A DNA stretch of 64,000 nt. It comes from Candidatus Vesicomyidisocius sp. Pext_18_S21. GTDB lineage: Bacteria > Pseudomonadota > Gammaproteobacteria > PS1 > Pseudothioglobaceae. A model generated the notes under the pieces. The model saw nothing but the letters and a program-made list of their open reading frames with translations, had not been told where the DNA came from and did no database searches. The DNA lies in the NCBI GenBank assembly GCA_021730165.1, contig CP072535.1:1-64000 (forward strand). Reading direction: 5' to 3'. How positions within the stretch are numbered: the stretch's first letter is position 1; each line of letters begins with the position of its first letter. Both the position numbers and the translations under genes were made by a program. Below are positions 1 through 64,000 of this stretch, in pieces.

Positions 1-20
1 TTAATTTTAATTCAAATTTT

Positions 21-1313
21 ATGTCTCAAACTTGGTCACAATGCCTAAATACTCTTAAAGATAGTATCCCCATTTCTCAATATAATATATGGATACAACC
101 ATTAAAAGCACTTGAAAATAAAAATACATTATCTTTATTAGCACCTAATTCACAGGTACTTAACTACATTAATAAAAATCTTAAACCACAAATAAAAAAT
201 GCAGTTACAAAACATAATAAAAATTTAAAAATTTATATCGGGATTGCATGCAATCCCGATATAAAACAACAAACAACACCTTTATTTGAAGACTATACAT
301 TTAACAATTTAGTACTAGGAAACTCCAATCAAATGGCATATAGCGCTACTAAACAAATTGCTGAAAATATAAAAACTTCACCGTACAATCCTTTTATTAT
401 TTATGGCAAATCAGGACTAGGTAAAACACACTTAATGCAAGCTGCTGGACACCTAGCAAAAGAAAAAAATCCAAATATTAAAATAATTTATGTACCTTTA
501 ATAGATTTTGTTAGAAACATTACCTCTAGCTTGAGACATAATTCCATTGAAAAAATTAAAAATTTTTACCAATCTACTGATTTATTATTAGTTGATGATA
601 TAAATTTAATTGCAGGTAAAGAAAAATCTCAAGAAGAATTCTTTCATATTTTTAATTCTTTATTTAGTGGTAAAAAACAAATTATATTTACATGCGACCA
701 ACCACCAAAAAATATTAAATTATTAGAAGATCGCTTAAAAACTAGATTTTCACAAGGTTTAAACTTACATCTAACCCCCCCAGGATTAGAAATGCGTGCT
801 GCTATTTTACTTAAAAAATCACAAAATAAAAAAATTAACATAAACTTAACAGAAGATACAGCATTATTTATTGCTAAACATATTGTCTCTAATATTAGAG
901 ACCTTGAAGGAGCTCTTCTTAAACTCAAAGCTTTTGTTGATTTTTCAAAAATCAACAAAAGCTTTATCTCTAAAGAAATAATTGAAACAGCTTTAGGAGA
1001 ACTAATAAAACCCCAAATAAAAAATATTGATATTAATGATATTCAAAAAGAAATAATAAAACATTACAACTTAACCATTTCTGATTTAAATTCAAAATCC
1101 AGAAAACAACATACGGTACTTGCTAGACAAATGGCAATGTTTATTTGCTATAAACTAACCTCCCTATCACTAACAAAAATTGGAAAACACTTTGGAAATA
1201 GAGATCATTCCACTGTCTTATACGCCATTAAAAAAATTAAAGAAAAACATCTAGAAAATATTAAAATAAAAAATGATTACGAATTAATAAATATAAAATT
1301 AACAAACTTATAA
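21..1313 (+). CDS. dnaA: Chromosomal replication initiator protein DnaA
   Basis: Binds DnaA boxes at oriC, melts the origin and loads the helicase. The 430-residue product has the family domains in order: N-terminal domain I (about 1-75), a very short domain II linker, an AAA+ ATPase with Walker A GKSGLGKT (129-136), Walker B LLLVDD (188-193) and arginine-rich sensor segment DRLKTRF (237-243), and the C-terminal DNA-binding domain with the signature GNRDHSTVLYA (392-402; family usually GGRDHTT). It is shorter than E. coli DnaA (467) mainly because the linker is reduced. The ATG start gives the expected N-terminus. It begins 20 bases into the window, so numbering probably starts at this gene. 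The coding sequence carries three perfect palindromes listed separately. Confidence 0.98.
   Translation: MSQTWSQCLNTLKDSIPISQYNIWIQPLKALENKNTLSLLAPNSQVLNYINKNLKPQIKNAVTKHNKNLKIYIGIACNPDIKQQTTPLFEDYTFNNLVLGNSNQMAYSATKQIAENIKTSPYNPFIIYGKSGLGKTHLMQAAGHLAKEKNPNIKIIYVPLIDFVRNITSSLRHNSIEKIKNFYQSTDLLLVDDINLIAGKEKSQEEFFHIFNSLFSGKKQIIFTCDQPPKNIKLLEDRLKTRFSQGLNLHLTPPGLEMRAAILLKKSQNKKININLTEDTALFIAKHIVSNIRDLEGALLKLKAFVDFSKINKSFISKEIIETALGELIKPQIKNIDINDIQKEIIKHYNLTISDLNSKSRKQHTVLARQMAMFICYKLTSLSLTKIGKHFGNRDHSTVLYAIKKIKEKHLENIKIKNDYELINIKLTNL
232..265. repeat. 34-bp perfect palindrome inside dnaA
   Basis: Every base of the left 17 (TTTATATCGGGATTGCA) pairs with the right 17 (TGCAATCCCGATATAAA) with no spacer. 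It encodes residues 71-82 at the domain I/II boundary, a poorly constrained part of DnaA. The core (ATCGGGATTGCATGCAATCCCGAT) is notably GC-rich for this genome. It could form a cruciform or mRNA hairpin, or be the scar of a template-switch mutation. Function unknown. Confidence 0.95.
885..902. repeat. 18-bp perfect palindrome inside dnaA
   Basis: GTCTCTAAT followed directly by ATTAGAGAC. It encodes VSNIRD (residues 289-294), a conserved part of the AAA+ lid (family SNxRELEG), so codon choice makes this palindrome rather than a free sequence. It lies 24 bp before the longer palindrome at 927-965. Confidence 0.9.
927..965. repeat. 39-bp palindrome (19-bp arms, 1-base centre) inside dnaA
   Basis: Left arm 927-945 (AAAGCTTTTGTTGATTTTT) is the exact reverse complement of 947-965, with a single C at 946. 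It encodes residues 303-315 (KAFVDFSKINKSF). The reading frame is intact across it. Confidence 0.95.
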
Positions 1314-1538
1314 ACATATCTAAACAAAACCTTATCTTAATTGTTAATAACATTAATAACATTAACAATTTAAAAAAATTATACACATATCCACATTTTC
1401 TTACATAAAATACTTGATAGTTATCAACATAACTAAAACTATGTTTTTAAATGAAAAACAACCCTTATTAACATAAAATAACCATACTAATAATAATAAT
1501 AATATATTATATATATTATATATATTTGGATTTTTTTA
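1314..1538. other. dnaA-dnaN intergenic region: putative oriC / DnaA boxes and AT-rich unwinding element
   Basis: The gap holds one exact consensus DnaA box, TTATACACA (1379-1387, TTATNCACA), immediately followed by ATATCCACA (1387-1395, 8/9), and TTATCAACA (1421-1429, 8/9). A 10-bp-arm inverted repeat lies at 1339-1348/1361-1370 around short TTAATAACA repeats. At about 1489-1527 an almost pure A/T run of TAT and AAT units precedes dnaN and could be the DNA unwinding element. Many bacteria place oriC next to dnaA; that this is the origin is inference, since the region left of dnaA is outside the window. It must also contain the dnaN promoter. Confidence 0.6.
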
Positions 1539-2642
1539 ATGAACATACAACTTAGCGTTAAAGAACTATTAGAACCTTTACAAACTGTTATTAGTCTAAT
1601 AGAAAAAAGACAAACTCTACCTATCCTTGCACATGTTCTTATTCAAATTAAAAATAATTTATTAACTCTAACAACAACAGATATGGAAATTGAGATAAAA
1701 ACTTCTCAAACTATAGAAAATAAAGCAAAAATTTCTTTTACAGTATATGCAAAAGATCTAATTAATATTATTAATAAATTACCAGAAAATACAATAATTA
1801 AATTTATTATTAATAATTCTAAAATTTGTATTAAAGTTAATAAAAATTCATTTGAACTTAATACTTTTAAATATCAAGATTTTCCTTCATTACCAAAAAT
1901 AAAAAATAAAAAAATTATTACAATTAAAAGAAAAATTTTAAAAGATCTAATTGAAAAAACAAGTTTTTCAATGGGTAATCAAGATATTAGAGCATATTTA
2001 AATGGATTATATTTTGAAATTAATAAAACTAATATCATAGTTGTTGCTACTGATGGACATAGACTTTCTATTGGTAAAATAAAACAAGTTAATAACTCTT
2101 TTAACAAAAAAACTGTAATCTTACCAAGAAAATCAATAATTGAATTTAGTAAATTACTTAATAAAAATAATAATGAAAAAATTAACATTTATACATCAAA
2201 TAACTATTTTTATCTTATTACTAATAATACAACTATAATTAGTAAATTAATCAATAGTAAATTCCCTAATTACTTACCAGTAATTCCTACAGATTTTAAT
2301 AATACAATTATTATTAACAGGCTAAATTTTTTAAATTCACTTCAACAGGCTTCAATTTTTGTTGAAGAAAGGACTAAAGGTGTTAAATTAATATTTAAAA
2401 ATTCACAATTATATATTTTTTCAAATTCAGAAAGAGGACAAGCAAAAACACAAATTAAAACTAAAAATTTTAATAAAAAAGTTAAAATTGCATTTAACAT
2501 TAATTATTTAATCTCAATTTTAGAAAAATTAAATACCGACGAAATTAACATGATAATTCCCAGCGGGGAAAATAAATCATGTTTACTGAATAGTATGAAT
2601 GATGATATTTATCAATATATTGTTATGCCTATGCGAATCTAG
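1539..2642 (+). CDS. dnaN: DNA polymerase III beta subunit (sliding clamp)
   Basis: Ring-shaped processivity clamp for DNA polymerase III. The 367-residue product matches the family length (E. coli 366), begins MNIQLSVKELLEPLQ and ends with the clamp C-terminal motif YIVMPMRI. The family motif ATDGHRLS is present near residue 172 (VVATDGHRLS). Composition is extremely rich in Asn, Lys and Ile, reflecting AT pressure. It follows dnaA across the putative origin region. The usual next gene, recF, is absent; gyrB follows after about 100 bp. The stop codon is embedded in a 32-bp palindrome. Confidence 0.97.
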   Translation: MNIQLSVKELLEPLQTVISLIEKRQTLPILAHVLIQIKNNLLTLTTTDMEIEIKTSQTIENKAKISFTVYAKDLINIINKLPENTIIKFIINNSKICIKVNKNSFELNTFKYQDFPSLPKIKNKKIITIKRKILKDLIEKTSFSMGNQDIRAYLNGLYFEINKTNIIVVATDGHRLSIGKIKQVNNSFNKKTVILPRKSIIEFSKLLNKNNNEKINIYTSNNYFYLITNNTTIISKLINSKFPNYLPVIPTDFNNTIIINRLNFLNSLQQASIFVEERTKGVKLIFKNSQLYIFSNSERGQAKTQIKTKNFNKKVKIAFNINYLISILEKLNTDEINMIIPSGENKSCLLNSMNDDIYQYIVMPMRI

Positions 2643-2670
2643 TATTCTTTTAAATTTAAAAGAATACTAG
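2639..2670. terminator. 32-bp perfect palindrome over the dnaN stop codon
   Basis: CTAGTATTCTTTTAAA followed directly by TTTAAAAGAATACTAG. The left arm contains the dnaN stop TAG (2640-2642). It could end dnaN transcription or stabilise the 3' end, but there is no downstream T-tract (ATATTACTTA follows), so it is not a textbook intrinsic terminator. Confidence 0.6.
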
Positions 2671-2699
2671 ATATTACTTAAAAAATATAAAAAACATGA

Positions 2700-5162
<2,463 letters not shown>

Positions 5163-5181
5163 TAAAAAATAAGGAGTGACT

Positions 5182-6060
5182 ATGTCAAATAAAAATCCAG
5201 TTATTATAGTAACGGGATCATCTGGTGCTGGAACAACTTTTGTAAAACGTGCTTTTGAACATATTTTCAGAAAAGAAAGTATTAATCCTTTGATTATTGA
5301 AGGAGATAGTTTTCATAAATATGATCGCGATTCAATGAAAAAAAATGTTAAAAAACAAGAAGATTTAGGAAATAATTTTTTTTCTCATTTTGGTCCTGAT
5401 GCTAATTTATTTGAAAAAATAGAACAATCTTTTAAAGATTATAGTGAAACAGGAAAATGTGATCGTCGTTATTATTTACATTCTGAAAAAGAAGCTAATA
5501 AACATAATCAACGTCTAAATACTAATCTAAATCCAGGTGAATTTACTCCTTGGGAAAAAGTAGGTGATGGTACAGATTTATTATTTTATGAAGGTTTACA
5601 TGGTGTTGTTGTTAAAAATGGTGTAGATATGGCTCAATATGGTGATTTAAAAATTGGGGTTGTACCTAGTGTTAATCTTGAATGGATCCAAAAAATTCAT
5701 CGTGATAATACGGAAAGAGGTTATTCAGCAGAAGAAACGGTCAGTACAATTTTACGAAGAATGCCTGATTATATTAACTATATAACTCCCCAATTTTCAC
5801 AAACAGATATTAATTTTCAACGTGTAGCAACAGTAGATACCTCTAACCCTTTTATTGCTAGAGATATTCCAACACCAGATGAAAGTTTTATAGTAATTCG
5901 TTTTAATGATCTAAATAAAACTTCTGTTGATTTTTCATACTTATGTAGTATGATCAATGGTTCTTTTATGTCTAGACGTAATACTATTGTTATCCCAGGT
6001 GGAAAAATGAGTTTAGCAATGGAAATTATTCTTTATCCTATTATTAAAAAAATGATTTAA
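5182..6060 (+). CDS. prk: Phosphoribulokinase (Calvin cycle)
   Basis: Phosphorylates ribulose 5-phosphate to ribulose 1,5-bisphosphate, the RuBisCO substrate; with RuBisCO it defines the Calvin-Benson-Bassham cycle. The 292-residue product has the P-loop GSSGAGTT (12-19) and class I proteobacterial PRK features such as IIEGDSFHKYDR and LLFYEGLHG. The start is taken at ATG 5182 because AAGGAG (5171-5176) sits 5 nt upstream; an in-frame GTG at 5176 overlaps that ribosome-binding site. It stands alone downstream of gyrB, with no other cbb genes in the window. Indicates an autotroph. Confidence 0.93.
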   Translation: MSNKNPVIIVTGSSGAGTTFVKRAFEHIFRKESINPLIIEGDSFHKYDRDSMKKNVKKQEDLGNNFFSHFGPDANLFEKIEQSFKDYSETGKCDRRYYLHSEKEANKHNQRLNTNLNPGEFTPWEKVGDGTDLLFYEGLHGVVVKNGVDMAQYGDLKIGVVPSVNLEWIQKIHRDNTERGYSAEETVSTILRRMPDYINYITPQFSQTDINFQRVATVDTSNPFIARDIPTPDESFIVIRFNDLNKTSVDFSYLCSMINGSFMSRRNTIVIPGGKMSLAMEIILYPIIKKMI

Positions 6061-6121
6061 ATAATACATTCTAATATTAGCTAATAATATAATATAAATA
6101 ATTATATATTTATATTTATAT

Positions 6122-8569
6122 TTATTTAGTTACAATATTTACTAATTTATTATGAATAATAATTATTTTAATAATATTTTTATTTTTAGTAAACTTAATA
6201 ACATTTTTATTAGAAAGTATTTTATTTTCAAGTATTTTTTTGTCAGTATTAATCATAATCATTATCTTATCACGTAATTTACCATTAACTTGTACTATGA
6301 TTTGTACTTTATTTTCCACTAATGCTTTTAAATCAACTTTAGGCCAAGGTTCATTAATAATTGCGTTTTTATTACCTAATTCAAACCATAAATGATGGCA
6401 AATATGAGGAGTTATTGGGCTTAAAGTAAGCAAGATAATATTAATTGATTCAGATCTTAATGCTATTGATTGTGTATCTGTTTGAGTAAACTTATTCATT
6501 ATATCCACTGATTCCATTAATATAGAAATAGCTGTATTAAATGTATATCTACGATTAATATCATCAGTAATTTTTACTAAATTTTGATAAATTTTTTTTC
6601 GAATATATTTTTGTGTTTTATTGAGTAATTTAGTATTTAAATGATTAACAGTGTATTCTTTACTATCATTAATATAAACACTTACTAATCGATAAACTTT
6701 TTTTATAAATCGATGCGCACCTTTAAGACCTGAATTATTCCATTCTAAATCTTGTATTGGTGGAGCTGCAAATAAAATAAATAAACGTACCGTGTCAGCA
6801 CCATATTTTTTAATCATTTGTGTAGGATCTACTGTATTTCCTTTAGATTTACTCATTTTAACACCATTTTTTAAAACCATACCTTGAGTAAGTAAATTTT
6901 TAAATGGTTCATCATATTTTATTAAACCTTCATCCCGTAAAAGTTTATTAAAAAATCTTGCATATAAAAGATGTAAGATAGAATGTTCAACTCCACCAAT
7001 ATATTGGTCAACTTCTAACCAATAATCTGCACGCTTATCAAGCATAGCATTATCATTATCATTACAAGTGTAACGTGCAAAGTACCAAGAAGATTCGAAG
7101 AAAGTATCAAATGTATCCGTTTCTCGGTGTGCTTTAGAACCACATTTTGGACAAATAGTTTGATAAAAATCTGGCATTTTTTTTATCGGTGAACTAACAT
7201 TATAGAAATTAACTTTTTCAGGAAGAATAACAGGTAAATCTTTAGTTTTAACAGTGACTGAACCACAATACTTACAATTAATAATTGGAATAGGACAACC
7301 CCAATATCGTTGTCTTGATATACCCCAATCACGTAAACGATAATTAATTTTTTTATTACCTAATTTTTTTTCTATTAAAATTTTAGCAATACTTTCACAT
7401 GCTTGGTCAAAACCCATGCCACTAAATTTTCCTGAATTAAATAATTTTCCTTTATTGATAATAGGTCCTTTATCAATACTTTCATTTTCATTAACAACTT
7501 GCTTGATAAAAATATCGTATTTTTTAGCAAATTCAAAATCTCGTTTATCATGTGCAGGCACACTCATAACTGCACCTGTACCGTAACTCATTAATACAAA
7601 ATTAGTAATCCAAATAGGAACTTTATTATTTGTGATTGGGTGTATACATTTAAACCCTGAATCAATTCCTTTTTTATCTATTGTTTCATTTAAAATATTA
7701 GAAGTTTGTATAGTTCTACATTTTTCAATAAAAGATTTTACTCGATAATTATTTTTTCCTGATTCTAATGCTAACGGATGCTCAAATGAAATAGCTAGGT
7801 AAGTAACACCCATTAGTGTATCTGGTCGAGTAGTATAAATTATAAGAGAATCAGAATTTTTTCTAGAAAAAGTAATTTCTAAACCAATAGATTTACCAAT
7901 CCAATTTTTTTGCATAATCTTGACGGAATCTGGCCAACCATAAAGTTTATCTAAACCATTAAGTAATTCTTCTGCATAGTTAGTGATACGCATAAACCAT
8001 TGTGAGATTTTTTTTCTCTCAATAAGGGCATTAGAACGCCATCCACGTCCATTAATCACTTGTTCATTTGCTAATACTGTTTGATCAACAGGATCCCAAT
8101 TAACAATAGCTTTTTTCTTATATATTAAATTTTTTTTAAATAATTTAATAAACAACCATTGTTCCCAACGATAATACTTTGGATGACAAGTTGTAATTTC
8201 ACGAGACCAATCGTAACCAAAACCCAATTGATTTAATTGAGTTTTCATATAATTAATATTCTTATATGTCCACTTAGCTGGAGATTCTTTATTTTTTAAA
8301 GCTGCATTTTCAGCTGGCAAACCAAACCCATCCCAACCAATGGGTTGCATAACATTCTTACCTTGCATTCTTTGAAAACGAGATATAACATCACCAATAC
8401 TATAATTACGTACATGCCCCATATGTAATCGTCCAGATGGATAAGGGAACATGCTAAGACAATAATATTTTTCTTTTGAAGAATCTTCTATTACTTCAAA
8501 AGATTTTTTTTCTTGCCAATATTTTTGAGCTTGTTCTTCAATTTTTTGCACATTATATTTTAAGTTCAT
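6122..8569 (-). CDS. leuS: Leucyl-tRNA synthetase
   Basis: Charges tRNA-Leu. The 815-residue class I synthetase has the HIGH-type signature HMGH (49-52), the editing (CP1) insertion in the middle, a four-cysteine zinc-knuckle-like region (CKYCG...CPKCG) and KMSKS (about 572). Length is slightly below E. coli (860). The start codon overlaps the pyrD stop by 4 nt (ATGA), so the two are translationally coupled. The C-terminus is lysine/asparagine/isoleucine-rich and poorly conserved. It converges with prk across a 61-bp AT-rich gap. Confidence 0.97.
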
Positions 8570-9543
8570 AGAATTCTTGATTTATCTAAATAAGTATCAT
8601 ATTGAAATGTATTAGAATTAAGTTCTAGTGTACCTACTAAATCATTAATACTGTTTAAATTATTATTATTTAAATATTCACTAATACCATTATTAATTTT
8701 ATGACAAACTAGTGGGTCATAAAAAAGAGCAGTACCTATACCAACAGTAGAAGCTCCTGCAATTATAAATTCTATTGCATCATTAGCAGTCGTAATACCA
8801 CCTTGACCAATAATAGGAATATTATGATGTTTACTAACTTGATAAACTTGATAAACTTTTAATAGAGCTATTGGTTTAATAGCCGGGCCAGATACTCCAC
8901 CTTGATTATTTCCAATGATTGGTTTTTTAGTTATAATATTAATAGCCATACCCATAACTGTGTTGATGACTGCTAAACCATCAGTACCTGCATCAATACA
9001 ACGTTGAGCACTCAAAGCAATATCAGTTTGATTAGGCGATAATTTAGTAATAATAGGTTTAGTAGTATTTCTTCGGCAAATTTCTACAACTCTATAAGAC
9101 ATGTTTGGATCATTACCAAAAACAACCCCTCCTTTTTTAATATTAGGACAGGAAATGTTAATTTCAATTGCGTGAATATCTGTATTATCAAAACGTTTAG
9201 TAATTTCGCCATATTCTTCAAAGGATGAACCAGAAATATTAATGATAAAATTAGTTTCAGTTTTATCTAATTTTGGTAGAATTTTATTAATTACAACATC
9301 AGTACCAGGATTTTGTAGTCCAATAGCATTAATCATACCACTAGGTGTTTCAGTTACTCGATGGGGAGTATTTCCTAAACATCGTTTTAAAGTTGTACCT
9401 TTAAGACAAATAGCACCTACATCAGAATTAGTAAATCCATCAATATTTGTATATTCTTTACCAAAGCCAACACAACCTGATAAAAGAACAATAGGGGAAT
9501 TAAAGAAAAGACCACAGAATTGGGTTTTTAAATTATTTTTCAT
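8566..9543 (-). CDS. pyrD: Dihydroorotate dehydrogenase, class 1B-like catalytic subunit
   Basis: FMN enzyme that oxidises dihydroorotate to orotate in pyrimidine synthesis. The 325-residue product has a TIM-barrel layout, the catalytic-loop motif NISCPN (about 130-135) with Cys as base (class 1 feature; class 2 uses Ser), and the glycine-rich FMN phosphate motif IIGQGGI. Class 1B enzymes normally work with an iron-sulfur flavoprotein PyrK using NAD; no pyrK is in this window. Most gammaproteobacteria use membrane class 2 enzymes, so this form is noteworthy. First gene of a pyrD-leuS pair; diverges from bioD across 39 bp. Confidence 0.9.
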
Positions 9544-9582
9544 AATTAATATTATACATTTTTACTGTTAAAATTATTATTT

Positions 9583-10224
9583 ATGAAAGGACTATTCATT
9601 AGCGGTAGCGGTACTAATGTCGGTAAAACATTTATTGCTCAGTATTTAATTAGATATTTAACAAATATTTTAAAAGTATGTGTTAGAAAACCAGTTGAAA
9701 GTGATTGTAAAAATAAAAATGGGAAATTGATACCAAAAGATGCTTTATTATTATCTAAAGCTTGTAATATTATTGAGTCAATTGACAAAGTATGTCGATA
9801 TAAATTTAAAGCATGTAGTAGCGCACAAATAGCAAGTCAAGCTTTAGGATTGAAACTTACCTTAGATGATTTAGTTGATGCTTGTATAGCAGATGAATTT
9901 GTTGTTGTTGAAGGAGCTGGTGGATTACTATCTCCAATAGCAACTAAAACATTAAATAGTAATTTAATTCAAGCAATTAATGTACCAGTAGTACTAGTGA
10001 TTAAAGATGAGTTAGGTGCAGTTAATCAGGCGTTACTTAGTATTAATGCAGCTCATCATTATAAGCTTAATATAAGTATGATAGTGTTAAATCAGATCTA
10101 CCCTAATTTATTAGATAACGAAAAAGCAATTACTCAATATACAAATGTTAATATTGTGGTATTTAATCAAAATGATTTAAAATCTTTTGAAAGACAGATT
10201 GAAAAAATTAAATTAGTGGTTTAA
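9583..10224 (+). CDS. bioD: Dethiobiotin synthetase
   Basis: ATP-dependent closure of the ureido ring of dethiobiotin from 7,8-diaminopelargonate and CO2, the penultimate biotin step. The 213-residue protein has the family P-loop SGSGTNVGKT (7-16), the KPVESD motif and EGAGGLLSPI, all diagnostic of BioD. Length is normal (E. coli 225). It stands alone, with no other bio genes nearby, and its 3' end overlaps that of sspB by 4 nt in a tail-to-tail arrangement. Confidence 0.93.
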   Translation: MKGLFISGSGTNVGKTFIAQYLIRYLTNILKVCVRKPVESDCKNKNGKLIPKDALLLSKACNIIESIDKVCRYKFKACSSAQIASQALGLKLTLDDLVDACIADEFVVVEGAGGLLSPIATKTLNSNLIQAINVPVVLVIKDELGAVNQALLSINAAHHYKLNISMIVLNQIYPNLLDNEKAITQYTNVNIVVFNQNDLKSFERQIEKIKLVV

Positions 10225-10559
10225 TCAAGTAATTTTAGGTTGGGTTTTTCTTCAGTTTCAAAGAACATACCTTTACCGTTTTCACTTGCATAAATACTAT
10301 TAATTGCATTAATAGGTACAAAGATATTAATTAATTTTTTAGAAAATCTTGCTTTAAAACTAAGATTATCATTATTTATAATTAAGTTATGAGTAGCGTT
10401 ACTGGCAATATTAAGAACAATTTTATTTTGTTGAATAAATTGCTTTGGTACAATAACACTTGAATAGGTACAATCAACCAAAATGTGAGGAGTTAGTTTA
10501 GCATCCTCTGTCCATTCGTGATAAGCCCTAATTAAGTATGGTGCTATAGAAAGCATCAT
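10221..10559 (-). CDS. sspB: ClpXP adaptor, stringent starvation protein B
   Basis: SspB delivers ssrA-tagged peptides to ClpXP. The 112-residue product matches the SspB core: YLIRAYHEW, LTPHILVDC, QNKIVLNIA, NLSFKARF, VPINAINSIYASENGKGMFF. It is shorter than E. coli SspB (165) because the acidic flexible tail that docks on ClpX is reduced to a short end EEKPNLKLLD; whether it still tethers ClpX is uncertain. It lies 2 nt downstream of sspA, the conserved sspAB operon order. Confidence 0.92.
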   Translation of the reverse strand: MMLSIAPYLIRAYHEWTEDAKLTPHILVDCTYSSVIVPKQFIQQNKIVLNIASNATHNLIINNDNLSFKARFSKKLINIFVPINAINSIYASENGKGMFFETEEKPNLKLLD

Positions 10560-10561
10560 AC

Positions 10562-11191
10562 TTAATTATATTCTTTTTCACAATCGGTTAAGCTTGCTTT
10601 AAAACTATTTCTAGTAAAAAGTCTATTTGCATAATCTGTAACAGATTTTCCTGGTTTTCCTAGTTCAATTTCTAGTTTTTTTAAACGCCATAATAAAGCA
10701 CCTAAGCAAGCATCTACAATAGTCATGTCATCACTTTTAAAAAAAGGTTTATAAGCAAATAAAGGTACTAGTTCAATTAAGTTACTTTTTAAAACTTTAC
10801 GTGCTTTATTAGCGTTTTTTTTGCTACCTGATTCAATAATATCTACCAGATCAAACCAACAATTAGGTGCTCTAGTGAATCTGAAAATAAGTAATCTTTT
10901 TTCAGATTTTTCAATAGGATCTACAGATAGTAATGGAGGAAATGGGAATCGCTCATCAAGGTATTCCATCACTACTGAAAGATCGTATAAAACAATTCCT
11001 CTGTCAAATAAAGTAGGTAATGATTGACAAGGATTAAGTTCTAGAATTTCTTCAGGAATTTCTTCAATTTTTAGATTTAGCACTTCTCTTTCAATATTTT
11101 TTTCAGCCATGATAAAACGTATCACATGAGAACGTATCTCTTTAGGTGAGGAATAGAGTGTTGTTGAAGCAGGATTAGGTTTTATTAACAT
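10562..11191 (-). CDS. sspA: Stringent starvation protein A
   Basis: RNA-polymerase-associated protein with a glutathione-S-transferase fold. The 209-residue product has the N-terminal thioredoxin-like domain with LFDRGIVLYDLSVVMEYLDE and PHP/PFPPLL-like region, and an all-helical C-terminal domain. Starts at ATG 11191. First gene of the sspA-sspB pair, downstream of petABC in the same orientation with a 37-bp gap, the same pet-sspA-sspB order seen in many gammaproteobacteria. Confidence 0.92.
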   Translation of the reverse strand: MLIKPNPASTTLYSSPKEIRSHVIRFIMAEKNIEREVLNLKIEEIPEEILELNPCQSLPTLFDRGIVLYDLSVVMEYLDERFPFPPLLSVDPIEKSEKRLLIFRFTRAPNCWFDLVDIIESGSKKNANKARKVLKSNLIELVPLFAYKPFFKSDDMTIVDACLGALLWRLKKLEIELGKPGKSVTDYANRLFTRNSFKASLTDCEKEYN

Positions 11192-11228
11192 AGTATTTAC
11201 CTTTAGAATAAAAAACTTGATTTAAAAA

Positions 11229-11915
11229 TTAATGTTTAGCACGCCATTTTCCATATTTGATATCTTTCCAGTATTCTATTTTTAGTAAATAAGAAAAAAT
11301 GAATAAAATCAACAAAAAACCTAATACTTTAATACCGAGATTAAATCGTACTAATTTAGCCGGTTCACCAACATAATCTAAGAAGTTAGTAATATCTCTA
11401 ATATCTTGATCAAATTTTTTATTAGATTTATCTTGTTTTAATTTCCATAAAACATCTGGCATAGAAACATTTTTTAGTATATGGTTATTTACACCAAATA
11501 TACGTGAATTATCTTTATAAAAACCGTGTAAGTAAGAGTATATCCAGTCTACTCCTTTTGAACGTGATACTAAAGATAAGTCTGGGCTTATTCCAAACCA
11601 TTGGTTAGCATCAGTAACTGACATAGCAGATGTGATTGTTTCGCCAATTTTTTCATTACCTAAAATAAAATGTTTTTCAATCTCTGCATCAGCAATATTT
11701 AAGTCTTTACCAATACGATTATAACGCATGAATTGGATTGAGTGGCAGCCAGAGCAGTAATTCATAAATAATTTTGCACCTCTTCGTAATGATTTTTTAT
11801 CATTAATATCAGTATTAGCCTGATCTAGATGAATTTCATTGTCTGATGCAGAAGCATTAAAAGAGAATATCAAAATTACAACTGCTATTAGCAATATGTA
11901 TACTTTATTTTTCAT
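11229..11915 (-). CDS. petC: Cytochrome c1 of the bc1 complex
   Basis: Heme c subunit that takes electrons from the Rieske protein and passes them to soluble cytochrome c. The 228-residue product has a cleavable signal peptide (about 1-23, ending SFNASA), the heme motif CSGCH (about 54-58), a methionine-containing segment NVSMPDVLW as likely sixth ligand, and a C-terminal membrane anchor (VLGFLLILFIFSYLL). A good ribosome-binding site (GGAG 8 nt upstream) supports ATG 11915. Last gene of petABC. Confidence 0.95.
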   Translation of the reverse strand: MKNKVYILLIAVVILIFSFNASASDNEIHLDQANTDINDKKSLRRGAKLFMNYCSGCHSIQFMRYNRIGKDLNIADAEIEKHFILGNEKIGETITSAMSVTDANQWFGISPDLSLVSRSKGVDWIYSYLHGFYKDNSRIFGVNNHILKNVSMPDVLWKLKQDKSNKKFDQDIRDITNFLDYVGEPAKLVRFNLGIKVLGFLLILFIFSYLLKIEYWKDIKYGKWRAKH

Positions 11916-11919
11916 TTAT

Positions 11920-13143
11920 TTACTCCGTTACTCTTATTGGTAACGACTTAGTTTTTCCAATGGAGGTAAACCAGGGCATCAAGATAAAAAATCCAAAATA
12001 AGTAAATGTAAACACTCTTGCTAATAATGCATTAATTGGTGTTACCGGTTGCATACCTAAGTAACCAAGTATGATAAAACTAATAACAAAAATCCCTAAG
12101 GCGATTTTATAAGGCCATGAACGATATCTAATTGATTTTACCTTAGATCTATCTAACCATGGTAATGCAATTAGAATTAACAGTGAAGCAAACATACCAA
12201 CAACACCTGGGAATTGTGAACCAAACATAGGTGGTATAGCTCTTAATATTGAATAGAAAGGTGTTAAATACCAAAGTGGTGCAATGTGGTTAGGTGTTTG
12301 AAGTGGATTTGCTTCAATAAAGTTAGAACTCTCTAAAAAATATCCATTCATTGCTGGGGCAAAGAATACAACAGCTGAGAAAATCATTAGAAATACTACT
12401 ACACCTACAATATCCTTAACACTATAGTATGGATGAAATGGAACTCCGTCTTTAGGAATACCTTCTTTATTTTTAATTTTTTTAATTTCTATACCGTCTG
12501 GATTATTTGAACCTACTGTGTGTAATGCCACAATGTGTAAAAATACCAAAATAACTAAAATCAATGGTAAAGCAATTACATGCAATGAAAAAAAACGGTT
12601 TAGAACAGGATCGCCAACGGCATAATCACCTAAGATGAAAGTTAAGATATCAGGGCCAAATATGGGTACTGAACCAAATAAAGAAATAATAACTTGTGCT
12701 CCCCAGTATGACATTTGTCCCCACGGTAATACATAACCCATAAAGGCTTCTGCCATCAATGCAATATATAGTACCATTCCTAAAATCCAAATTAACTCAC
12801 GTGGTGTTTTATATGATCCATAAAGCAGACTACGATGTATATGTAAATATATAACAACAAAAAAAGCAGAGGCGCCTGTTGAGTGTAAATAACGAATAAG
12901 CCAACCCCAGTTAACATCACGCATGATATATTCTACTGATGCAAATGCATGAATAGCATCTGGTTTAAAGTGCATCGTTAAAAAAATTCCTGTTACAATT
13001 TGTATTACTAATACCAACATGGCTAATGAGCCAAAAAAATACCAAAAATTAAAATTTCTAGGTGTGTAATACTCTGCTAAGTGTTCATTCCAAACTTTAG
13101 TTAATGGAAATCTTTGATCAATCCAATTTTTGTTATTATTCAT
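11920..13143 (-). CDS. petB: Cytochrome b of the bc1 complex
   Basis: Membrane quinol-oxidising subunit carrying hemes bL and bH. About eight or nine hydrophobic helices; heme-ligand histidines occur in RYLHSTGASAF, YLHIHRS and in HVIALPLIL/HIVALHTVG. The Qo-site motif is PLWY rather than the mitochondrial PEWY; gammaproteobacterial enzymes often have PVWY. Start at ATG 13143 (407 residues) because AGGAG lies 8 nt upstream; an in-frame TTG at 13179 would overlap petA. Second gene of petABC. Confidence 0.96.
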   Translation of the reverse strand: MNNNKNWIDQRFPLTKVWNEHLAEYYTPRNFNFWYFFGSLAMLVLVIQIVTGIFLTMHFKPDAIHAFASVEYIMRDVNWGWLIRYLHSTGASAFFVVIYLHIHRSLLYGSYKTPRELIWILGMVLYIALMAEAFMGYVLPWGQMSYWGAQVIISLFGSVPIFGPDILTFILGDYAVGDPVLNRFFSLHVIALPLILVILVFLHIVALHTVGSNNPDGIEIKKIKNKEGIPKDGVPFHPYYSVKDIVGVVVFLMIFSAVVFFAPAMNGYFLESSNFIEANPLQTPNHIAPLWYLTPFYSILRAIPPMFGSQFPGVVGMFASLLILIALPWLDRSKVKSIRYRSWPYKIALGIFVISFIILGYLGMQPVTPINALLARVFTFTYFGFFILMPWFTSIGKTKSLPIRVTE

Positions 13144-13156
13144 ATAATTCTCCTGA

Positions 13157-13753
13157 TTATGCTTTTGGATCAACGCCAATTCGAATTAAAGAATCGGCAA
13201 CAAAATGATAAGGTGGAATAACTAAATTTGTTGGTGCTGGAACTCCTGTATAAACCCTTCCTGCTAAATCAAATTTAGAGCCATGGCAAGGACAATAAAA
13301 CCCCCCCTTCCATGACTTTCCACCAAGATCAGAAGCGCCTATTTCAGGCCTATAGGTGGGTGAGCAACCTAAATGAGTACAAACGCCAATAATAACAGCA
13401 ACATCAGGATTTATTGAACGATAAGGGTTTTGAGCATACTTTGGTTGTTGAGAAACCTCATTACTATTAGGATCAGTCAAGATGCTATTTAACGTAATCA
13501 AATTTTCAATAGTTTTTTTATCACGCTTAAAAATCCAAACAGGTTTTTTCCGCCATAAAACTCTAACTAATTGTCCGTTATTTAATTTACTTATATCAAC
13601 ATCAATAGGTGCGCCAGCAGCTTTTGCTCTTGCTGAAGGCATCCATGATGATAAAAATGGTACTAAAACAAAACCAACGCCTATCGCACCAACAACGCTG
13701 GTGGCGCTAGTTAAAAATCGCCTTTTCTTTAAGTCTATTTCTTGTTCTGACAT
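13157..13753 (-). CDS. petA: Rieske iron-sulfur protein of the bc1 complex
   Basis: [2Fe-2S] subunit of cytochrome bc1. The 198-residue product has a twin-arginine-type export/anchor region (KKRRFLT then a hydrophobic helix, residues 10-35) and both cluster-binding boxes, CTHLGC and CPCHGS. Length is normal for proteobacteria. First gene of petABC; 13 bp before petB. The 108-bp upstream gap to the DciA-like gene should hold the operon promoter. Confidence 0.96.
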   Translation of the reverse strand: MSEQEIDLKKRRFLTSATSVVGAIGVGFVLVPFLSSWMPSARAKAAGAPIDVDISKLNNGQLVRVLWRKKPVWIFKRDKKTIENLITLNSILTDPNSNEVSQQPKYAQNPYRSINPDVAVIIGVCTHLGCSPTYRPEIGASDLGGKSWKGGFYCPCHGSKFDLAGRVYTGVPAPTNLVIPPYHFVADSLIRIGVDPKA

Positions 13754-13861
13754 AGGAGTTAAAATCCTTTATTAAAGTTTGTAAATAAAATCAATATTTA
13801 AACCCGGATTATTATAATATATATTAGCTTTATTTGATAGATAATTAATGTTAGAGTATTA

Positions 13862-14167
13862 TCAATTGATATTAATTTTAATTTCTATATGTGTTATAGA
13901 TTCAAGTGCTGGTATTTGTATTAAAATTTCTAGTAATTTCACTATTTGTTTTTGAGTTCTACAATAAATAGCATGATTATTAGTTATCAGGGTTGCTGTG
14001 TTATCTTTTATTAAACATAATTTAATAAATGGTTTTAGTGTGTTCGGTAGAATCTTATTAAGTTCAATATTTATTTGATTATAGGATTTTGCTTTAGTAA
14101 ACAATTGTCCAAGCCTGCCATTAGGTACAAAATTTGCGAGATTTGTTAGGTTTTTATACTGACACAT
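13862..14167 (-). CDS. DUF721 / DciA-like protein, candidate replicative helicase loader
   Basis: A 101-residue protein resembling the DUF721 (DciA) family: an N-terminal helix region, GRLGQLFTKAKSYNQINIELNKILP, then a KH-like segment with IKLCLIKDNTATLITNNHAIYCRTQKQ and LLEIL. The position, divergent from secA by 52 bp, is the usual gammaproteobacterial location of this family. DciA is the ancestral loader of DnaB helicase in bacteria lacking DnaC; that function here is inferred from family and location. Confidence 0.7.
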   Translation of the reverse strand: MCQYKNLTNLANFVPNGRLGQLFTKAKSYNQINIELNKILPNTLKPFIKLCLIKDNTATLITNNHAIYCRTQKQIVKLLEILIQIPALESITHIEIKININ

Positions 14168-14219
14168 TTCATCTATCTATGAGAAAATAAGTTTTTAAGA
14201 TTAATTTAAACATATTTTA

Positions 14220-16913
14220 ATGAGTATTATAAATAACATTCTATCAAAGATTGTTGGTTCTAGAAATGATCGACTTATTAAAGTTTTATACAAAACTGTT
14301 GATCAAATTACTGAATTAGAATCGAATATGCAAGCACTTAATGATGAACAGCTTAAGTCTAAAACTCAAGAATTTAAAGACAGATTGAATAAAAAGGAAC
14401 CTTTAAACTCAATTCTTATTGAGGCGTTTGCCGTGATACGAGAGGCATCAATCAGAGTATTAGATCTTAGACATTATGATGTACAACTAATTGGTGGCAT
14501 AGTCCTTAATAATGGTAATATTGCAGAGATGGGTACAGGTGAAGGTAAAACTTTAGTGGCAACCTTACCCGCCTATCTTAACGCTCTTAATGGTAAAGGT
14601 GTGCATATAGTCACTGTGAATGATTACTTAGCATTTCGTGATGCGCAGTGGATGGGAAAAGTGTTTAATTTTTTAAGCATGAGTGTGGGTATTATTACCT
14701 CAAATATGTCGTATGAAAATAAACAAGCTGCTTATTTATGTGATATTGTTTATGCAACTAATAATGAGTTAGGTTTTGATTATCTTCGTGACAATATGGC
14801 ATTTACTTCTGAACAAAAAGTACAACGAATGCTTAATTTTGCCATTGTAGATGAGGTGGATTCAATTTTAATTGATGAGGCTAGGACGCCTTTGATTATT
14901 TCTGGTCCAACGGATGATTATTCTCAAATTTACCAAGCTATTAATCATATGATTCCTCATTTTACTAAGCAAAAAGAAAGTGGGGATGGTAAAGAAATAG
15001 TTATTGAGGTTGTAGGTGATTATACTGTTGACGAAAAACATAAACAAGTATTTTTAACTGATAATGGCCATGGTAAAGCTGAGCGTTTATTAATTGATGC
15101 TGGTGCCTTGCTAGAAGGTGTTAGCCTCTATGATGCAAGTAATATTTTGTTAATGCAGCATATTAACTCAGCATTACGCGCACATATTTTATTCCAAAAA
15201 AATGTGGATTATATTATACAAAATGATGAAGTTGTGATTGTTGATGAATTTACTGGTAGAACTATGTTGGGTCGTCGTTGGTCAGAAGGGTTACATCAAG
15301 CTATTGAAGCTAAAGAAAGAGTAAGTATTAAAAAGGAAAATCAAACGCTTGCTTCAATTACTTTTCAAAACTATTTTAGGCTTTATACAACACTCTCAGG
15401 TATGACAGGTACTGCTGATACTGAGGCTGTAGAATTTCAAGATATTTACGGGTTAGAAACCGTGATTGTTCCTCCTAATAAGCCATCTACGCGTGTAGAT
15501 AAATCAGACCTAATTTATTTAACAACACAAGAAAAATTTAAAGCTATTGCTATTGAAGTTGCTAATTGTCAGAAAATTGGACAGCCAGTTTTGGTAGGTA
15601 CGAGTAGTATTGAAAATTCAGAATTAATTTCCACTCTATTAAAAAAAAATAATATTCCACACGAAGTTTTAAATGCTAAGCAGCATGAGCGCGAAGCTAT
15701 TATTATTGCTAATGCTGGTAGTATTGGTGCAGTTACTATTGCAACTAATATGGCGGGTAGAGGTACGGATATTGTGCTAGGCGGTAAATTGTTTGAACAA
15801 GCAACAGATAAGCAAAAAAATGATTGGCAGAATAGACATGATGACGTTATTAAAACAGGTGGTTTACATATTGTTGGTACAGAACGTAATGAATCACGTC
15901 GAGTAGATAATCAATTACGTGGTCGTTCTGCACGTCAAGGAGACGTAGGTTCAACTCGTTTTTACTTATCATTAGAAGATAATTTAATGCGTATTTTTGC
16001 TAGTAAAAAAATATCATCAACAATGCAAAAGTTGGGTATGAAAAAAGGCGAGTCAATTGAACATAAAATGGTTAATCGTGCTATTGAAAATGCCCAAAGA
16101 AAAGTAGAAGGTATGAATTATGATGCACGTAAACATCTTTTAGAATATGATGATGTTGCTAATGATCAAAGAAAAGTCATCTATCAATTACGTGATGATT
16201 TGATGAGTGTTAATGATGTTCAACCTCGATTTATTAGTATTAGGAAAAAGGTAATTAAACAGCTTTTTTCGGATTATATTTCAGCTGAATTGATGGAAGA
16301 GGATTGGAATGTTGAAGGATTTTACAATGCTCTAAAATCAGATTATTCAGTCGATTTACCATTACAACAATGGCTTAATAAAGGTGTTAATATCGATGAA
16401 TTTCAATCAAGAATTATTCAAGAAATGAGTACGATTTGTGACTATAAAGAAGAAACAGTTGGTACTAAGCCTATGCGTGAATTTGAAAAAGCAGTTATGC
16501 TAAAAACTATTGACCATTATTGGAAAGAGCACTTAGCAGCTATGGATTATTTACGTCAAAGTGTTAATTTACGTGGTTATGCGCAAAAGAACCCAATGCA
16601 AGAGTATAAGCGTGAATCGTTTACTATGTTTACCTCGTTGTTAGACACTATTAATATTGAAATTGTTAAATCTTTATCAAATGTTACTATTAATAAAAAT
16701 ACTGATATTTTAGATATGGAACAACAAAATAATGATGACGCGCAAGCAAAACATATTAACCTAGCTGAACAAATCAAACAAGCTAGTACTACTAATAACT
16801 TACAAACACAAATTGACCAACAAAACACCTATCAAAGAAAAAATAAAAAAGTAGGGAGAAATGAATCTTGCCCTTGTGGATCAGGGAAAAAATATAAAAA
16901 ATGTCATGGATAA
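14220..16913 (+). CDS. secA: Preprotein translocase ATPase SecA
   Basis: Motor ATPase that pushes unfolded proteins through SecYEG. The 897-residue product has Walker A MGTGEGKT (about 103-110), the DEAD-like box VDEVDSILIDEARTPL (about 209-224), motif VI region MAGRGTDIVLGG, the scaffold domain HKMVNRAIENAQRKVEG, and a C-terminal zinc/SecB-binding tail CPCGSGKKYKKCHG with all metal ligands. Length equals the family norm (E. coli 901). Upstream secM is not present. Followed by an anmK relic. Confidence 0.98.
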   Translation: MSIINNILSKIVGSRNDRLIKVLYKTVDQITELESNMQALNDEQLKSKTQEFKDRLNKKEPLNSILIEAFAVIREASIRVLDLRHYDVQLIGGIVLNNGNIAEMGTGEGKTLVATLPAYLNALNGKGVHIVTVNDYLAFRDAQWMGKVFNFLSMSVGIITSNMSYENKQAAYLCDIVYATNNELGFDYLRDNMAFTSEQKVQRMLNFAIVDEVDSILIDEARTPLIISGPTDDYSQIYQAINHMIPHFTKQKESGDGKEIVIEVVGDYTVDEKHKQVFLTDNGHGKAERLLIDAGALLEGVSLYDASNILLMQHINSALRAHILFQKNVDYIIQNDEVVIVDEFTGRTMLGRRWSEGLHQAIEAKERVSIKKENQTLASITFQNYFRLYTTLSGMTGTADTEAVEFQDIYGLETVIVPPNKPSTRVDKSDLIYLTTQEKFKAIAIEVANCQKIGQPVLVGTSSIENSELISTLLKKNNIPHEVLNAKQHEREAIIIANAGSIGAVTIATNMAGRGTDIVLGGKLFEQATDKQKNDWQNRHDDVIKTGGLHIVGTERNESRRVDNQLRGRSARQGDVGSTRFYLSLEDNLMRIFASKKISSTMQKLGMKKGESIEHKMVNRAIENAQRKVEGMNYDARKHLLEYDDVANDQRKVIYQLRDDLMSVNDVQPRFISIRKKVIKQLFSDYISAELMEEDWNVEGFYNALKSDYSVDLPLQQWLNKGVNIDEFQSRIIQEMSTICDYKEETVGTKPMREFEKAVMLKTIDHYWKEHLAAMDYLRQSVNLRGYAQKNPMQEYKRESFTMFTSLLDTINIEIVKSLSNVTINKNTDILDMEQQNNDDAQAKHINLAEQIKQASTTNNLQTQIDQQNTYQRKNKKVGRNESCPCGSGKKYKKCHG

Positions 16914-16949
16914 CTATATTGATTTAATATTATTATTAATGAGAAGTGT

Positions 16950-17600
16950 ATACAAATACTAATCCAATTTTACCTTTATTATTCTTATAAGACATAGTAA
17001 ATTCTGTTAAAGCTTACTCAAAATTCAAAGACTTTATTAGAGGATCTGGCTAATATTGAGATTCAAGCGGCTAATTGTTTTTCTGATACAGTAAATTTAC
17101 TATTACAACATATAAATCTTAAAGCAAATAATATTAAAATATTTAGATTTACAAAGTCAAAGTATTTTTTATTAAGATGGTAATTACTCAATATAAATTG
17201 GGTATGGAACTATTATTGTTGAAAAGACTATTGCTACATTAGTTTGATTTTAGTATGCAAGATGTGACTTCTAGAGAAGAAGGTATGCTTCTTCACTTAG
17301 TTTTACCATCAACATATATTTAATAAACTGGTTATTAATTTAGATTAGTTATCGTAATATTTAAATAATAACGAGCTAATTGAAAACGTACTAATAATTT
17401 TAAGAGAAGTAACAGTAGTGAACATTTCTGAAGTATTCCTCTAGGAGTAGATGTTTATTTGCCTGGGTACATACTTTGTATTTTGTTTGAAAGTTTGGTT
17501 TATCAAAATATTGACAGTAAAGTTATACTAACCAATGATTAGGGTGTATTTATAGATTATTTAGAAGCTCTTATATTTTATTTTTTGATGAAAAAAACTT
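16950..17600 (+). pseudogene. anmK: Degraded anhydro-N-acetylmuramic acid kinase (anmK) relic
   Basis: This 750-bp gap has no long ORF but short peptides in changing frames line up in order with AnmK as I remember it: LANIEIQAANCFSDTVNLLL (from about 17049; family LxQLFAxAVNxLL), IGYGTIIVEKTIATLV (17197-17244; family IGDGNTIVEKTGIATV), FSMQDVTSREEG (from 17249; family DFRxxDxxxGGQG), NKLVINL (17323 on), and GVFIDYLEALIFYF (17543 on; family GxxxDxxEAxAFAW). Multiple frameshifts and stops separate them, and the total is well short of the 1.1-kb gene. AnmK recycles anhydro-MurNAc. Exact ends are uncertain. Confidence 0.65.
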
Positions 17601-17666
17601 AGTAATTTTGTCATTAAATTTATAATCAGTAAAGGGCTAGGAATGAAAGAGTACTTGGAGTAATTT

Positions 17667-18695
17667 ATGCAATTTAAAATGATTCAACCAGATGACTGTC
17701 ATTTACATGTTCGTTCAGGAATAGCATTAAGATCAATTATCGGTATGACGGTTGCGCAAATGGGTAGAGCAATTATTATGCCTAATTTAAATCCTCCTAT
17801 TATTAATGTTACTCAAGCGTGCGCTTATAAAGCAGAAATTTTATCTGCTTTACCAAAAGGAAACAGATTTAATCCATTGATGACCTTATATTTAACAGAT
17901 AATACTACTTCTAAAGATATTCAAGAAGCTATTGATAATAATATTATAGCAGTTAAGTTTTACCCTGCGGGGGCAACGACTAATTCTGATAGTGGTGTAA
18001 CTAATATTACTAAACTTTATCCAACGTTAGAGAGTATGCAAAAATTGGGTATGCCACTTTTAGTGCACGGAGAAGTAACACGTAGTGAGGTGGATATTTT
18101 TGATCGAGAGGCGGTATTTATTGATGAGGTGTTGAATCAAATAGTGAGTGATTTTCCTGAATTGAAAATTGTATTTGAGCATATCACCACTAAAAATGCT
18201 GTTGATTTTGTTTTAGCAAGTCATCATAAAATAGCAGCAACTATTACACCACATCATCTTTTAGCCAATAGAAATGATATGCTTGTTGACGGCATCCGAC
18301 CACATTATTTTTGCCTACCAGTTTTAAAGAGGAAAAATCCCCACCAGATAGCATTATTAGATATTGTAACTAGTGGTAATGTTAAGTTTTTCTTAGGTAC
18401 AGATTCTGCGCCACATATGAAAATTGATAAAGAATCTGCTTGTGGTTGTGCTGGTATTTTTAATGCACATTGCGCTATTGAGCTTTATGTAATGGTTTTT
18501 GAACATCAAAATGCATTAGATAAGTTAGAAGGATTTGCCTCAAAATTTGGTGCAGATTTTTATAATTTACCTTATAATAAAAATATTATTACACTTAATA
18601 AGAAAGATTGGACTATACCAGCAAGCTATCCTTTTGCACATAGTAATATTGTGCCTTTTATGGCAACTAAAACACTTAGTTGGAAACTTGTTTAA
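17667..18695 (+). CDS. pyrC: Dihydroorotase
   Basis: Zinc enzyme closing carbamoyl-aspartate to dihydroorotate in pyrimidine synthesis. The 342-residue product is a class II (E. coli type) dihydroorotase: metal-binding DDCHLHVR near the N-terminus, carboxylated-lysine region AVKFYPAGATTNS, HGE (VHGEVT), EHITT and the catalytic aspartate segment LGTDSAPH. Length matches E. coli (348). GGAG lies 8 nt before the ATG. With pyrB and pyrD it makes three de novo pyrimidine genes scattered in the window, in single-gene units. Confidence 0.96.
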   Translation: MQFKMIQPDDCHLHVRSGIALRSIIGMTVAQMGRAIIMPNLNPPIINVTQACAYKAEILSALPKGNRFNPLMTLYLTDNTTSKDIQEAIDNNIIAVKFYPAGATTNSDSGVTNITKLYPTLESMQKLGMPLLVHGEVTRSEVDIFDREAVFIDEVLNQIVSDFPELKIVFEHITTKNAVDFVLASHHKIAATITPHHLLANRNDMLVDGIRPHYFCLPVLKRKNPHQIALLDIVTSGNVKFFLGTDSAPHMKIDKESACGCAGIFNAHCAIELYVMVFEHQNALDKLEGFASKFGADFYNLPYNKNIITLNKKDWTIPASYPFAHSNIVPFMATKTLSWKLV

Positions 18696-19074
18696 AGTAA
18701 AATATAAATTTGCTTGTTTTTAACGATTTTTTCTTTTTCTTTTATATATGACAACTGTTATTAAAAGTTTTGTATTTATTTTTTTTATCAAAATCTTTAT
18801 ATGATTTTATTACAATTATATAAAGATATATTGTATCTAGTGTAGGTGTATTGAATTAGAATAATGAATTAATTTTAATATAACATACATTATTTTTGAG
18901 TAAATTTTAGGTTGAAGAAATAAATAAATTGAGTTTATTTAAAAGTAGTTTAGTTAAAAAAATATAAGTAGTATTTTTATGCTTATTTGTTAATATTAAA
19001 AAAGCTATAGTAATTTATATATTTCAGGGATAATTAAGTTATTAACTAGTAAGAAAAAATTTTAAAGAAAACTA
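18696..19074. other. Intergenic gap pyrC-ribF (379 bp)
   Basis: No gene recognised on either strand. A 10-bp-arm inverted repeat, ATCTTTATAT (18793-18802) and ATATAAAGAT (18818-18827), about 100 bp past pyrC, may be a 3' hairpin for pyrC or ribF (the genes converge here). The rest is AT-rich, with no open frame worth reporting. Confidence 0.5.
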
Positions 19075-19977
19075 TCAGAGCCCAAAAAAAAATTTAGCGT
19101 TTTTAACGTCTAATTTTATTTGTTCTTTTAGTTCTAAAAAAGAATCAAACTTTTGTTCATCACGAATTTTGTGTTTGAATATAACTTTGGTATATTCTCC
19201 ATAAACTTGTTTGTTAAAATCAAATAAAAAAACTTCCAATAAGATTGTTTCACCACCAACTGTTGGGCGTTTTCCAAGATTACATACACCATTGTAAATT
19301 TTATCATTTAATTCTACGTTCACTGCAAATATACCTAACAGTGGGCTAATTTTCCTTTTAATAGGAATATTGATTGTGGGAAATCCGATTGTTCTACCTT
19401 GTTTTTGGCAAGAAATTATTTTACCTGAAATTGAAAATTTTCTCCCTAACAACTGATTTGCTAAGTAAAAATTACCTTTTTTAAGTGATTGTCTAATTTT
19501 TGAACTACTTACTCTATCAAGGTTGTAAAGTACGGTTGGTGTTTTTTCTACCTCAAAATTAAAGGTTTGTAATAAAGAAAAATCACCAGTTTGCTTGGAT
19601 CCAAAACGAAAATCATCTCCAACTAGGCAAAGTTTAACTTTGAGCTTGTCTAGTAATACTTCATGAATAAAGGTGTTAGCAGTGAGCTGTGAAAATGAAG
19701 TATTAAAGTTAATTAATAAGTGTTCATCTACTCCAAGGCTTGTAAGTAAGGCGTGTTTTTGTTTGAAACTACTCAGTGTGGCTTGTGCATGTCCAAAAAA
19801 GTGTTGTGGCGTTGGTGAAAATGAAACAAGTACTGATGGTAAATTCATTATTTGTGCTTTGCTAACTAATGTTTTGATAATTTTTTGATGTCCTATATGT
19901 ACACCATCAAAGTTACCAATAGTAACAACACTTCCTAAATGTGATTTTAAATTTTGTAAACCACGAATAATTTTCAT
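19075..19977 (-). CDS. ribF: Bifunctional riboflavin kinase / FAD synthetase
   Basis: Makes FMN from riboflavin and FAD from FMN. The 300-residue product has an N-terminal nucleotidyltransferase domain (VVTIGNFDGVHIGHQKII, GDDFRFGSKQTGD, SSSKIRQ) and a C-terminal flavokinase domain (GRTIGFPTINI, GVCNLGKRPTV, EVFLFDF). Length is typical (about 310). In many gammaproteobacteria ribF is preceded by murJ and followed by ileS-lspA; here both neighbours are absent and 420 bp of non-coding DNA lies upstream. Confidence 0.95.
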   Translation of the reverse strand: MKIIRGLQNLKSHLGSVVTIGNFDGVHIGHQKIIKTLVSKAQIMNLPSVLVSFSPTPQHFFGHAQATLSSFKQKHALLTSLGVDEHLLINFNTSFSQLTANTFIHEVLLDKLKVKLCLVGDDFRFGSKQTGDFSLLQTFNFEVEKTPTVLYNLDRVSSSKIRQSLKKGNFYLANQLLGRKFSISGKIISCQKQGRTIGFPTINIPIKRKISPLLGIFAVNVELNDKIYNGVCNLGKRPTVGGETILLEVFLFDFNKQVYGEYTKVIFKHKIRDEQKFDSFLELKEQIKLDVKNAKFFFGL

Positions 19978-20398
19978 AAACGTTAATTTTAGTCTAATTA
20001 ATGGATAATATTATCGACTGGTTTTGCTCTTTTTTAATTTTGGGTTTTGGGTATTAGTTTGTTGTTCTAAACAACTAGATTGTATCTAGCAGAGTCCATA
20101 ATATGGATTTTAATTTAGTGATATAGAGAGTATATGCTAAGTATGGAATGTTTGGAGTAAAAATAACTAAAATAGCTCCTACTGTAGTTTTCCTCAAACT
20201 AGTTAAAGGTATTGTTTAAATTTAGTTAGAAAACTTAATATGGGAAAATAGTTAATAAAATTATTAATAACTGTTGTTACTTAAACTTTATACAATATGA
20301 TAATGATTATTTAATTTCCATTTTACCTCTTGTCAGTATAGATAATGATGATTAAATTAGTCAAAACTACTTTAGTAGTAGTTTTGAGATTTAGTGTA
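19978..20398. other. Intergenic gap ribF-metA (421 bp)
   Basis: No credible gene. Short frames such as YAKYGMFGVKITKIAPTV on the plus strand (about 20138-20195) are too short to assign. The ribF promoter must lie near 19980-20100. A hairpin at 20361-20387 closes the gap on the metA side (separate entry). Confidence 0.5.
20361..20387 (-). terminator. Hairpin downstream of metA-family gene
   Basis: Perfect 11-bp arms, TCAAAACTACT (20361-20371) and AGTAGTTTTGA (20377-20387), loop of 5, starting 12 bp past the stop of the minus-strand gene. No run of T follows in the transcript, so it is a weak terminator or an mRNA-end stabiliser. Confidence 0.5.
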
Positions 20399-21454
20399 CT
20401 ATTTTAAATTAAGAGGGTCATTTGGATTAATACCGTTCATAAATGGTTTTTCAATATCTTCATGAGTTGTTTGGTAAACGCAACCAATCCAGTTGTTAAT
20501 AATGACATTAGTGGCGTTTCCCCAAGTGTTATCTAAGGTTTTTTTAATGAGTTGTTCAGGAAAATTTGAAATATTAAATTCTGAGGATAAAAGTTTGGTT
20601 TTATATTCGTTGAGAATAGCTTTACTTTGTTCAGTTAAATAGTGTTCAGGAAAAGGTGGATAGTTATTCCTAGTTTTTTTTAAATAGGCAATAATATCGC
20701 GCTTGTATTCCTTTAATAAGCTAATGGTATCATATTCTGGATGGCCTTGAAAAAAAACCATTCTTAATAAATCTTCACTAACTCCTAAGTGAACACCAAT
20801 TTTACTTTCAACTAAAATTTTAACCCCAGCGGCATTAAATTGTTTTTTTGAAATTTCATTAAAACGAGAATGTGGAACGTTAAAACGTGTGTTCACGCCG
20901 CTCATTAAAGGGTGTTGTCGGTCTAGTATTTGGTGTGGAAATATGCCCCAACATTTTTTACCAATGGCTTTGCGTTTTTGTCCATATCTAAATTCTAAAA
21001 CGGCGTGAGTTGCTAAACATGAACATAGTGTTGAAGTAACATGGTCGTACGACCAATTAACAACTTCTTTTAATTCTTCATAGAAAGATGCTTTTTGTAA
21101 ATCTTCTTGTTCAATATGTGCACCTGTAATAATTAGTGCATCAAGTCCCTGTGCTTTAATATCTGTAAAAGTTTGATAATGTTGCTTGATATGTTTGTTT
21201 GCTTTTTTACCACGTTTGATTGATGGTAGTGTGAATGGATGTAAATAAAATTGTGCAATTTGATTAGAATGTCCAATAAGACGAAAAAATTGGCGTTCAG
21301 TTGCCTCAAGCGCTGCATCTGGCATTGTGTTTAATAAGCCAATATGTAATTCACGTATAGTTTGGTTATTTGCCCTGTCTTTTGACAAAATAGTTTCACC
21401 TTCATCTTTAAGACGTGAGAAAGAAGGTAGGTTTGAATGTGCAATTAGGGGCAT
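20399..21454 (-). CDS. metA: MetA-family homoserine O-acyltransferase
   Basis: Activates the homoserine hydroxyl for methionine synthesis. The 351-residue product shows MetA (glutaminase-fold) signatures: LNTMPDAALEATERQFFRLI, DALIITGAHIE, the nucleophile region DHVTSTLCSCLATHAVL with catalytic Cys, VPHSRFNE, and the His-Glu motif FFQGHPEYD. It is about 40 residues longer at the C-terminus than E. coli MetA (309). At the position that selects acyl donor (TGAPLG in E. coli) it has TGAHIE, i.e. Glu, which in characterised homologues favours acetyl-CoA over succinyl-CoA. Overlaps the upstream P-loop gene by 1 base (TAATG). Confidence 0.85.
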   Translation of the reverse strand: MPLIAHSNLPSFSRLKDEGETILSKDRANNQTIRELHIGLLNTMPDAALEATERQFFRLIGHSNQIAQFYLHPFTLPSIKRGKKANKHIKQHYQTFTDIKAQGLDALIITGAHIEQEDLQKASFYEELKEVVNWSYDHVTSTLCSCLATHAVLEFRYGQKRKAIGKKCWGIFPHQILDRQHPLMSGVNTRFNVPHSRFNEISKKQFNAAGVKILVESKIGVHLGVSEDLLRMVFFQGHPEYDTISLLKEYKRDIIAYLKKTRNNYPPFPEHYLTEQSKAILNEYKTKLLSSEFNISNFPEQLIKKTLDNTWGNATNVIINNWIGCVYQTTHEDIEKPFMNGINPNDPLNLK

Positions 21455-22290
21455 TAGTTCATCGCTCTATAGATAAGTTCAAATATTTCGTTAGTATTTC
21501 TGCATTGATATAAGTCTTCATTGTCAATAATGTAACCATATTTTTTTGCAATTGTTTCATATTTTGGTTTGCGGTGTTCAAGTAAGCGTGGAAATACCCA
21601 GCGTACAAACTTGTTTGGGTTGATTTGTGCAATATAAATTAACTGATTTTCCTGGAGGTAAATATCTAATTCATGTTTTAAGAAATTAGCCTGATAATAT
21701 AAGGGTTTTGGATGTGTCTGTGCACGCTTAATCAAAGCAATCTCGTTAGTTTTGCTAGCTCTAATATAGAGAATCACCGTGTTGTCAGATAGGGTTTGAT
21801 ATACTTGTTCATTATCTAATTCACACAAACTACCACCTGCATCATTGATAAAATGATTAAATCCTTGTGCTTTAGCTTTTTTTATAAATTGGGGTACGTC
21901 AAGCATGGTTTTTATTTCTGCGTTTAAGTGCATTATTTGACGAGCAATAAAAGTGTCAATGGATGTACCACCTAGTTCAGGATTGCCTGCTTTTCCCAAA
22001 AAAGCAGATACTGATGATAAATTATCAAAAGTAATGTGATTTTGGATACTAATAGATTCTTTATCTAGTAAGTCTTTAAGCCATTTATCTTGTTTAACGT
22101 GGTTTTTAATGTTTTCTAAAATTTTATCATTTAAATACTCAGCACCTATTCTATAGTCGCTAGAATAATGAAAGTATTTATCCTGATGGCTAAGAAGTTT
22201 TGCTAAGTGTGTTTTTCCAACTCCTGACATACCTAATAGAGTTAGACGTTTGTGATTAGAGTTTTTAAATTCTCTGAATGATAGTTTCAT
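21454..22290 (-). CDS. P-loop NTPase of unknown function, coupled to metA
   Basis: A 278-residue soluble protein with Walker A GMSGVGKT (20-27) after a short beta strand (KRLTLLG), a possible Walker B/strand NHFINDAGGSLCEL in the middle, and a late strand NTVILYIRAS. The overall layout resembles nucleoside/shikimate-kinase-like P-loop proteins, but I do not recognise the family or a substrate site. Its stop overlaps the metA start by one base, so they are translated together, and it sits 27 bp after an aminotransferase gene, suggesting a role around homoserine/methionine metabolism. Function unassigned. Confidence 0.75.
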   Translation of the reverse strand: MKLSFREFKNSNHKRLTLLGMSGVGKTHLAKLLSHQDKYFHYSSDYRIGAEYLNDKILENIKNHVKQDKWLKDLLDKESISIQNHITFDNLSSVSAFLGKAGNPELGGTSIDTFIARQIMHLNAEIKTMLDVPQFIKKAKAQGFNHFINDAGGSLCELDNEQVYQTLSDNTVILYIRASKTNEIALIKRAQTHPKPLYYQANFLKHELDIYLQENQLIYIAQINPNKFVRWVFPRLLEHRKPKYETIAKKYGYIIDNEDLYQCRNTNEIFELIYRAMN

Positions 22291-22317
22291 GATTTTGATT
22301 TTTTATTAAATCTGTTT

Positions 22318-23505
22318 TTATAATAAACCATCTTTTTTAAACATCTCACGAATCCCTCTAATTGCTTGACGGGTTCGGTGTTCGTTTTCAATTAATCCAA
22401 AACGTACGTATTTATCACCATAACTACCAAAGCCAATACCTGGCGATACGCTAATTTTTGCAATTTTAAGAAGTTTTTTAGTAAATTCTAGAGATCCTAT
22501 GTGTTGATAGAATTCAGGAATTTTTGCCCAAACAAACATTGTAGCTTTAGGTGGTGTAACTATCCAGCCAATCGAGTCTAAACCGTTACAGAGTACATCA
22601 CGTCTATCTTGGTACATGTTAGATATTTCTTTTACACAGCTTTGGTCGCCCTCTAGTGCTTCAATAGCAGCAATTTGAATAGGGGTAAACATACCATAAT
22701 CTAGGTAAGATTTAATTTTAGCAAGTGCACTGACTAAAGTTGGGTTACCTACCATAAAACCCACACGCCAACCTGGCATGTTGTAGCTTTTTGAAAGTGA
22801 AAAGAACTCAACAGAAATCTTTTTAGCCCCTTCTACCTGTAAAATACTTGGTGCTACGTAGCCATCAAATACAATATCTGCGTAAGCTAAATCTTGTACT
22901 ACCCAAATTTCATGTTTTTTGGCTATTTTGATAACTTTTTCAAAAAAATACAATTCAGCACATTGTGTGGTTGGATTAGATGGATAATTTAAAACTAGCA
23001 TTTTTGGTTTGGACAAAGTATTTTTAATAGAGTACTCTAATTCTGCTAAGTAATCATCATCTGGACCACAAGGTACATATTGAATCTTTGCACCTGCAAG
23101 CACAAACCCATATGGATGAATAGGGTAAGCAGGGTTAGGCACTAATACTGTATCGCCACTGTCTACAATCGCTTGTGCTAAATTATATAGCCCTTCTTTA
23201 GAGCCAATAGTAACAATAGCTTCAGTTTCTGGATTAATATCAACATTAAAGCGATTTTTATACCAATTACTAATTGCTTTTCGTAACCGTGGAATTCCGC
23301 GGAAAGTAGCATATCGATGTGTATCTTTACGTCGCGTTGCTTCTACTAGTTTTTCAACAATATGATTAGGTGTTGGTTGGTCAGGATTACCCATACCAAA
23401 GTCAATAATATCTTCACCACGAGCACGTGCTTTGGCTTTTAGTTTGTTAGTAACTGCAAAAACATAGTCAGGTAGTTTTTTTATTCGTGGGAAATCATTA
23501 TTCAT
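22318..23505 (-). CDS. alaC: AlaC-like pyridoxal-phosphate aminotransferase
   Basis: Fold-type I class I/II aminotransferase, closest by signature to AlaC (YfdZ) glutamate-pyruvate transaminase. The 395-residue product has [14 protein letters not shown] at the N-terminus, [21 protein letters not shown], the PLP lysine in [15 protein letters not shown], and the carboxylate-binding Arg in [13 protein letters not shown]. In other gammaproteobacteria alaC often precedes homoserine dehydrogenase; here it precedes the P-loop/metA pair instead. Confidence 0.88.
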
Positions 23506-23535
23506 TGTTGTTTAGTTTGTGTTAGTTAAGATAGA

Positions 23536-23862
23536 TTATTGAATGGTTAATAATTCAACCTCAAAAATTAGTGTGGTATTAGATGGGATTAGATCACCTG
23601 AACCCATCTCGCCATAAGCTAGTCTTGAGGGGATAGTGAGTTTTCGTTTGCCCCCAATACACATACCATTAATACCTTGGTCCCAGCCGAGGATCACTTG
23701 TCCAACCCCAAGTTTAAAGTTAAAGGTTTCATTTCTATCAACACTTGAGTCAAATTTTTTACCATTAATAAACCAGCCAGTATAGTGCATTGAGATAAAG
23801 TCACCCGTTTTACAATTAGGACCAGTTCCTATTTCTAAATTTTGTATTTCTAAATCTTCCAT
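23536..23862 (-). CDS. FKBP-type peptidyl-prolyl isomerase
   Basis: A single-domain 108-residue FKBP without signal peptide, so cytoplasmic. It carries the family core: GDFISMHYTGWFINGKKFDS, VILGWDQGINGMCIGGKRKL, IPSRLAYGEMGSGDLIP and NTTLIFEVELL, including the Tyr, Asp, Trp and Phe of the active pocket. Lies 11 bp downstream of the DUF2797 gene and 30 bp upstream of alaC in one minus-strand run. Confidence 0.92.
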   Translation of the reverse strand: MEDLEIQNLEIGTGPNCKTGDFISMHYTGWFINGKKFDSSVDRNETFNFKLGVGQVILGWDQGINGMCIGGKRKLTIPSRLAYGEMGSGDLIPSNTTLIFEVELLTIQ

Positions 23863-23873
23863 GTTTACTTTTC

Positions 23874-24674
23874 CTAATAAATTATTGTAATATAATATGA
23901 GCTAAATTTTCTAATATTTAACACCCCCGTGTTAAGTAATAAATATTGTCCTTTAATGCCTTGTAAGATACCTTTGATTTTAGGGGTTTTTTCAAAATTT
24001 AATGCGCTAATTTTGTTAGGGTATTTTAACACAGGGTAGTTAATTGTTAAAACTTCATTATCCAGTATGATTGCGTTAAAATTACTAATTAAATGGGGTA
24101 TTTTTTTAAGCAAATTATTGTTGGTTTTTTTTAGATTAGTTTGTTCTATCTCGTTTTTGAGCATTTTTCGCCAGTTAGTTTTATCATTGACATACTTTTT
24201 AAGTGCTATCTCAATTTTTCCTGATTTAAGCCGATTATCAATCTCAAGTATGGGTAGTGCAGCAATTGCACCTTGGTCAATCCAGCGATTAGGAATATTG
24301 CTTTTACGAGTGATACCAACCTTTATTCCAGATGAATTAGCTAAATAAACAACATGTGGATTGAAGCAATTATCCAGCCCCCATTCTGGTTCACGGCAAG
24401 TGCCAAGGTGGTGATGACAGGTTTCTGGTTTTATAATACACAAATCACATCTTGCTAAACTTCGACAACAAGAATAGCAAAATCCTTGAGAATAGATTTT
24501 ATTGGTATGTTTTTTACAATTTAAGCAAATAATTTCACCATTAAACTGAAGGCTAATTTGTTCACCTACTAAGTCGTTCATATTTAGTAATTTGCTACCA
24601 ATTGGTAGTTGATATTGCACCATATTACTGTTTAAATAGGTATGCATTTTTTTGATAAGTCCATTAATTTGCAT
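23874..24674 (-). CDS. DUF2797 protein, cysteine-rich
   Basis: A 266-residue protein of the DUF2797 family. Clustered metal-binding residues lie between 50 and 100 (CLNCKK, CYSCCRS, CDLC, CHHHLGTCREPEWG), followed by a segment resembling a nuclease-like strand/loop, HVVYLANSSGIKVGITRKSNIPNRWIDQGA, with the VGITR motif typical of the family. Function unknown. It lies between purC (5 bp) and the FKBP gene, so probably part of one transcript. Confidence 0.8.
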   Translation of the reverse strand: MQINGLIKKMHTYLNSNMVQYQLPIGSKLLNMNDLVGEQISLQFNGEIICLNCKKHTNKIYSQGFCYSCCRSLARCDLCIIKPETCHHHLGTCREPEWGLDNCFNPHVVYLANSSGIKVGITRKSNIPNRWIDQGAIAALPILEIDNRLKSGKIEIALKKYVNDKTNWRKMLKNEIEQTNLKKTNNNLLKKIPHLISNFNAIILDNEVLTINYPVLKYPNKISALNFEKTPKIKGILQGIKGQYLLLNTGVLNIRKFSSYYITIIY

Positions 24675-24679
24675 TGTTT

Positions 24680-25555
24680 TTAATATTGCATTAATCTTTG
24701 CTGAACTTCTTTGTATTTGTCAGCAGTTTGTTGAATGATGAATTTTGGTAGTGTTGGCGCAGATATAGTCTTATCCCAGTTTATTTTTTCTAAATAATCA
24801 CGTATAATTTGTTTGTCAAAACTTTTTGGACTATTTCCTATTTTATAATCAATCTTTGACCAAAAACGTGATGAGTCAGGTGTTAGCACTTCGTCCATTA
24901 AGATTAATTGGTTGTTTTCATCCAACCCAAATTCAAATTTAGTATCGGCAATGATAATACCTCTTTCTAAGGCGTAGTTACCAGCGAATTTATAGATTTC
25001 TAAACTAACTTGTTTGATTTGTTGTGCTAATTTTTTACCTACAATTTCAACTGTTTTAGTAAAATTAATGTTTTTGTCATGCTGGTTCATAGTAGCTTTA
25101 TTTGATGGAGTATAGAGTGCAGAAGACAATTTTTCTGCTAAGCGTAAGCCTTTAGGTAATTTAATATTACATACTTTTCCTAAGGTTTGATAATCTTTCC
25201 AACTAGAACCTGTAATGTATCCACGAACAATAGCTTCAATAGCAATAGGTTTGAGTTTTTTGACAATAATACCTCGATCTTTTATTAGGTCTGCTTCTTC
25301 GTCGTTTAAAATGCTATCAAGTGGTTCAAGTGTTAGATGATTATTAATAATATGTTTGGTTTTTTCAAACCAGAAATTTGCCATTTTGGTTAGGATTAAA
25401 CCTTTATTATTAATGGGCTCATCAAAGATTACATCAAAAGCACTCAGTCTATCTGTAGTAACAATCAGCATACGCTTATCATCAATATCGTAAATATCTC
25501 TAACTTTACCTTTTTGAATTAGTGGTAGATTTAAGTTTGTACTAAATAATGTCAT
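24680..25555 (-). CDS. purC: SAICAR synthetase (purine biosynthesis)
   Basis: Joins aspartate to CAIR to form SAICAR. The 291-residue product is the longer (yeast/proteobacterial) form: QKGKVRDIYDIDDKRMLIVTTDRLSAFDV, IVRGYITGSSWKDYQ, FEFGLDENNQLILMDEVLTPDSSRFW. Start at ATG 25555. It heads a minus-strand series purC-DUF2797-FKBP-alaC-P-loop-metA with small gaps. The 112-bp gap to the divergent gene at 25668 holds both promoters. Confidence 0.95.
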   Translation of the reverse strand: MTLFSTNLNLPLIQKGKVRDIYDIDDKRMLIVTTDRLSAFDVIFDEPINNKGLILTKMANFWFEKTKHIINNHLTLEPLDSILNDEEADLIKDRGIIVKKLKPIAIEAIVRGYITGSSWKDYQTLGKVCNIKLPKGLRLAEKLSSALYTPSNKATMNQHDKNINFTKTVEIVGKKLAQQIKQVSLEIYKFAGNYALERGIIIADTKFEFGLDENNQLILMDEVLTPDSSRFWSKIDYKIGNSPKSFDKQIIRDYLEKINWDKTISAPTLPKFIIQQTADKYKEVQQRLMQY

Positions 25556-25667
25556 TAGCTTACGTATATATAATTTGTTTATATTTAGATGTTATTTTAA
25601 TCAATTGTTTAGCTCGACTTATAAAGTATGATAACTTAAGCCATGGTAAAATAATAATTAAGTTGTT

Positions 25668-26285
25668 ATGTTAATAAAAATTCTAATTATTTGTATGCTT
25701 GTTCAGCATTCGGTAATTGCTTCAACGTTGTCAAAAAACGCATTACGGCTTATCAAAATTGGTCATGAAATTGGTTCACGTGATGTTACTTTAAGAGGAC
25801 AATATTTTTTACTAAAAAGTGCTTTTGATTTAGGTGATTTTGATGCTATGTATGAAGTTTCAAAACAAATTAGATACGGAAGTAAGTTAATGGGATATGT
25901 TCCTTTAGAACGTGTAGCTAATGAGATTCTTATTAATTTGGTTCGTAAAAGTTACGATCCAGCTTTATATGAGTACGCTTTAAATTTACTTGATGGTAGT
26001 GATGGTTTTATTAAGAATGAGTTTTTGGCCTTACATTTATTTGATGAGTCTTTTAAAGTTCACGGTAATGCGAAATCTGCATTAATGGCTGCTATTATCT
26101 GCAATGAATCGTTAGTACCAGGTACTAAGAAATTGAATTATATTAATGAGTTAATTACATTTGCGATATTAAATAATGTTGCAGGTGCTCAGGCGTATCA
26201 GAATCAATATATAAGATTAGACTATTTATCTGATCTAAATCCACCTAGTTGGCGTATTTGGGTTGATACTCAAGTTTTAAACTAG
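25668..26285 (+). CDS. Small exported protein, possible Sel1/TPR-like repeats
   Basis: A 205-residue product with an N-terminal signal peptide (MLIKILIICMLVQHSVIAS). The mature part is helical, with repeated small/large patterns (YFLLKSAFDLGDFDAMYEVSKQ, YEYALNLLDGSDG, LALHLFDESFKVHGNAKSAL) reminiscent of Sel1-like repeats; the match is loose. Probably periplasmic. No function can be assigned. Its 3' end overlaps the 3' end of the opposing M23 pseudogene by 41 bp. Confidence 0.6.
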   Translation: MLIKILIICMLVQHSVIASTLSKNALRLIKIGHEIGSRDVTLRGQYFLLKSAFDLGDFDAMYEVSKQIRYGSKLMGYVPLERVANEILINLVRKSYDPALYEYALNLLDGSDGFIKNEFLALHLFDESFKVHGNAKSALMAAIICNESLVPGTKKLNYINELITFAILNNVAGAQAYQNQYIRLDYLSDLNPPSWRIWVDTQVLN

Positions 26286-27398
26286 ATAAAATTTTATTAA
26301 TCTTAGTTTTAAATTTTTTTATATTGATATGATCAATGCTTTTTTGTACAGGTACTTTGTAAGTGATAGGGTTTCTTCTTTTGCCTTTGTGATGTAGCTC
26401 GTAATGTAAGTGTGGACCTGTTGAGTGGCCTGTTGAACCAACATAACCAATTATTTGACCTTTTTTAATCTTTTTGTCTTTGTACAAGTTATTGGCATAT
26501 TTTGATAAGTGTGCATAAACCGTAATGTAATCAAAGTCGTGTTGAATGATGATGACTTTTCCAAGTGAACCTTTTTTACCTTTGGTAGTAATTATTCCAT
26601 TGGCAGTAGAATAAACGGGTGTGCTATGTTTAGCTGCATAGTCAACTGCTCGATAGGGACGCCAAGTTTTTAAGATTGGGTGATAAGGTTTGAGTTGAAA
26701 TTTAGAACTAATTCTCTTGTATTTTAGAGGTGCTCTTAAAAAAGAAGAGCTTAGAGAATGGCCAAAACTATCAAAGTAACTAGTATTTCCATGTTTGTTT
26801 TTATATGCAAAGGCCTCAATAGATTTATTGTTGACAATGCTTTGATAAATGATAGCTGCTGGTTTTATATTTCCATCATTAACAATGATAAATCGGTCGC
26901 CTTTTTTAAGATCAGTATGAAGGTTTAATTGCCATGAAAGTGCTTTAATAACAGAGTTAATAGTACTAAAACTAATCCCTGCTTTTTGTGCATCAACACC
27001 AAAGGAATGACTTATATTAACCACAGTTGTGGATGAATTATTAAGTGTTTTTTTGGGTTGTTTGTTGAGAGTGGTGGAAAAGTAATTACCATTAAGCACA
27101 ATATCTAAATTAATTATGTTGTTCAGTTGGTAAGTTAAAGATTTAAATTGTTGATTTTTTTGTAATCTAATAATTAATTTGTGACCAATGTTTAACTAGT
27201 TGAGTTTTTGATTATTTTTATTGGCAATAAGTAGATTGATAAGTAATCGATTAGAAAGCCCAAGTTTGGAAAATATTGACTTAGTGAGTCACCATCTTTA
27301 ATAGTGAAGTGATATGTATTGTTATCAGCATAAGCAGGAGTGAGTATCACACTAAAAAACATAAGTATTAGTAGGGTAATTTTGTAAAATTTACCCAT
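26245..27398 (-). pseudogene. Broken M23 metallopeptidase (MepM-like) gene
   Basis: Reading from ATG 27398, a signal peptide and DNNTYHFTIKDGDSLSQYFPNLG (LysM/OapA-like start) are followed by a one-base loss near 27257-27262. The shifted frame continues with LSNRLLINLLIANKNNQKLN, an in-frame TAG at 27196-27198, then NIGHKLIIRLQKN and the full M23 domain. In that domain the first zinc-ligand region reads PYRAVDYAA (Tyr codon 26653-26655) where the family has HRGVD, so the ligand His is gone; the later GPHLHYEL motif remains. Three lesions indicate a dead gene. A GTG at 27099 could in theory start the C-terminal part. Intact relatives are periplasmic peptidoglycan endopeptidases. Confidence 0.85.
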
Positions 27399-28542
27399 GC
27401 TGTTTGATAATTTCATGAGCTATTTCACGAGCAACAAGATCATTATTAATTACCTCTTCTAAAGAATTTAGTGTTGTGTGTTTCATAGTACTTAGTGTTT
27501 GGTCGATGATTCTTGGTATATCTAAAAAACTAATTTGATGGTTAAGAAAATACTTAACTGCAATTTCATTAGCTGCATTCATGGTAATCATGGCATTACC
27601 ACCTTTGTTAAGTGCTTCAAATGCTAGTTTAAGGCAAGTAAATTTTTCAAAATCTGGTTGGTAAAACTCTAAGGAAGCTGTACTAGTTAAGTCAAGTTCA
27701 GAAACGCCAGAGTTCATTCGTTTTGGATAGCTCATTGCATATGCAATAACTGTGCGCATATCTGGATTTCCTAATTGAGATAGTGTTGAACCATCTTTGT
27801 AAAAGACTGATGAATGAATAATGCTTTGTGGGTGTATAACCACATCAATTTGTTTTGGTGTGAGTGAAAATAAATAATGAGCTTCAATTACTTCTAGTCC
27901 TTTGTTCATCATAGTAGCAGAATCAACTGAAATTTTACGTCCCATTGACCAGTTCGGGTGTGCACAGGCCTCATCTGGAGTGATGGATTTAAATTTGCTA
28001 ATTGGTGTGTGTAAGAACGGTCCACCACTAGCAGTTAGTTGAATTTTATTTAATCCTGATTTGCCACTTTTTAGGCACTGAAAAATTGCACTGTGTTCTG
28101 AATCAACAGGAATTAGTTCGGCATTAAATTCTTTTACTGTTTTCATAAAAATATCACCCGCTAATACTAATGATTCTTTATTTGCAAGCATAATTCTCTT
28201 GCCAGCTTTGGCACCACAAAGTGCTGAGGACATACCAATAGCACCGACAATAGCAGCCATAATATAGTCAGTATCTTGATGGGTAACAATTTTATCCAAG
28301 GCTTTAACACTACTAAGTACTTGGATATCAGTAGTGATAGCATTTGATAATTTTTCAGCAGATTGTTCATCTACCATAATGGCATAACTTGGTTGATATT
28401 TATTGCATAACTTAATCATTTGTTTCCAGTCAGTGTTAGCACTTAGAGCAAAAATATTAAATTTATCAGGATGTAGATCTACTACAGATAGCGTGGATTT
28501 TCCGATAGAACCAGTTGCTCCAAGTAAGGTTATATTTTTCAT
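27391..28542 (-). CDS. dxr: 1-deoxy-D-xylulose 5-phosphate reductoisomerase
   Basis: Second step of the non-mevalonate isoprenoid pathway (DXP to MEP). The 383-residue product has the NADPH-binding LLGATGSIGKSTL at the N-terminus, ALANKESLVLAG-like LANKESLVLAGD, PVDSEHSAIFQCL and the flexible-loop/metal motif HPNWSMGRKISVDSATMMNKGLE. Length close to E. coli (398). Start overlaps the cdsA stop by 4 nt; its stop overlaps the start of the M23 pseudogene (ATGGGTAA). Same dxr neighbourhood as E. coli (uppS-cdsA, reordered; rseP absent). Confidence 0.96.
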   Translation of the reverse strand: MKNITLLGATGSIGKSTLSVVDLHPDKFNIFALSANTDWKQMIKLCNKYQPSYAIMVDEQSAEKLSNAITTDIQVLSSVKALDKIVTHQDTDYIMAAIVGAIGMSSALCGAKAGKRIMLANKESLVLAGDIFMKTVKEFNAELIPVDSEHSAIFQCLKSGKSGLNKIQLTASGGPFLHTPISKFKSITPDEACAHPNWSMGRKISVDSATMMNKGLEVIEAHYLFSLTPKQIDVVIHPQSIIHSSVFYKDGSTLSQLGNPDMRTVIAYAMSYPKRMNSGVSELDLTSTASLEFYQPDFEKFTCLKLAFEALNKGGNAMITMNAANEIAVKYFLNHQISFLDIPRIIDQTLSTMKHTTLNSLEEVINNDLVAREIAHEIIKQHG

Positions 28543-29339
28543 ATTAAGCCAAGTCCTAGCAAGAAAAATGGTGCTGTTGCTGTGAGAGAATCGATTCGAT
28601 CTAAGATTCCTCCATGCCCAGGAAGGATTTGTCCACTATCTTTAATGTTTGAGATGCGTTTAAATAAGCTTTCAAATAAATCACCTAATACTGATATATT
28701 AGCAATAACGACCGTTAATAGTAAATAACCTAAATATTGATTAGTTGCTATATTTTGATTTTGTAAAAATATTATCATTACCACTAAAGCAACACTAATA
28801 CCACCTATTACGCCTTCAATTGATTTTCCTGGACTTAATTTTGGTGCTAATTTCCATTTACCAATTGCCTTACCAATAAAATAAGCACCAGAGTCAGCGC
28901 CCCAAGTAATCAACATAAGTAGTAAAAAATATTTAGATCCATATTGTTGTTTCAAAGTGATTAGCGCAATCCACATAGGGACTAATAACAATATTCCATT
29001 TATGATACGAAGAATAAGTGGCTCAAACCAAAAATTAGTTTTACTTGGATAACTTACCACCCAATATAAATTAATTATCCACCATAAAACAGATAAATAA
29101 AGTATAAACGGAATAACTTGGGTATTTCTTTGAATAATAAGTGCACATATCACAATACTGAATACCAGTAGTATTCTAGCGATTAAGCACCTAAATTTAA
29201 TTAAATGGGAGAACTCCCAGGCTCCTAATGCTGTAAAAATCAAGAGTAGTTGTGCGAAGTAATAATTAGGCATAGCGAATATTGCCCAAATTATTAGTGG
29301 TGCTAAAATGAAAGCGGTTATGATTCTTTTTGTTAGCAT
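28539..29339 (-). CDS. cdsA: Phosphatidate cytidylyltransferase (CDP-diglyceride synthase)
   Basis: Membrane enzyme making CDP-diacylglycerol for phospholipid synthesis. About 266 residues from ATG 29339, with many hydrophobic helices and the C-terminal family signature KLSPGKSIEGVIGG ... SVLGDLFESLFKRISNIKDSG, ending ILPGHGGILDRIDSL. An in-frame TTG at 29366 would extend it into uppS and is not favoured. It lies 10 bp after uppS and overlaps dxr by 4 nt. Confidence 0.95.
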   Translation of the reverse strand: MLTKRIITAFILAPLIIWAIFAMPNYYFAQLLLIFTALGAWEFSHLIKFRCLIARILLVFSIVICALIIQRNTQVIPFILYLSVLWWIINLYWVVSYPSKTNFWFEPLILRIINGILLLVPMWIALITLKQQYGSKYFLLLMLITWGADSGAYFIGKAIGKWKLAPKLSPGKSIEGVIGGISVALVVMIIFLQNQNIATNQYLGYLLLTVVIANISVLGDLFESLFKRISNIKDSGQILPGHGGILDRIDSLTATAPFFLLGLGLI

Positions 29340-29349
29340 AATTTTTTCT

Positions 29350-30051
29350 TTAAAGTCTTGTACCAAAACGTCGATTACGATTATTAAAGCTATTAATGGC
29401 TTTTTCTAATTCAGATTTGTTAAAATCTGGCCATAGTGTTTTTGTGAAATAAAATTCACTATAAGCAATATCCCACAATAAAAAATTACTAATTCTAAGC
29501 TCACCACTGGTACGGATTAACAAATCGACATTTGGTTCATTAGCTAATGACAAGTATTGTGAAAAGTTTTTTATATTAATATCATTAGCTTTTATGTCTC
29601 CGGCAACAGCTACTTTAGCTGCTTTAACTGCTGCTTGAATAATATCCCATTGGCCACCATAATTGGCTGCAATTATTAGTGTTAAGCCAGTATTGCTAGC
29701 AAGTAGAGCTTGTGTATTAAGCGCTACTTGTTGAATTTTGATAGGAAATAAAGACATATCACCAATTATTTTTAGTCTAATATTATGCTTATTTAGTTTT
29801 TTTACCTCTTGTTGAAGCATGTCAAGAAACAATTTAAATAATAAAGAGACCTCTTTAGTCGAACGGTTTTTATTCTCACTACTAAAAGCAAATAGGGTAA
29901 GTGTTTTAATACTGCGTATTGAACAAGCTTTAACAACACTACGTACTGCTTGAATTCCTTGTTGATGTCCTAGAATGCGGGGCAAAGAGCGTTTTGATGC
30001 CCAACGACCATTACCGTCCATTATAATTGCGATGTGTTTAAGCGTACTCAT
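29350..30051 (-). CDS. uppS: Undecaprenyl diphosphate synthase
   Basis: cis-Prenyltransferase making the C55 lipid carrier for peptidoglycan and other envelope glycans. The 233-residue product carries the catalytic IIMDGNGRWA near the N-terminus, GHQQGIQAVRSVVKAC, TLFAFSSENKNR, and the C-terminal DLLIRTSGELRISNFLLWDIAYSEFYF. Length matches the family (about 250). First gene of uppS-cdsA-dxr; diverges from hisF. Confidence 0.96.
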   Translation of the reverse strand: MSTLKHIAIIMDGNGRWASKRSLPRILGHQQGIQAVRSVVKACSIRSIKTLTLFAFSSENKNRSTKEVSLLFKLFLDMLQQEVKKLNKHNIRLKIIGDMSLFPIKIQQVALNTQALLASNTGLTLIIAANYGGQWDIIQAAVKAAKVAVAGDIKANDINIKNFSQYLSLANEPNVDLLIRTSGELRISNFLLWDIAYSEFYFTKTLWPDFNKSELEKAINSFNNRNRRFGTRL

Positions 30052-30130
30052 AACAAAGTTAGATTATACCTATAGCATTACAAACAGTCAGCAAACACAG
30101 TTAATATAGAACTGATATACGGTAAAATTT

Positions 30131-30904
30131 ATGACTATGAGTTTAGCAATAAGAATTATTCCCTGTCTTGATGTGTGTGATGGTCGTGTGGTTAAAGGTA
30201 CTAAATTTATTGATATTAAAGATGCAGGAGATCCTGTTGAAGTAGCTAAGCGTTATGACTTGGAGGGTGCTGATGAGATTATTTTTTTAGATATTACTGC
30301 ATCAGTTGATGGTAGAGATACCATGATACATACGGTTGAAGCAATCGCCGAGCAAGTATTTATTCCATTGACTGTAGGTGGGGGTATTCGTAAGGCGGCG
30401 GATGTACGTGCTATATTAAATGCAGGAGCAGATAAGATTACTATTAATTCTGCTGCTATTTTTAATCCTAATTTAATCAACCATTTAAGTGAAGAATTTG
30501 GTTCACAATGTATTGTCATTGCTATTGATGCAAAGAAAATTGATGATAATAAATGGGGAATATTTACTCATGGTGGACGAAAATCTACAGGGATTGATGC
30601 TATTGAATGGGCGAAGAAAATGACTTGTGGTGATAATGGTGCTGGCGAGGTGTTGCTTACCTCAATGGATTGTGATGGTGTTAAGACAGGTTTTGATTTG
30701 TTACTTACTAAGGCAGTCTCTGACGCAGTAGATGTACCTGTTATTGCTTCTGGTGGTGTAGGAAATTTAGAACATTTGTCTGAAGGCGTACTACAAGGAG
30801 CTGCTGATGCCGTATTGGCATCTAGTATTTTTCATTTTGGTGAATATACGATACAACAAGCTAAGAAAGCTATGCAAGAAAACGGCATAGAAGTCAGACT
30901 TTAG
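30131..30904 (+). CDS. hisF: Imidazole glycerol phosphate synthase cyclase subunit
   Basis: Uses ammonia from HisH to close the imidazole ring in histidine synthesis. The 257-residue (beta/alpha)8 barrel begins with [17 protein letters not shown] and has [43 protein letters not shown] and VIASGGVGN, including both catalytic aspartates (LDV near 13 and MDCDG near 177-179). Length matches E. coli (258). It stands apart from other his genes. Starts at ATG 30131. Confidence 0.97.
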
Positions 30905-30973
30905 CGATTGGTTTTTTAATTTCTTGGTTTTTTTAAGTGTATTATATAAGTACTTTATAAGCATAAGATTTTT

Positions 30974-31504
30974 ATGAATTCTAAAAAAGAATTATGGATA
31001 TTATTAGCATCTTTTGTGTTGCCAATTGCTTTTGGAACGGCTTTTTTTTACCTAAGTCCTGAGTCTTTTACTCGCCACACGATTAATTTCGGTGAGTTTG
31101 TTAATCCTATTATTACTACTGAAAAAGAAGATGTAGTTTTTACAGATATCAATCAAAACCTACAAGGTTTGTGGACTTTGGCTTATGTAACTAAGCAATG
31201 CGATAGTGTTTGTGTAAAAGCATTGCATGATATAAGAATTGTTCGAATTTTGATGAATGAAGACATGCTTCGTATTCAATGTTTATTGCTAATGACAAGT
31301 AAAGCTAAAGCGCAACAAGCAGATGTATTAGTTGGATATTCTAGTGAGTCACTTAGTCGACAATTTAACCAGTTTTCAAAAAATAGTTTATTTTTAATTG
31401 ATCCACTTGGTAATGTGATGTTACGTTACGATTCAAAACAATTAGAAGTTAAACGCGTGATTAAAGATTTAAAACGCTTGTTAAAGTATTCAAGTATTGG
31501 CTAA
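30974..31504 (+). CDS. Membrane-anchored thioredoxin-fold protein, cytochrome oxidase biogenesis type
   Basis: A 176-residue protein with one N-terminal membrane helix (LWILLASFVLPIAFGTAFF) and a periplasmic thioredoxin-like domain. It has CDSVC, the CxxxC pattern of SCO copper chaperones, in LWTLAYVTKQCDSVCVKAL, and the late motif LFLIDPLGNVMLRY, as in small proteins encoded beside ctaA/ctaB in proteobacteria. It is 12 bp upstream of ctaB. A role in copper delivery or redox during oxidase assembly is inference; the canonical SCO histidine is not evident. Confidence 0.75.
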   Translation: MNSKKELWILLASFVLPIAFGTAFFYLSPESFTRHTINFGEFVNPIITTEKEDVVFTDINQNLQGLWTLAYVTKQCDSVCVKALHDIRIVRILMNEDMLRIQCLLLMTSKAKAQQADVLVGYSSESLSRQFNQFSKNSLFLIDPLGNVMLRYDSKQLEVKRVIKDLKRLLKYSSIG

Positions 31505-31516
31505 TAGGAGATAATA

Positions 31517-32410
31517 ATGCCTTTAATTAGTGACTTATTAGCTTTATGTAAACTTAAGGTGGTGGCATTGATATTGCTTACGGCAGTGGTGGGCATGTTT
31601 TTAGCTGTACCTGCACCGTATTTACCTAACGGGTTATTAGTATTAAGCGCCTCAATTGGTATTAGTATGGTAGCTGCTTCAGCAGCAGTGTTTAACCATG
31701 TGGTTGATGAACAGATTGATGCCCAAATGTCTCGTACTAACCAACGCCCTTTGCCACAAGGAAGAGTGAGTAAAACTCAAGCGTTAGTTTGGGGAGTATT
31801 TTTAGGATTTATTGGCCTTGGTATTTTGCAAATATTTGTTAATATTATTACTGTTGTGCTTACGTTTATTTCATTATTTGGTTACACTATCGTTTACACC
31901 TTATATCTTAAACGTGCAACACCCCAAAATATTGTTATCGGGGGTGCAGCAGGTGCAACCCCACCTGTGTTAGGATGGACAGCAGTATCTGGTACCCATG
32001 GTATTGAATATGCTTGTTTGTTATTTTTAATTATTTTTATCTGGACACCCCCCCACTTTTGGGCGTTAGCTATTTATCGGGTTGAGGAATACAAAAAAAT
32101 TGATATGCCTATGTTGCCAGTAACACATGGATTAGCTTATACCAGAACGCAGATTTTATTATATACGGTATTATTATTATTAGTTAGTTTGTTGCCTTAT
32201 TTATCAGGAATGTCTGGGCTTATTTATTTGGTAATAACAATTGTATTAGGAGTTAGGTTTCTAGTGTATGCGATTAAAATTTATAATAATCCAGATGATA
32301 AAATGGTTGCTTGGAGTACTTTTATTTATTCAATTAATTATTTAATGTTGTTATTTTTTGCACTATTATTTGATCATTATTGGCTAATATCACCTTGGGA
32401 AATTCTTTAA
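31517..32410 (+). CDS. ctaB: Protoheme IX farnesyltransferase (heme O synthase)
   Basis: Attaches farnesyl to heme B to make heme O, the precursor of heme A. The 297-residue polytopic UbiA-family protein has the first Asp-rich motif in NHVVDEQIDAQMSRTNQRPLP, TIVYTLYLKRATPQNIVIGGAAGATPPVLGW, and the second motif WTPPHFWALAI followed by EEYKKIDMPMLP. ATAGGAG precedes the ATG. Overlies the aa3 oxidase pathway together with ctaA, which is downstream on the opposite strand. Confidence 0.96.
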   Translation: MPLISDLLALCKLKVVALILLTAVVGMFLAVPAPYLPNGLLVLSASIGISMVAASAAVFNHVVDEQIDAQMSRTNQRPLPQGRVSKTQALVWGVFLGFIGLGILQIFVNIITVVLTFISLFGYTIVYTLYLKRATPQNIVIGGAAGATPPVLGWTAVSGTHGIEYACLLFLIIFIWTPPHFWALAIYRVEEYKKIDMPMLPVTHGLAYTRTQILLYTVLLLLVSLLPYLSGMSGLIYLVITIVLGVRFLVYAIKIYNNPDDKMVAWSTFIYSINYLMLLFFALLFDHYWLISPWEIL

Positions 32411-32602
32411 ATGAAAAGATTAGGACAAGTATTTAAAGCAGTTATATCTGCTATGATTGGTGTTGGTAAAAAAGAAGATTTAGTAAAAGATTTTGCACGT
32501 ACTGAAAAACAAGGACCATGGCCTTATATTTTTATTGGTCTAATTATGACATTTGTTTTTATTGGTTTAATAATAGTAATTGTTAAATTAGTATTACCAT
32601 AG
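32411..32602 (+). CDS. DUF2970 small membrane protein
   Basis: A 63-residue protein of the DUF2970 type: a basic/acidic N-terminal part (GVGKKEDLVKDFARTEKQGPWPY) and one C-terminal membrane helix (IFIGLIMTFVFIGLIIVIVKL). It begins on the base after the ctaB stop codon, so is certainly cotranscribed. The family is common near respiratory genes in proteobacteria; no function known. Confidence 0.75.
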   Translation: MKRLGQVFKAVISAMIGVGKKEDLVKDFARTEKQGPWPYIFIGLIMTFVFIGLIIVIVKLVLP

Positions 32603-32692
32603 TTAATTGTTTTTGATGATTACATTAAGTAATCGCTATTATAGGTTGGTTAATAGTTGTATTTATTTAAGAATGGAATATAGAATAAATAG

Positions 32693-33694
32693 TTAGTTGT
32701 TATGTTTTATAAAAGCCCTTTTATGATAATCTTTTTTAAAAATTTTATGTACAATAATAACAATACTAAGCAATAATAGTAATGCTATAGTATTATGTAA
32801 TACTGCTATTATTATTGGCAATGAAAGAATAACATTAAGAACACCAAGTGTGATTTGTATTGTTAATAGAATAACACTTAATATTAAATTAAACCTTAAG
32901 TGGTTGTATTTTCTAAATAAATAAATAAGTAATAGCATGAATATGGTTGTTATTAAAGCGCCAATACGATGAAGCACTTGAATGGCAGAACGTGCCGGAT
33001 TTTCTAATATACCATACTCATAATTATTTCCTAATGATCCCCAATATAACGCATGAGTAAAATCTAGGTCAGGCCACCATTTATTTAAACAAGTTGGAAA
33101 GTACTCACCACAAGATAACGCTGCATAGTTAGCACTTGTCCAGCCACCTAGAATGATTTGTAAACTTAGCATGGTTAGTGTTATTAATAATACAAATTTA
33201 TGTTTTTTTAAAACGTATTGGTAAGTAGTTGGTGTTTTTTTTTGATTTAAGAACATCCAAACAAGTAATACAGTGGTTAAAAACCCCCCTATTAAATGTA
33301 AAGTAACAATACCAGGATGTACTAAAAATGTAACTGTCCACATACCAAATGCACCTTGTAACATAACAAAAAAAACGCTAAATCCAGGTAGTTTTAATGA
33401 TTGTTTGTGTTGTAGTTTCCCTTTTAGTACTAAGAAAAATAGAATAAGTATTGTCAATCCAAGTGTGGAGGCAGTATAGCGATGTAACATTTCTTTCCAA
33501 CCTTTTACAATATTTAGTGGACGAGAAAAACCTTGAATGATAGTACCATCTTTGGCGTTAGGTACACTTAGTTGACCATAACATCCTGGCCAGTCTGGAC
33601 AGCCTAACCCGGCATCCCCTAGTCGTGTGTAAGCGCCTAGAATAACAACAATGAGTGCTAAAATAATTGAAATTTGCAGTATTTTTCTAAACAT
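32693..33694 (-). CDS. ctaA: Heme A synthase
   Basis: Oxidises heme O to heme A for aa3-type oxidase. The 333-residue protein has about eight membrane helices, beginning GAYTRLGDAGLGCPDWPGCYG (conserved TRL..GLSCPDWPxC), with heme-ligand histidines in MLHRYTAS, LVHPGIVTLHLIGG, VLHRIGAL and VLHNTIAL, and the cysteine pair in ALSCGEYFPTC. This is the COX15/type 2 form. Converges with ctaB-DUF2970. Confidence 0.95.
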   Translation of the reverse strand: MFRKILQISIILALIVVILGAYTRLGDAGLGCPDWPGCYGQLSVPNAKDGTIIQGFSRPLNIVKGWKEMLHRYTASTLGLTILILFFLVLKGKLQHKQSLKLPGFSVFFVMLQGAFGMWTVTFLVHPGIVTLHLIGGFLTTVLLVWMFLNQKKTPTTYQYVLKKHKFVLLITLTMLSLQIILGGWTSANYAALSCGEYFPTCLNKWWPDLDFTHALYWGSLGNNYEYGILENPARSAIQVLHRIGALITTIFMLLLIYLFRKYNHLRFNLILSVILLTIQITLGVLNVILSLPIIIAVLHNTIALLLLLSIVIIVHKIFKKDYHKRAFIKHNN

Positions 33695-33794
33695 TTATTT
33701 ATTAAAATAAACCCTTCTCTAATTTTATATAAGTAATTCTAAAATAGAATAAAGCATCTTTCAATAAGAGATTAGAATATTTCTTATTGGATTG

Positions 33795-34619
33795 TTATTC
33801 TAATTTGTTAATCAAAGATTTATAAGCATGCCAAGTGGCATGTGCTAATACTGGAACAGTAACTACCATACCTAAAAAATATGGTGTTAATAAACTAGCT
33901 AAAACAATAATACCAACAATTGGGACCCATATCAACATTACAATTTTATTTGCTAATGCTGTTCTAATGCTGGTATTAGCAGCTGTAAATGGATCAATAT
34001 TTTGGTCTAATACCATAGGGAAAGAGAACCAACTAATCATAAAAGATATCCAAGCAGTAACAGCAGTAAAAATGCCATAAATTATTAAAAATAATGGATT
34101 ATTAAAGTTGATAATATCATTTAAGATAGCTTCTATAATTGTTTGATTTTGATTGACAAAAGTGTCGGTATTAAGTATTGCATAAATAAGGGGTGTAAAT
34201 ACCATCCACATAATTGCTATAACAATTAAAATGATGGATAAAAATAATGAAGGGTAAGAGCCATTGGCTTTGAAGGCAGATTTAATAACAGTTAATATAG
34301 ATCTAAAAGAAAGCTCTTCTCCATTAGATAAGCGTTTTGATGCATCATACATAGCCATAGCAGAAATAGGGCCAAATATAATTACCACCATAGCTAATAA
34401 AGGTGCTGCAATATCGCTAAGTGTTGGCGAGTGTGATAAAAAATCCCAGTAAAAATAAGTAAATGAAGTAAATAGTGTGCCATAAAATAATGCCAATGCT
34501 GGACATTTTGTAAAATCTTCTACACCTTGTTTTAACCATGTAAAGGGAGCACTGTAACTAATTTTCTTAATATAAACTTTTTTGTTTATACTCTTAGCCA
34601 TCTGAGGTATTTTTAGCAT
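33795..34619 (-). CDS. DUF2189 integral membrane protein
   Basis: About 274 residues from ATG 34619, chosen because TAGGAGA lies 7 nt upstream; an earlier in-frame ATG at 34646 is possible. Five to six hydrophobic helices, with family-type segments APFTWLKQGVEDFTKCPALALFYG near the N-terminus and SWFSFPMVLDQNIDPFTAANTSIRTALANK near the C-terminus. DUF2189 proteins commonly sit next to cytochrome oxidase genes in alpha/gammaproteobacteria. Function unknown. Divergent from coxB. Confidence 0.8.
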   Translation of the reverse strand: MLKIPQMAKSINKKVYIKKISYSAPFTWLKQGVEDFTKCPALALFYGTLFTSFTYFYWDFLSHSPTLSDIAAPLLAMVVIIFGPISAMAMYDASKRLSNGEELSFRSILTVIKSAFKANGSYPSLFLSIILIVIAIMWMVFTPLIYAILNTDTFVNQNQTIIEAILNDIINFNNPLFLIIYGIFTAVTAWISFMISWFSFPMVLDQNIDPFTAANTSIRTALANKIVMLIWVPIVGIIVLASLLTPYFLGMVVTVPVLAHATWHAYKSLINKLE

Positions 34620-34760
34620 TTTTTCATCTCCTAAAATATTATTCATATTAAAACAGACCTTTTTATAACTGTCAAGAAAATAAATTAAATATTTTGACTT
34701 AGAATTAAGTAAGTTTATTATTATTTATGAATGATAAAAATAATTGTGTATCATAGTATA

Positions 34761-34790
34761 AATTTTCAATACACTTGTGTATTGAAAATT
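34761..34790. promoter_or_regulatory. 30-bp inverted repeat upstream of coxB
   Basis: AATTTTCAATACAC (34761-34774) and GTGTATTGAAAATT (34777-34790) are perfect 14-bp arms around TT. It lies 29 bp before the coxB ATG and 140 bp from the divergent DUF2189 gene. Could be an operator for a dimeric regulator or a 5' leader hairpin; the ribosome-binding AGGGGAG follows near 34807. No family of regulator recognised. Confidence 0.55.
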
Positions 34791-34818
34791 ATAATATTTT
34801 TATATAGGGGAGAAATTT

Positions 34819-35928
34819 ATGAGTAAATTGACGTCTTATTTAGGTAGTTTGATTGCAATAATATCAGTAAATGCATTTTCTGAATATGATTTTAATATGA
34901 CACGTGGAGTTACCTCGGTTAGTAGAGATATTTATGGATTACACATGATGGTGTTTTGGGTTTGTGTTGCCATCGCTATTATTGTATTTAGTATTATGAT
35001 TTACTCATTGATTGTACACCGTAAGTCTCAAGGTGCAGTAGCTGCAAATTTTCATGAAAGTACAAAGGCTGAATTGCTTTGGACAGGTATTCCTATTATC
35101 ATTTTAGTATTAATGGCAATTCCTGCTTCAAGTACATTGATTGATTTAGAAGATACTTCTAAAGCAGAAATGACTATTAAGATTACAGGCCATCAGTGGA
35201 AATGGCAATACGATTACCCTAAGGAAGGTATTAGTTTTATTTCTAATCTTAAACAAAATTCTAAAGATGCTATCTACTCTAAAAATAAACATGAGAATTA
35301 TTTGTTAGAAGTGGATAATAATTTAGTGTTACCGGTAGATACTTCTATTCGTTTCTTAATCACTTCAAATGATGTTATTCATAACTGGTGGGTACCTGAT
35401 TTTGGTGTGAAGCAGGATGCTAATCCAGGTTTTATTAATGATGCTTGGGCAAAGATTGATGAAATAGGTACCTATCGTGGTCAGTGTGCTGAACTTTGTG
35501 GTAAAGATCATGGTTTTATGCCTATTGTGGTCGATGTAGTCTCTAAGGTAGATTATGCTCAATGGGTATTAAAGCAACAGATAGCTAAAGCAGCAAAACT
35601 TATTCAATCAAGAAAAACTTGGAGTAAGAAGGATTTAACAAGCTTGGGTAAAAAAGTCTATAACACAAACTGTTCTAGCTGCCATGGTATTACTGGTAAA
35701 GGTATTCCTGGTATTTTTCCAGCACTTAGGGGTAGTTCTGTTGCAACTGGTGATATCAAAAATCATATAGGAATTGTTTTGCACGGAAAGGCCGGGACTG
35801 CTATGGCTAGTTATAAAAATATACTGGGAGATACTGATATTGCAGCAGTAATAACCTTTGAAAGGAGTTCTTTTGGTAATCAAATGGGTGATTTGGTTCA
35901 GCCATTTGATATTAAATCTGCACGTTAA
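34819..35928 (+). CDS. coxB: Cytochrome c oxidase subunit II with fused cytochrome c domain
   Basis: Entry subunit of the aa3-type oxidase. The 369-residue product has a signal peptide, two membrane helices (about 38-60 and 90-110), the cupredoxin domain with CuA ligands in VIHNWWVPDFGVKQDANPG and GQCAELCGKDHGFM (about 221-234), and a C-terminal cytochrome c domain with CSSCH (about 285-289) and methionine in GTAMASYK. The caa3-like fusion lets it receive electrons directly. AGGGGAGAAATTT precedes the start. First gene of the coxBAGC cluster. Confidence 0.96.
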   Translation: MSKLTSYLGSLIAIISVNAFSEYDFNMTRGVTSVSRDIYGLHMMVFWVCVAIAIIVFSIMIYSLIVHRKSQGAVAANFHESTKAELLWTGIPIIILVLMAIPASSTLIDLEDTSKAEMTIKITGHQWKWQYDYPKEGISFISNLKQNSKDAIYSKNKHENYLLEVDNNLVLPVDTSIRFLITSNDVIHNWWVPDFGVKQDANPGFINDAWAKIDEIGTYRGQCAELCGKDHGFMPIVVDVVSKVDYAQWVLKQQIAKAAKLIQSRKTWSKKDLTSLGKKVYNTNCSSCHGITGKGIPGIFPALRGSSVATGDIKNHIGIVLHGKAGTAMASYKNILGDTDIAAVITFERSSFGNQMGDLVQPFDIKSAR

Positions 35929-35955
35929 TTTAGAGTAATTAAAAGGAGAAACAAT

Positions 35956-37557
35956 ATGACAACAATAACTGCTTACACTAGTCATCACAGTCCTGAAAAA
36001 GGTTTGATGAGATGGATTAAGACAACTAATCATAAAGATATTGGATCGTTATATTTATGGTTTGCATTTATCATGCTGTTAATTGGTGGTGCAATGGCAA
36101 TGGTTATTCGTATGGAATTATTTCAACCAGGTATGCAATTAATTAATCCACAATTTTTTAATCAAATGACAACTATGCACGGTTTGATTATGGTTTTTGG
36201 TGCGATTATGCCAGCATTTGTTGGTTTGGGTAACTGGCTTATTCCAATGATGATAGGAGCTCCTGATATGGCATTGCCACGAATGAATAATTGGTCTTTC
36301 TGGATTTTGCCATTTGCTGGTGGTATTTTACTAAGCACATTCTTTATGGAGGGTGGCGCACCTGCGTTTGGTTGGACATTTTATGCACCACTCTCAACAA
36401 CATTTGCACCAGATAGTACTGATTTCTTTATTTTTGCAGTACACTTATTAGGCTTTTCTTCCATTATGGGTGCGATTAATATTATTGCAACAGTGGTCAA
36501 TATGCGCGCATTAGAAATGAAGCTTATGGATATGCCATTATTTGTATGGACATGGCTAATTACCTCATTTTTGCTTATTGGTGCGATGCCAGTACTTGCG
36601 GGTGCGGTAACTATGATGTTAACAGATCGTAATTTTGGCACGGCATTTTTTGATGCAGCAGGTGGTGGTGACCCTGTTATGTTTCAGCATATCTTTTGGT
36701 TTTTTGGTCATCCTGAGGTTTATATTATGATTTTACCAGCATTTGGCGTAATTTCACATGTTATTCCAACCTTTGCACGTAAACCTTTATTTGGTTATTC
36801 ATCAATGGTTTATGCTACTGCATCGATTGCATTTTTATCCTATATTGTTTGGGCGCACCATATGTTTTTAACTGGCATGCCAGTTGCGGGTGAGTTGTAT
36901 TTTATGTACGCTACCATGTTAATTGCGGTGCCAACTGGTGTTAAAGTGTTTAACTGGATCTCAACTATGTGGAGAGGTTCTATGACTTTTGAGACGCCAA
37001 TGTTATGGGCTGTTTCATTTGTATTTTTATTTACGATTGGCGGTTTTTCTGGCGTAATGGTAGGAATTGCGCCGGCAGATATTCAGTATCATGATACTTA
37101 TTTTGTAGTTGCACATTTTCATTATGTTTTAGTGACTGGTGCATTATGGTCTATTATTGCAGCAACATTTTATTGGTTGCCTAAATGGACAGGTAAAATG
37201 TACAATGAAACTTTGGCAAAGGTACACTTTTGGTGGGCAGTTATTTCAGTAAATGTTTTATTCTTTCCTCAGCACTTTTTAGGACTTGCTGGTATGCCTA
37301 GGCGTATTCCTGATTATTCCTTACAGTTTGCTGATTTTAATATGATTTCCTCTATTGGTGGTTTTGCATTTGGAACATCATTTATTCTATTCACCTATAT
37401 TGTTATTGATTGTATTCGTAATGGTAAGCCAGCAGATGCTCGTCCTTGGGAAGGTGCTAAAGGTTTGGAATGGACCTTAGAGCCAAAAGCACAGTATCAT
37501 AGCTTTAATAAACCACCAACAAGAGAGTTGATTAAGCAAGAATCTCAGAACTCTTAA
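35956..37557 (+). CDS. coxA: Cytochrome c oxidase subunit I (aa3 type)
   Basis: Catalytic heme-copper subunit, twelve membrane helices in 533 residues. Low-spin heme ligand in TTMHGLIMVFGAIMP; CuB/active-site His-Tyr region FWFFGHPEVYIMILPAFG; CuB histidines in WAHHMF; heme ligands in VAHFHYVLV; the D-channel region is present. This is a canonical A-type enzyme. AAAGGAG precedes the start. Its stop codon overlaps the ATG of the following 32-residue gene (TAATG). Confidence 0.98.
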   Translation: MTTITAYTSHHSPEKGLMRWIKTTNHKDIGSLYLWFAFIMLLIGGAMAMVIRMELFQPGMQLINPQFFNQMTTMHGLIMVFGAIMPAFVGLGNWLIPMMIGAPDMALPRMNNWSFWILPFAGGILLSTFFMEGGAPAFGWTFYAPLSTTFAPDSTDFFIFAVHLLGFSSIMGAINIIATVVNMRALEMKLMDMPLFVWTWLITSFLLIGAMPVLAGAVTMMLTDRNFGTAFFDAAGGGDPVMFQHIFWFFGHPEVYIMILPAFGVISHVIPTFARKPLFGYSSMVYATASIAFLSYIVWAHHMFLTGMPVAGELYFMYATMLIAVPTGVKVFNWISTMWRGSMTFETPMLWAVSFVFLFTIGGFSGVMVGIAPADIQYHDTYFVVAHFHYVLVTGALWSIIAATFYWLPKWTGKMYNETLAKVHFWWAVISVNVLFFPQHFLGLAGMPRRIPDYSLQFADFNMISSIGGFAFGTSFILFTYIVIDCIRNGKPADARPWEGAKGLEWTLEPKAQYHSFNKPPTRELIKQESQNS

Positions 37558-37655
37558 TGAAAAATAAAAATCAACAAGGTGTGGTAATTACTGTAGTCAT
37601 TACCAGCGCTATTGCAGTAGGTGTGTTTATAGTAACCATTGTATTGTATGGTTGA
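37557..37655 (+). CDS. 32-residue membrane protein, oxidase small assembly type
   Basis: Too short for normal ORF calling. It starts with the ATG overlapping the coxA stop and encodes a short polar start (MKNKNQQG) and one hydrophobic helix (VVITVVITSAIAVGVFIVTI), then YG and stop. The stop region overlaps the ctaG start (ATG at 37648). Such tiny single-helix proteins are found between coxA and ctaG in other proteobacteria and are named cytochrome oxidase small assembly proteins. Tight overlaps on both sides make it real. Confidence 0.75.
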   Translation: MKNKNQQGVVITVVITSAIAVGVFIVTIVLYG

Positions 37656-38181
37656 TATAAGTGTTAGGAAAAAAATTACAAAAATATTTTGGATAAAATT
37701 AATTCTATCACCAATATTAATGTTTGCCTTTGCTTATGCAATGGTACCTATTTACGATGTATTTTGTGAAATTACTGGATTTAATGGTACAACAGGTAGA
37801 ATTAATAGTGAACAAGTATATGCTATAGATGAATCGCGTAGGATTGAGGTAAGTTTTTTTGCTATGACAATGGGAGGTTTTCCAGTACAGTTCAGGCCTA
37901 AAATAAATTCCATGGAAGTAATACCAGGTAAGTTTTACACCACTAGTTATATTGCTAAGAACAATACTGATAAAGTTATTATTGGTCAAGCGGTTCCTAG
38001 TGTTGCTCCTACAGAAGCGGCATTGTACTTTAAAAAGTTAGAGTGTTTTTGTTTTAATAAACAAGTATTTGAACCACATCAGAAGATAGAAATGACTTTA
38101 AGATTTGTAATTGAACCAGAATTAGATAAGCGTATTAAAGACGTGAGTTTATCTTATAATTTTTTTAAGATTAAAAGTTAA
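37648..38181 (+). CDS. ctaG: Cytochrome c oxidase assembly protein CtaG (Cox11)
   Basis: Copper chaperone that inserts CuB into subunit I. From ATG 37648 the product has 177 residues: one N-terminal helix (LILSPILMFAFAYAMVPIYDVFC), then the periplasmic immunoglobulin-like domain with the copper motif ECFCF (CxC) and PVFF-like NKQVFEPHQK. An upstream in-frame TTG (37639) is less likely. Starts inside the preceding 32-residue gene and is 17 bp before coxC. Confidence 0.95.
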   Translation: MVDISVRKKITKIFWIKLILSPILMFAFAYAMVPIYDVFCEITGFNGTTGRINSEQVYAIDESRRIEVSFFAMTMGGFPVQFRPKINSMEVIPGKFYTTSYIAKNNTDKVIIGQAVPSVAPTEAALYFKKLECFCFNKQVFEPHQKIEMTLRFVIEPELDKRIKDVSLSYNFFKIKS

Positions 38182-38198
38182 AAAAAGGGAGTAAAGAT

Positions 38199-39083
38199 AT
38201 GAATGAACGAGAATATTATGTGCCAAGTGCTACTTATTGGCCTATTATTGGTTCAATTGGCGTTACTACTTTATTTGTAGGTTTTGCTAATCAAATGCAT
38301 GGTGCTAGTTGGGGTGCTTCAATTATGGCCTTAGGCTTTAGTATTTTGGTATTTATGATGTTTGGTTGGTTTGGTCAAGTTGTTAATGAAAGCACTAGTG
38401 GTATGTATAACACTCAAGTTGATCGTTCATTTCGCTGGGGTATGAGTTGGTTTATTTTTTCTGAAGTAATGTTTTTTGCCGTTTTTTTTGGAGTGTTATT
38501 TTATGCAAGGCAGTTATCAGTTCCGTGGCTAGGCGGTTCAGGTAATAACCATTTTACTCCTGATTTATGGAATGGTTTTAGTTCAACATGGCAACAAATT
38601 GCTTTTAGCACACCTGGTTTAATCCTACAATCAGGTACAGTAATTTCTGTGCCAAGACAACTAGTTGATGCTTGGGGTTTGCCAGCTTTAAATACAGCAT
38701 TACTACTTTTATCAGGCGTTACTTTAACTTTTGCACATCATACATTGCGTAATGGAGATCGTAATAAAATTATTGGATGGTTGGTCGCTACTATTGTTCT
38801 TGGCGTGTTATTTTTAGGATTTCAAATTACTGAATATGGTCATGCATATCATGATGGTTTGAAGCTAACTTCTGGTATTTATGGCTCAACATTTTATATG
38901 TTAACTGGTTTTCATGGTTTTCATGTAACAGTTGGTGTAATTATGTTAACTGTTATTCTTTATCGTGTACAAAAAGGACATTTTAGTGCAGATAGCCACT
39001 TTGGCTTTGAAGGTGTTGCTTGGTATTGGCATTTTGTAGATGTGGTGTGGTTGGGTTTATTTATCTTTGTGTATTGGCTGTAG
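38199..39083 (+). CDS. coxC: Cytochrome c oxidase subunit III
   Basis: Seven-helix core subunit that stabilises the oxidase and aids proton uptake. The 294-residue product begins YYVPSATYWPIIGSIGVTTL and has the family segments RWGMSWFIFSEVMFFAVFFG, GFQITEYGHAYH, GSTFYMLTGFHGFHVTVG and WYWHFVDVVWLGLFIFVYW. AAAAAAGGGAG precedes the ATG. Followed by a 65-bp gap before DUF2909. Confidence 0.97.
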   Translation: MNEREYYVPSATYWPIIGSIGVTTLFVGFANQMHGASWGASIMALGFSILVFMMFGWFGQVVNESTSGMYNTQVDRSFRWGMSWFIFSEVMFFAVFFGVLFYARQLSVPWLGGSGNNHFTPDLWNGFSSTWQQIAFSTPGLILQSGTVISVPRQLVDAWGLPALNTALLLLSGVTLTFAHHTLRNGDRNKIIGWLVATIVLGVLFLGFQITEYGHAYHDGLKLTSGIYGSTFYMLTGFHGFHVTVGVIMLTVILYRVQKGHFSADSHFGFEGVAWYWHFVDVVWLGLFIFVYWL

Positions 39084-39148
39084 TTAGTTATAAAGTTGAT
39101 AAATATATTTTATATTTGGTTTTTTAGCCTATTTCATAGGAAAAGCTA

Positions 39149-39376
39149 ATGACACAAATTATCATAATCATCATTATTATTGCTATTTTAATAGCACTAA
39201 GTATAGGTTTATTGGGTATGCTTAAAGGCGGTAAAGCTGGTTCGAATAAAATGTTTAAATCATTAGTAATACGTGTAGCATTGTCTTTATCTTTGTTTAT
39301 TATCGTTATGTTTTCTGCTTATATGGATTGGATAGAACCTAATGTAATTATGATGGATGCATTTTCTTTTCAGTGA
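39149..39376 (+). CDS. DUF2909 twin-helix membrane protein
   Basis: A 75-residue protein with two hydrophobic helices, IIIIIIIIAILIALSIGLL and VALSLSLFIIVMFSAYMDWI, joined by a basic linker (KGGKAGSNKMFKSLVIR). This is the layout of DUF2909 (twin transmembrane) proteins, which sit between coxC and surf1 in many gammaproteobacteria. Its stop overlaps the GTG start of surf1 by 4 nt. Probably an oxidase assembly or accessory protein; unproven. Confidence 0.8.
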   Translation: MTQIIIIIIIIAILIALSIGLLGMLKGGKAGSNKMFKSLVIRVALSLSLFIIVMFSAYMDWIEPNVIMMDAFSFQ

Positions 39377-40074
39377 TTAAGAATACTATTTTTATTCCTA
39401 CGATTTTAATATTCTTAATTATTTATGGATTAGTATCATTAGGATTTTGGCAGATTGAGCGTGCTGATGAGAAGCGTATTATTGAGAATAAGATTATACT
39501 AGCACAACAAAAACCAGTTCAGTTGATAACAAATGTAAAAGAGGTGTTGAATAAAGAGCATCATCAGGTACTATTAAAAGGTCATTATGACACTGATAAA
39601 CAATTTATTTATGATAATCAAATTGTTAATGGTAATGCTGGTTATTATGTACTTACACCTTTTGTGTTAAGTAATAAAAATACCATCTTAGTTAACCGTG
39701 GTTTTGTGCCTTGGAATGGAAGCCGTGATCATTTGGTTAATATTAAGGTAGATAATCTAACAAGAGTTATTAAAGTTAGACTGGTTAAGCCTGTTGAACG
39801 TATTAAACTTAAGCAAGAATTAATCACATCAAATTTTCCTGTATTAATACAGTCTTTAAATTTAGACGAGTTATCTTTGTTATCTGATTATCCAATTGTT
39901 GCCATGTTAGCTCGTCTTGATATTGAAGATAGTGATGGATTTTTTAGGCAATGGCAACCTTTTTATGGTAGTGTGAATAAGCACTTAAGTTATGCATTGC
40001 AATGGTTCTTAATGGCTTTAGTGTTAGGTATTATTTCTTTAAGATTATGGATAAAGAAAAATAAAAAAAAATGA
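39373..40074 (+). CDS. SURF1-family cytochrome oxidase assembly protein
   Basis: A 233-residue protein with helices at both ends (TIFIPTILIFLIIYGLVSLGFWQI and HLSYALQWFLMALVLGIISL) enclosing a periplasmic domain, the SURF1 layout, with typical motifs LGFWQIERADEK, GYYVLTPF, ILVNRGFVPW and HLSYALQWF. SURF1 helps heme A insertion into subunit I. It starts with GTG in the 4-base overlap GTGA with DUF2909. Confidence 0.92.
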   Translation: MIKNTIFIPTILIFLIIYGLVSLGFWQIERADEKRIIENKIILAQQKPVQLITNVKEVLNKEHHQVLLKGHYDTDKQFIYDNQIVNGNAGYYVLTPFVLSNKNTILVNRGFVPWNGSRDHLVNIKVDNLTRVIKVRLVKPVERIKLKQELITSNFPVLIQSLNLDELSLLSDYPIVAMLARLDIEDSDGFFRQWQPFYGSVNKHLSYALQWFLMALVLGIISLRLWIKKNKKK

Positions 40075-40084
40075 TCTATATCAA
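40071..40084. promoter_or_regulatory. FNR/ANR-like box upstream of ccoN
   Basis: ATGATCTATATCAA matches the FNR/ANR consensus TTGAT-N4-ATCAA at 9 of 10 specified bases. It overlaps the surf1 stop and lies 112 bp before the ccoN ATG, a plausible activator distance if transcription starts near 40110-40130. cbb3 oxidases are classic FNR/ANR targets. No fnr gene is in the window, so regulation is inferred. Confidence 0.5.
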
Positions 40085-40195
40085 AAGAGCATGATGTGGT
40101 TGACTGCATCATAGGTGCTAGTGTAGAATTTGAGCCTATTTTTTTTAAAATATAAAGAAATAGGTTATTAATCTAAAAACATAGAGGACTTATTA

Positions 40196-41614
40196 ATGAA
40201 CTTAACAGAAAAGTATGATTTAGGTGTTGTTAAATGGTTTGCTATTATGGCAACTATTTACCTAGTAATAGGAACATTGCTTGGTGTATACATTGCTTCT
40301 GAATTAGCTTTCCCATTTCTTAATGATTTAGGTACAGATTTACCTTATTTTCAATTTGGTCGATTAAGACCTTTGCACACTAATTCTGTGATTTTTGGTT
40401 TTGCTGGATCAGCACTAATGGCGTCAGCTTTTTATATTGTACAACGTACTAATCAAACCCGTCTTTGGTCTAATAAAATGGCTTGGTTTACATTTTGGTC
40501 ATGGAATACTGTGATTGTTTTAGCGGTGATTACTCTACCTTTAGGTTTAACACAATCTAGGGAATATGCAGAGTTAGAATGGCCAATTGATATTTTGATT
40601 ACCTTAGCATGGGTTTCATATTTATATAATTTTATTATGACCATTCACATTCGTGATCGTAATAAAGTACCACATGTTTATGTGGCTAATTGGTTCTTTA
40701 TGGGTATGATGGTTATGGTTACTTATCTTCATGTGATTAACAATTTATCCATTCCAGTGAGTGCGTTTAAATCTTATTCAATTTTTTCTGGTGTACAGGA
40801 CGCGATGATTCAGTGGTGGTGGGGTCATAATGCTGTTGGGTTTTTTCTAACAGCAGGCTTTTTAGGTATTATGTATTATTTTGTGCCAAAACAAGCACAG
40901 CGTCCAATATATTCTTATCGTTTGTCGGTGATTCACTTTTGGGCATTGATGTTTGGTTATGTTTGGTTAGGTGCTCATCATCTACAATATACAGCATTAC
41001 CGGATTGGGCAGGCTCATTGGGTGCAACAATTTCATTAGCTATGATTATTCCATCATGGGGTGGCGCGCTTAATGGTATTTTAACGTTATCAGGTGCTTG
41101 GGATCGTTTACGTGAAGACTATATTTTACGTTTCTTGATTATGTCTTTAGCATTTTACGCCATGAGTACATTTGAAGGACCGGTTATGGCGGCGAAGACA
41201 GTTAATGCCTTGTCTCATTATACAGATTGGACGATTGGTCATGTACATTCTGGTGCATTGGGCTGGAATATTATGGTAGCAGCAGGAGCTATATATCACA
41301 TGATTGAGAAAATTTATAACGTGACAATGTCACAAAAACTCTTAGGTATTCATTTTTGGATACATACGATTGGAACAGTGGTTTATATTGTAGCGATGTG
41401 GGTATCAGGTATTATGCAAGGTCTTATGTGGAGAGCATATGATGAATACGGAACTTTGGCTTATACCTTTGCTGAGTCAGTATCAGCAATGCATCCTTAT
41501 TATGTTATGAGAGCTACAGGTGGTACATTAGTATTATTAGGCGCAATTATAATGTTAATTAATGTTTTGATGACTATTCGTAAATCAGGTTATGGTCAAA
41601 CAGCTAATGTATAA
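40196..41614 (+). CDS. ccoN: cbb3-type cytochrome c oxidase subunit I
   Basis: Catalytic subunit of the high-affinity C-type heme-copper oxidase. The 472-residue protein has about twelve helices; heme and CuB histidines are in [31 protein letters not shown], and [19 protein letters not shown]; the histidine-Tyr crosslink tyrosine lies in a late helix as in this class. Gene order ccoNOQP is complete. No ccoGHIS assembly genes nearby. Confidence 0.97.
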
Positions 41615-41628
41615 AAAGGAAATTAACC

Positions 41629-42360
41629 ATGGTAAATAGAAAAGTAAAAGAGAGTTTACAGGTTAAGCTAGAGAAGAATATTTTTGGAATGTATTTGTTT
41701 ATGGCGCTATCAGTGTCATTAGCTGGTATTGTAGAAATTGTCCCTTTATTTACTAATCCTGAAGTAGTTAAGGATGAAGTGATTGCAGCTGATGGCAGTA
41801 TAAAAAGTTTATTATGGCTTCGTTCTAAAGGTCAAAGTTTATCTGATTGGAAACCTGGTGATGGTGTAAGGCCTTTGACTGCTTTAGAATTGGCTGGTCG
41901 TGATATTTATCAGCGTGAAGGTTGTTATTTATGTCACTCACAAATGATACGTCCGTTTAGAGATGAGAAAGAACGTTATGGTCATTTTTCTTTAGCAGTG
42001 GAATCAATATATGATCACCCATTTCAGTGGGGATCTAAAAGAACAGGACCTGACTTAGCGAGACTTGGCGGTAAATATTCTGATGAATGGCATATTTTGC
42101 ATTTACGTCATCCACAAGCAGTTGTACCAGAATCAGTCATGCCGAAATATCGTTTTTTAGAAAATGCTTTGGTTGATGGTGATGTAATTGCTACACATAT
42201 GACTGGTTTATCTAAAGTTGGTGTGCCTTATACAAAGGAAGATATTGTACAAGCACCATCCTTTGTTAAGGGAAAGAATGAAATGGATGCAATGGTGTCT
42301 TATTTGCAATCATTAGGTAATATGATTAAATTTGAAGATGGTGTGACTTACAGAGAGTAA
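41629..42360 (+). CDS. ccoO: cbb3-type cytochrome c oxidase subunit II (monoheme)
   Basis: Membrane-anchored monoheme cytochrome c subunit. The 243-residue product has one N-terminal helix ([22 protein letters not shown]), the heme motif CYLCH in [17 protein letters not shown] (about 101-105), and methionine-bearing segments SVMPKYRFL. Typical for CcoO. AAAAGGAAAT precedes the ATG; the stop overlaps the ccoQ start (TAATG). Confidence 0.97.
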
Positions 42361-42500
42361 TGACTTTGGTTGATAAAATTGGTGCTGTGATAGCAGTTGT
42401 TATATTTTTATTATTAGCTTTTTCTTATTTTTACGCTTTTAGACCAAAAAATAAGAAAAAATTTGAAGACTTACGTAACTTTGTAAATGATAAAGATTGA
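42360..42500 (+). CDS. ccoQ: cbb3-type oxidase small subunit CcoQ
   Basis: A 46-residue ORF with start overlapping the ccoO stop (TAATG). It has one hydrophobic helix (IGAVIAVVIFLLLAFSYFYA) followed by FRPKNKKKFEDL, matching the CcoQ/FixQ pattern (helix then a YRPKNKKxFE motif). CcoQ stabilises the cbb3 complex. Lies 18 bp before ccoP. Confidence 0.9.
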   Translation: MTLVDKIGAVIAVVIFLLLAFSYFYAFRPKNKKKFEDLRNFVNDKD

Positions 42501-42518
42501 GTTAAGAGGGAAAAAATA

Positions 42519-43421
42519 ATGAGTGAACAGAAAAATTCTTTCCCAGGTGAAAATAATACAGGGCATTTTTGGGATGAAGAAAATGATATTAGAGAGCTAA
42601 ATAATCGCCCACCAAGATGGTATATGTTGGCATTATATATGGGTACACTTGCTGTTATAGTTTATACGTTTTACTATCCAACTATTCCTTGGTTTGGTGA
42701 ACATAATAAAGGTTTTGCTAATTGGACACAAGTTAGTGAAATGAATGAAAGCATTGCTAAATTAGAGATTTATCGTGAAGAAAGGTTTGCTGATACTGAA
42801 AAAGCTATTGCTGAAAAATCATTAGAAGAAATTGTACTTGATGATGAGTTAAGAACTTATGCTATTAAGACCTCTAAAGTATTATTTGGTGATAATTGTT
42901 CGGCTTGTCACGGTGCTGCTGGTCAGGGTAATATAGGTTTTCCTGTTTTAGCTGATGATGATTGGTTATATGGAGGAAAATTAGAACAAATTAGTACTAG
43001 TATTACAAATGGACGAAAAGGAAGAATGCCAGCACGTATGCTTGGTATTTCAGATGCTGATGCTAGTACGTTAGCTACTTTCTTGATTGAAATAGGTAAG
43101 GGTAAAAAAGGGAATTCTGATCCTGCTTCTAAAGCACTATATATGAATAAAGGTTGTATTGCTTGTCATGGCCTTAATATGAAGGGTAATCAATTGTTAG
43201 GTAGTGTAAATTTAAGTGACGGTATTTATCGTTTTAAAGCAGATAATCAACATGCGTCAATTGTGCGTATAATTCTACATGGTGTAAATCAAGTAAATGA
43301 TCCATTAACGCAAGATGCCGTTATGCCATCATTTGGACATTCAAGTATTATCAATGCTGTACAAATTAAAAAACTTACTGTTTACGTGCATCAATTAGGT
43401 GGTGGTGTTACTGTTAAATAA
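42519..43421 (+). CDS. ccoP: cbb3-type cytochrome c oxidase subunit III (diheme)
   Basis: Diheme cytochrome c subunit feeding electrons to CcoN. The 300-residue product has one N-terminal helix (about 32-52; WYMLALYMGTLAVIVYTFYY) preceded by HFWDEENDIRELNNRPPRWW-type motif, and two heme sites CSACH (about 127-131) and CIACH (about 212-216), with distal methionines in GRMPARML and AVMPSFGH. AGAGGG precedes the ATG. Last gene of ccoNOQP; no clear terminator. Confidence 0.96.
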   Translation: MSEQKNSFPGENNTGHFWDEENDIRELNNRPPRWYMLALYMGTLAVIVYTFYYPTIPWFGEHNKGFANWTQVSEMNESIAKLEIYREERFADTEKAIAEKSLEEIVLDDELRTYAIKTSKVLFGDNCSACHGAAGQGNIGFPVLADDDWLYGGKLEQISTSITNGRKGRMPARMLGISDADASTLATFLIEIGKGKKGNSDPASKALYMNKGCIACHGLNMKGNQLLGSVNLSDGIYRFKADNQHASIVRIILHGVNQVNDPLTQDAVMPSFGHSSIINAVQIKKLTVYVHQLGGGVTVK

Positions 43422-43535
43422 AATACTTAACAAGTCCTTATAATATATTTCAAGAAATTAGTAATATTTTTTTGTTTAAAAGCTATTTTTTTTTTAAAAT
43501 TTTGTTATCTTTGTAGGTATAATTCTATTTTCAAT

Positions 43536-43611
43536 GCCGAAGTAGCATAGTTGGTAGTGCAACTGATTTGTAATCAGTAGGTCGCCAGTTCGAGTCCGGC
43601 CTTCGGCACCA
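43536..43611 (+). tRNA. tRNA-Thr (anticodon TGT)
   Basis: 76 nt with encoded CCA. Acceptor GCCGAAG/CTTCGGC pairs perfectly, D arm GCATAGTTGGTAGTGC, anticodon arm CTGATTTGTAATCAG with anticodon TGT (codon ACA), T arm GCCAGTTCGAGTCCGGC. A TATAAT at 43518-43523 lies 12 nt upstream and is a likely -10 box, so it probably has its own promoter. Confidence 0.97.
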
Positions 43612-43996
43612 TATTTACGAGTAGGACTATATATATATGTTATATATATGTAGTAATTAGGTTGTTTTTTATTTTAAAATTGTTTTTATTGAACATCCTA
43701 TCCTCCGTTAAATATTATTTTTAGATACAGTTACAACTATGATAGATAAGGTAAATTATTTTGGTTGTAAAAGTAAAGAAAAGTTATACATAAATATTTT
43801 TATATTGTTAACGGAATATCTGTAAACAGTCAAAAAAGAAAGTAAGATTAAATTTATTTATGAGAAATTAAATTATATGAAAATTAGAGTAATCTTATAA
43901 AAATTTAGACATTTTCTTTTACTATATATCAATACTAGTTTTATTAGTAGTTGTATATAGACTTAAATTTAATTAATTCCTAGCCATATAGAAAAA
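43612..43996. other. Intergenic gap tRNA-Thr to lolA (385 bp)
   Basis: No gene recognised. Just after the tRNA an imperfect TA-rich inverted repeat (about 43627-43654) could form a hairpin. A nested imperfect hairpin CTATATA...TATATAG (43922-43928/43954-43960) with inner TACTA/TAGTA is near the lolA end. Otherwise only AT-rich DNA. Confidence 0.5.
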
Positions 43997-44007
43997 CTAT
44001 TCTATAT
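43986..44007 (-). terminator. Hairpin over the lolA stop codon
   Basis: ATATAGAA (43986-43993) and TTCTATAT (44000-44007), 8-bp arms, loop 6 that contains the lolA stop (43997-43999). No U-tract follows on the lolA transcript. Same arrangement as at dnaN, trxB and purD. Confidence 0.4.
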
Positions 44008-44569
44008 CAAATCCTATTTTAAGATTTAGTTCAAAAGCATTTGATTCAATAATTGGGTTGATAATTATTGAATCAAATGTTAGTAAAATTGTTTGATTTA
44101 GTTTATTATTAAGACTAATAGCTTTCAGCATGTTATTTTTTAGGCCAAAACTTAATTGGTTAGTTTGTTGAGTTTTATACCAATTAATTTTATCTTTTGT
44201 GTGTGTATATTGGGGTATATGATTGTTATCGATAGGTCGATTAATAAACCAATATAATGGAGTTTGTGTTAAGTTAGTTGTTGATATCAAACTAGCTTGT
44301 TTTAATTCAACATCAACTAGCCACAGTTTAGTATTATTTAACAGTAGTATTTGCTCGTTTGGCACTAGCGTATGCCAAATTAGTTGTTTCGGACGTTTAA
44401 ATAATAATGTGCCAGAAGATTTAGTTAATAGCGTACCTGTGTTGTTATAGGTATGTTGTGTAAAGTTAGCACTTAGACGTTCAAATGAGCTAAAAAAATT
44501 AGAGAAATCATAGTTGCTATTGGCAAAACTAGAAAATACAAGTATTAAAGTGCTTATAAATTTAGTCAT
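43997..44569 (-). CDS. lolA: Outer-membrane lipoprotein carrier protein LolA
   Basis: Periplasmic carrier that moves lipoproteins from LolCDE to LolB. The 190-residue product has a signal peptide (MTKFISTLILVFSSFANS), then LSANFTQHTYNNTGTLLTKSSGTLLFKRPKQLIW, typical of LolA (Q-x-x-G-x-L-x-x-x-RP). Length fits (about 200). It overlaps the ftsK 3' end by 8 nt, the conserved ftsK-lolA order. A strong hairpin lies inside its last 70 bp. Confidence 0.9.
   Translation of the reverse strand: MTKFISTLILVFSSFANSNYDFSNFFSSFERLSANFTQHTYNNTGTLLTKSSGTLLFKRPKQLIWHTLVPNEQILLLNNTKLWLVDVELKQASLISTTNLTQTPLYWFINRPIDNNHIPQYTHTKDKINWYKTQQTNQLSFGLKNNMLKAISLNNKLNQTILLTFDSIIINPIIESNAFELNLKIGFDIE
44038..44079. repeat. 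Inverted repeat with 17-bp arms inside lolA
   Basis: CATTTGATTCAATAATT (44038-44054) and AATTATTGAATCAAATG (44063-44079) are perfect complements around GGGTTGAT. Wholly within the 3' coding part of lolA, encoding roughly TFDSIIINPIIESN, without breaking the frame. Could act as a transcript-end hairpin or be a mutational scar. Confidence 0.9.
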
Positions 44570-46847
44570 TATTAGGTATAGGTATAGGTGCTAATACTTG
44601 GCGATTTCCAGCGTTGTTTATACTGCTTACTATACCACTAGCTTCCATGTCTTCAATAATAAGAGCTGCACGGTTGTAACCAATTCGCATACGTCGTTGT
44701 AGACTAGAAATTGAAGCACGCCGTGATAAAATTACAATTTTCACAGCTTTATCATATAAAACATCAAGCTCACCTGATATGTTTGATATTTTATTTAAGT
44801 CTTGTAGATTATTTGATTTACTATGAGTGTTAAGAATATCATCTAGATAATTAGTTTCATAGTTATCTTTTAAAAAATTAACCACGCGTTCAACCTCACC
44901 ATCGTCAACAAAGGCACCATGTATGCGAATAAGGTGTGACATACCTGGTGTCATATATAGCATATCACCCATACCGAGTAATTGTTCAGCTCCACTTTGG
45001 TCAAGAATGGTGCGTGAATCAACTTTTGAAGAGACTTTGAAAGCAATACGTGTGGGTATATTAGATTTGATTAGACCAGTAATAACATCTACACTTGGAC
45101 GTTGTGTGGCAATAATAATGTGAATACCTGCAGCTCGTGATTTTTGTGCTAAACGTATAATAAGTGCCTCAACACGTTTAGCTTTGGTACGATCTTCTTG
45201 GGCTAGTATGCCAAGCATATCAGCATATTCATCAATAACTATCATAATCATAGGTAATGCTTCTAACTCAGTTATTGTTTTACTTTCATTAGTAGTATTT
45301 TGATTAAATAACGGATAAAGCAAAGCTTTTCCATTATTTTTAGATTTTTTTAGCTTTTTATTAAAGCCTTCAATATGACGTACTCCAAATTTAGCTAATA
45401 ATGAATAACGTCGTTCCATTTCATTAACACACCAGCACAAGGTAGAAGCTGCTTGGTTCATATCTGTTACAACAGGTGTGAGTAAGTGTGGAATGTCAGC
45501 ATAACAAGCTAGTTCAACAATTTTAGGGTCAATCATAATAATACGTACTTCTTTTGGCTTAGCTTTGAAGAGTACACTTAGGATCATCGTATTTAGTCCA
45601 ACTGATTTTCCCATACCAGTTGCACCAGAAACGAGCAAGTGTGGCATTTTTGTTAGATTGGTAATAATTGGAATACCGTTAATATCTTTACCTAAACCCA
45701 TAGTTAAGACAGAATCAGATTTAATAAAATTTTCCGAAGCAAAAATTTCTTTAAGATTGATTATTTCACGTTGTGTATTTGGGATTTCTAAGCCAATAAC
45801 AGCCTTTCCAGGGATGATATCAACAATACGTACACTTTTAACTAATAAAGCACGTGCTAAGTCTTTATTAAGATTTATAATTTGACTAACTTTAATTCCA
45901 GGAGCAAGTGAAAGTTCAAATTGAGTGACGACAGGACCAGGGGTGACTGTGGTAACTAAAATATCAAAACCAAATTCTTTAAGTTTCACTTCAACTTGGC
46001 GTGACATGTTTTCTAGTGTTTCTTTAGAGTATCCAGTGGTGTTGATACTTGGCTCATCAAGTAAGTTTAAATTTGGCAAACCAGTTGTGGTTATCGTATT
46101 AAATAGATTAGAGGAAATATTTTTTTTAAAACTTTTATTTGGTTTTTTCTTGCTTTTTTTTATTTCTCTACGTATGCTAGTTTTAGCACTTGATTGTTTA
46201 ATGGGGGTAGAAATTTTTATAGCTTTTTTAGTTTTAATTTGTGTTCTAATATCACGTATTTTTCTAAAAAGATTATTTAATATATTATTAGTAAAGGAGA
46301 AAATATTATTCCATGAATAGCTGCTGATAATGCTAAAACTAATCATTATAATACTGAGATAAATAATTAGTGATGCAGAACCAAATACAACACTAAAATA
46401 ACGATGTATACTAACGCCAATATAGCCACCAGATGCGCCTATATCTGTAAAGTTTTGAACTAAAAACGCCGCACTAAAAGTAATTAGTGTCACTAATGAA
46501 ATAAAACGAATAGCAATTGTTAAGTATTTTGACTTCTTTTGTTCAGTATTTTTGTGGATTTTCCATCCTAACCATATCAGTGAGACTGGTATTAAATAAG
46601 CACTATAACCTAAGTTAGATAAAGAGATATCACTTAAATATGCACCAAATACACCAGCAAGGTTAGCAACTGGTGCAATTAGAGCAACGTTACCTGACCA
46701 AGGGTTTTCATTAGCAGAATAGGTAACTAAGGCGGATAAAAAAATAAGACCTATGGTACTTAAAAAGATAAATAGTATTTCACTGGCTATTTTAGTACGA
46801 GGTTTTTGTGGGTATCTTTTTGTACTTATTTTTTTATTCTTTTTCAA
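44562..46847 (-). CDS. ftsK: DNA translocase FtsK
   Basis: Septal DNA pump that clears the terminus and activates XerCD at dif. The 761-residue product has four N-terminal membrane helices, a short lysine-rich linker, the beta domain, Walker A GATGMGKS (about 410-417), Walker B MIMIVIDEYADM, QRPSVDVITG, and the C-terminal gamma winged helix SRRASISSLQRRMRIGYNRAA. The linker is far shorter than in E. coli FtsK (1329), as in most bacteria. Coupled to lolA. Confidence 0.97.
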   Translation of the reverse strand: MKKNKKISTKRYPQKPRTKIASEILFIFLSTIGLIFLSALVTYSANENPWSGNVALIAPVANLAGVFGAYLSDISLSNLGYSAYLIPVSLIWLGWKIHKNTEQKKSKYLTIAIRFISLVTLITFSAAFLVQNFTDIGASGGYIGVSIHRYFSVVFGSASLIIYLSIIMISFSIISSYSWNNIFSFTNNILNNLFRKIRDIRTQIKTKKAIKISTPIKQSSAKTSIRREIKKSKKKPNKSFKKNISSNLFNTITTTGLPNLNLLDEPSINTTGYSKETLENMSRQVEVKLKEFGFDILVTTVTPGPVVTQFELSLAPGIKVSQIINLNKDLARALLVKSVRIVDIIPGKAVIGLEIPNTQREIINLKEIFASENFIKSDSVLTMGLGKDINGIPIITNLTKMPHLLVSGATGMGKSVGLNTMILSVLFKAKPKEVRIIMIDPKIVELACYADIPHLLTPVVTDMNQAASTLCWCVNEMERRYSLLAKFGVRHIEGFNKKLKKSKNNGKALLYPLFNQNTTNESKTITELEALPMIMIVIDEYADMLGILAQEDRTKAKRVEALIIRLAQKSRAAGIHIIIATQRPSVDVITGLIKSNIPTRIAFKVSSKVDSRTILDQSGAEQLLGMGDMLYMTPGMSHLIRIHGAFVDDGEVERVVNFLKDNYETNYLDDILNTHSKSNNLQDLNKISNISGELDVLYDKAVKIVILSRRASISSLQRRMRIGYNRAALIIEDMEASGIVSSINNAGNRQVLAPIPIPNND

Positions 46848-46886
46848 GGTGGTTTATAATATTTAGAATGTATTCATAAAGTATAA

Positions 46887-47857
<971 letters not shown>

Positions 47858-47890
47858 AATCTACTATTTATGCTCTGTAAAAAGTATAAA

Positions 47891-47966
47891 GGCCACATAG
47901 CTCAGTTGGTAGAGCAAGGGACTGAAAATCCCTGTGTCCCTAGTTCAATTCTAGGTGTGGCCACCA
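47891..47966 (+). tRNA. tRNA-Phe (anticodon GAA)
   Basis: 76 nt with encoded CCA. Acceptor GGCCACA/TGTGGCC, D arm GCTCAGTTGGTAGAGC, anticodon stem GGGAC/... with GGGACTGAAAATCCC giving anticodon GAA, T arm CCTAGTTCAATTCTAGG. A possible -10 TATAAT is 31 nt upstream. Confidence 0.97.
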
Positions 47967-48453
47967 TATTTATTTGACTGGATTAAGTGTTCTTTTATTA
48001 AGACTAGTTAGAGAATTCTATTTTCGTAAAATATTAATTTTGTTTTATCACGAAATTAAAGATTATTTTTTTGTTATAAGTAGATTGAAAGTTTAACAGT
48101 ATGAATAATTAATACTGTTTTTATGATATAATATTATTATGTCGCCCTTAAGAAATACTCTCCTTAAGAGATAAGTTGGCGACATACTTTGTTTTAGATT
48201 ATATATTTTTATCGTTAGATATAACTTCATAACTAGAAGTTGGTTATTAAGTTATGTTTCCTAACTAGAAGTAGTTATTTTAAGGGAGTGTATCCTTATT
48301 TGTAAGGATATTCAGAATCAATATTCACAATGACTTTGTTTAATCAATCATAAAAGTTAATGATGTTTTTCAATACATTAGACATTAGATATAGTATTTT
48401 TGTATGTGTGATTATGTGTGATATAAAAGACTTTTAATTGTAATTGTAATTCA
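47967..48453. other. Structured intergenic gap tRNA-Phe to pyrB (487 bp)
   Basis: No protein gene seen. It contains a long hairpin (48138-48186), two direct repeats TAACTAGAAGT (48230-48240 and 48262-48272, 32 bp apart), a stem AACTTC/GAAGTT (48223-48241), and ATCCTTA/TAAGGAT (about 48292-48309). The density of structure is higher than in other gaps and could mark an unrecognised small RNA or a pyrB 3' end region. Confidence 0.4.
48138..48186. other. Long hairpin, candidate structured RNA or terminator
   Basis: Outer arms TATGTCGCC (48138-48146) and GGCGACATA (48178-48186) are perfect and GC-rich for this genome. Inside, two copies of CTTAAG (48147-48152, 48163-48168), being self-complementary, can extend the stem. 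No strong T-run follows. No match to known RNA families that I recognise (not tmRNA, 6S, SRP or RNase P). Confidence 0.4.
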
Positions 48454-49413
48454 TTATTTGTTAGCTAGAATTTGCATAACTGCCATACGTATTGCAATAC
48501 CATCAGTAACTTGTTGCAATATGATTGATTGGTTGCCATCAGCTACGATTGAGTCAATTTCAACCCCACGATTAATTGGACCTGGATGCATAACAATAGC
48601 ATCAGATTTTGTTAGTGCTAGACGTTTTGGCGTGAGTCCAAAACTATTAAAGTATTCTTGTTCATTAGGGATATTAGCCTCAATCATACGTTCTTTTTGA
48701 AGTCTTAATACTATCACTACATCGCAATCTTTAAGTCCCGCTTCAATATGATCAAAACAACTGACTTCTGAACAAGGTTCTGAGTTGTATTGTAAGATTT
48801 TTGGGGCAATAAGACGGATATCAGTTGTTCCTAGAGTTTTAAGTGCTTGAATGCCAGAGTGCGCCACACGTGAATGAATAATATCACCTACAATAGCGAC
48901 TGATAAGTTTTCAAATGTTTTTTTATGTTGGCGAATACTAAGCATATCAAGTAGTGCTTGGGTTGGGTGAGCGTTAATACCGTCACCTGCGTTTAGAATG
49001 GAGACACCTTCTAGGTATTTTGCTACATGGTGTGGTAAGCCATTTTGTTTGTGCCGAATCACGAACATGTCAATTTGCATGGCTTTAAGTGTTCGCATTG
49101 TATCAAGTAAGTCTTCATTTTTTTTGAGTGCTGAGTTAGCAAGGTCAACGTTAATAACATTGGCACTACTTCTCATTGCGGCAATTTCAAATGTGTTTCG
49201 TGTTCGTGTTGATGGTTCAAAGAATAAATTAGCAATGGACATATCATCAAGTGCTTTGGATTTTTTTAAGTTACCAGAGGCATCAATTAGGCTGTCAGCT
49301 TTATCAAGAATATGAGTTAAATGTTGTTTGGAAAGACCTTCAAGTCCTAATAGATGAATTAATTTACCAGAGTCGTTTAGTTGAATATGGTTACTAATCA
49401 AATTTTTTTTCAT
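48454..49413 (-). CDS. pyrB: Aspartate carbamoyltransferase catalytic subunit
   Basis: Forms carbamoyl-aspartate in pyrimidine synthesis. The 319-residue product has the carbamoyl-phosphate motif FFEPSTRTRNTFEIA, aspartate site RHKQNGLPHHVAK, GDGINAHPTQALLDM, and HPGPINRGVEI. This is the long-spaced class that lacks a required PyrI; no pyrI is nearby. Its start lies inside the 3' end of ruvX (20-bp overlap). Confidence 0.96.
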   Translation of the reverse strand: MKKNLISNHIQLNDSGKLIHLLGLEGLSKQHLTHILDKADSLIDASGNLKKSKALDDMSIANLFFEPSTRTRNTFEIAAMRSSANVINVDLANSALKKNEDLLDTMRTLKAMQIDMFVIRHKQNGLPHHVAKYLEGVSILNAGDGINAHPTQALLDMLSIRQHKKTFENLSVAIVGDIIHSRVAHSGIQALKTLGTTDIRLIAPKILQYNSEPCSEVSCFDHIEAGLKDCDVVIVLRLQKERMIEANIPNEQEYFNSFGLTPKRLALTKSDAIVMHPGPINRGVEIDSIVADGNQSIILQQVTDGIAIRMAVMQILANK

Positions 49414-49822
49414 TGAGCCATGTTTGTAATATTAATTGTGATGATTGTTTGTCAACATTACCACGTTTTGCATTGTGATGATAATGATTGTATTTTAGAA
49501 GTTTTTTTGCTTCATTTGAAGATAAATATTCATCAATAAACTCAACTTTAATTTGGTAACGATTTTTTAATTTTTTTCCGAATGATTTGGCAATAAAAGT
49601 CATTATTTGTTCTTTTCCTTGTTGGTCAAATGGCAATCCCACAACAAATAGCTTAATATTATGACTATTGATAACTTCATCAAGTGCAACCCAATTAGTT
49701 GAATTGTTTTTATGATGTTTAATCACCGCAATACCTGTTGCTCGCATTGTTAAACTATTGGCTATTGCAACACCAGTTCTTTTAGTTCCAATATCAAACC
49801 CTAAATAAGTATTAATATTCAT
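49394..49822 (-). CDS. ruvX: Putative Holliday junction resolvase YqgF/RuvX
   Basis: RNase H-like fold protein implicated in 16S rRNA 5' processing and junction resolution. The 142-residue product starts GFDIGTKRTGVAIANS (family GxDxGxKRxGxA), has VVGLPFDQQG and the late acidic segment FIDEYLSSNEAKKLL. Length typical (138 in E. coli). Overlaps pyrB, a gammaproteobacterial order (ruvX-pyrB). Upstream it overlaps the end of the mltB relic by 4 nt. Confidence 0.93.
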   Translation of the reverse strand: MNINTYLGFDIGTKRTGVAIANSLTMRATGIAVIKHHKNNSTNWVALDEVINSHNIKLFVVGLPFDQQGKEQIMTFIAKSFGKKLKNRYQIKVEFIDEYLSSNEAKKLLKYNHYHHNAKRGNVDKQSSQLILQTWLNEKKFD

Positions 49823-50794
49823 CGTAGTTGTTGTAATAATTGATAGCCAACATAGCCATCAATCGGTAGGTTATTTGTTTTTTGATATGCTTTTGTTGCG
49901 AAACGAGTTTTTTGTCCTGATATACCATCAGGTTCACCTGTATTAAAGCCTAGTTTATTTAGCGTGTTTTGAATGTATTTAATATTATCATTACTAAGCG
50001 AAGGTTCGGTAATAGGTTTCGCAAATAATTCATTTAGGCCTATTAAACGATCAGATAAACGTCCTACAGATAGTGCATATAGAATTGAGTGATTCCACCT
50101 AAGAATAGCATGAAAATTTCGATAAATTAAAAATGCTGGACCATTATAGCCCATTGGTAATATGAGAGAGGCCTGCATCCTTGAGTTGGGAAGATTAGCG
50201 TTATTTATCATACGTATACCTAAGATTTGCTATTTATTTACTGTTTTTTTAGTATTCAAATTTGCTAGTTGGTAGTTAAAATCTTTAGGAATATTAACCT
50301 CACGTCCCCAACGTTCTCCTTGATGCCAGCCAATATTTTTTAGAAAATATGCTGTACTGGCAAAGATATCTTTCTTGTGTATGCCATAAGTCAATTTTTC
50401 CAACATTTTTACCATAATTAGTTTCTAAGCCCCAAAGAGCTATAATAACATGAGGCGATACGCCGTATTTTTTATGATTTTCTTGTAAGAATTTATGGTA
50501 TTGTTTAAGTTTTATTAAACCTTTATCAAGTCTATCCTGACTCACTCTTGAGTTTAGATAATGCCAAAAGTTAAGGTTAAATTCTGCTTGCTTGCGGTCA
50601 TATTCTAAGACTTTAGGATTTGGTGTTAAATCATTAAAAGCATTGTTAATCGTAGTTTGTGAAACGCCTAATTGAATTGCTTTGCGGTGAATATCATTCA
50701 AGAACTGTGTAAAACTATGCGTATTAGATGTCTCTTGGGTATCATTTGTATACGCAGGTAATGCTAACAACAAACTGAAAATAAATTTTAACAT
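49819..50794 (-). pseudogene. mltB: Broken membrane-bound lytic transglycosylase B (mltB)
   Basis: The first 164 codons (from ATG 50794) give a signal peptide and the MltB N-terminal region up to the catalytic glutamate in LWGLETNYGKNVG. The sequence then jumps to KIDLW (near 50393-50405), as if about 65 family residues were deleted. Near 50370-50382 the frame shifts, continuing with KKDIFASTAYFLKNIGW and GERWGREVNIPKDF. A TAG at 50230-50232 replaces what is usually Trp (NK-stop-QILGIR), then the same frame goes on with SLILPMGYNGPAFL and a C-terminal peptidoglycan-binding domain. Three lesions make an active protein unlikely. Confidence 0.9.
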
Positions 50795-50806
50795 GTCAAA
50801 ATTATA

Positions 50807-51730
50807 ATGTCTAAGGTCTTTATTGTTTTTATCTTTTTATTTTTAAGTTCTTGTGTTAGTGAAACAGAACAAACTATTACTGGTACATCTATGGGTACTG
50901 ATTATAGTATCAAAGTTTTGAACACCCAAATATCAAAATTAATAATTGATAAACGTCTTAATGAAATTGAGAAAATATTTTCCACTTGGGATGAAGATTC
51001 CGAGCTTTCAAAATTAAACAGAGCACCAATTAATCAATGGATAAAGGTATCAGATGAGTTGTTTTTTGTTTTACTCCAAGCTAAAGAAATATATAAGCAA
51101 ACGCAAGGTTTTTTTGATCCTGGTATAGGTCGTTTAATTGATGTTTGGGGCTTTGGTGTTATTAAGACACAGGTAAAACCTAATCAGGAAAAGATAGCTA
51201 AAGCACTATCAATATCATCTATTAAATATGTACATTTAGTTGATTTACGAGTTAAAAAGCTAAAAGATATTTATATTAATTTATCTGCTATTGCTAAAGG
51301 TTATAGTGTAGATATTGTGGCAAATATGCTAATTCAGCAAGGACTTAAAAATTTTATAGTGGAAATTGGTGGTGAAGTAATGGCTCAAGGTCAGTGGACA
51401 GTTGGTATTGAAAAGCCTAATCATAGCCTGCCAATTGCTATTGAATTGAAAAATTTAGCTATTGCCACTTCAGGAGATTATCGTAATTATCTTGTTTGGC
51501 AAGAAAAAAAATATCAACATATTTTAAATCCCAATACAGGGTTACCTGCTAATACTGATTTAAGTTCTGTTAGTGTAATTCATGATAGCGCAATGATGGC
51601 AGATGCTTATGCAACTGCTATGATGGCAATGGGTAGTCAAAAAGCTAGAATATTAGCACAACAACTTAACTTATCAGTTGTGTTTATTTTAAATCAGTGG
51701 TATGATTTTGAAGTACTACAAATTCATTAA
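50807..51730 (+). CDS. apbE: FAD:protein FMN transferase
   Basis: ApbE attaches FMN covalently to threonines of Nqr/Rnf and related flavoproteins, in the periplasm. The 307-residue product has a lipoprotein signal (FLFLSSCVSE), TGTSMGTDYSIKV, the FAD site ATSGDYRNY, HILNPNTGLPANTD, and the metal-binding DSAMMADAYATAMMAMG. Length near family norm (about 330). Diverges from the mltB relic by 12 bp. No nqr/rnf genes in the window. Confidence 0.93.
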   Translation: MSKVFIVFIFLFLSSCVSETEQTITGTSMGTDYSIKVLNTQISKLIIDKRLNEIEKIFSTWDEDSELSKLNRAPINQWIKVSDELFFVLLQAKEIYKQTQGFFDPGIGRLIDVWGFGVIKTQVKPNQEKIAKALSISSIKYVHLVDLRVKKLKDIYINLSAIAKGYSVDIVANMLIQQGLKNFIVEIGGEVMAQGQWTVGIEKPNHSLPIAIELKNLAIATSGDYRNYLVWQEKKYQHILNPNTGLPANTDLSSVSVIHDSAMMADAYATAMMAMGSQKARILAQQLNLSVVFILNQWYDFEVLQIH

Positions 51731-52430
51731 AATATAACTCTTTATCATGGTGGTGTATTTACACTAAAACTTATCAGTATTTTTTTATGATTGATTAATA
51801 TAAAAATATATTTAGTCATATGCCATTTATAGAAGCGTTAAGGTTTAGAGCTTTAGTCGATTTAGTTAGTTATTTTTATTGAATATTAGTATTCATATTG
51901 TTATGATATTTATAACACCAGATTACATTGCATGATTCTATGGAATCTATTAGACATTGGTTAAATAATTTTAATCAAAAAATTTTTAATGAATATTTAA
52001 CATGGTTAAACTCTGGATTAGACAAGGTAAAAGAATTACAGATAATAGTTGATAATGCTAAAAAATTATAGAAACTTGGTAAGTAAATAGCTATCATCTT
52101 ATAAATAAGATTGTATTATCAATACAATTATGTAGTATATTATGCATATTCTATCAAAGTTTTATGCTATAAATAAAATATTTAATTAAGTTGATGGTTA
52201 AGACCTGAAAAATAGGATATTTACCTAAAATAAAAGAAATTGTATAACCTACCTAATTTAGTTGATGGGGTAAGTAAAAGTATTGCTATGTATGTGTACA
52301 TCATGCATTTGATGTGCTTGTATGTGGATAAATATCTGATTTAAGGAGTTGGAAGGATAAGTTGATTGTCTAAAATTTTTAGGTTAAAGATTAAAATTAT
52401 TGAAAAATTGAAATATCTAAGAGATCTGTA
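51731..52430. other. Large intergenic gap apbE-crcB (700 bp)
   Basis: No recognisable gene. A 43-codon frame (51940-52071) encodes MESIRHWLNNFNQKIFNEYL and a further lysine/leucine-rich stretch; no family match comes to mind and no ribosome-binding site is apparent, so it may be a relic. Two overlapping 7-bp-arm hairpins lie at 52096-52111 and 52110-52128. The size suggests a lost gene. Confidence 0.45.
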
Positions 52431-52823
52431 ATGAGTGGTTTATTCACAATTTTTATGATTGGTGTAGGTGCAACTATTGGTGCTAGTATGCGTTATTATT
52501 TAACCCAATTAATAAACGCTACACTTATATCTGACTTTCCTTATGGAACCTTAACTGTTAACATTTTAGGCTCGTTTTTAGCAGGTATATTGGTAGTTAT
52601 TATATTAGAAAGAGCTACTTTACATGATGCTTATCGGTTGATGTTGTTAATTGGTTTAACTGGGTCGCTAACAACTATGTCAACTTTATCTTTGGAATCT
52701 ATTGAAATGATTAGTTTTGGACGTTACGGTCAAGCGGGGTTTAACATCCTGCTTAATGTTGTTTTATCTCTATCTGCTACCGGTATAGGCGTGGCATTCT
52801 GCCGATATTTTTTGATTTCTTAG
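52431..52823 (+). CDS. crcB: CrcB/Fluc-type fluoride channel
   Basis: Small dual-topology fluoride exporter. The 130-residue protein has four hydrophobic helices, GASMRYYLTQ (conserved Arg), GTLTVNILGSFLAG (conserved Asn) and GLTGSLTTMSTLSLE. In the last motif the family's TTFSTF phenylalanines are Met and Leu. No fluoride riboswitch motif is evident upstream. Its stop overlaps that of gshB by 4 nt tail-to-tail. Confidence 0.88.
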   Translation: MSGLFTIFMIGVGATIGASMRYYLTQLINATLISDFPYGTLTVNILGSFLAGILVVIILERATLHDAYRLMLLIGLTGSLTTMSTLSLESIEMISFGRYGQAGFNILLNVVLSLSATGIGVAFCRYFLIS

Positions 52824-53782
52824 TAATGACTAATGTTAATCTTTTGTTCGATAACATCAAATAATTCACCTGCAATATTAAGATTAAACTGTTTGTCTAA
52901 TTCACGAATACAGGTTGGACTGGTGACGTTAATTTCAGTAATATAATCACCAATTACGTCTAGTCCAACAAATATTAAGCCTTTAGCTTTAAGAGTTGGA
53001 GAGATTTGTTTGCATAAATAATAATCATGTTTGCTTAAGGGTTGTCCAATACCAATTGCACCTGCTGCTAAGTTACCTTTAAAGTTACCTTTTGCGGGAA
53101 TACGGGCAAGTGCATAATCAACCGGTTTACCATTAATCAATAAAATACGTTTGTCACCTTTGACAATATCAGGTAAAAATTCTTGTACCATAATTGGTTT
53201 TTTACCATTGCTTGTTAGTCTTTTTAGTACTATATCTATTTTTATATCGTCTATTTTAAATTTAAAAATATCATGTCCTCCCATGCCATCAAGTGGTTTA
53301 ATAATAGCAGTATTTTGTATTTTGATAAAGGTTTTGATTTGCATTTGATTACTACTGATTAGTGTTTTTGGTATACAATGCGGGAAATTTAGGGCAAATA
53401 GTTTTTCATTGGCATCTCGTAAAGATTGTGGTTTATTAATGATTAATGTATTTTTGTTTTCAGATTGTTCTAATAAATAAGTTGCATAAATATAATTCAT
53501 ATCAAATGGAGGGTCTTTACGCATTAGAATAACGTTAAATTCATTAAGTACCATTATTGTATTTTTTTCTTTTTCGAACCAATGATTAAGATTATCATTA
53601 ACTGTAGTTTTTGCACAATTAGCAAATACTGATCCATCTTGAGCAAATAGATCACAAGTATTAAAAGTGTAAATCTCCCAGCCTCGTTTTGATGCCTCTA
53701 GCATCATAGCCAAGGAAGAATCTTTTTTTGGATTAATAGTGTTGATATTATCCATCAATACAGCAATTTTTATTTTTTTCAT
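52820..53782 (-). CDS. gshB: Glutathione synthetase
   Basis: ATP-grasp ligase joining gamma-glutamylcysteine and glycine. From ATG 53782 the protein has 320 residues (E. coli 316): IAVLMDNINTINPKKDSSLAM, RKDPPFDMNYIYATYLLE, IIKPLDGMGGHDIF, VQEFLPDIVKGDKRILLING, GLDVIGDYITEINVTSPTCIRE. A longer reading frame to 53857 would run through the tRNA gene and is rejected. gshA is not in the window. Confidence 0.96.
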   Translation of the reverse strand: MKKIKIAVLMDNINTINPKKDSSLAMMLEASKRGWEIYTFNTCDLFAQDGSVFANCAKTTVNDNLNHWFEKEKNTIMVLNEFNVILMRKDPPFDMNYIYATYLLEQSENKNTLIINKPQSLRDANEKLFALNFPHCIPKTLISSNQMQIKTFIKIQNTAIIKPLDGMGGHDIFKFKIDDIKIDIVLKRLTSNGKKPIMVQEFLPDIVKGDKRILLINGKPVDYALARIPAKGNFKGNLAAGAIGIGQPLSKHDYYLCKQISPTLKAKGLIFVGLDVIGDYITEINVTSPTCIRELDKQFNLNIAGELFDVIEQKINISHY

Positions 53783-53820
53783 AATTCTTAGTATTATAGT
53801 GTATAATTCACACCCTTTAG

Positions 53821-53897
<77 letters not shown>

Positions 53898-53940
53898 GTT
53901 AAGTACTTTTTTATTAAAAAAGTTAATAAAAAAGTTGATT

Positions 53941-53966
53941 AAGACCCCCATTTATAGGGGTTTTTT
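53941..53966 (+). terminator. Intrinsic terminator after tRNA-fMet
   Basis: ACCCC (53944-53948) pairs with GGGGT (53957-53961), loop of 8, followed by a run of T to 53966. The one canonical hairpin-plus-U-tract terminator seen. It could attenuate readthrough from metY into rimP-nusA, as this operon is known to be controlled in E. coli. Confidence 0.8.
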
Positions 53967-54001
53967 GTTATGGATAGAAAGATAAAATTAATAGATAATA
54001 T

Positions 54002-54463
54002 ATGACAAGAGTAACTGACAAAATTACCCATTTAATTGAGCCTGTTATTGAAGTTATGGGTTATGAATTGGTGGGGATTGAATATGTCGCTAGTGGTAAA
54101 CATAGTATCTTGAGAATTTTTATTGATACAAATAAAAGTATTAGTGTTAATGATTGTGAAATAGTCTCTCGTCAATTGAGTAGTATTTTTGATATAGAAG
54201 AGCCGATTAGTGGCCAATACAATTTGGAGGTTTCATCTCCTGGTATTGAGCGCCCATTATTTCATAAGGGGCATTATCAGCGTTTTTTAGGCTTTAATGT
54301 TAAGTTACATATGTTTAAGCCAATTAGTGGCCAAAGTAATTTTTTTGGTGTTATTGGTAGTGTTGGTGAGATTAACAATACGATTGAGTTGATTGGTGAA
54401 TTAGGAACAATTATTTTGGATATTGATTTGATTAAAAAAGCAAATTTAGTGGTTGATTTTTAA
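54002..54463 (+). CDS. rimP: Ribosome maturation factor RimP
   Basis: Assists 30S subunit assembly. The 153-residue product has the two-domain RimP layout: LIEPVIEVMGYELVGIEYV, LRIFIDTNKSISVNDCEIVSRQLSSIFD, then YNLEVSSPGIERPLF and a C-terminal SH3-like domain. Length matches E. coli YhbC (150). First protein gene of the rimP-nusA-infB operon; 40 bp before nusA. Confidence 0.95.
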   Translation: MTRVTDKITHLIEPVIEVMGYELVGIEYVASGKHSILRIFIDTNKSISVNDCEIVSRQLSSIFDIEEPISGQYNLEVSSPGIERPLFHKGHYQRFLGFNVKLHMFKPISGQSNFFGVIGSVGEINNTIELIGELGTIILDIDLIKKANLVVDF

Positions 54464-54503
54464 GCTCAATTAGGTAACTTGGGTAATGTAGGAGAATAAA
54501 GAA

Positions 54504-55979
54504 ATGGACGGTAAAGAATTATTTTTAATGGTTGAGGCGATTTCAAACGAGAAAAATATCTCTAAAGAAGAGGTGCTTGAGTCGTTAGAAAAAGCATTAG
54601 CTATTGCGACAAAAAAACGAAATAATATTGATGCATATGTTGAAATTAATAGACAAACAGGTGAGTTTTTAACCTTTAGACAGTGGATGGTTGTGGCAGA
54701 TGGTGAGTTATTTGTTGATGATGATGGCACTGAGTTTGATTTAGAATTACATATTTATGAAAAAGACACGGATGGTTTAGTGGTTAATGATTATATGCGT
54801 AAGCCAATTGAAACACAAGAGTTTGGCCGTATTGCGGCACAAATTGTTAAGCAAGTAATTATTCAGAAGGTTCGTGAAGCAGAAAGAGAAGTGATTGTTA
54901 ATGATTACTCCTCACGAATTGGCGAGGTTATTATGGTTACGGTTAAACGTGTTGATAGAGGTAATATTTATGTTGATATGGGCGGTGTTGATGGCATGAT
55001 TCCTAAATTTGACTTGATTCCTAATGAGTCAGTACGTAAAAATGACCGTTTAAGAGCTTATATTAAAGAGGTAAAGTCTTCTATTCGTGGTGTTCAAATT
55101 TTTCTATCACGTAGTGTGTCTGAAATGATGATTGAGTTATTCAAAATGGAAGTGCCGGAAATTTCTGCAGGTGTGATTGAAATTATGGGTGGTAGTAGAG
55201 ATCCAGGTTTGCGTTCTAAACTAGCAGTTAGAGCTAAAGATAAACGTGTAGATCCAATTGGTTCTTGTATCGGTATGCGTGGTGCGCGTGTTCAGGCAGT
55301 ATCGAATGAGCTAAATGCTGAGCGTGTTGATATTATTCTTTGGGATGAAGATCCTGCACAATTTGTTATTAATGCAATGGCACCTGCTGAGGTGAGTTCA
55401 ATTATTGTTGATGAAAATAAACACTCAATGGATATTGCAGTTGAGGATGAGCAATTAGCATTAGCTATTGGTCGTGGGGGTCAAAATATTAAGCTTGCTT
55501 CTCGTTTGACTGGTTGGAAATTAAATGTGATGTCAACAATTCAAGCTGATGAAGAGCAAGTACAGGAGATGCAAAAAATTAGCGATAAGCTTGCTGATCA
55601 ATTAGGTGTTGATTCTGAAGTGGCTGATGTATTGATTGAAGAAGGGTTTGATAGTGTGGATGAGTTAGTTGATGCAGATGCTCAAGTTTTAGGAAAAATA
55701 GAAGAATTTGACGCATCAATGGTTGAAGAACTTCAAGAGCGTGCATCAGATGCACAATTAGTACAAGCTTTGGGAGATGCAGAAGCTTCTGCAATACTTA
55801 TGAGTGTTGAAGGTGTTAATGAGGATTTGGCAAGTGTATTAATTGAAGTAGATATTTTTACTGTTGATAATTTAGCGGAGTTGTCTATTGATGAATTACT
55901 GGATATCCAAGATATGGATATTGAAATAGCATCAAGTATTATCATGACCGCAAGAGAAAATGAAGGATGGTTTGATTAA
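54504..55979 (+). CDS. nusA: Transcription elongation/termination factor NusA
   Basis: Binds RNA polymerase and RNA; acts in pausing, termination and antitermination. The 491-residue product has the N-terminal domain, an S1 domain (GEVIMVTVKRVDRGNIYVDMGGVDG, about 136-160), KH1/KH2 (RDPGLRSKLAVRAKDKRVDPIGSCIGMRGAR and AIGRGGQNIKLASRLTGW), and two C-terminal acidic repeats (from about 360) as in gammaproteobacterial NusA (E. coli 495). GGAG precedes the ATG. Confidence 0.97.
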   Translation: MDGKELFLMVEAISNEKNISKEEVLESLEKALAIATKKRNNIDAYVEINRQTGEFLTFRQWMVVADGELFVDDDGTEFDLELHIYEKDTDGLVVNDYMRKPIETQEFGRIAAQIVKQVIIQKVREAEREVIVNDYSSRIGEVIMVTVKRVDRGNIYVDMGGVDGMIPKFDLIPNESVRKNDRLRAYIKEVKSSIRGVQIFLSRSVSEMMIELFKMEVPEISAGVIEIMGGSRDPGLRSKLAVRAKDKRVDPIGSCIGMRGARVQAVSNELNAERVDIILWDEDPAQFVINAMAPAEVSSIIVDENKHSMDIAVEDEQLALAIGRGGQNIKLASRLTGWKLNVMSTIQADEEQVQEMQKISDKLADQLGVDSEVADVLIEEGFDSVDELVDADAQVLGKIEEFDASMVEELQERASDAQLVQALGDAEASAILMSVEGVNEDLASVLIEVDIFTVDNLAELSIDELLDIQDMDIEIASSIIMTARENEGWFD

Positions 55980-56033
55980 TTAAGAATGAGAATTTATTTT
56001 AAGTTAATAATTATAAAAAAATAGGCAAGTATT

Positions 56034-58481
56034 ATGGCACACACGGTTCAAACACTCTCTAAATTATTGAAAAAGACGCCTGATGAGGTAGTTACAATTC
56101 TAGCGAATGCTGGTGTTGATGGTAAAAATTCAGACTCTGTTATTTCAGCAGAAGAAAGAAAAATATTAATGAGTAGTCTTTCAAAGCGTCCAATTAGAAG
56201 ATCTAGCATATCTGTGTTTCGTAAAGCAGGTACTAAGCCTAATACCGTTTCAGTGAGTGATGTTAAAGTAAAAGTTAGATCAAAACGCTTGACACAGCCA
56301 ATTACAATGATTGATGAACAGTCTAAAATTGTTGCTAACGAAATGGCTAGAGCTGCTCTAGTTGCCTTGGATGCTGGTCGTAATGCAGATGAGATATTAT
56401 CGGCCCAAGATGCTAGACGTTTGGAAATGGTGCGTTTGCAAAAAGCTCAAGTAGAAGTGTTAGAGATCCAGAAAGAAACTATTAAAAAAGTGCAAGAAAA
56501 GGAAGCTGAAAAGAAAGTTGAAAAACTAAAAACGGTAGACAATCCTAAAGAAGGTAATAAACCTAAACGCTTACGTAATACTTCTAGTAATAATAATACT
56601 CGTAAGCAACTTCATGTCGCTAGACATAATCCCAATCGAAAATTAAAGAAAAAAGATAGAACACATTTGTCACAAAAAATACAAGCAGAACAAGCGCAAC
56701 ATGCTTTCCAAAAACCTGTTGAAAAAGTAATTCATGAAGTTTCTATTACTGGGAATATCAAGGTAACTGAACTTGCACAAAAGATGACTACTAAAGCTGG
56801 TGAAGTGCTTAAAGTGTTAATGAGTATGGGTGTTATGGTGACGTTGAATGATGTAATTGACCAAGATACTGCTATGTTAGTTGTAGAAGAAATGGGCCAT
56901 AAAGGTATTATTAGTGTTGAAGAAACCATTGAAGATGTATTATTTGAACAGTTAAAATCTAACGAGCATGAAAGTGCTAGACCGCCTATTGTAACTATTA
57001 TGGGTCATGTTGATCATGGTAAGACCTCACTTCTAGATTATATTCGTCAAACAAAAGTAGCACATGGTGAAGTTGGCGGGATTACACAACATATTGGCGC
57101 TTATCAAGTTCAGTCAAATGGTAATATTATTACTTTTATTGACACACCAGGACACGCGGCATTTTCAAAAATGCGTTTTCGGGGTGCTAATGTGACCGAT
57201 ATTGTTATTTTAGTGGTAGCTGCTGATGATGGTGTGATGCCACAGACGATCGAGTCTATCAAACATACACAAATTGTTGGCGTGCCTATGATTGTTGCAA
57301 TTAATAAGATAGATAAAGAAGGAACGGATGTTGATAAAATTAAGCAAGTTCTTTCAACATATGATGTGATCTCTGAAGATTGGGGTGGTGATGTGATAAT
57401 GGTTCCTGTATCAGCTCATACTGGTGAAGGTGTGGATGCTTTATTAGATGCTATTTCACTCACTGCCGAGATTTTAGAATTCTCGGCAGTGAGTGAAGGT
57501 CCAGCACATGGTACTGTACTAGAAGCACGTCTTGAAAAAGGCCGTGGTAAGGTGACTACTATTTTAGTGCAATCAGGTACATTGAATAAAGGAGATATTA
57601 TGATTGCTGGATTCGAATATGGCAAAGTTAAACAAATTGTGGATGATAAAGGTAAAATACTTAAATTAGCTATGCCATCAATGCCTGTAGAGGTGTTAGG
57701 TTTGTCTGGTGTGCCTAACTCCGGTGATGAAGTAATAGTTGTAGATAGTGAGAGAAAGGCTCGTGAGGTGGCTGATTTCAGAAAATCTAAAGACCGTGAA
57801 GTGCAGTTGCAGAAACAGCAAGCATCGAAAATGGAAAATTTTCTAATGAAAATGGAAAAAGGTGATATTTCAACCGTTAATGTATTGCTTAAAGCGGATG
57901 TTAGAGGTTCAGCGCAAGCATTAATTGAAGCCTTAGAAGAATTATCAACGGATGAGGTTAGAGTAAAAGTGGTGTCAAGCGGTGTTGGCGGTATTAATAA
58001 TACTGATATTACATTAGCAGCAACTTCTAGTGCTTTAGTACTTGGTTTTAATGTACGTGCTGATGCTGTTGCACGTAAAACAGCTGACAATGAAGGTGTT
58101 CGTGTTGAATATTACTCAATTATCTATAACTTAATTAATGATGTTAAAGCTATTATGAGTGGTTTACTCAGCCCAGAATTAAGTGAAAATATTATTGGTA
58201 TTGCTTCTGTTAAAAATATATTTAAATCTCAAAAAATGGGTGATATTGCTGGGTGTATGGTGGATGAAGGTATGGTTAAACGTGATAGCCTAATTCGAGT
58301 ATTACGTGATAGTGTAGTTATCTTTGATGGTAAACTGGAATCATTAAGACGTTTTAAAGATGATGTTAATGAAGTTAAGTCAGGTACTGAATGTGGTATT
58401 GGTGTACTTAATTATACAGATGTTCAGCCAGGTGATCAAATAGAAATCTTTGAACGTGTTGAAAGGGCACGTATACTTTAG
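56034..58481 (+). CDS. infB: Translation initiation factor IF-2
   Basis: GTPase that brings initiator tRNA to the 30S subunit. The 815-residue product has an N-terminal IF2_N segment, a lysine/glutamate-rich linker (about 130-235), G1 GHVDHGKT (about 325-332), [13 protein letters not shown], and C-terminal domains ending [16 protein letters not shown]. Somewhat shorter than E. coli IF2-alpha (890) through the linker. AGGCAAG precedes the ATG. A 17-bp-arm inverted repeat lies within domain G/II. Confidence 0.97.
57455..57497. repeat. Inverted repeat with 17-bp arms inside infB
   Basis: TTCACTCACTGCCGAGA (57455-57471) and TCTCGGCAGTGAGTGAA (57481-57497) are perfect complements around TTTTAGAAT. 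It encodes about residues 475-488 ([15 protein letters not shown]) at the end of the G domain, where E. coli IF2 has LLLQAEVLELKAV, so the protein is conserved around it. Strong predicted mRNA hairpin; GC-rich for this genome. Confidence 0.95.
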
Positions 58482-58493
58482 GTTTTGATATAA

Positions 58494-58832
58494 GTGTTAG
58501 AACAAACCTCTTATAGAGTTGAAAGAATTAACGAACTGATTCGTCGTGAATTGACGTTATTGTTAAGAACTTCTATTAAAGACCCAAGATTGCGTGACGT
58601 GATAATTACTGATGTACTAATAAGTCGTGATTTAAGTAGTGCTAAGGTTTTTTATACGGTTATTAAAGAAGATAAAAAAATGATTGAATCACTACTTGAT
58701 AAAGCCAATGGCTTTTTTCGTATACATTTATCTAAAACAATTGATCTTCGTCATACACCTGTACTTAGGTTTATCTTTGACTCTGCGCCTAATACAGGTG
58801 CAAGAATTGAACAATTACTATCTAAATTGTAA
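58494..58832 (+). CDS. rbfA: 30S ribosome-binding factor RbfA
   Basis: Cold-shock factor for 16S 5'-end maturation. The 112-residue product has a KH-like fold with RVERINELIRRELTLLL, DPRLRDVIITDVLISRDLSSAKVF and TPVLRFIFD. Starts with GTG 12 bp after infB; the ATG alternative is absent near the N-terminus. Length slightly below E. coli (133) from a shorter tail. Conserved infB-rbfA-truB order. Confidence 0.94.
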   Translation: MLEQTSYRVERINELIRRELTLLLRTSIKDPRLRDVIITDVLISRDLSSAKVFYTVIKEDKKMIESLLDKANGFFRIHLSKTIDLRHTPVLRFIFDSAPNTGARIEQLLSKL

Positions 58833-58854
58833 AAGATTATTATATTAATATTAC

Positions 58855-59763
58855 ATGTTAAAGCGCAACCTAAAAGGTAGAAATATTAATGGTATTGTTT
58901 TATTAGATAAAGATATTGGGTTAAGTTCTAACGCTGCCTTACAAAAGGTAAAACGACTTTTTTTTGCTAAAAAGGCTGGACATACAGGCGCACTAGATTT
59001 TTCGGCTAGTGGTATTTTGCCAATTTGCTTAGGACAAGCTACTAAAATTGCACAGTTTTTACTAGAAGATGATAAACGTTATTTTGTACGTGGTAAATTG
59101 GGGCAAGTAACTGATACTGGTGATTGCGAAGGTAGCATTATCAAAACCCAACCTTTTGAACATTTAAGTGATAGTGAAATTACTGAGGTAACTGCAAGTT
59201 TTAAAGGTAATATTTTTCAGATTCCTCCTATGTACTCAGCACTTAAAAGAGATGGACAACCATTGTATAAGCTTGCTAGACAAGGTATAGAAGTAGAAAG
59301 AGAGCCTCGTCTAGTTACCATTTATAAAATTATCTATCTTGGGTATAAAAACGGAATAATTTCACTTGAAGTAACGTGTTCTAAAGGTACTTATATTCGT
59401 ACTTTGATAGAAGATATTGGAAAAAATTTGAGTTGTGGTGCTCATGTTGTTGAGCTTAGACGTACAGGTTTTGCACATATTGACATCAAGCAAACCTTGA
59501 CATTTTCTGAACTTGAAATTTTGGCATCTAATGATTATCAAGCATTGGATGAAAAAATACTTGCCAGTGAAGATATGTTATTAAACCTTGAAGATGTTTA
59601 TCTGAGCAAGGTTCAAAGTGTGGATATAAAATTTGGTAGAGAAATTCAGACAGATAAGCAAGGATTGCTTAAAGTAAAGTTATTTAATGAGAAAAAACAA
59701 TTTTTGGGTATTGGACAATGTCAAGTAAATGGAATAATTTTACCAAAAAAAATATTTGTATGA
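58855..59763 (+). CDS. truB: tRNA pseudouridine-55 synthase TruB
   Basis: Makes pseudouridine 55 in the T loop of tRNAs. The 302-residue product has GIVLLDKDIGLSSNAALQKVK, the catalytic aspartate in GHTGALDFSASGILPICLG, FKGNIFQIPPMYSALKRDGQPLYKLAR and the C-terminal CSKGTYIRTLIEDIG. Length typical (314). Last gene of the operon; rpsO, usually next, is not found here. Confidence 0.95.
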   Translation: MLKRNLKGRNINGIVLLDKDIGLSSNAALQKVKRLFFAKKAGHTGALDFSASGILPICLGQATKIAQFLLEDDKRYFVRGKLGQVTDTGDCEGSIIKTQPFEHLSDSEITEVTASFKGNIFQIPPMYSALKRDGQPLYKLARQGIEVEREPRLVTIYKIIYLGYKNGIISLEVTCSKGTYIRTLIEDIGKNLSCGAHVVELRRTGFAHIDIKQTLTFSELEILASNDYQALDEKILASEDMLLNLEDVYLSKVQSVDIKFGREIQTDKQGLLKVKLFNEKKQFLGIGQCQVNGIILPKKIFV

Positions 59764-60337
59764 GCAAAAAAAGATGTACTAGTTGGATGGTGCTTTAATA
59801 ACAGTTCAATGTACACTATCAAGTGCGATAAAAGTTTGCATGAAAGTTTTATAATTATGAATAAACTTTTAATATTGCAGATGACTTATTTGGATAAGTT
59901 ATTCTATAGTTAACTATTTTTATTGACTAAAATAGGTATATATTGTTTGTTAATTGAGTTACATTATTATTGTATTGTTATTTAATCTTTTTAAGACCGA
60001 GATGAATTTTAGCAATTTATTTGTTAAAGTATAGATATATAGGATTAGTTTTGATAAAAAGGATAAATTTATTAAATATATTTACTCAATGTTTAAAAAA
60101 ATATCAAATTTTTGTCTTGCTCTCAAAAAGATTATCAAAAGTATTTGCTATATAGCAAATAAAAAAATATAACAGTTATCATATGATATTAATTTGTATT
60201 GCATTTTGCAAAATATTTTAATAAAAATACTATCTTAAATGGGTTATTATTTATAATAACATATAATTTTATATCAGTGTTGTTTAATGATTATGATATA
60301 TATTATAGTATAAAAAATTTAAGTAATTTATTACGGA
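59764..60337. other. Large intergenic gap truB-purD (574 bp)
   Basis: No gene recognised. Several inverted repeats: AAAGTTT/AAACTTT (59843-59849/59873-59879), a 12-bp palindrome ATAGTTAACTAT (59906-59917) and a 20-bp perfect palindrome (60142-60161). The purD promoter should be near its right end. The expected rpsO is not present. Confidence 0.5.
60142..60161. repeat. 20-bp perfect palindrome in truB-purD gap
   Basis: TATTTGCTAT followed directly by ATAGCAAATA. Intergenic, about 180 bp before purD; could be an operator or a leftover 3' hairpin. An A-tract follows on the plus strand. Confidence 0.7.
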
Positions 60338-60343
60338 GTGCTT

Positions 60344-61627
60344 ATGAAGGTTTTAGTTATCGGTGGTGGTGGTCGTGAACATGCTTTGGCTTGGCAGTGT
60401 AGTAAATTTGATACAGTAAGTCACGTGTTTGTTGCTCCCGGTAATGCTGGTACGCAGTTAGAAAGTAAATTAACTAATATTAATATTCATACGGATGATA
60501 TAGTAGGTTTAATTAATTTTGTAAAAAATAATCAAGTAGATTTAACTATTGTTGGTCCTGAATCGTCACTAGTAATAGGTGTAGTTGATCGTTTTCAATA
60601 CGAAGGATTAGCAATTTTTGGACCAACTAAGGCTGCCTCTCAACTTGAGTGGTCTAAAGTATTTTGCAAATATTTCTTAGAACGTCATAATATTCCTACA
60701 GCAAATTATGGTGTATTTACCGAAGCAGATCTTGCTATCGAATATATTAAGAATAAAGGTATACCTATTGTAATTAAGGCTGATGGTTTAGCTTTGGGAA
60801 AGGGTGTGATTGTTGTCCATACACAATTTGAAGCTAAAAATGTTATTATTGATATGTTACAAGGTAATTGTTTCGGTAAGGCAGGTTCATGTGTGGTGAT
60901 TGAGGAGTTTTTGAGTGGTGAAGAGGCAAGTTTTATTGTGATGTGTGATGGTAAAAATATTTTGCCATTGGCAACTTCACAAGATCATAAAGCTCGTGAT
61001 AATGATGATAAAGGTCCAAATACTGGTGGTATGGGTGCTTACTCTCCAGCGCCTATTGTTACTGATGAAATTTTTCAATCAGTTATGGATACCATTATCT
61101 ATCCAACCGTTAATGCAATGGCAGAAGAAGGAAATATTTATACAGGATTCTTATATATAGGGCTAATGATTGACCAAGATAATAATTTTAAAGTATTAGA
61201 GTATAACTGTCGCCTTGGTGATCCTGAAACCCAGGCGATTATGATGCGTCTTAAGTCTAATTTAGCAGATTTATGTTTATTAGCAACACAACAAAGCTTA
61301 GATCAAGCGAATATTAATTGGGATAAGCGTATTTGTTTGGGTGTAGTTTTAGCTGCAAAAGGTTATCCTAATACTTATAATACTAATGAATTAATTATAT
61401 TGCCAGAAGATAGTCAAGATACTAAAGTTTTTCACGCGGGAACAAAACTAGAAAATGGTAAAGTATTTTCTAGTGGAGGACGTGTTTTATGTGCAACTGC
61501 TTTAGGTGAAAATATTTCTAGTGCACAAACGAAGGCTTATAAGTTGGTAAAAAGAATCAATTGGGATGGTTCTTATTATCGAGATGATATTGGATTTAAA
61601 GCGATTAAAAGGCTATACTCTATTTAA
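60344..61627 (+). CDS. purD: Phosphoribosylamine-glycine ligase
   Basis: ATP-grasp enzyme forming GAR in purine synthesis. From ATG 60344 (ACGGAG 5 nt upstream; an in-frame GTG at 60338 overlaps it) the protein has 427 residues (E. coli 429): VLVIGGGGREHALAW, VVAPGNAGT-like VFVAPGNAGTQ, IVIKADGLALGKGVIV, ATSQDHKARDNDDKGPNTGGMGAYSP and NCRLGDPETQAIM. A monocistronic unit; purH is not adjacent. A hairpin begins at its stop codon. Confidence 0.97.
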   Translation: MKVLVIGGGGREHALAWQCSKFDTVSHVFVAPGNAGTQLESKLTNINIHTDDIVGLINFVKNNQVDLTIVGPESSLVIGVVDRFQYEGLAIFGPTKAASQLEWSKVFCKYFLERHNIPTANYGVFTEADLAIEYIKNKGIPIVIKADGLALGKGVIVVHTQFEAKNVIIDMLQGNCFGKAGSCVVIEEFLSGEEASFIVMCDGKNILPLATSQDHKARDNDDKGPNTGGMGAYSPAPIVTDEIFQSVMDTIIYPTVNAMAEEGNIYTGFLYIGLMIDQDNNFKVLEYNCRLGDPETQAIMMRLKSNLADLCLLATQQSLDQANINWDKRICLGVVLAAKGYPNTYNTNELIILPEDSQDTKVFHAGTKLENGKVFSSGGRVLCATALGENISSAQTKAYKLVKRINWDGSYYRDDIGFKAIKRLYSI

Positions 61628-61648
61628 GTATTATTTTAATACTTAAAT
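61622..61648 (+). terminator. Hairpin starting at the purD stop codon
   Basis: ATTTAAGTATT (61622-61632), loop ATTTT, AATACTTAAAT (61638-61648): perfect 11-bp arms, the left containing the stop TAA (61625-61627). Followed by TTACCCTCTCTC, with no T-run. Confidence 0.6.
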
Positions 61649-61944
61649 TTACCCTCTCTCTTAATAGAAAAATTTAATATTTTAAAAAGGTTATCTTTTT
61701 GCGATAAGTTGATTAGAAGTTATAGTAAGTTTTAGTTTTCACTTGGAAAGTTGTTGTATTGTAATAATAGATGTATTGATTTTGACTATTGAAATATAAT
61801 TTATTAAGATTGAAATCAGTAGTATCGATTTTTGTCAAAGTAATAACATTTTAAATAAATGATTGAAATAGTTTTAACAAAAAATGAACACTGTTAATCA
61901 TTTATTTTGGTGAATATTTCTATTTAATAACTTTATTTAGTGTT
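61628..61944. other. Intergenic gap purD-dolP (317 bp)
   Basis: Apart from the hairpin at its left edge I see no gene, RNA or repeat. The genes converge here. Confidence 0.5.
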
Positions 61945-62613
61945 TTAGATTATCTTTTCTACCTTAAGTTTAGATTTTTGTTTATTTTTAAGCGTGTTAA
62001 GTCTATCACGTTCTATTTCATCTTTGGGACGAGTTTTTATGTAATCAAATAATTTGATAACCTTGTAAACACCTTTGGCTTTAGCGGCAGTTTTAGCGGC
62101 CATCTCTGCCTCTCGTTTAGTTACAGCTCCCATAAGATAAACTACCTGATTTTCAGTCATCACCTGAACGTGAGTTGGATGAAATACCTCTTGATTCTGA
62201 AATAGGAATTCAATTTGTATAGTGATGGTTGAATCTTTAGCTCTACTTAGTAGTCCATTTGAAGGGCCTAATTTAATTTCATTAAATATTTGTGAAATTT
62301 TTGGTATTTGAAGTTGTGCTTGTTTACTTGCATAAATACGTATTTTAGGGGTTGCTACTTTTCCAGTAATAAGTACTGTTTTGTTATAAACCATGAAATT
62401 AAGATGTGCATTGTTTAATATTAAATCTTTGCTAGACCAGGTAAATAACCTTAGAGTAATGGTTTGATCATCTAACACTTCTCCAGCACTACGCCTGTCA
62501 TTACTTACTGAGATAATTGAGCTAACAGTTGAAACACTTTGAATAACTGATACACAAGCTGTTAGAAGTAAGAAGCTTGCCATTAGAAGTGTTGATAGAA
62601 TGATTTTTTTCAT
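61945..62613 (-). CDS. dolP: BON-domain outer-membrane lipoprotein (DolP/YraP-like)
   Basis: A 222-residue lipoprotein: signal peptide with lipobox LLTACVS, then two BON domains (about 45-115 and 120-190), the second with HVQVMTENQVVYLMGAVTKREAEMAAKTA. The C-terminal tail is basic (LKNKQKSKLKVEKII), an addition absent in E. coli YraP (191). DolP supports envelope integrity in E. coli. In E. coli it lies near rsmI with lpoA, yraN and diaA between; here it is directly divergent from rsmI. Confidence 0.88.
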   Translation of the reverse strand: MKKIILSTLLMASFLLLTACVSVIQSVSTVSSIISVSNDRRSAGEVLDDQTITLRLFTWSSKDLILNNAHLNFMVYNKTVLITGKVATPKIRIYASKQAQLQIPKISQIFNEIKLGPSNGLLSRAKDSTITIQIEFLFQNQEVFHPTHVQVMTENQVVYLMGAVTKREAEMAAKTAAKAKGVYKVIKLFDYIKTRPKDEIERDRLNTLKNKQKSKLKVEKII

Positions 62614-62938
62614 GATGTTGTATTTTTCAAGGTGTCTTTACTTTACACACTATATTTAAAATATTTTAAATTAGATTTAAGTCTAACGAAATCAAATTTA
62701 TAGAGATAATTTTGATATTTTTTTTGAGTAATTGTTTATATCATAGAATTGAAAGAAGTGTTAGCGTGATATATATTTTTAATAAAAACTAGTATTTAGT
62801 TGATTTTATAAAGCATAATAATATCTAATTTCACTCAATCATGGTTTAATATTTTTTTAATGAGTTTAATATGTTATTGGAATAAATATGTCAATATAAT
62901 ATTCTTTTATCTGATAGCTATTTTTTGTAAAACTAAAT
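62614..62938. other. Intergenic gap dolP-rsmI (325 bp)
   Basis: Divergent promoter region. No gene recognised and no trace of lpoA, yraN or diaA that I could align with confidence. A small inverted repeat TTAGA/TCTAA occurs near 62673-62688. Confidence 0.5.
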
Positions 62939-63781
62939 ATGAATGGAACACTTTATATTATCGCTACACCGATTGGAAATTTAAATGATATCACTTTTAG
63001 GGCTATTGAAACGTTAAAAACAGTTGATATTATTCTAGCAGAGGATATAGGTCACTCTAAATATTTGCTTAATCATTATGATATTAAAACATCCATGCAT
63101 ACTTTTCATGAGCATAATGAAAGGAGTAAAACTCCTGATGTAATCAATAAATTATTAGAAGGAAAGCATATTGCATTGATTAGTGATGCAGGAACGCCAC
63201 TTATTAGCGACCCAGGTCATGTATTAGTGATAGAGGCGAAGAAAGTAGGTATTAAGGTATCGCCTATCCCTGGTTCTAATGCAATGATTAGTGCAATTAG
63301 TGTATCAGGAATTGCCAGTAATAAATTCAGTTTTTTTGGTTTTTTACCTAGTAAACAATCGGCGCGTCTTAGGACTATTCAATCCATTGCGAATATCAAT
63401 GAAATGGCTATTTTTTATGAATCACCTAATCGTATTCTTTCCTGTGCTCAAGATTTACAAGCAGTATTGGGTAATGAACGAATTGTTTGCTTTGCCAAAG
63501 AACTGACTAAGTTGTTTGAGACTATTAAGACAAATACATTACCACAGTTGATTGATTATTTACAAGCAGATAATACACACCAAAAAGGTGAATTTGTGAT
63601 TCTTATTTCTGCAGTAAAGAAAAACAATAAAGCCTTAGGAGAGAAAATGTTGAATAAAGTATTACCAATTTTGCTTATTGAGATGGGTGCGGCAAAAGCA
63701 GCTAAACTTGTAGCTAAAATGACTGGCTTTGATAAAAGATACTGCTATCAAAGAGCTATTGAGCTTAAGTATCTTTTATGA
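62939..63781 (+). CDS. rsmI: 16S rRNA C1402 2'-O-methyltransferase RsmI
   Basis: SAM-dependent methyltransferase that modifies C1402 in the ribosomal P site. The 280-residue tetrapyrrole-methylase-fold protein has GTLYIIATPIGNLNDITFRAIETL, LAEDIGHSKYLLNHYDI (family LAEDTRHTxxLL), ALISDAGTPLISDPGH, PGSNAMISAISVSG and FGFLPSK. Length near E. coli (286). Starts at ATG 62939. Confidence 0.95.
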   Translation: MNGTLYIIATPIGNLNDITFRAIETLKTVDIILAEDIGHSKYLLNHYDIKTSMHTFHEHNERSKTPDVINKLLEGKHIALISDAGTPLISDPGHVLVIEAKKVGIKVSPIPGSNAMISAISVSGIASNKFSFFGFLPSKQSARLRTIQSIANINEMAIFYESPNRILSCAQDLQAVLGNERIVCFAKELTKLFETIKTNTLPQLIDYLQADNTHQKGEFVILISAVKKNNKALGEKMLNKVLPILLIEMGAAKAAKLVAKMTGFDKRYCYQRAIELKYLL

Positions 63782-63931
63782 ACTTTTATACATAAGGATA
63801 TTTATTTTTGTAATAACACTATAAAGATATTAAAGTCTATTATCCATAATTTTATTTTAAATAATGCATTATAGGAGAGGAATAAGATAGGGTTAAAGTC
63901 ATGCTATTTAATCTGTTGTATGGATAATATA

Positions 63932-64000
63932 ATGGTTGTTTATTTTAACAAAGAGGAGATTAATAATACTATCGAACATTCAATAAATGGTAATATTATT
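63932..64000 (+). CDS. Possible 5' end of a gene running off the window
   Basis: ATG at 63932 opens a frame with no stop up to the window edge (23 codons: MVVYFNKEEINNTIEHSING and three more). No clear ribosome-binding site precedes it. Too short to identify; it may be chance. Confidence 0.25.
   Translation, partial: MVVYFNKEEINNTIEHSINGNII

Follow-up and report, generated by a model that had tools for sequence, protein, structure and literature searches.

Two palindromes within dnaA

The window analysed here is the whole stretch from position 1 to 64,000 of contig CP072535.1, and the genome from which it derives, denoted G000, consists of one contig of 1,023,779 bp. The dnaA gene occupies positions 21-1313 of the forward strand as an open reading frame of 430 amino acids, which runs intact across two palindromes. 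The first of these (site 1, 232-265, forward strand) had been described in the first-pass annotation as a perfect palindrome of 34 bp within dnaA, and it is indeed composed of an arm at 232-248 followed, with zero spacer, by its exact reverse complement at 249-265. It covers codons 71-82 and falls between the two Pfam domain matches of the protein, DnaA_N at residues 3-63 and the ATPase beginning at residue 90. Its core, CGGGATTGCATGCAATCCCG, is GC-rich within a window of 31% GC. The supposition that such a palindrome hardly arises by chance is borne out: from the base composition of the window, 3.6e-5 spacerless palindromes with arms of at least 17 bp are expected per 64 kb, or 4e-4 if loops of 0-10 nt are admitted. 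A first-order Markov model of the window, run 40 times, yielded no hairpin with arms of at least 15 bp, whereas the real window contains five with arms of at least 17 bp.

The second palindrome (site 2, 927-965, forward strand), absent from the first-pass annotation, harbors two perfect 19-bp arms at 927-945 and 947-965, separated by a single-nucleotide loop at 946.

Imperfect precursors in related genomes

The nearest relatives of G000 are G001 (1,022,154 bp), G005 and G008, and the four genomes share about 95% identity across the genes examined. From their kinship and gene losses they appear to correspond to clade I of the vesicomyid clam symbionts, a term taken from PMC3202245 and PMC5310779; they are referred to below as the clade, with G002 and G003 as outgroups. 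Codon alignment of 39 distinct dnaA genes shows the palindrome at site 1 in none of the 11 further genomes of the genus, and site 2 is not perfect in any of them. Both are present in relatives as imperfect inverted repeats. At site 1, 13 of the 17 pairs are formed in G001, 12 in G005, 14 in G008 and 8 in G003, while at site 2 the corresponding numbers out of 19 are 15, 16, 14 and 12, with 13 in G002.

Superposition of the G000 sequence on that of G001 depicts five changes at site 1, two in the left arm (235 T->A, 242 T->G) and three in the right arm (257 A->C, 258 A->G, 262 C->T). The G000 base at 242 is the complement of the ancestral right arm and those at 257 and 258 are complements of the ancestral left arm, the polarity at 257 being uncertain because C is also found there in G008. 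The pair 235/262 is altered on both sides in G000. A replacement of the protein segment, which the first-pass annotation had considered, did not take place: the DnaA length equals that of the clade relatives and only three residues differ from G001 in this stretch (F72Y, N80D and T81I), with tyrosine commonly found at position 72 in other relatives. At site 2 the codons AAC AAA of G000 stand in place of AAT CAT in G001 and G005. All three private changes lie inside four bases of the right arm and complement the unchanged left arm; their effect on the protein is H313K, at a residue which is variable among the relatives.

Further palindromes and the origin region

Besides those in dnaA, the window contains three perfect hairpins with arms of 17 or 18 bp. 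A palindrome of 36 bp (2637-2672, forward strand) spans the dnaN stop codon and the dnaN-gyrB gap, where the related genomes differ by substitutions as well as by indels. Different perfect palindromes are observed at the same place in the dnaN-gyrB gap of G002 and G010. The second, within lolA (44038-44079, reverse strand), has 17-bp arms and an 8-nt loop; 16 of its 17 pairs are formed in G001 and 9 in both G003 and G002. The third, within infB (57455-57497, forward strand), has 17-bp arms and a 9-nt loop; it is of older date and perfect in all four clade genomes, with 10 of 17 pairs formed in G003 and 12 in G002. At two of its pairs both bases vary within the clade, all four changes being synonymous; such paired changes could stem either from repeated arm-to-arm copying or from selection. 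A further hairpin at 34761-34790, outside the open frames, has 13 or 14 of its 14 pairs formed in the four clade genomes and is terminator-like by look.

Private hairpins are also found in sister genomes. The dnaN gene of G005, which encodes the sliding clamp, contains one with 20-bp arms (L007:1769-1811), in which the spacer is inverted from TTCTAAAA to TTTTAGAA and several clamp residues are altered. Spacer inversion is regarded as a hallmark of template switching (PMC8604942). In G008 a private near-palindrome of 87 bp, with 43-bp arms and a 1-nt loop, is located at 127556-127642 of a joined stretch (L130), outside open frames of 120 amino acids; the complement of the right arm seems to have been written over the left one.

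At distances of up to about 2.7 kb from the dnaA start, the 12 genomes of the genus together contain six hairpin sites with arms of at least 15 bp, compared with 0.58 expected. Three of the six belong to G000, and upon its removal 3 remain against 0.53 expected (p 0.017). In G000 itself, three of the nine such sites found in 404 kb fall within positions 1-2750, surrounding a DnaA-box-like site at 1379. As the region was chosen post hoc, these numbers give a hint of an origin-proximal hot spot.

Arm-completing substitution clusters in the clade

For a test across the clade, about 400 kb each were sampled from G000, G001, G005, G008, G003 and G002. From 324 open frames of G000 with at least 120 amino acids, 320 alignments of three or more genomes were obtained; G008 contributes to only 139 of them, since part of its sample is rearranged or comes from elsewhere. 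Private substitutions were polarised where two or more further clade genomes agreed. Clusters were defined as at least two substitutions with gaps of at most 8 and a span of at most 40, and each was examined for derived bases inside a perfect inverted-repeat arm with a loop of at most 30. In the time-reversed control the derived and ancestral states were swapped.

Arms of at least 10 bp are completed by 18 of the 3,073 clusters, compared with 0 in the time-reversed control, and by 15 versus 0 if dnaA is left out (p 6e-5). The ratio of observed to reversed clusters is 10 to 0 for arms of at least 12 bp, 26 to 2 for at least 9 bp and 54 to 14 for at least 8 bp. Private hairpins with arms of at least 15 bp and at least two changed pairs were gained six times and never lost, two of these six gains being the dnaA sites which had themselves prompted the test. 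At lower thresholds 18 gains stand against 4 losses (arms of at least 12 bp) and 49 against 32 (at least 10 bp).

The clade and the outgroups appear to differ in this respect. In genes shared with both outgroups, arms of at least 10 bp are completed by 12 of 1,437 clusters in the clade (G000 4/370, G001 2/312, G005 4/420, G008 2/335) versus 2 of 2,658 in the outgroups (G002 2/1,399, G003 0/1,259), and all reversed controls are 0. Fisher's test gives p 1.4e-4; the value becomes 0.002 when the three dnaA clusters are excluded and 0.005 per private substitution. The comparison is open to bias from the higher AT content of the clade and from the greater length of the outgroup branches. An enrichment of particular base changes in the templated clusters is not clear, with 13 AT->GC and 16 GC->AT changes and p 0.051 for transitions versus transversions. 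Nor is any arm bias found among them, the changed arm being the left one in 9 and the right one in 9, where the fork direction is itself inferred.

Probable quasipalindrome correction by template switching

Judged from these comparisons, both dnaA palindromes are very probably mutation scars of quasipalindrome correction by template switching. A template-switch scar had been among the origins suggested in the first-pass annotation, and it is this one that gains support: an imperfect inverted repeat is present at the locus in relatives, most of the private bases complement the opposite arm, and the tests across the gene set agree. According to this mechanism a quasipalindrome would have been present beforehand at each site. 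During replication the growing strand would pair with the other arm or with itself, extend on the wrong template and then return, whereby mismatched bases would be replaced by complements of the opposite arm. For site 2 one copying event from left to right, with the left arm as template, would suffice. For site 1 at least two events in opposite directions and one ordinary C->T substitution at 262 would be required; in the simplest history 257-258 would be copied from the left arm, followed by C->T at 262 and by copying of 235-242 from the right arm. Long hairpins are cleaved by SbcCD. The palindromes may persist owing to their small protein cost, which would render them nearly neutral, and to the fact that SbcCD is undetected in this genome.

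Several observations count against this mechanism. A single event fails to account for site 1, where the changes are bidirectional, one pair is altered on both sides and the polarity at 257 is uncertain. The asymmetry between gain and loss is smaller at the weaker thresholds, that is for clusters with arms of at least 8 bp and for hairpins with arms of at least 10 bp. Finally, the leading-strand bias of the Escherichia coli reporters has no counterpart in an arm bias here.

The nearest alternative is hairpin mismatch correction, in which stem mismatches of a folded strand are repaired by copying either arm. At site 1 such correction in mixed directions could give the same outcome, as the mixed direction of the changes there would suggest, and the overall lack of an arm bias is likewise in line with it. 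On the other hand, MutS is matched in none of the 12 genomes of the genus, and with uvrB and uvrC broken in the clade few known repair routes are left. Furthermore, the spacer inversion in G005 dnaN is expected of template switching and not of stem repair. Hairpin mismatch correction is considered unlikely as the source of the palindromes.

A selected dnaA mRNA hairpin or cruciform which regulates expression or replication initiation is highly improbable. The folds in G000 are very stable, with -20.3 kcal/mol (z -8.0) for RNA and -14.1 kcal/mol for DNA at site 1, and -20.0 kcal/mol (z -8.4) and -17.4 kcal/mol, respectively, at site 2; going by the single-strand DNA value, a cruciform at site 1 would be thermodynamically possible. 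However, the palindrome is missing from each of the 11 other genomes of the genus, and in both relatives that were folded the site 1 RNA fold drops to -3.0 kcal/mol (z 0.0 and -0.2). The strong fold at site 1 is hence confined to G000, so that the self-regulatory hairpin proposed in the first-pass annotation, as a conserved element, finds no support. Covariation, which would have spoken for selected structure, does not exceed that of shuffled alignments: among five sequences two pairs of site 1 are changed on both sides, a number reached by 251 of 500 shuffles. Moreover, site 1 sits in the coding region, about 210 nt past the start codon, and Rfam gave no match at either dnaA palindrome, its only matches in the window being three tRNAs. 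At site 2 the RNA folds of two relatives amount to -7.7 and -11.6 kcal/mol (z -2.0 and -4.2); this stem is therefore partly older, and a weak older role is possible there.

Independent point substitutions completing the palindromes by chance are barely credible, for although imperfect inverted repeats are common owing to an AT-rich and fast-evolving genome and the controls are non-empty at weak thresholds, the 18 to 0 and 10 to 0 ratios over the time-reversed control (arms of at least 10 and 12 bp) contradict such an origin in aggregate. Palindromes are notorious trouble spots for sequencing. A sequencing or assembly artefact (fold-back chimera) or the insertion of a mobile palindromic element, as known from Rickettsia (mentioned in PMC6649704), is equally hard to credit, given that the dnaA frame and length match those of the clade relatives, that each palindrome is matched at its own locus only, with no further copies, when the complete genome is searched with bases 1-1,500, and that private events of the same class occur in sister genomes.

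Comparison with known systems

Quasipalindrome correction in bacterial genomes, the same process, is reportedly the subject of van Noort et al. (2003), as their title has it. In E. coli, template-switch mutation associated with quasipalindromes has been described (PMC7202029, PMC6357072), and there as in the present dnaA gene imperfect inverted repeats are turned perfect by one arm copying the other. The E. coli data derive from reporters in a repair-proficient laboratory species and display a leading-strand bias, whereas the changes described here have become fixed in genes essential to an obligate symbiont, and the clusters are evenly split between the arms (9 and 9). Homogenisation of arms, inversion of the spacer and clustered amino-acid changes are shared with Saccharomyces cerevisiae coding DNA (PMC8604942), although the latter is a eukaryote compared at strain level while here bacteria are compared at species level, between clades differing in repair genes.

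Perfect inverted repeats in functional genes, gained and lost among species, are also known from Nematomorpha mitochondria (PMC6649704). These palindromes are perhaps kept by repeat conversion, which matches the idea of arm-to-arm copying in infB; in contrast to the few palindromes of 34-43 bp in G000, whose imperfect precursors are visible in relatives, they are numerous and up to 284 bp long. The creation and maintenance of RNA hairpins by template switching (PMC8794818) shares with infB the compensated pairs as a possible mutational product, yet it concerns structural RNA genes and not, as here, protein-coding DNA without a known RNA role.

The mechanism as such is therefore already known; as far as a limited search of the literature goes, what is new are the specific case, the apparent clade-wide excess and the suggested maintenance of palindromes. 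Among the titles and abstract openings listed in that search of the open literature, none deals with template switching or palindromes in vesicomyid symbionts, and 'palindrom' does not occur in the accessible text of two papers on repair in these symbionts (PMC3202245, PMC5310779).

Repair genes and the apparent excess in the clade

SbcD was found above the cut-off in one of 24 genomes (G019), which is not G000. The weak and short matches elsewhere presumably represent other phosphoesterases. ExoI is present in all 24 genomes, and the large subunit of ExoVII is matched in 23, being in pieces in G009 and missing in G008. Within the genus, RecJ matches were obtained for all 12 genomes, and RecG likewise, the latter above the cut-off in seven; in G003 and throughout the clade it scores lower than that.

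RecA was detected in 19 of the 24 genomes; the five in which it was not are G003 and the four of the clade. Its loss is rejected as a sufficient cause of the excess, since G003 also lacks RecA yet has 0 templated clusters among 1,259. RecB-like matches occur in all 12 genomes of the genus, none above the cut-off, and the loss of RecBCD therefore fails to separate the clades and is likewise rejected as a clade-specific cause. A spacerless perfect palindrome of 44 bp lies inside an open frame of G031, a RecA-positive relative outside the clade (52176-52219, L188); coding palindromes are thus not restricted to the clade.

The picture differs for nucleotide excision repair. UvrB is present as fragments with stops in G000, G005 and G008 and as weak matches inside other long frames in G001, while it is whole in the other eight genomes of the genus. 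UvrC is whole in seven of them, broken in G009 and left only as fragments in the four clade genomes. In G000 the uvrB and uvrC remnants, with many stops, are located at G000:C1:407057-408786 and G000:C1:579336-580049. These losses agree with those reported in PMC5310779. Among the genes tested, uvrB and uvrC are the ones that every clade genome has lost and that both outgroups retain whole, which makes their breakage a candidate correlate of the excess. Crosslinks between DNA and protein promote template switching in E. coli, and the raised constitutive template-switch rate of recB mutants is absent in recA mutants (PMC6357072). By analogy with these data it is a reasonable guess that the loss of excision repair raises the template-switch rate.

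A wider reading may be offered tentatively, as one that is possible and rather doubtful: the clade would have acquired a raised rate of template-switch mutation, linked with its loss of both UvrB and UvrC against a background in which SbcCD and MutS were already undetectable, lesions left unrepaired would stall replication forks, and coding palindromes, as in infB, would be kept perfect by repeated arm-to-arm copying and not by selection, with a concentration near the replication origin. By comparing clades one can test which lost repair function allows template switching to leave permanent traces.

When substitutions cluster in the decaying genes of symbionts, they are readily taken for independent changes or for relaxed or positive selection. 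Several of the clusters described here look like single templated events, including those in the replication initiator and in the sliding clamp of a sister genome. In infB, paired, synonymous and compensated changes may come from mutation alone, which calls for caution wherever covariation is taken as proof of an RNA function.
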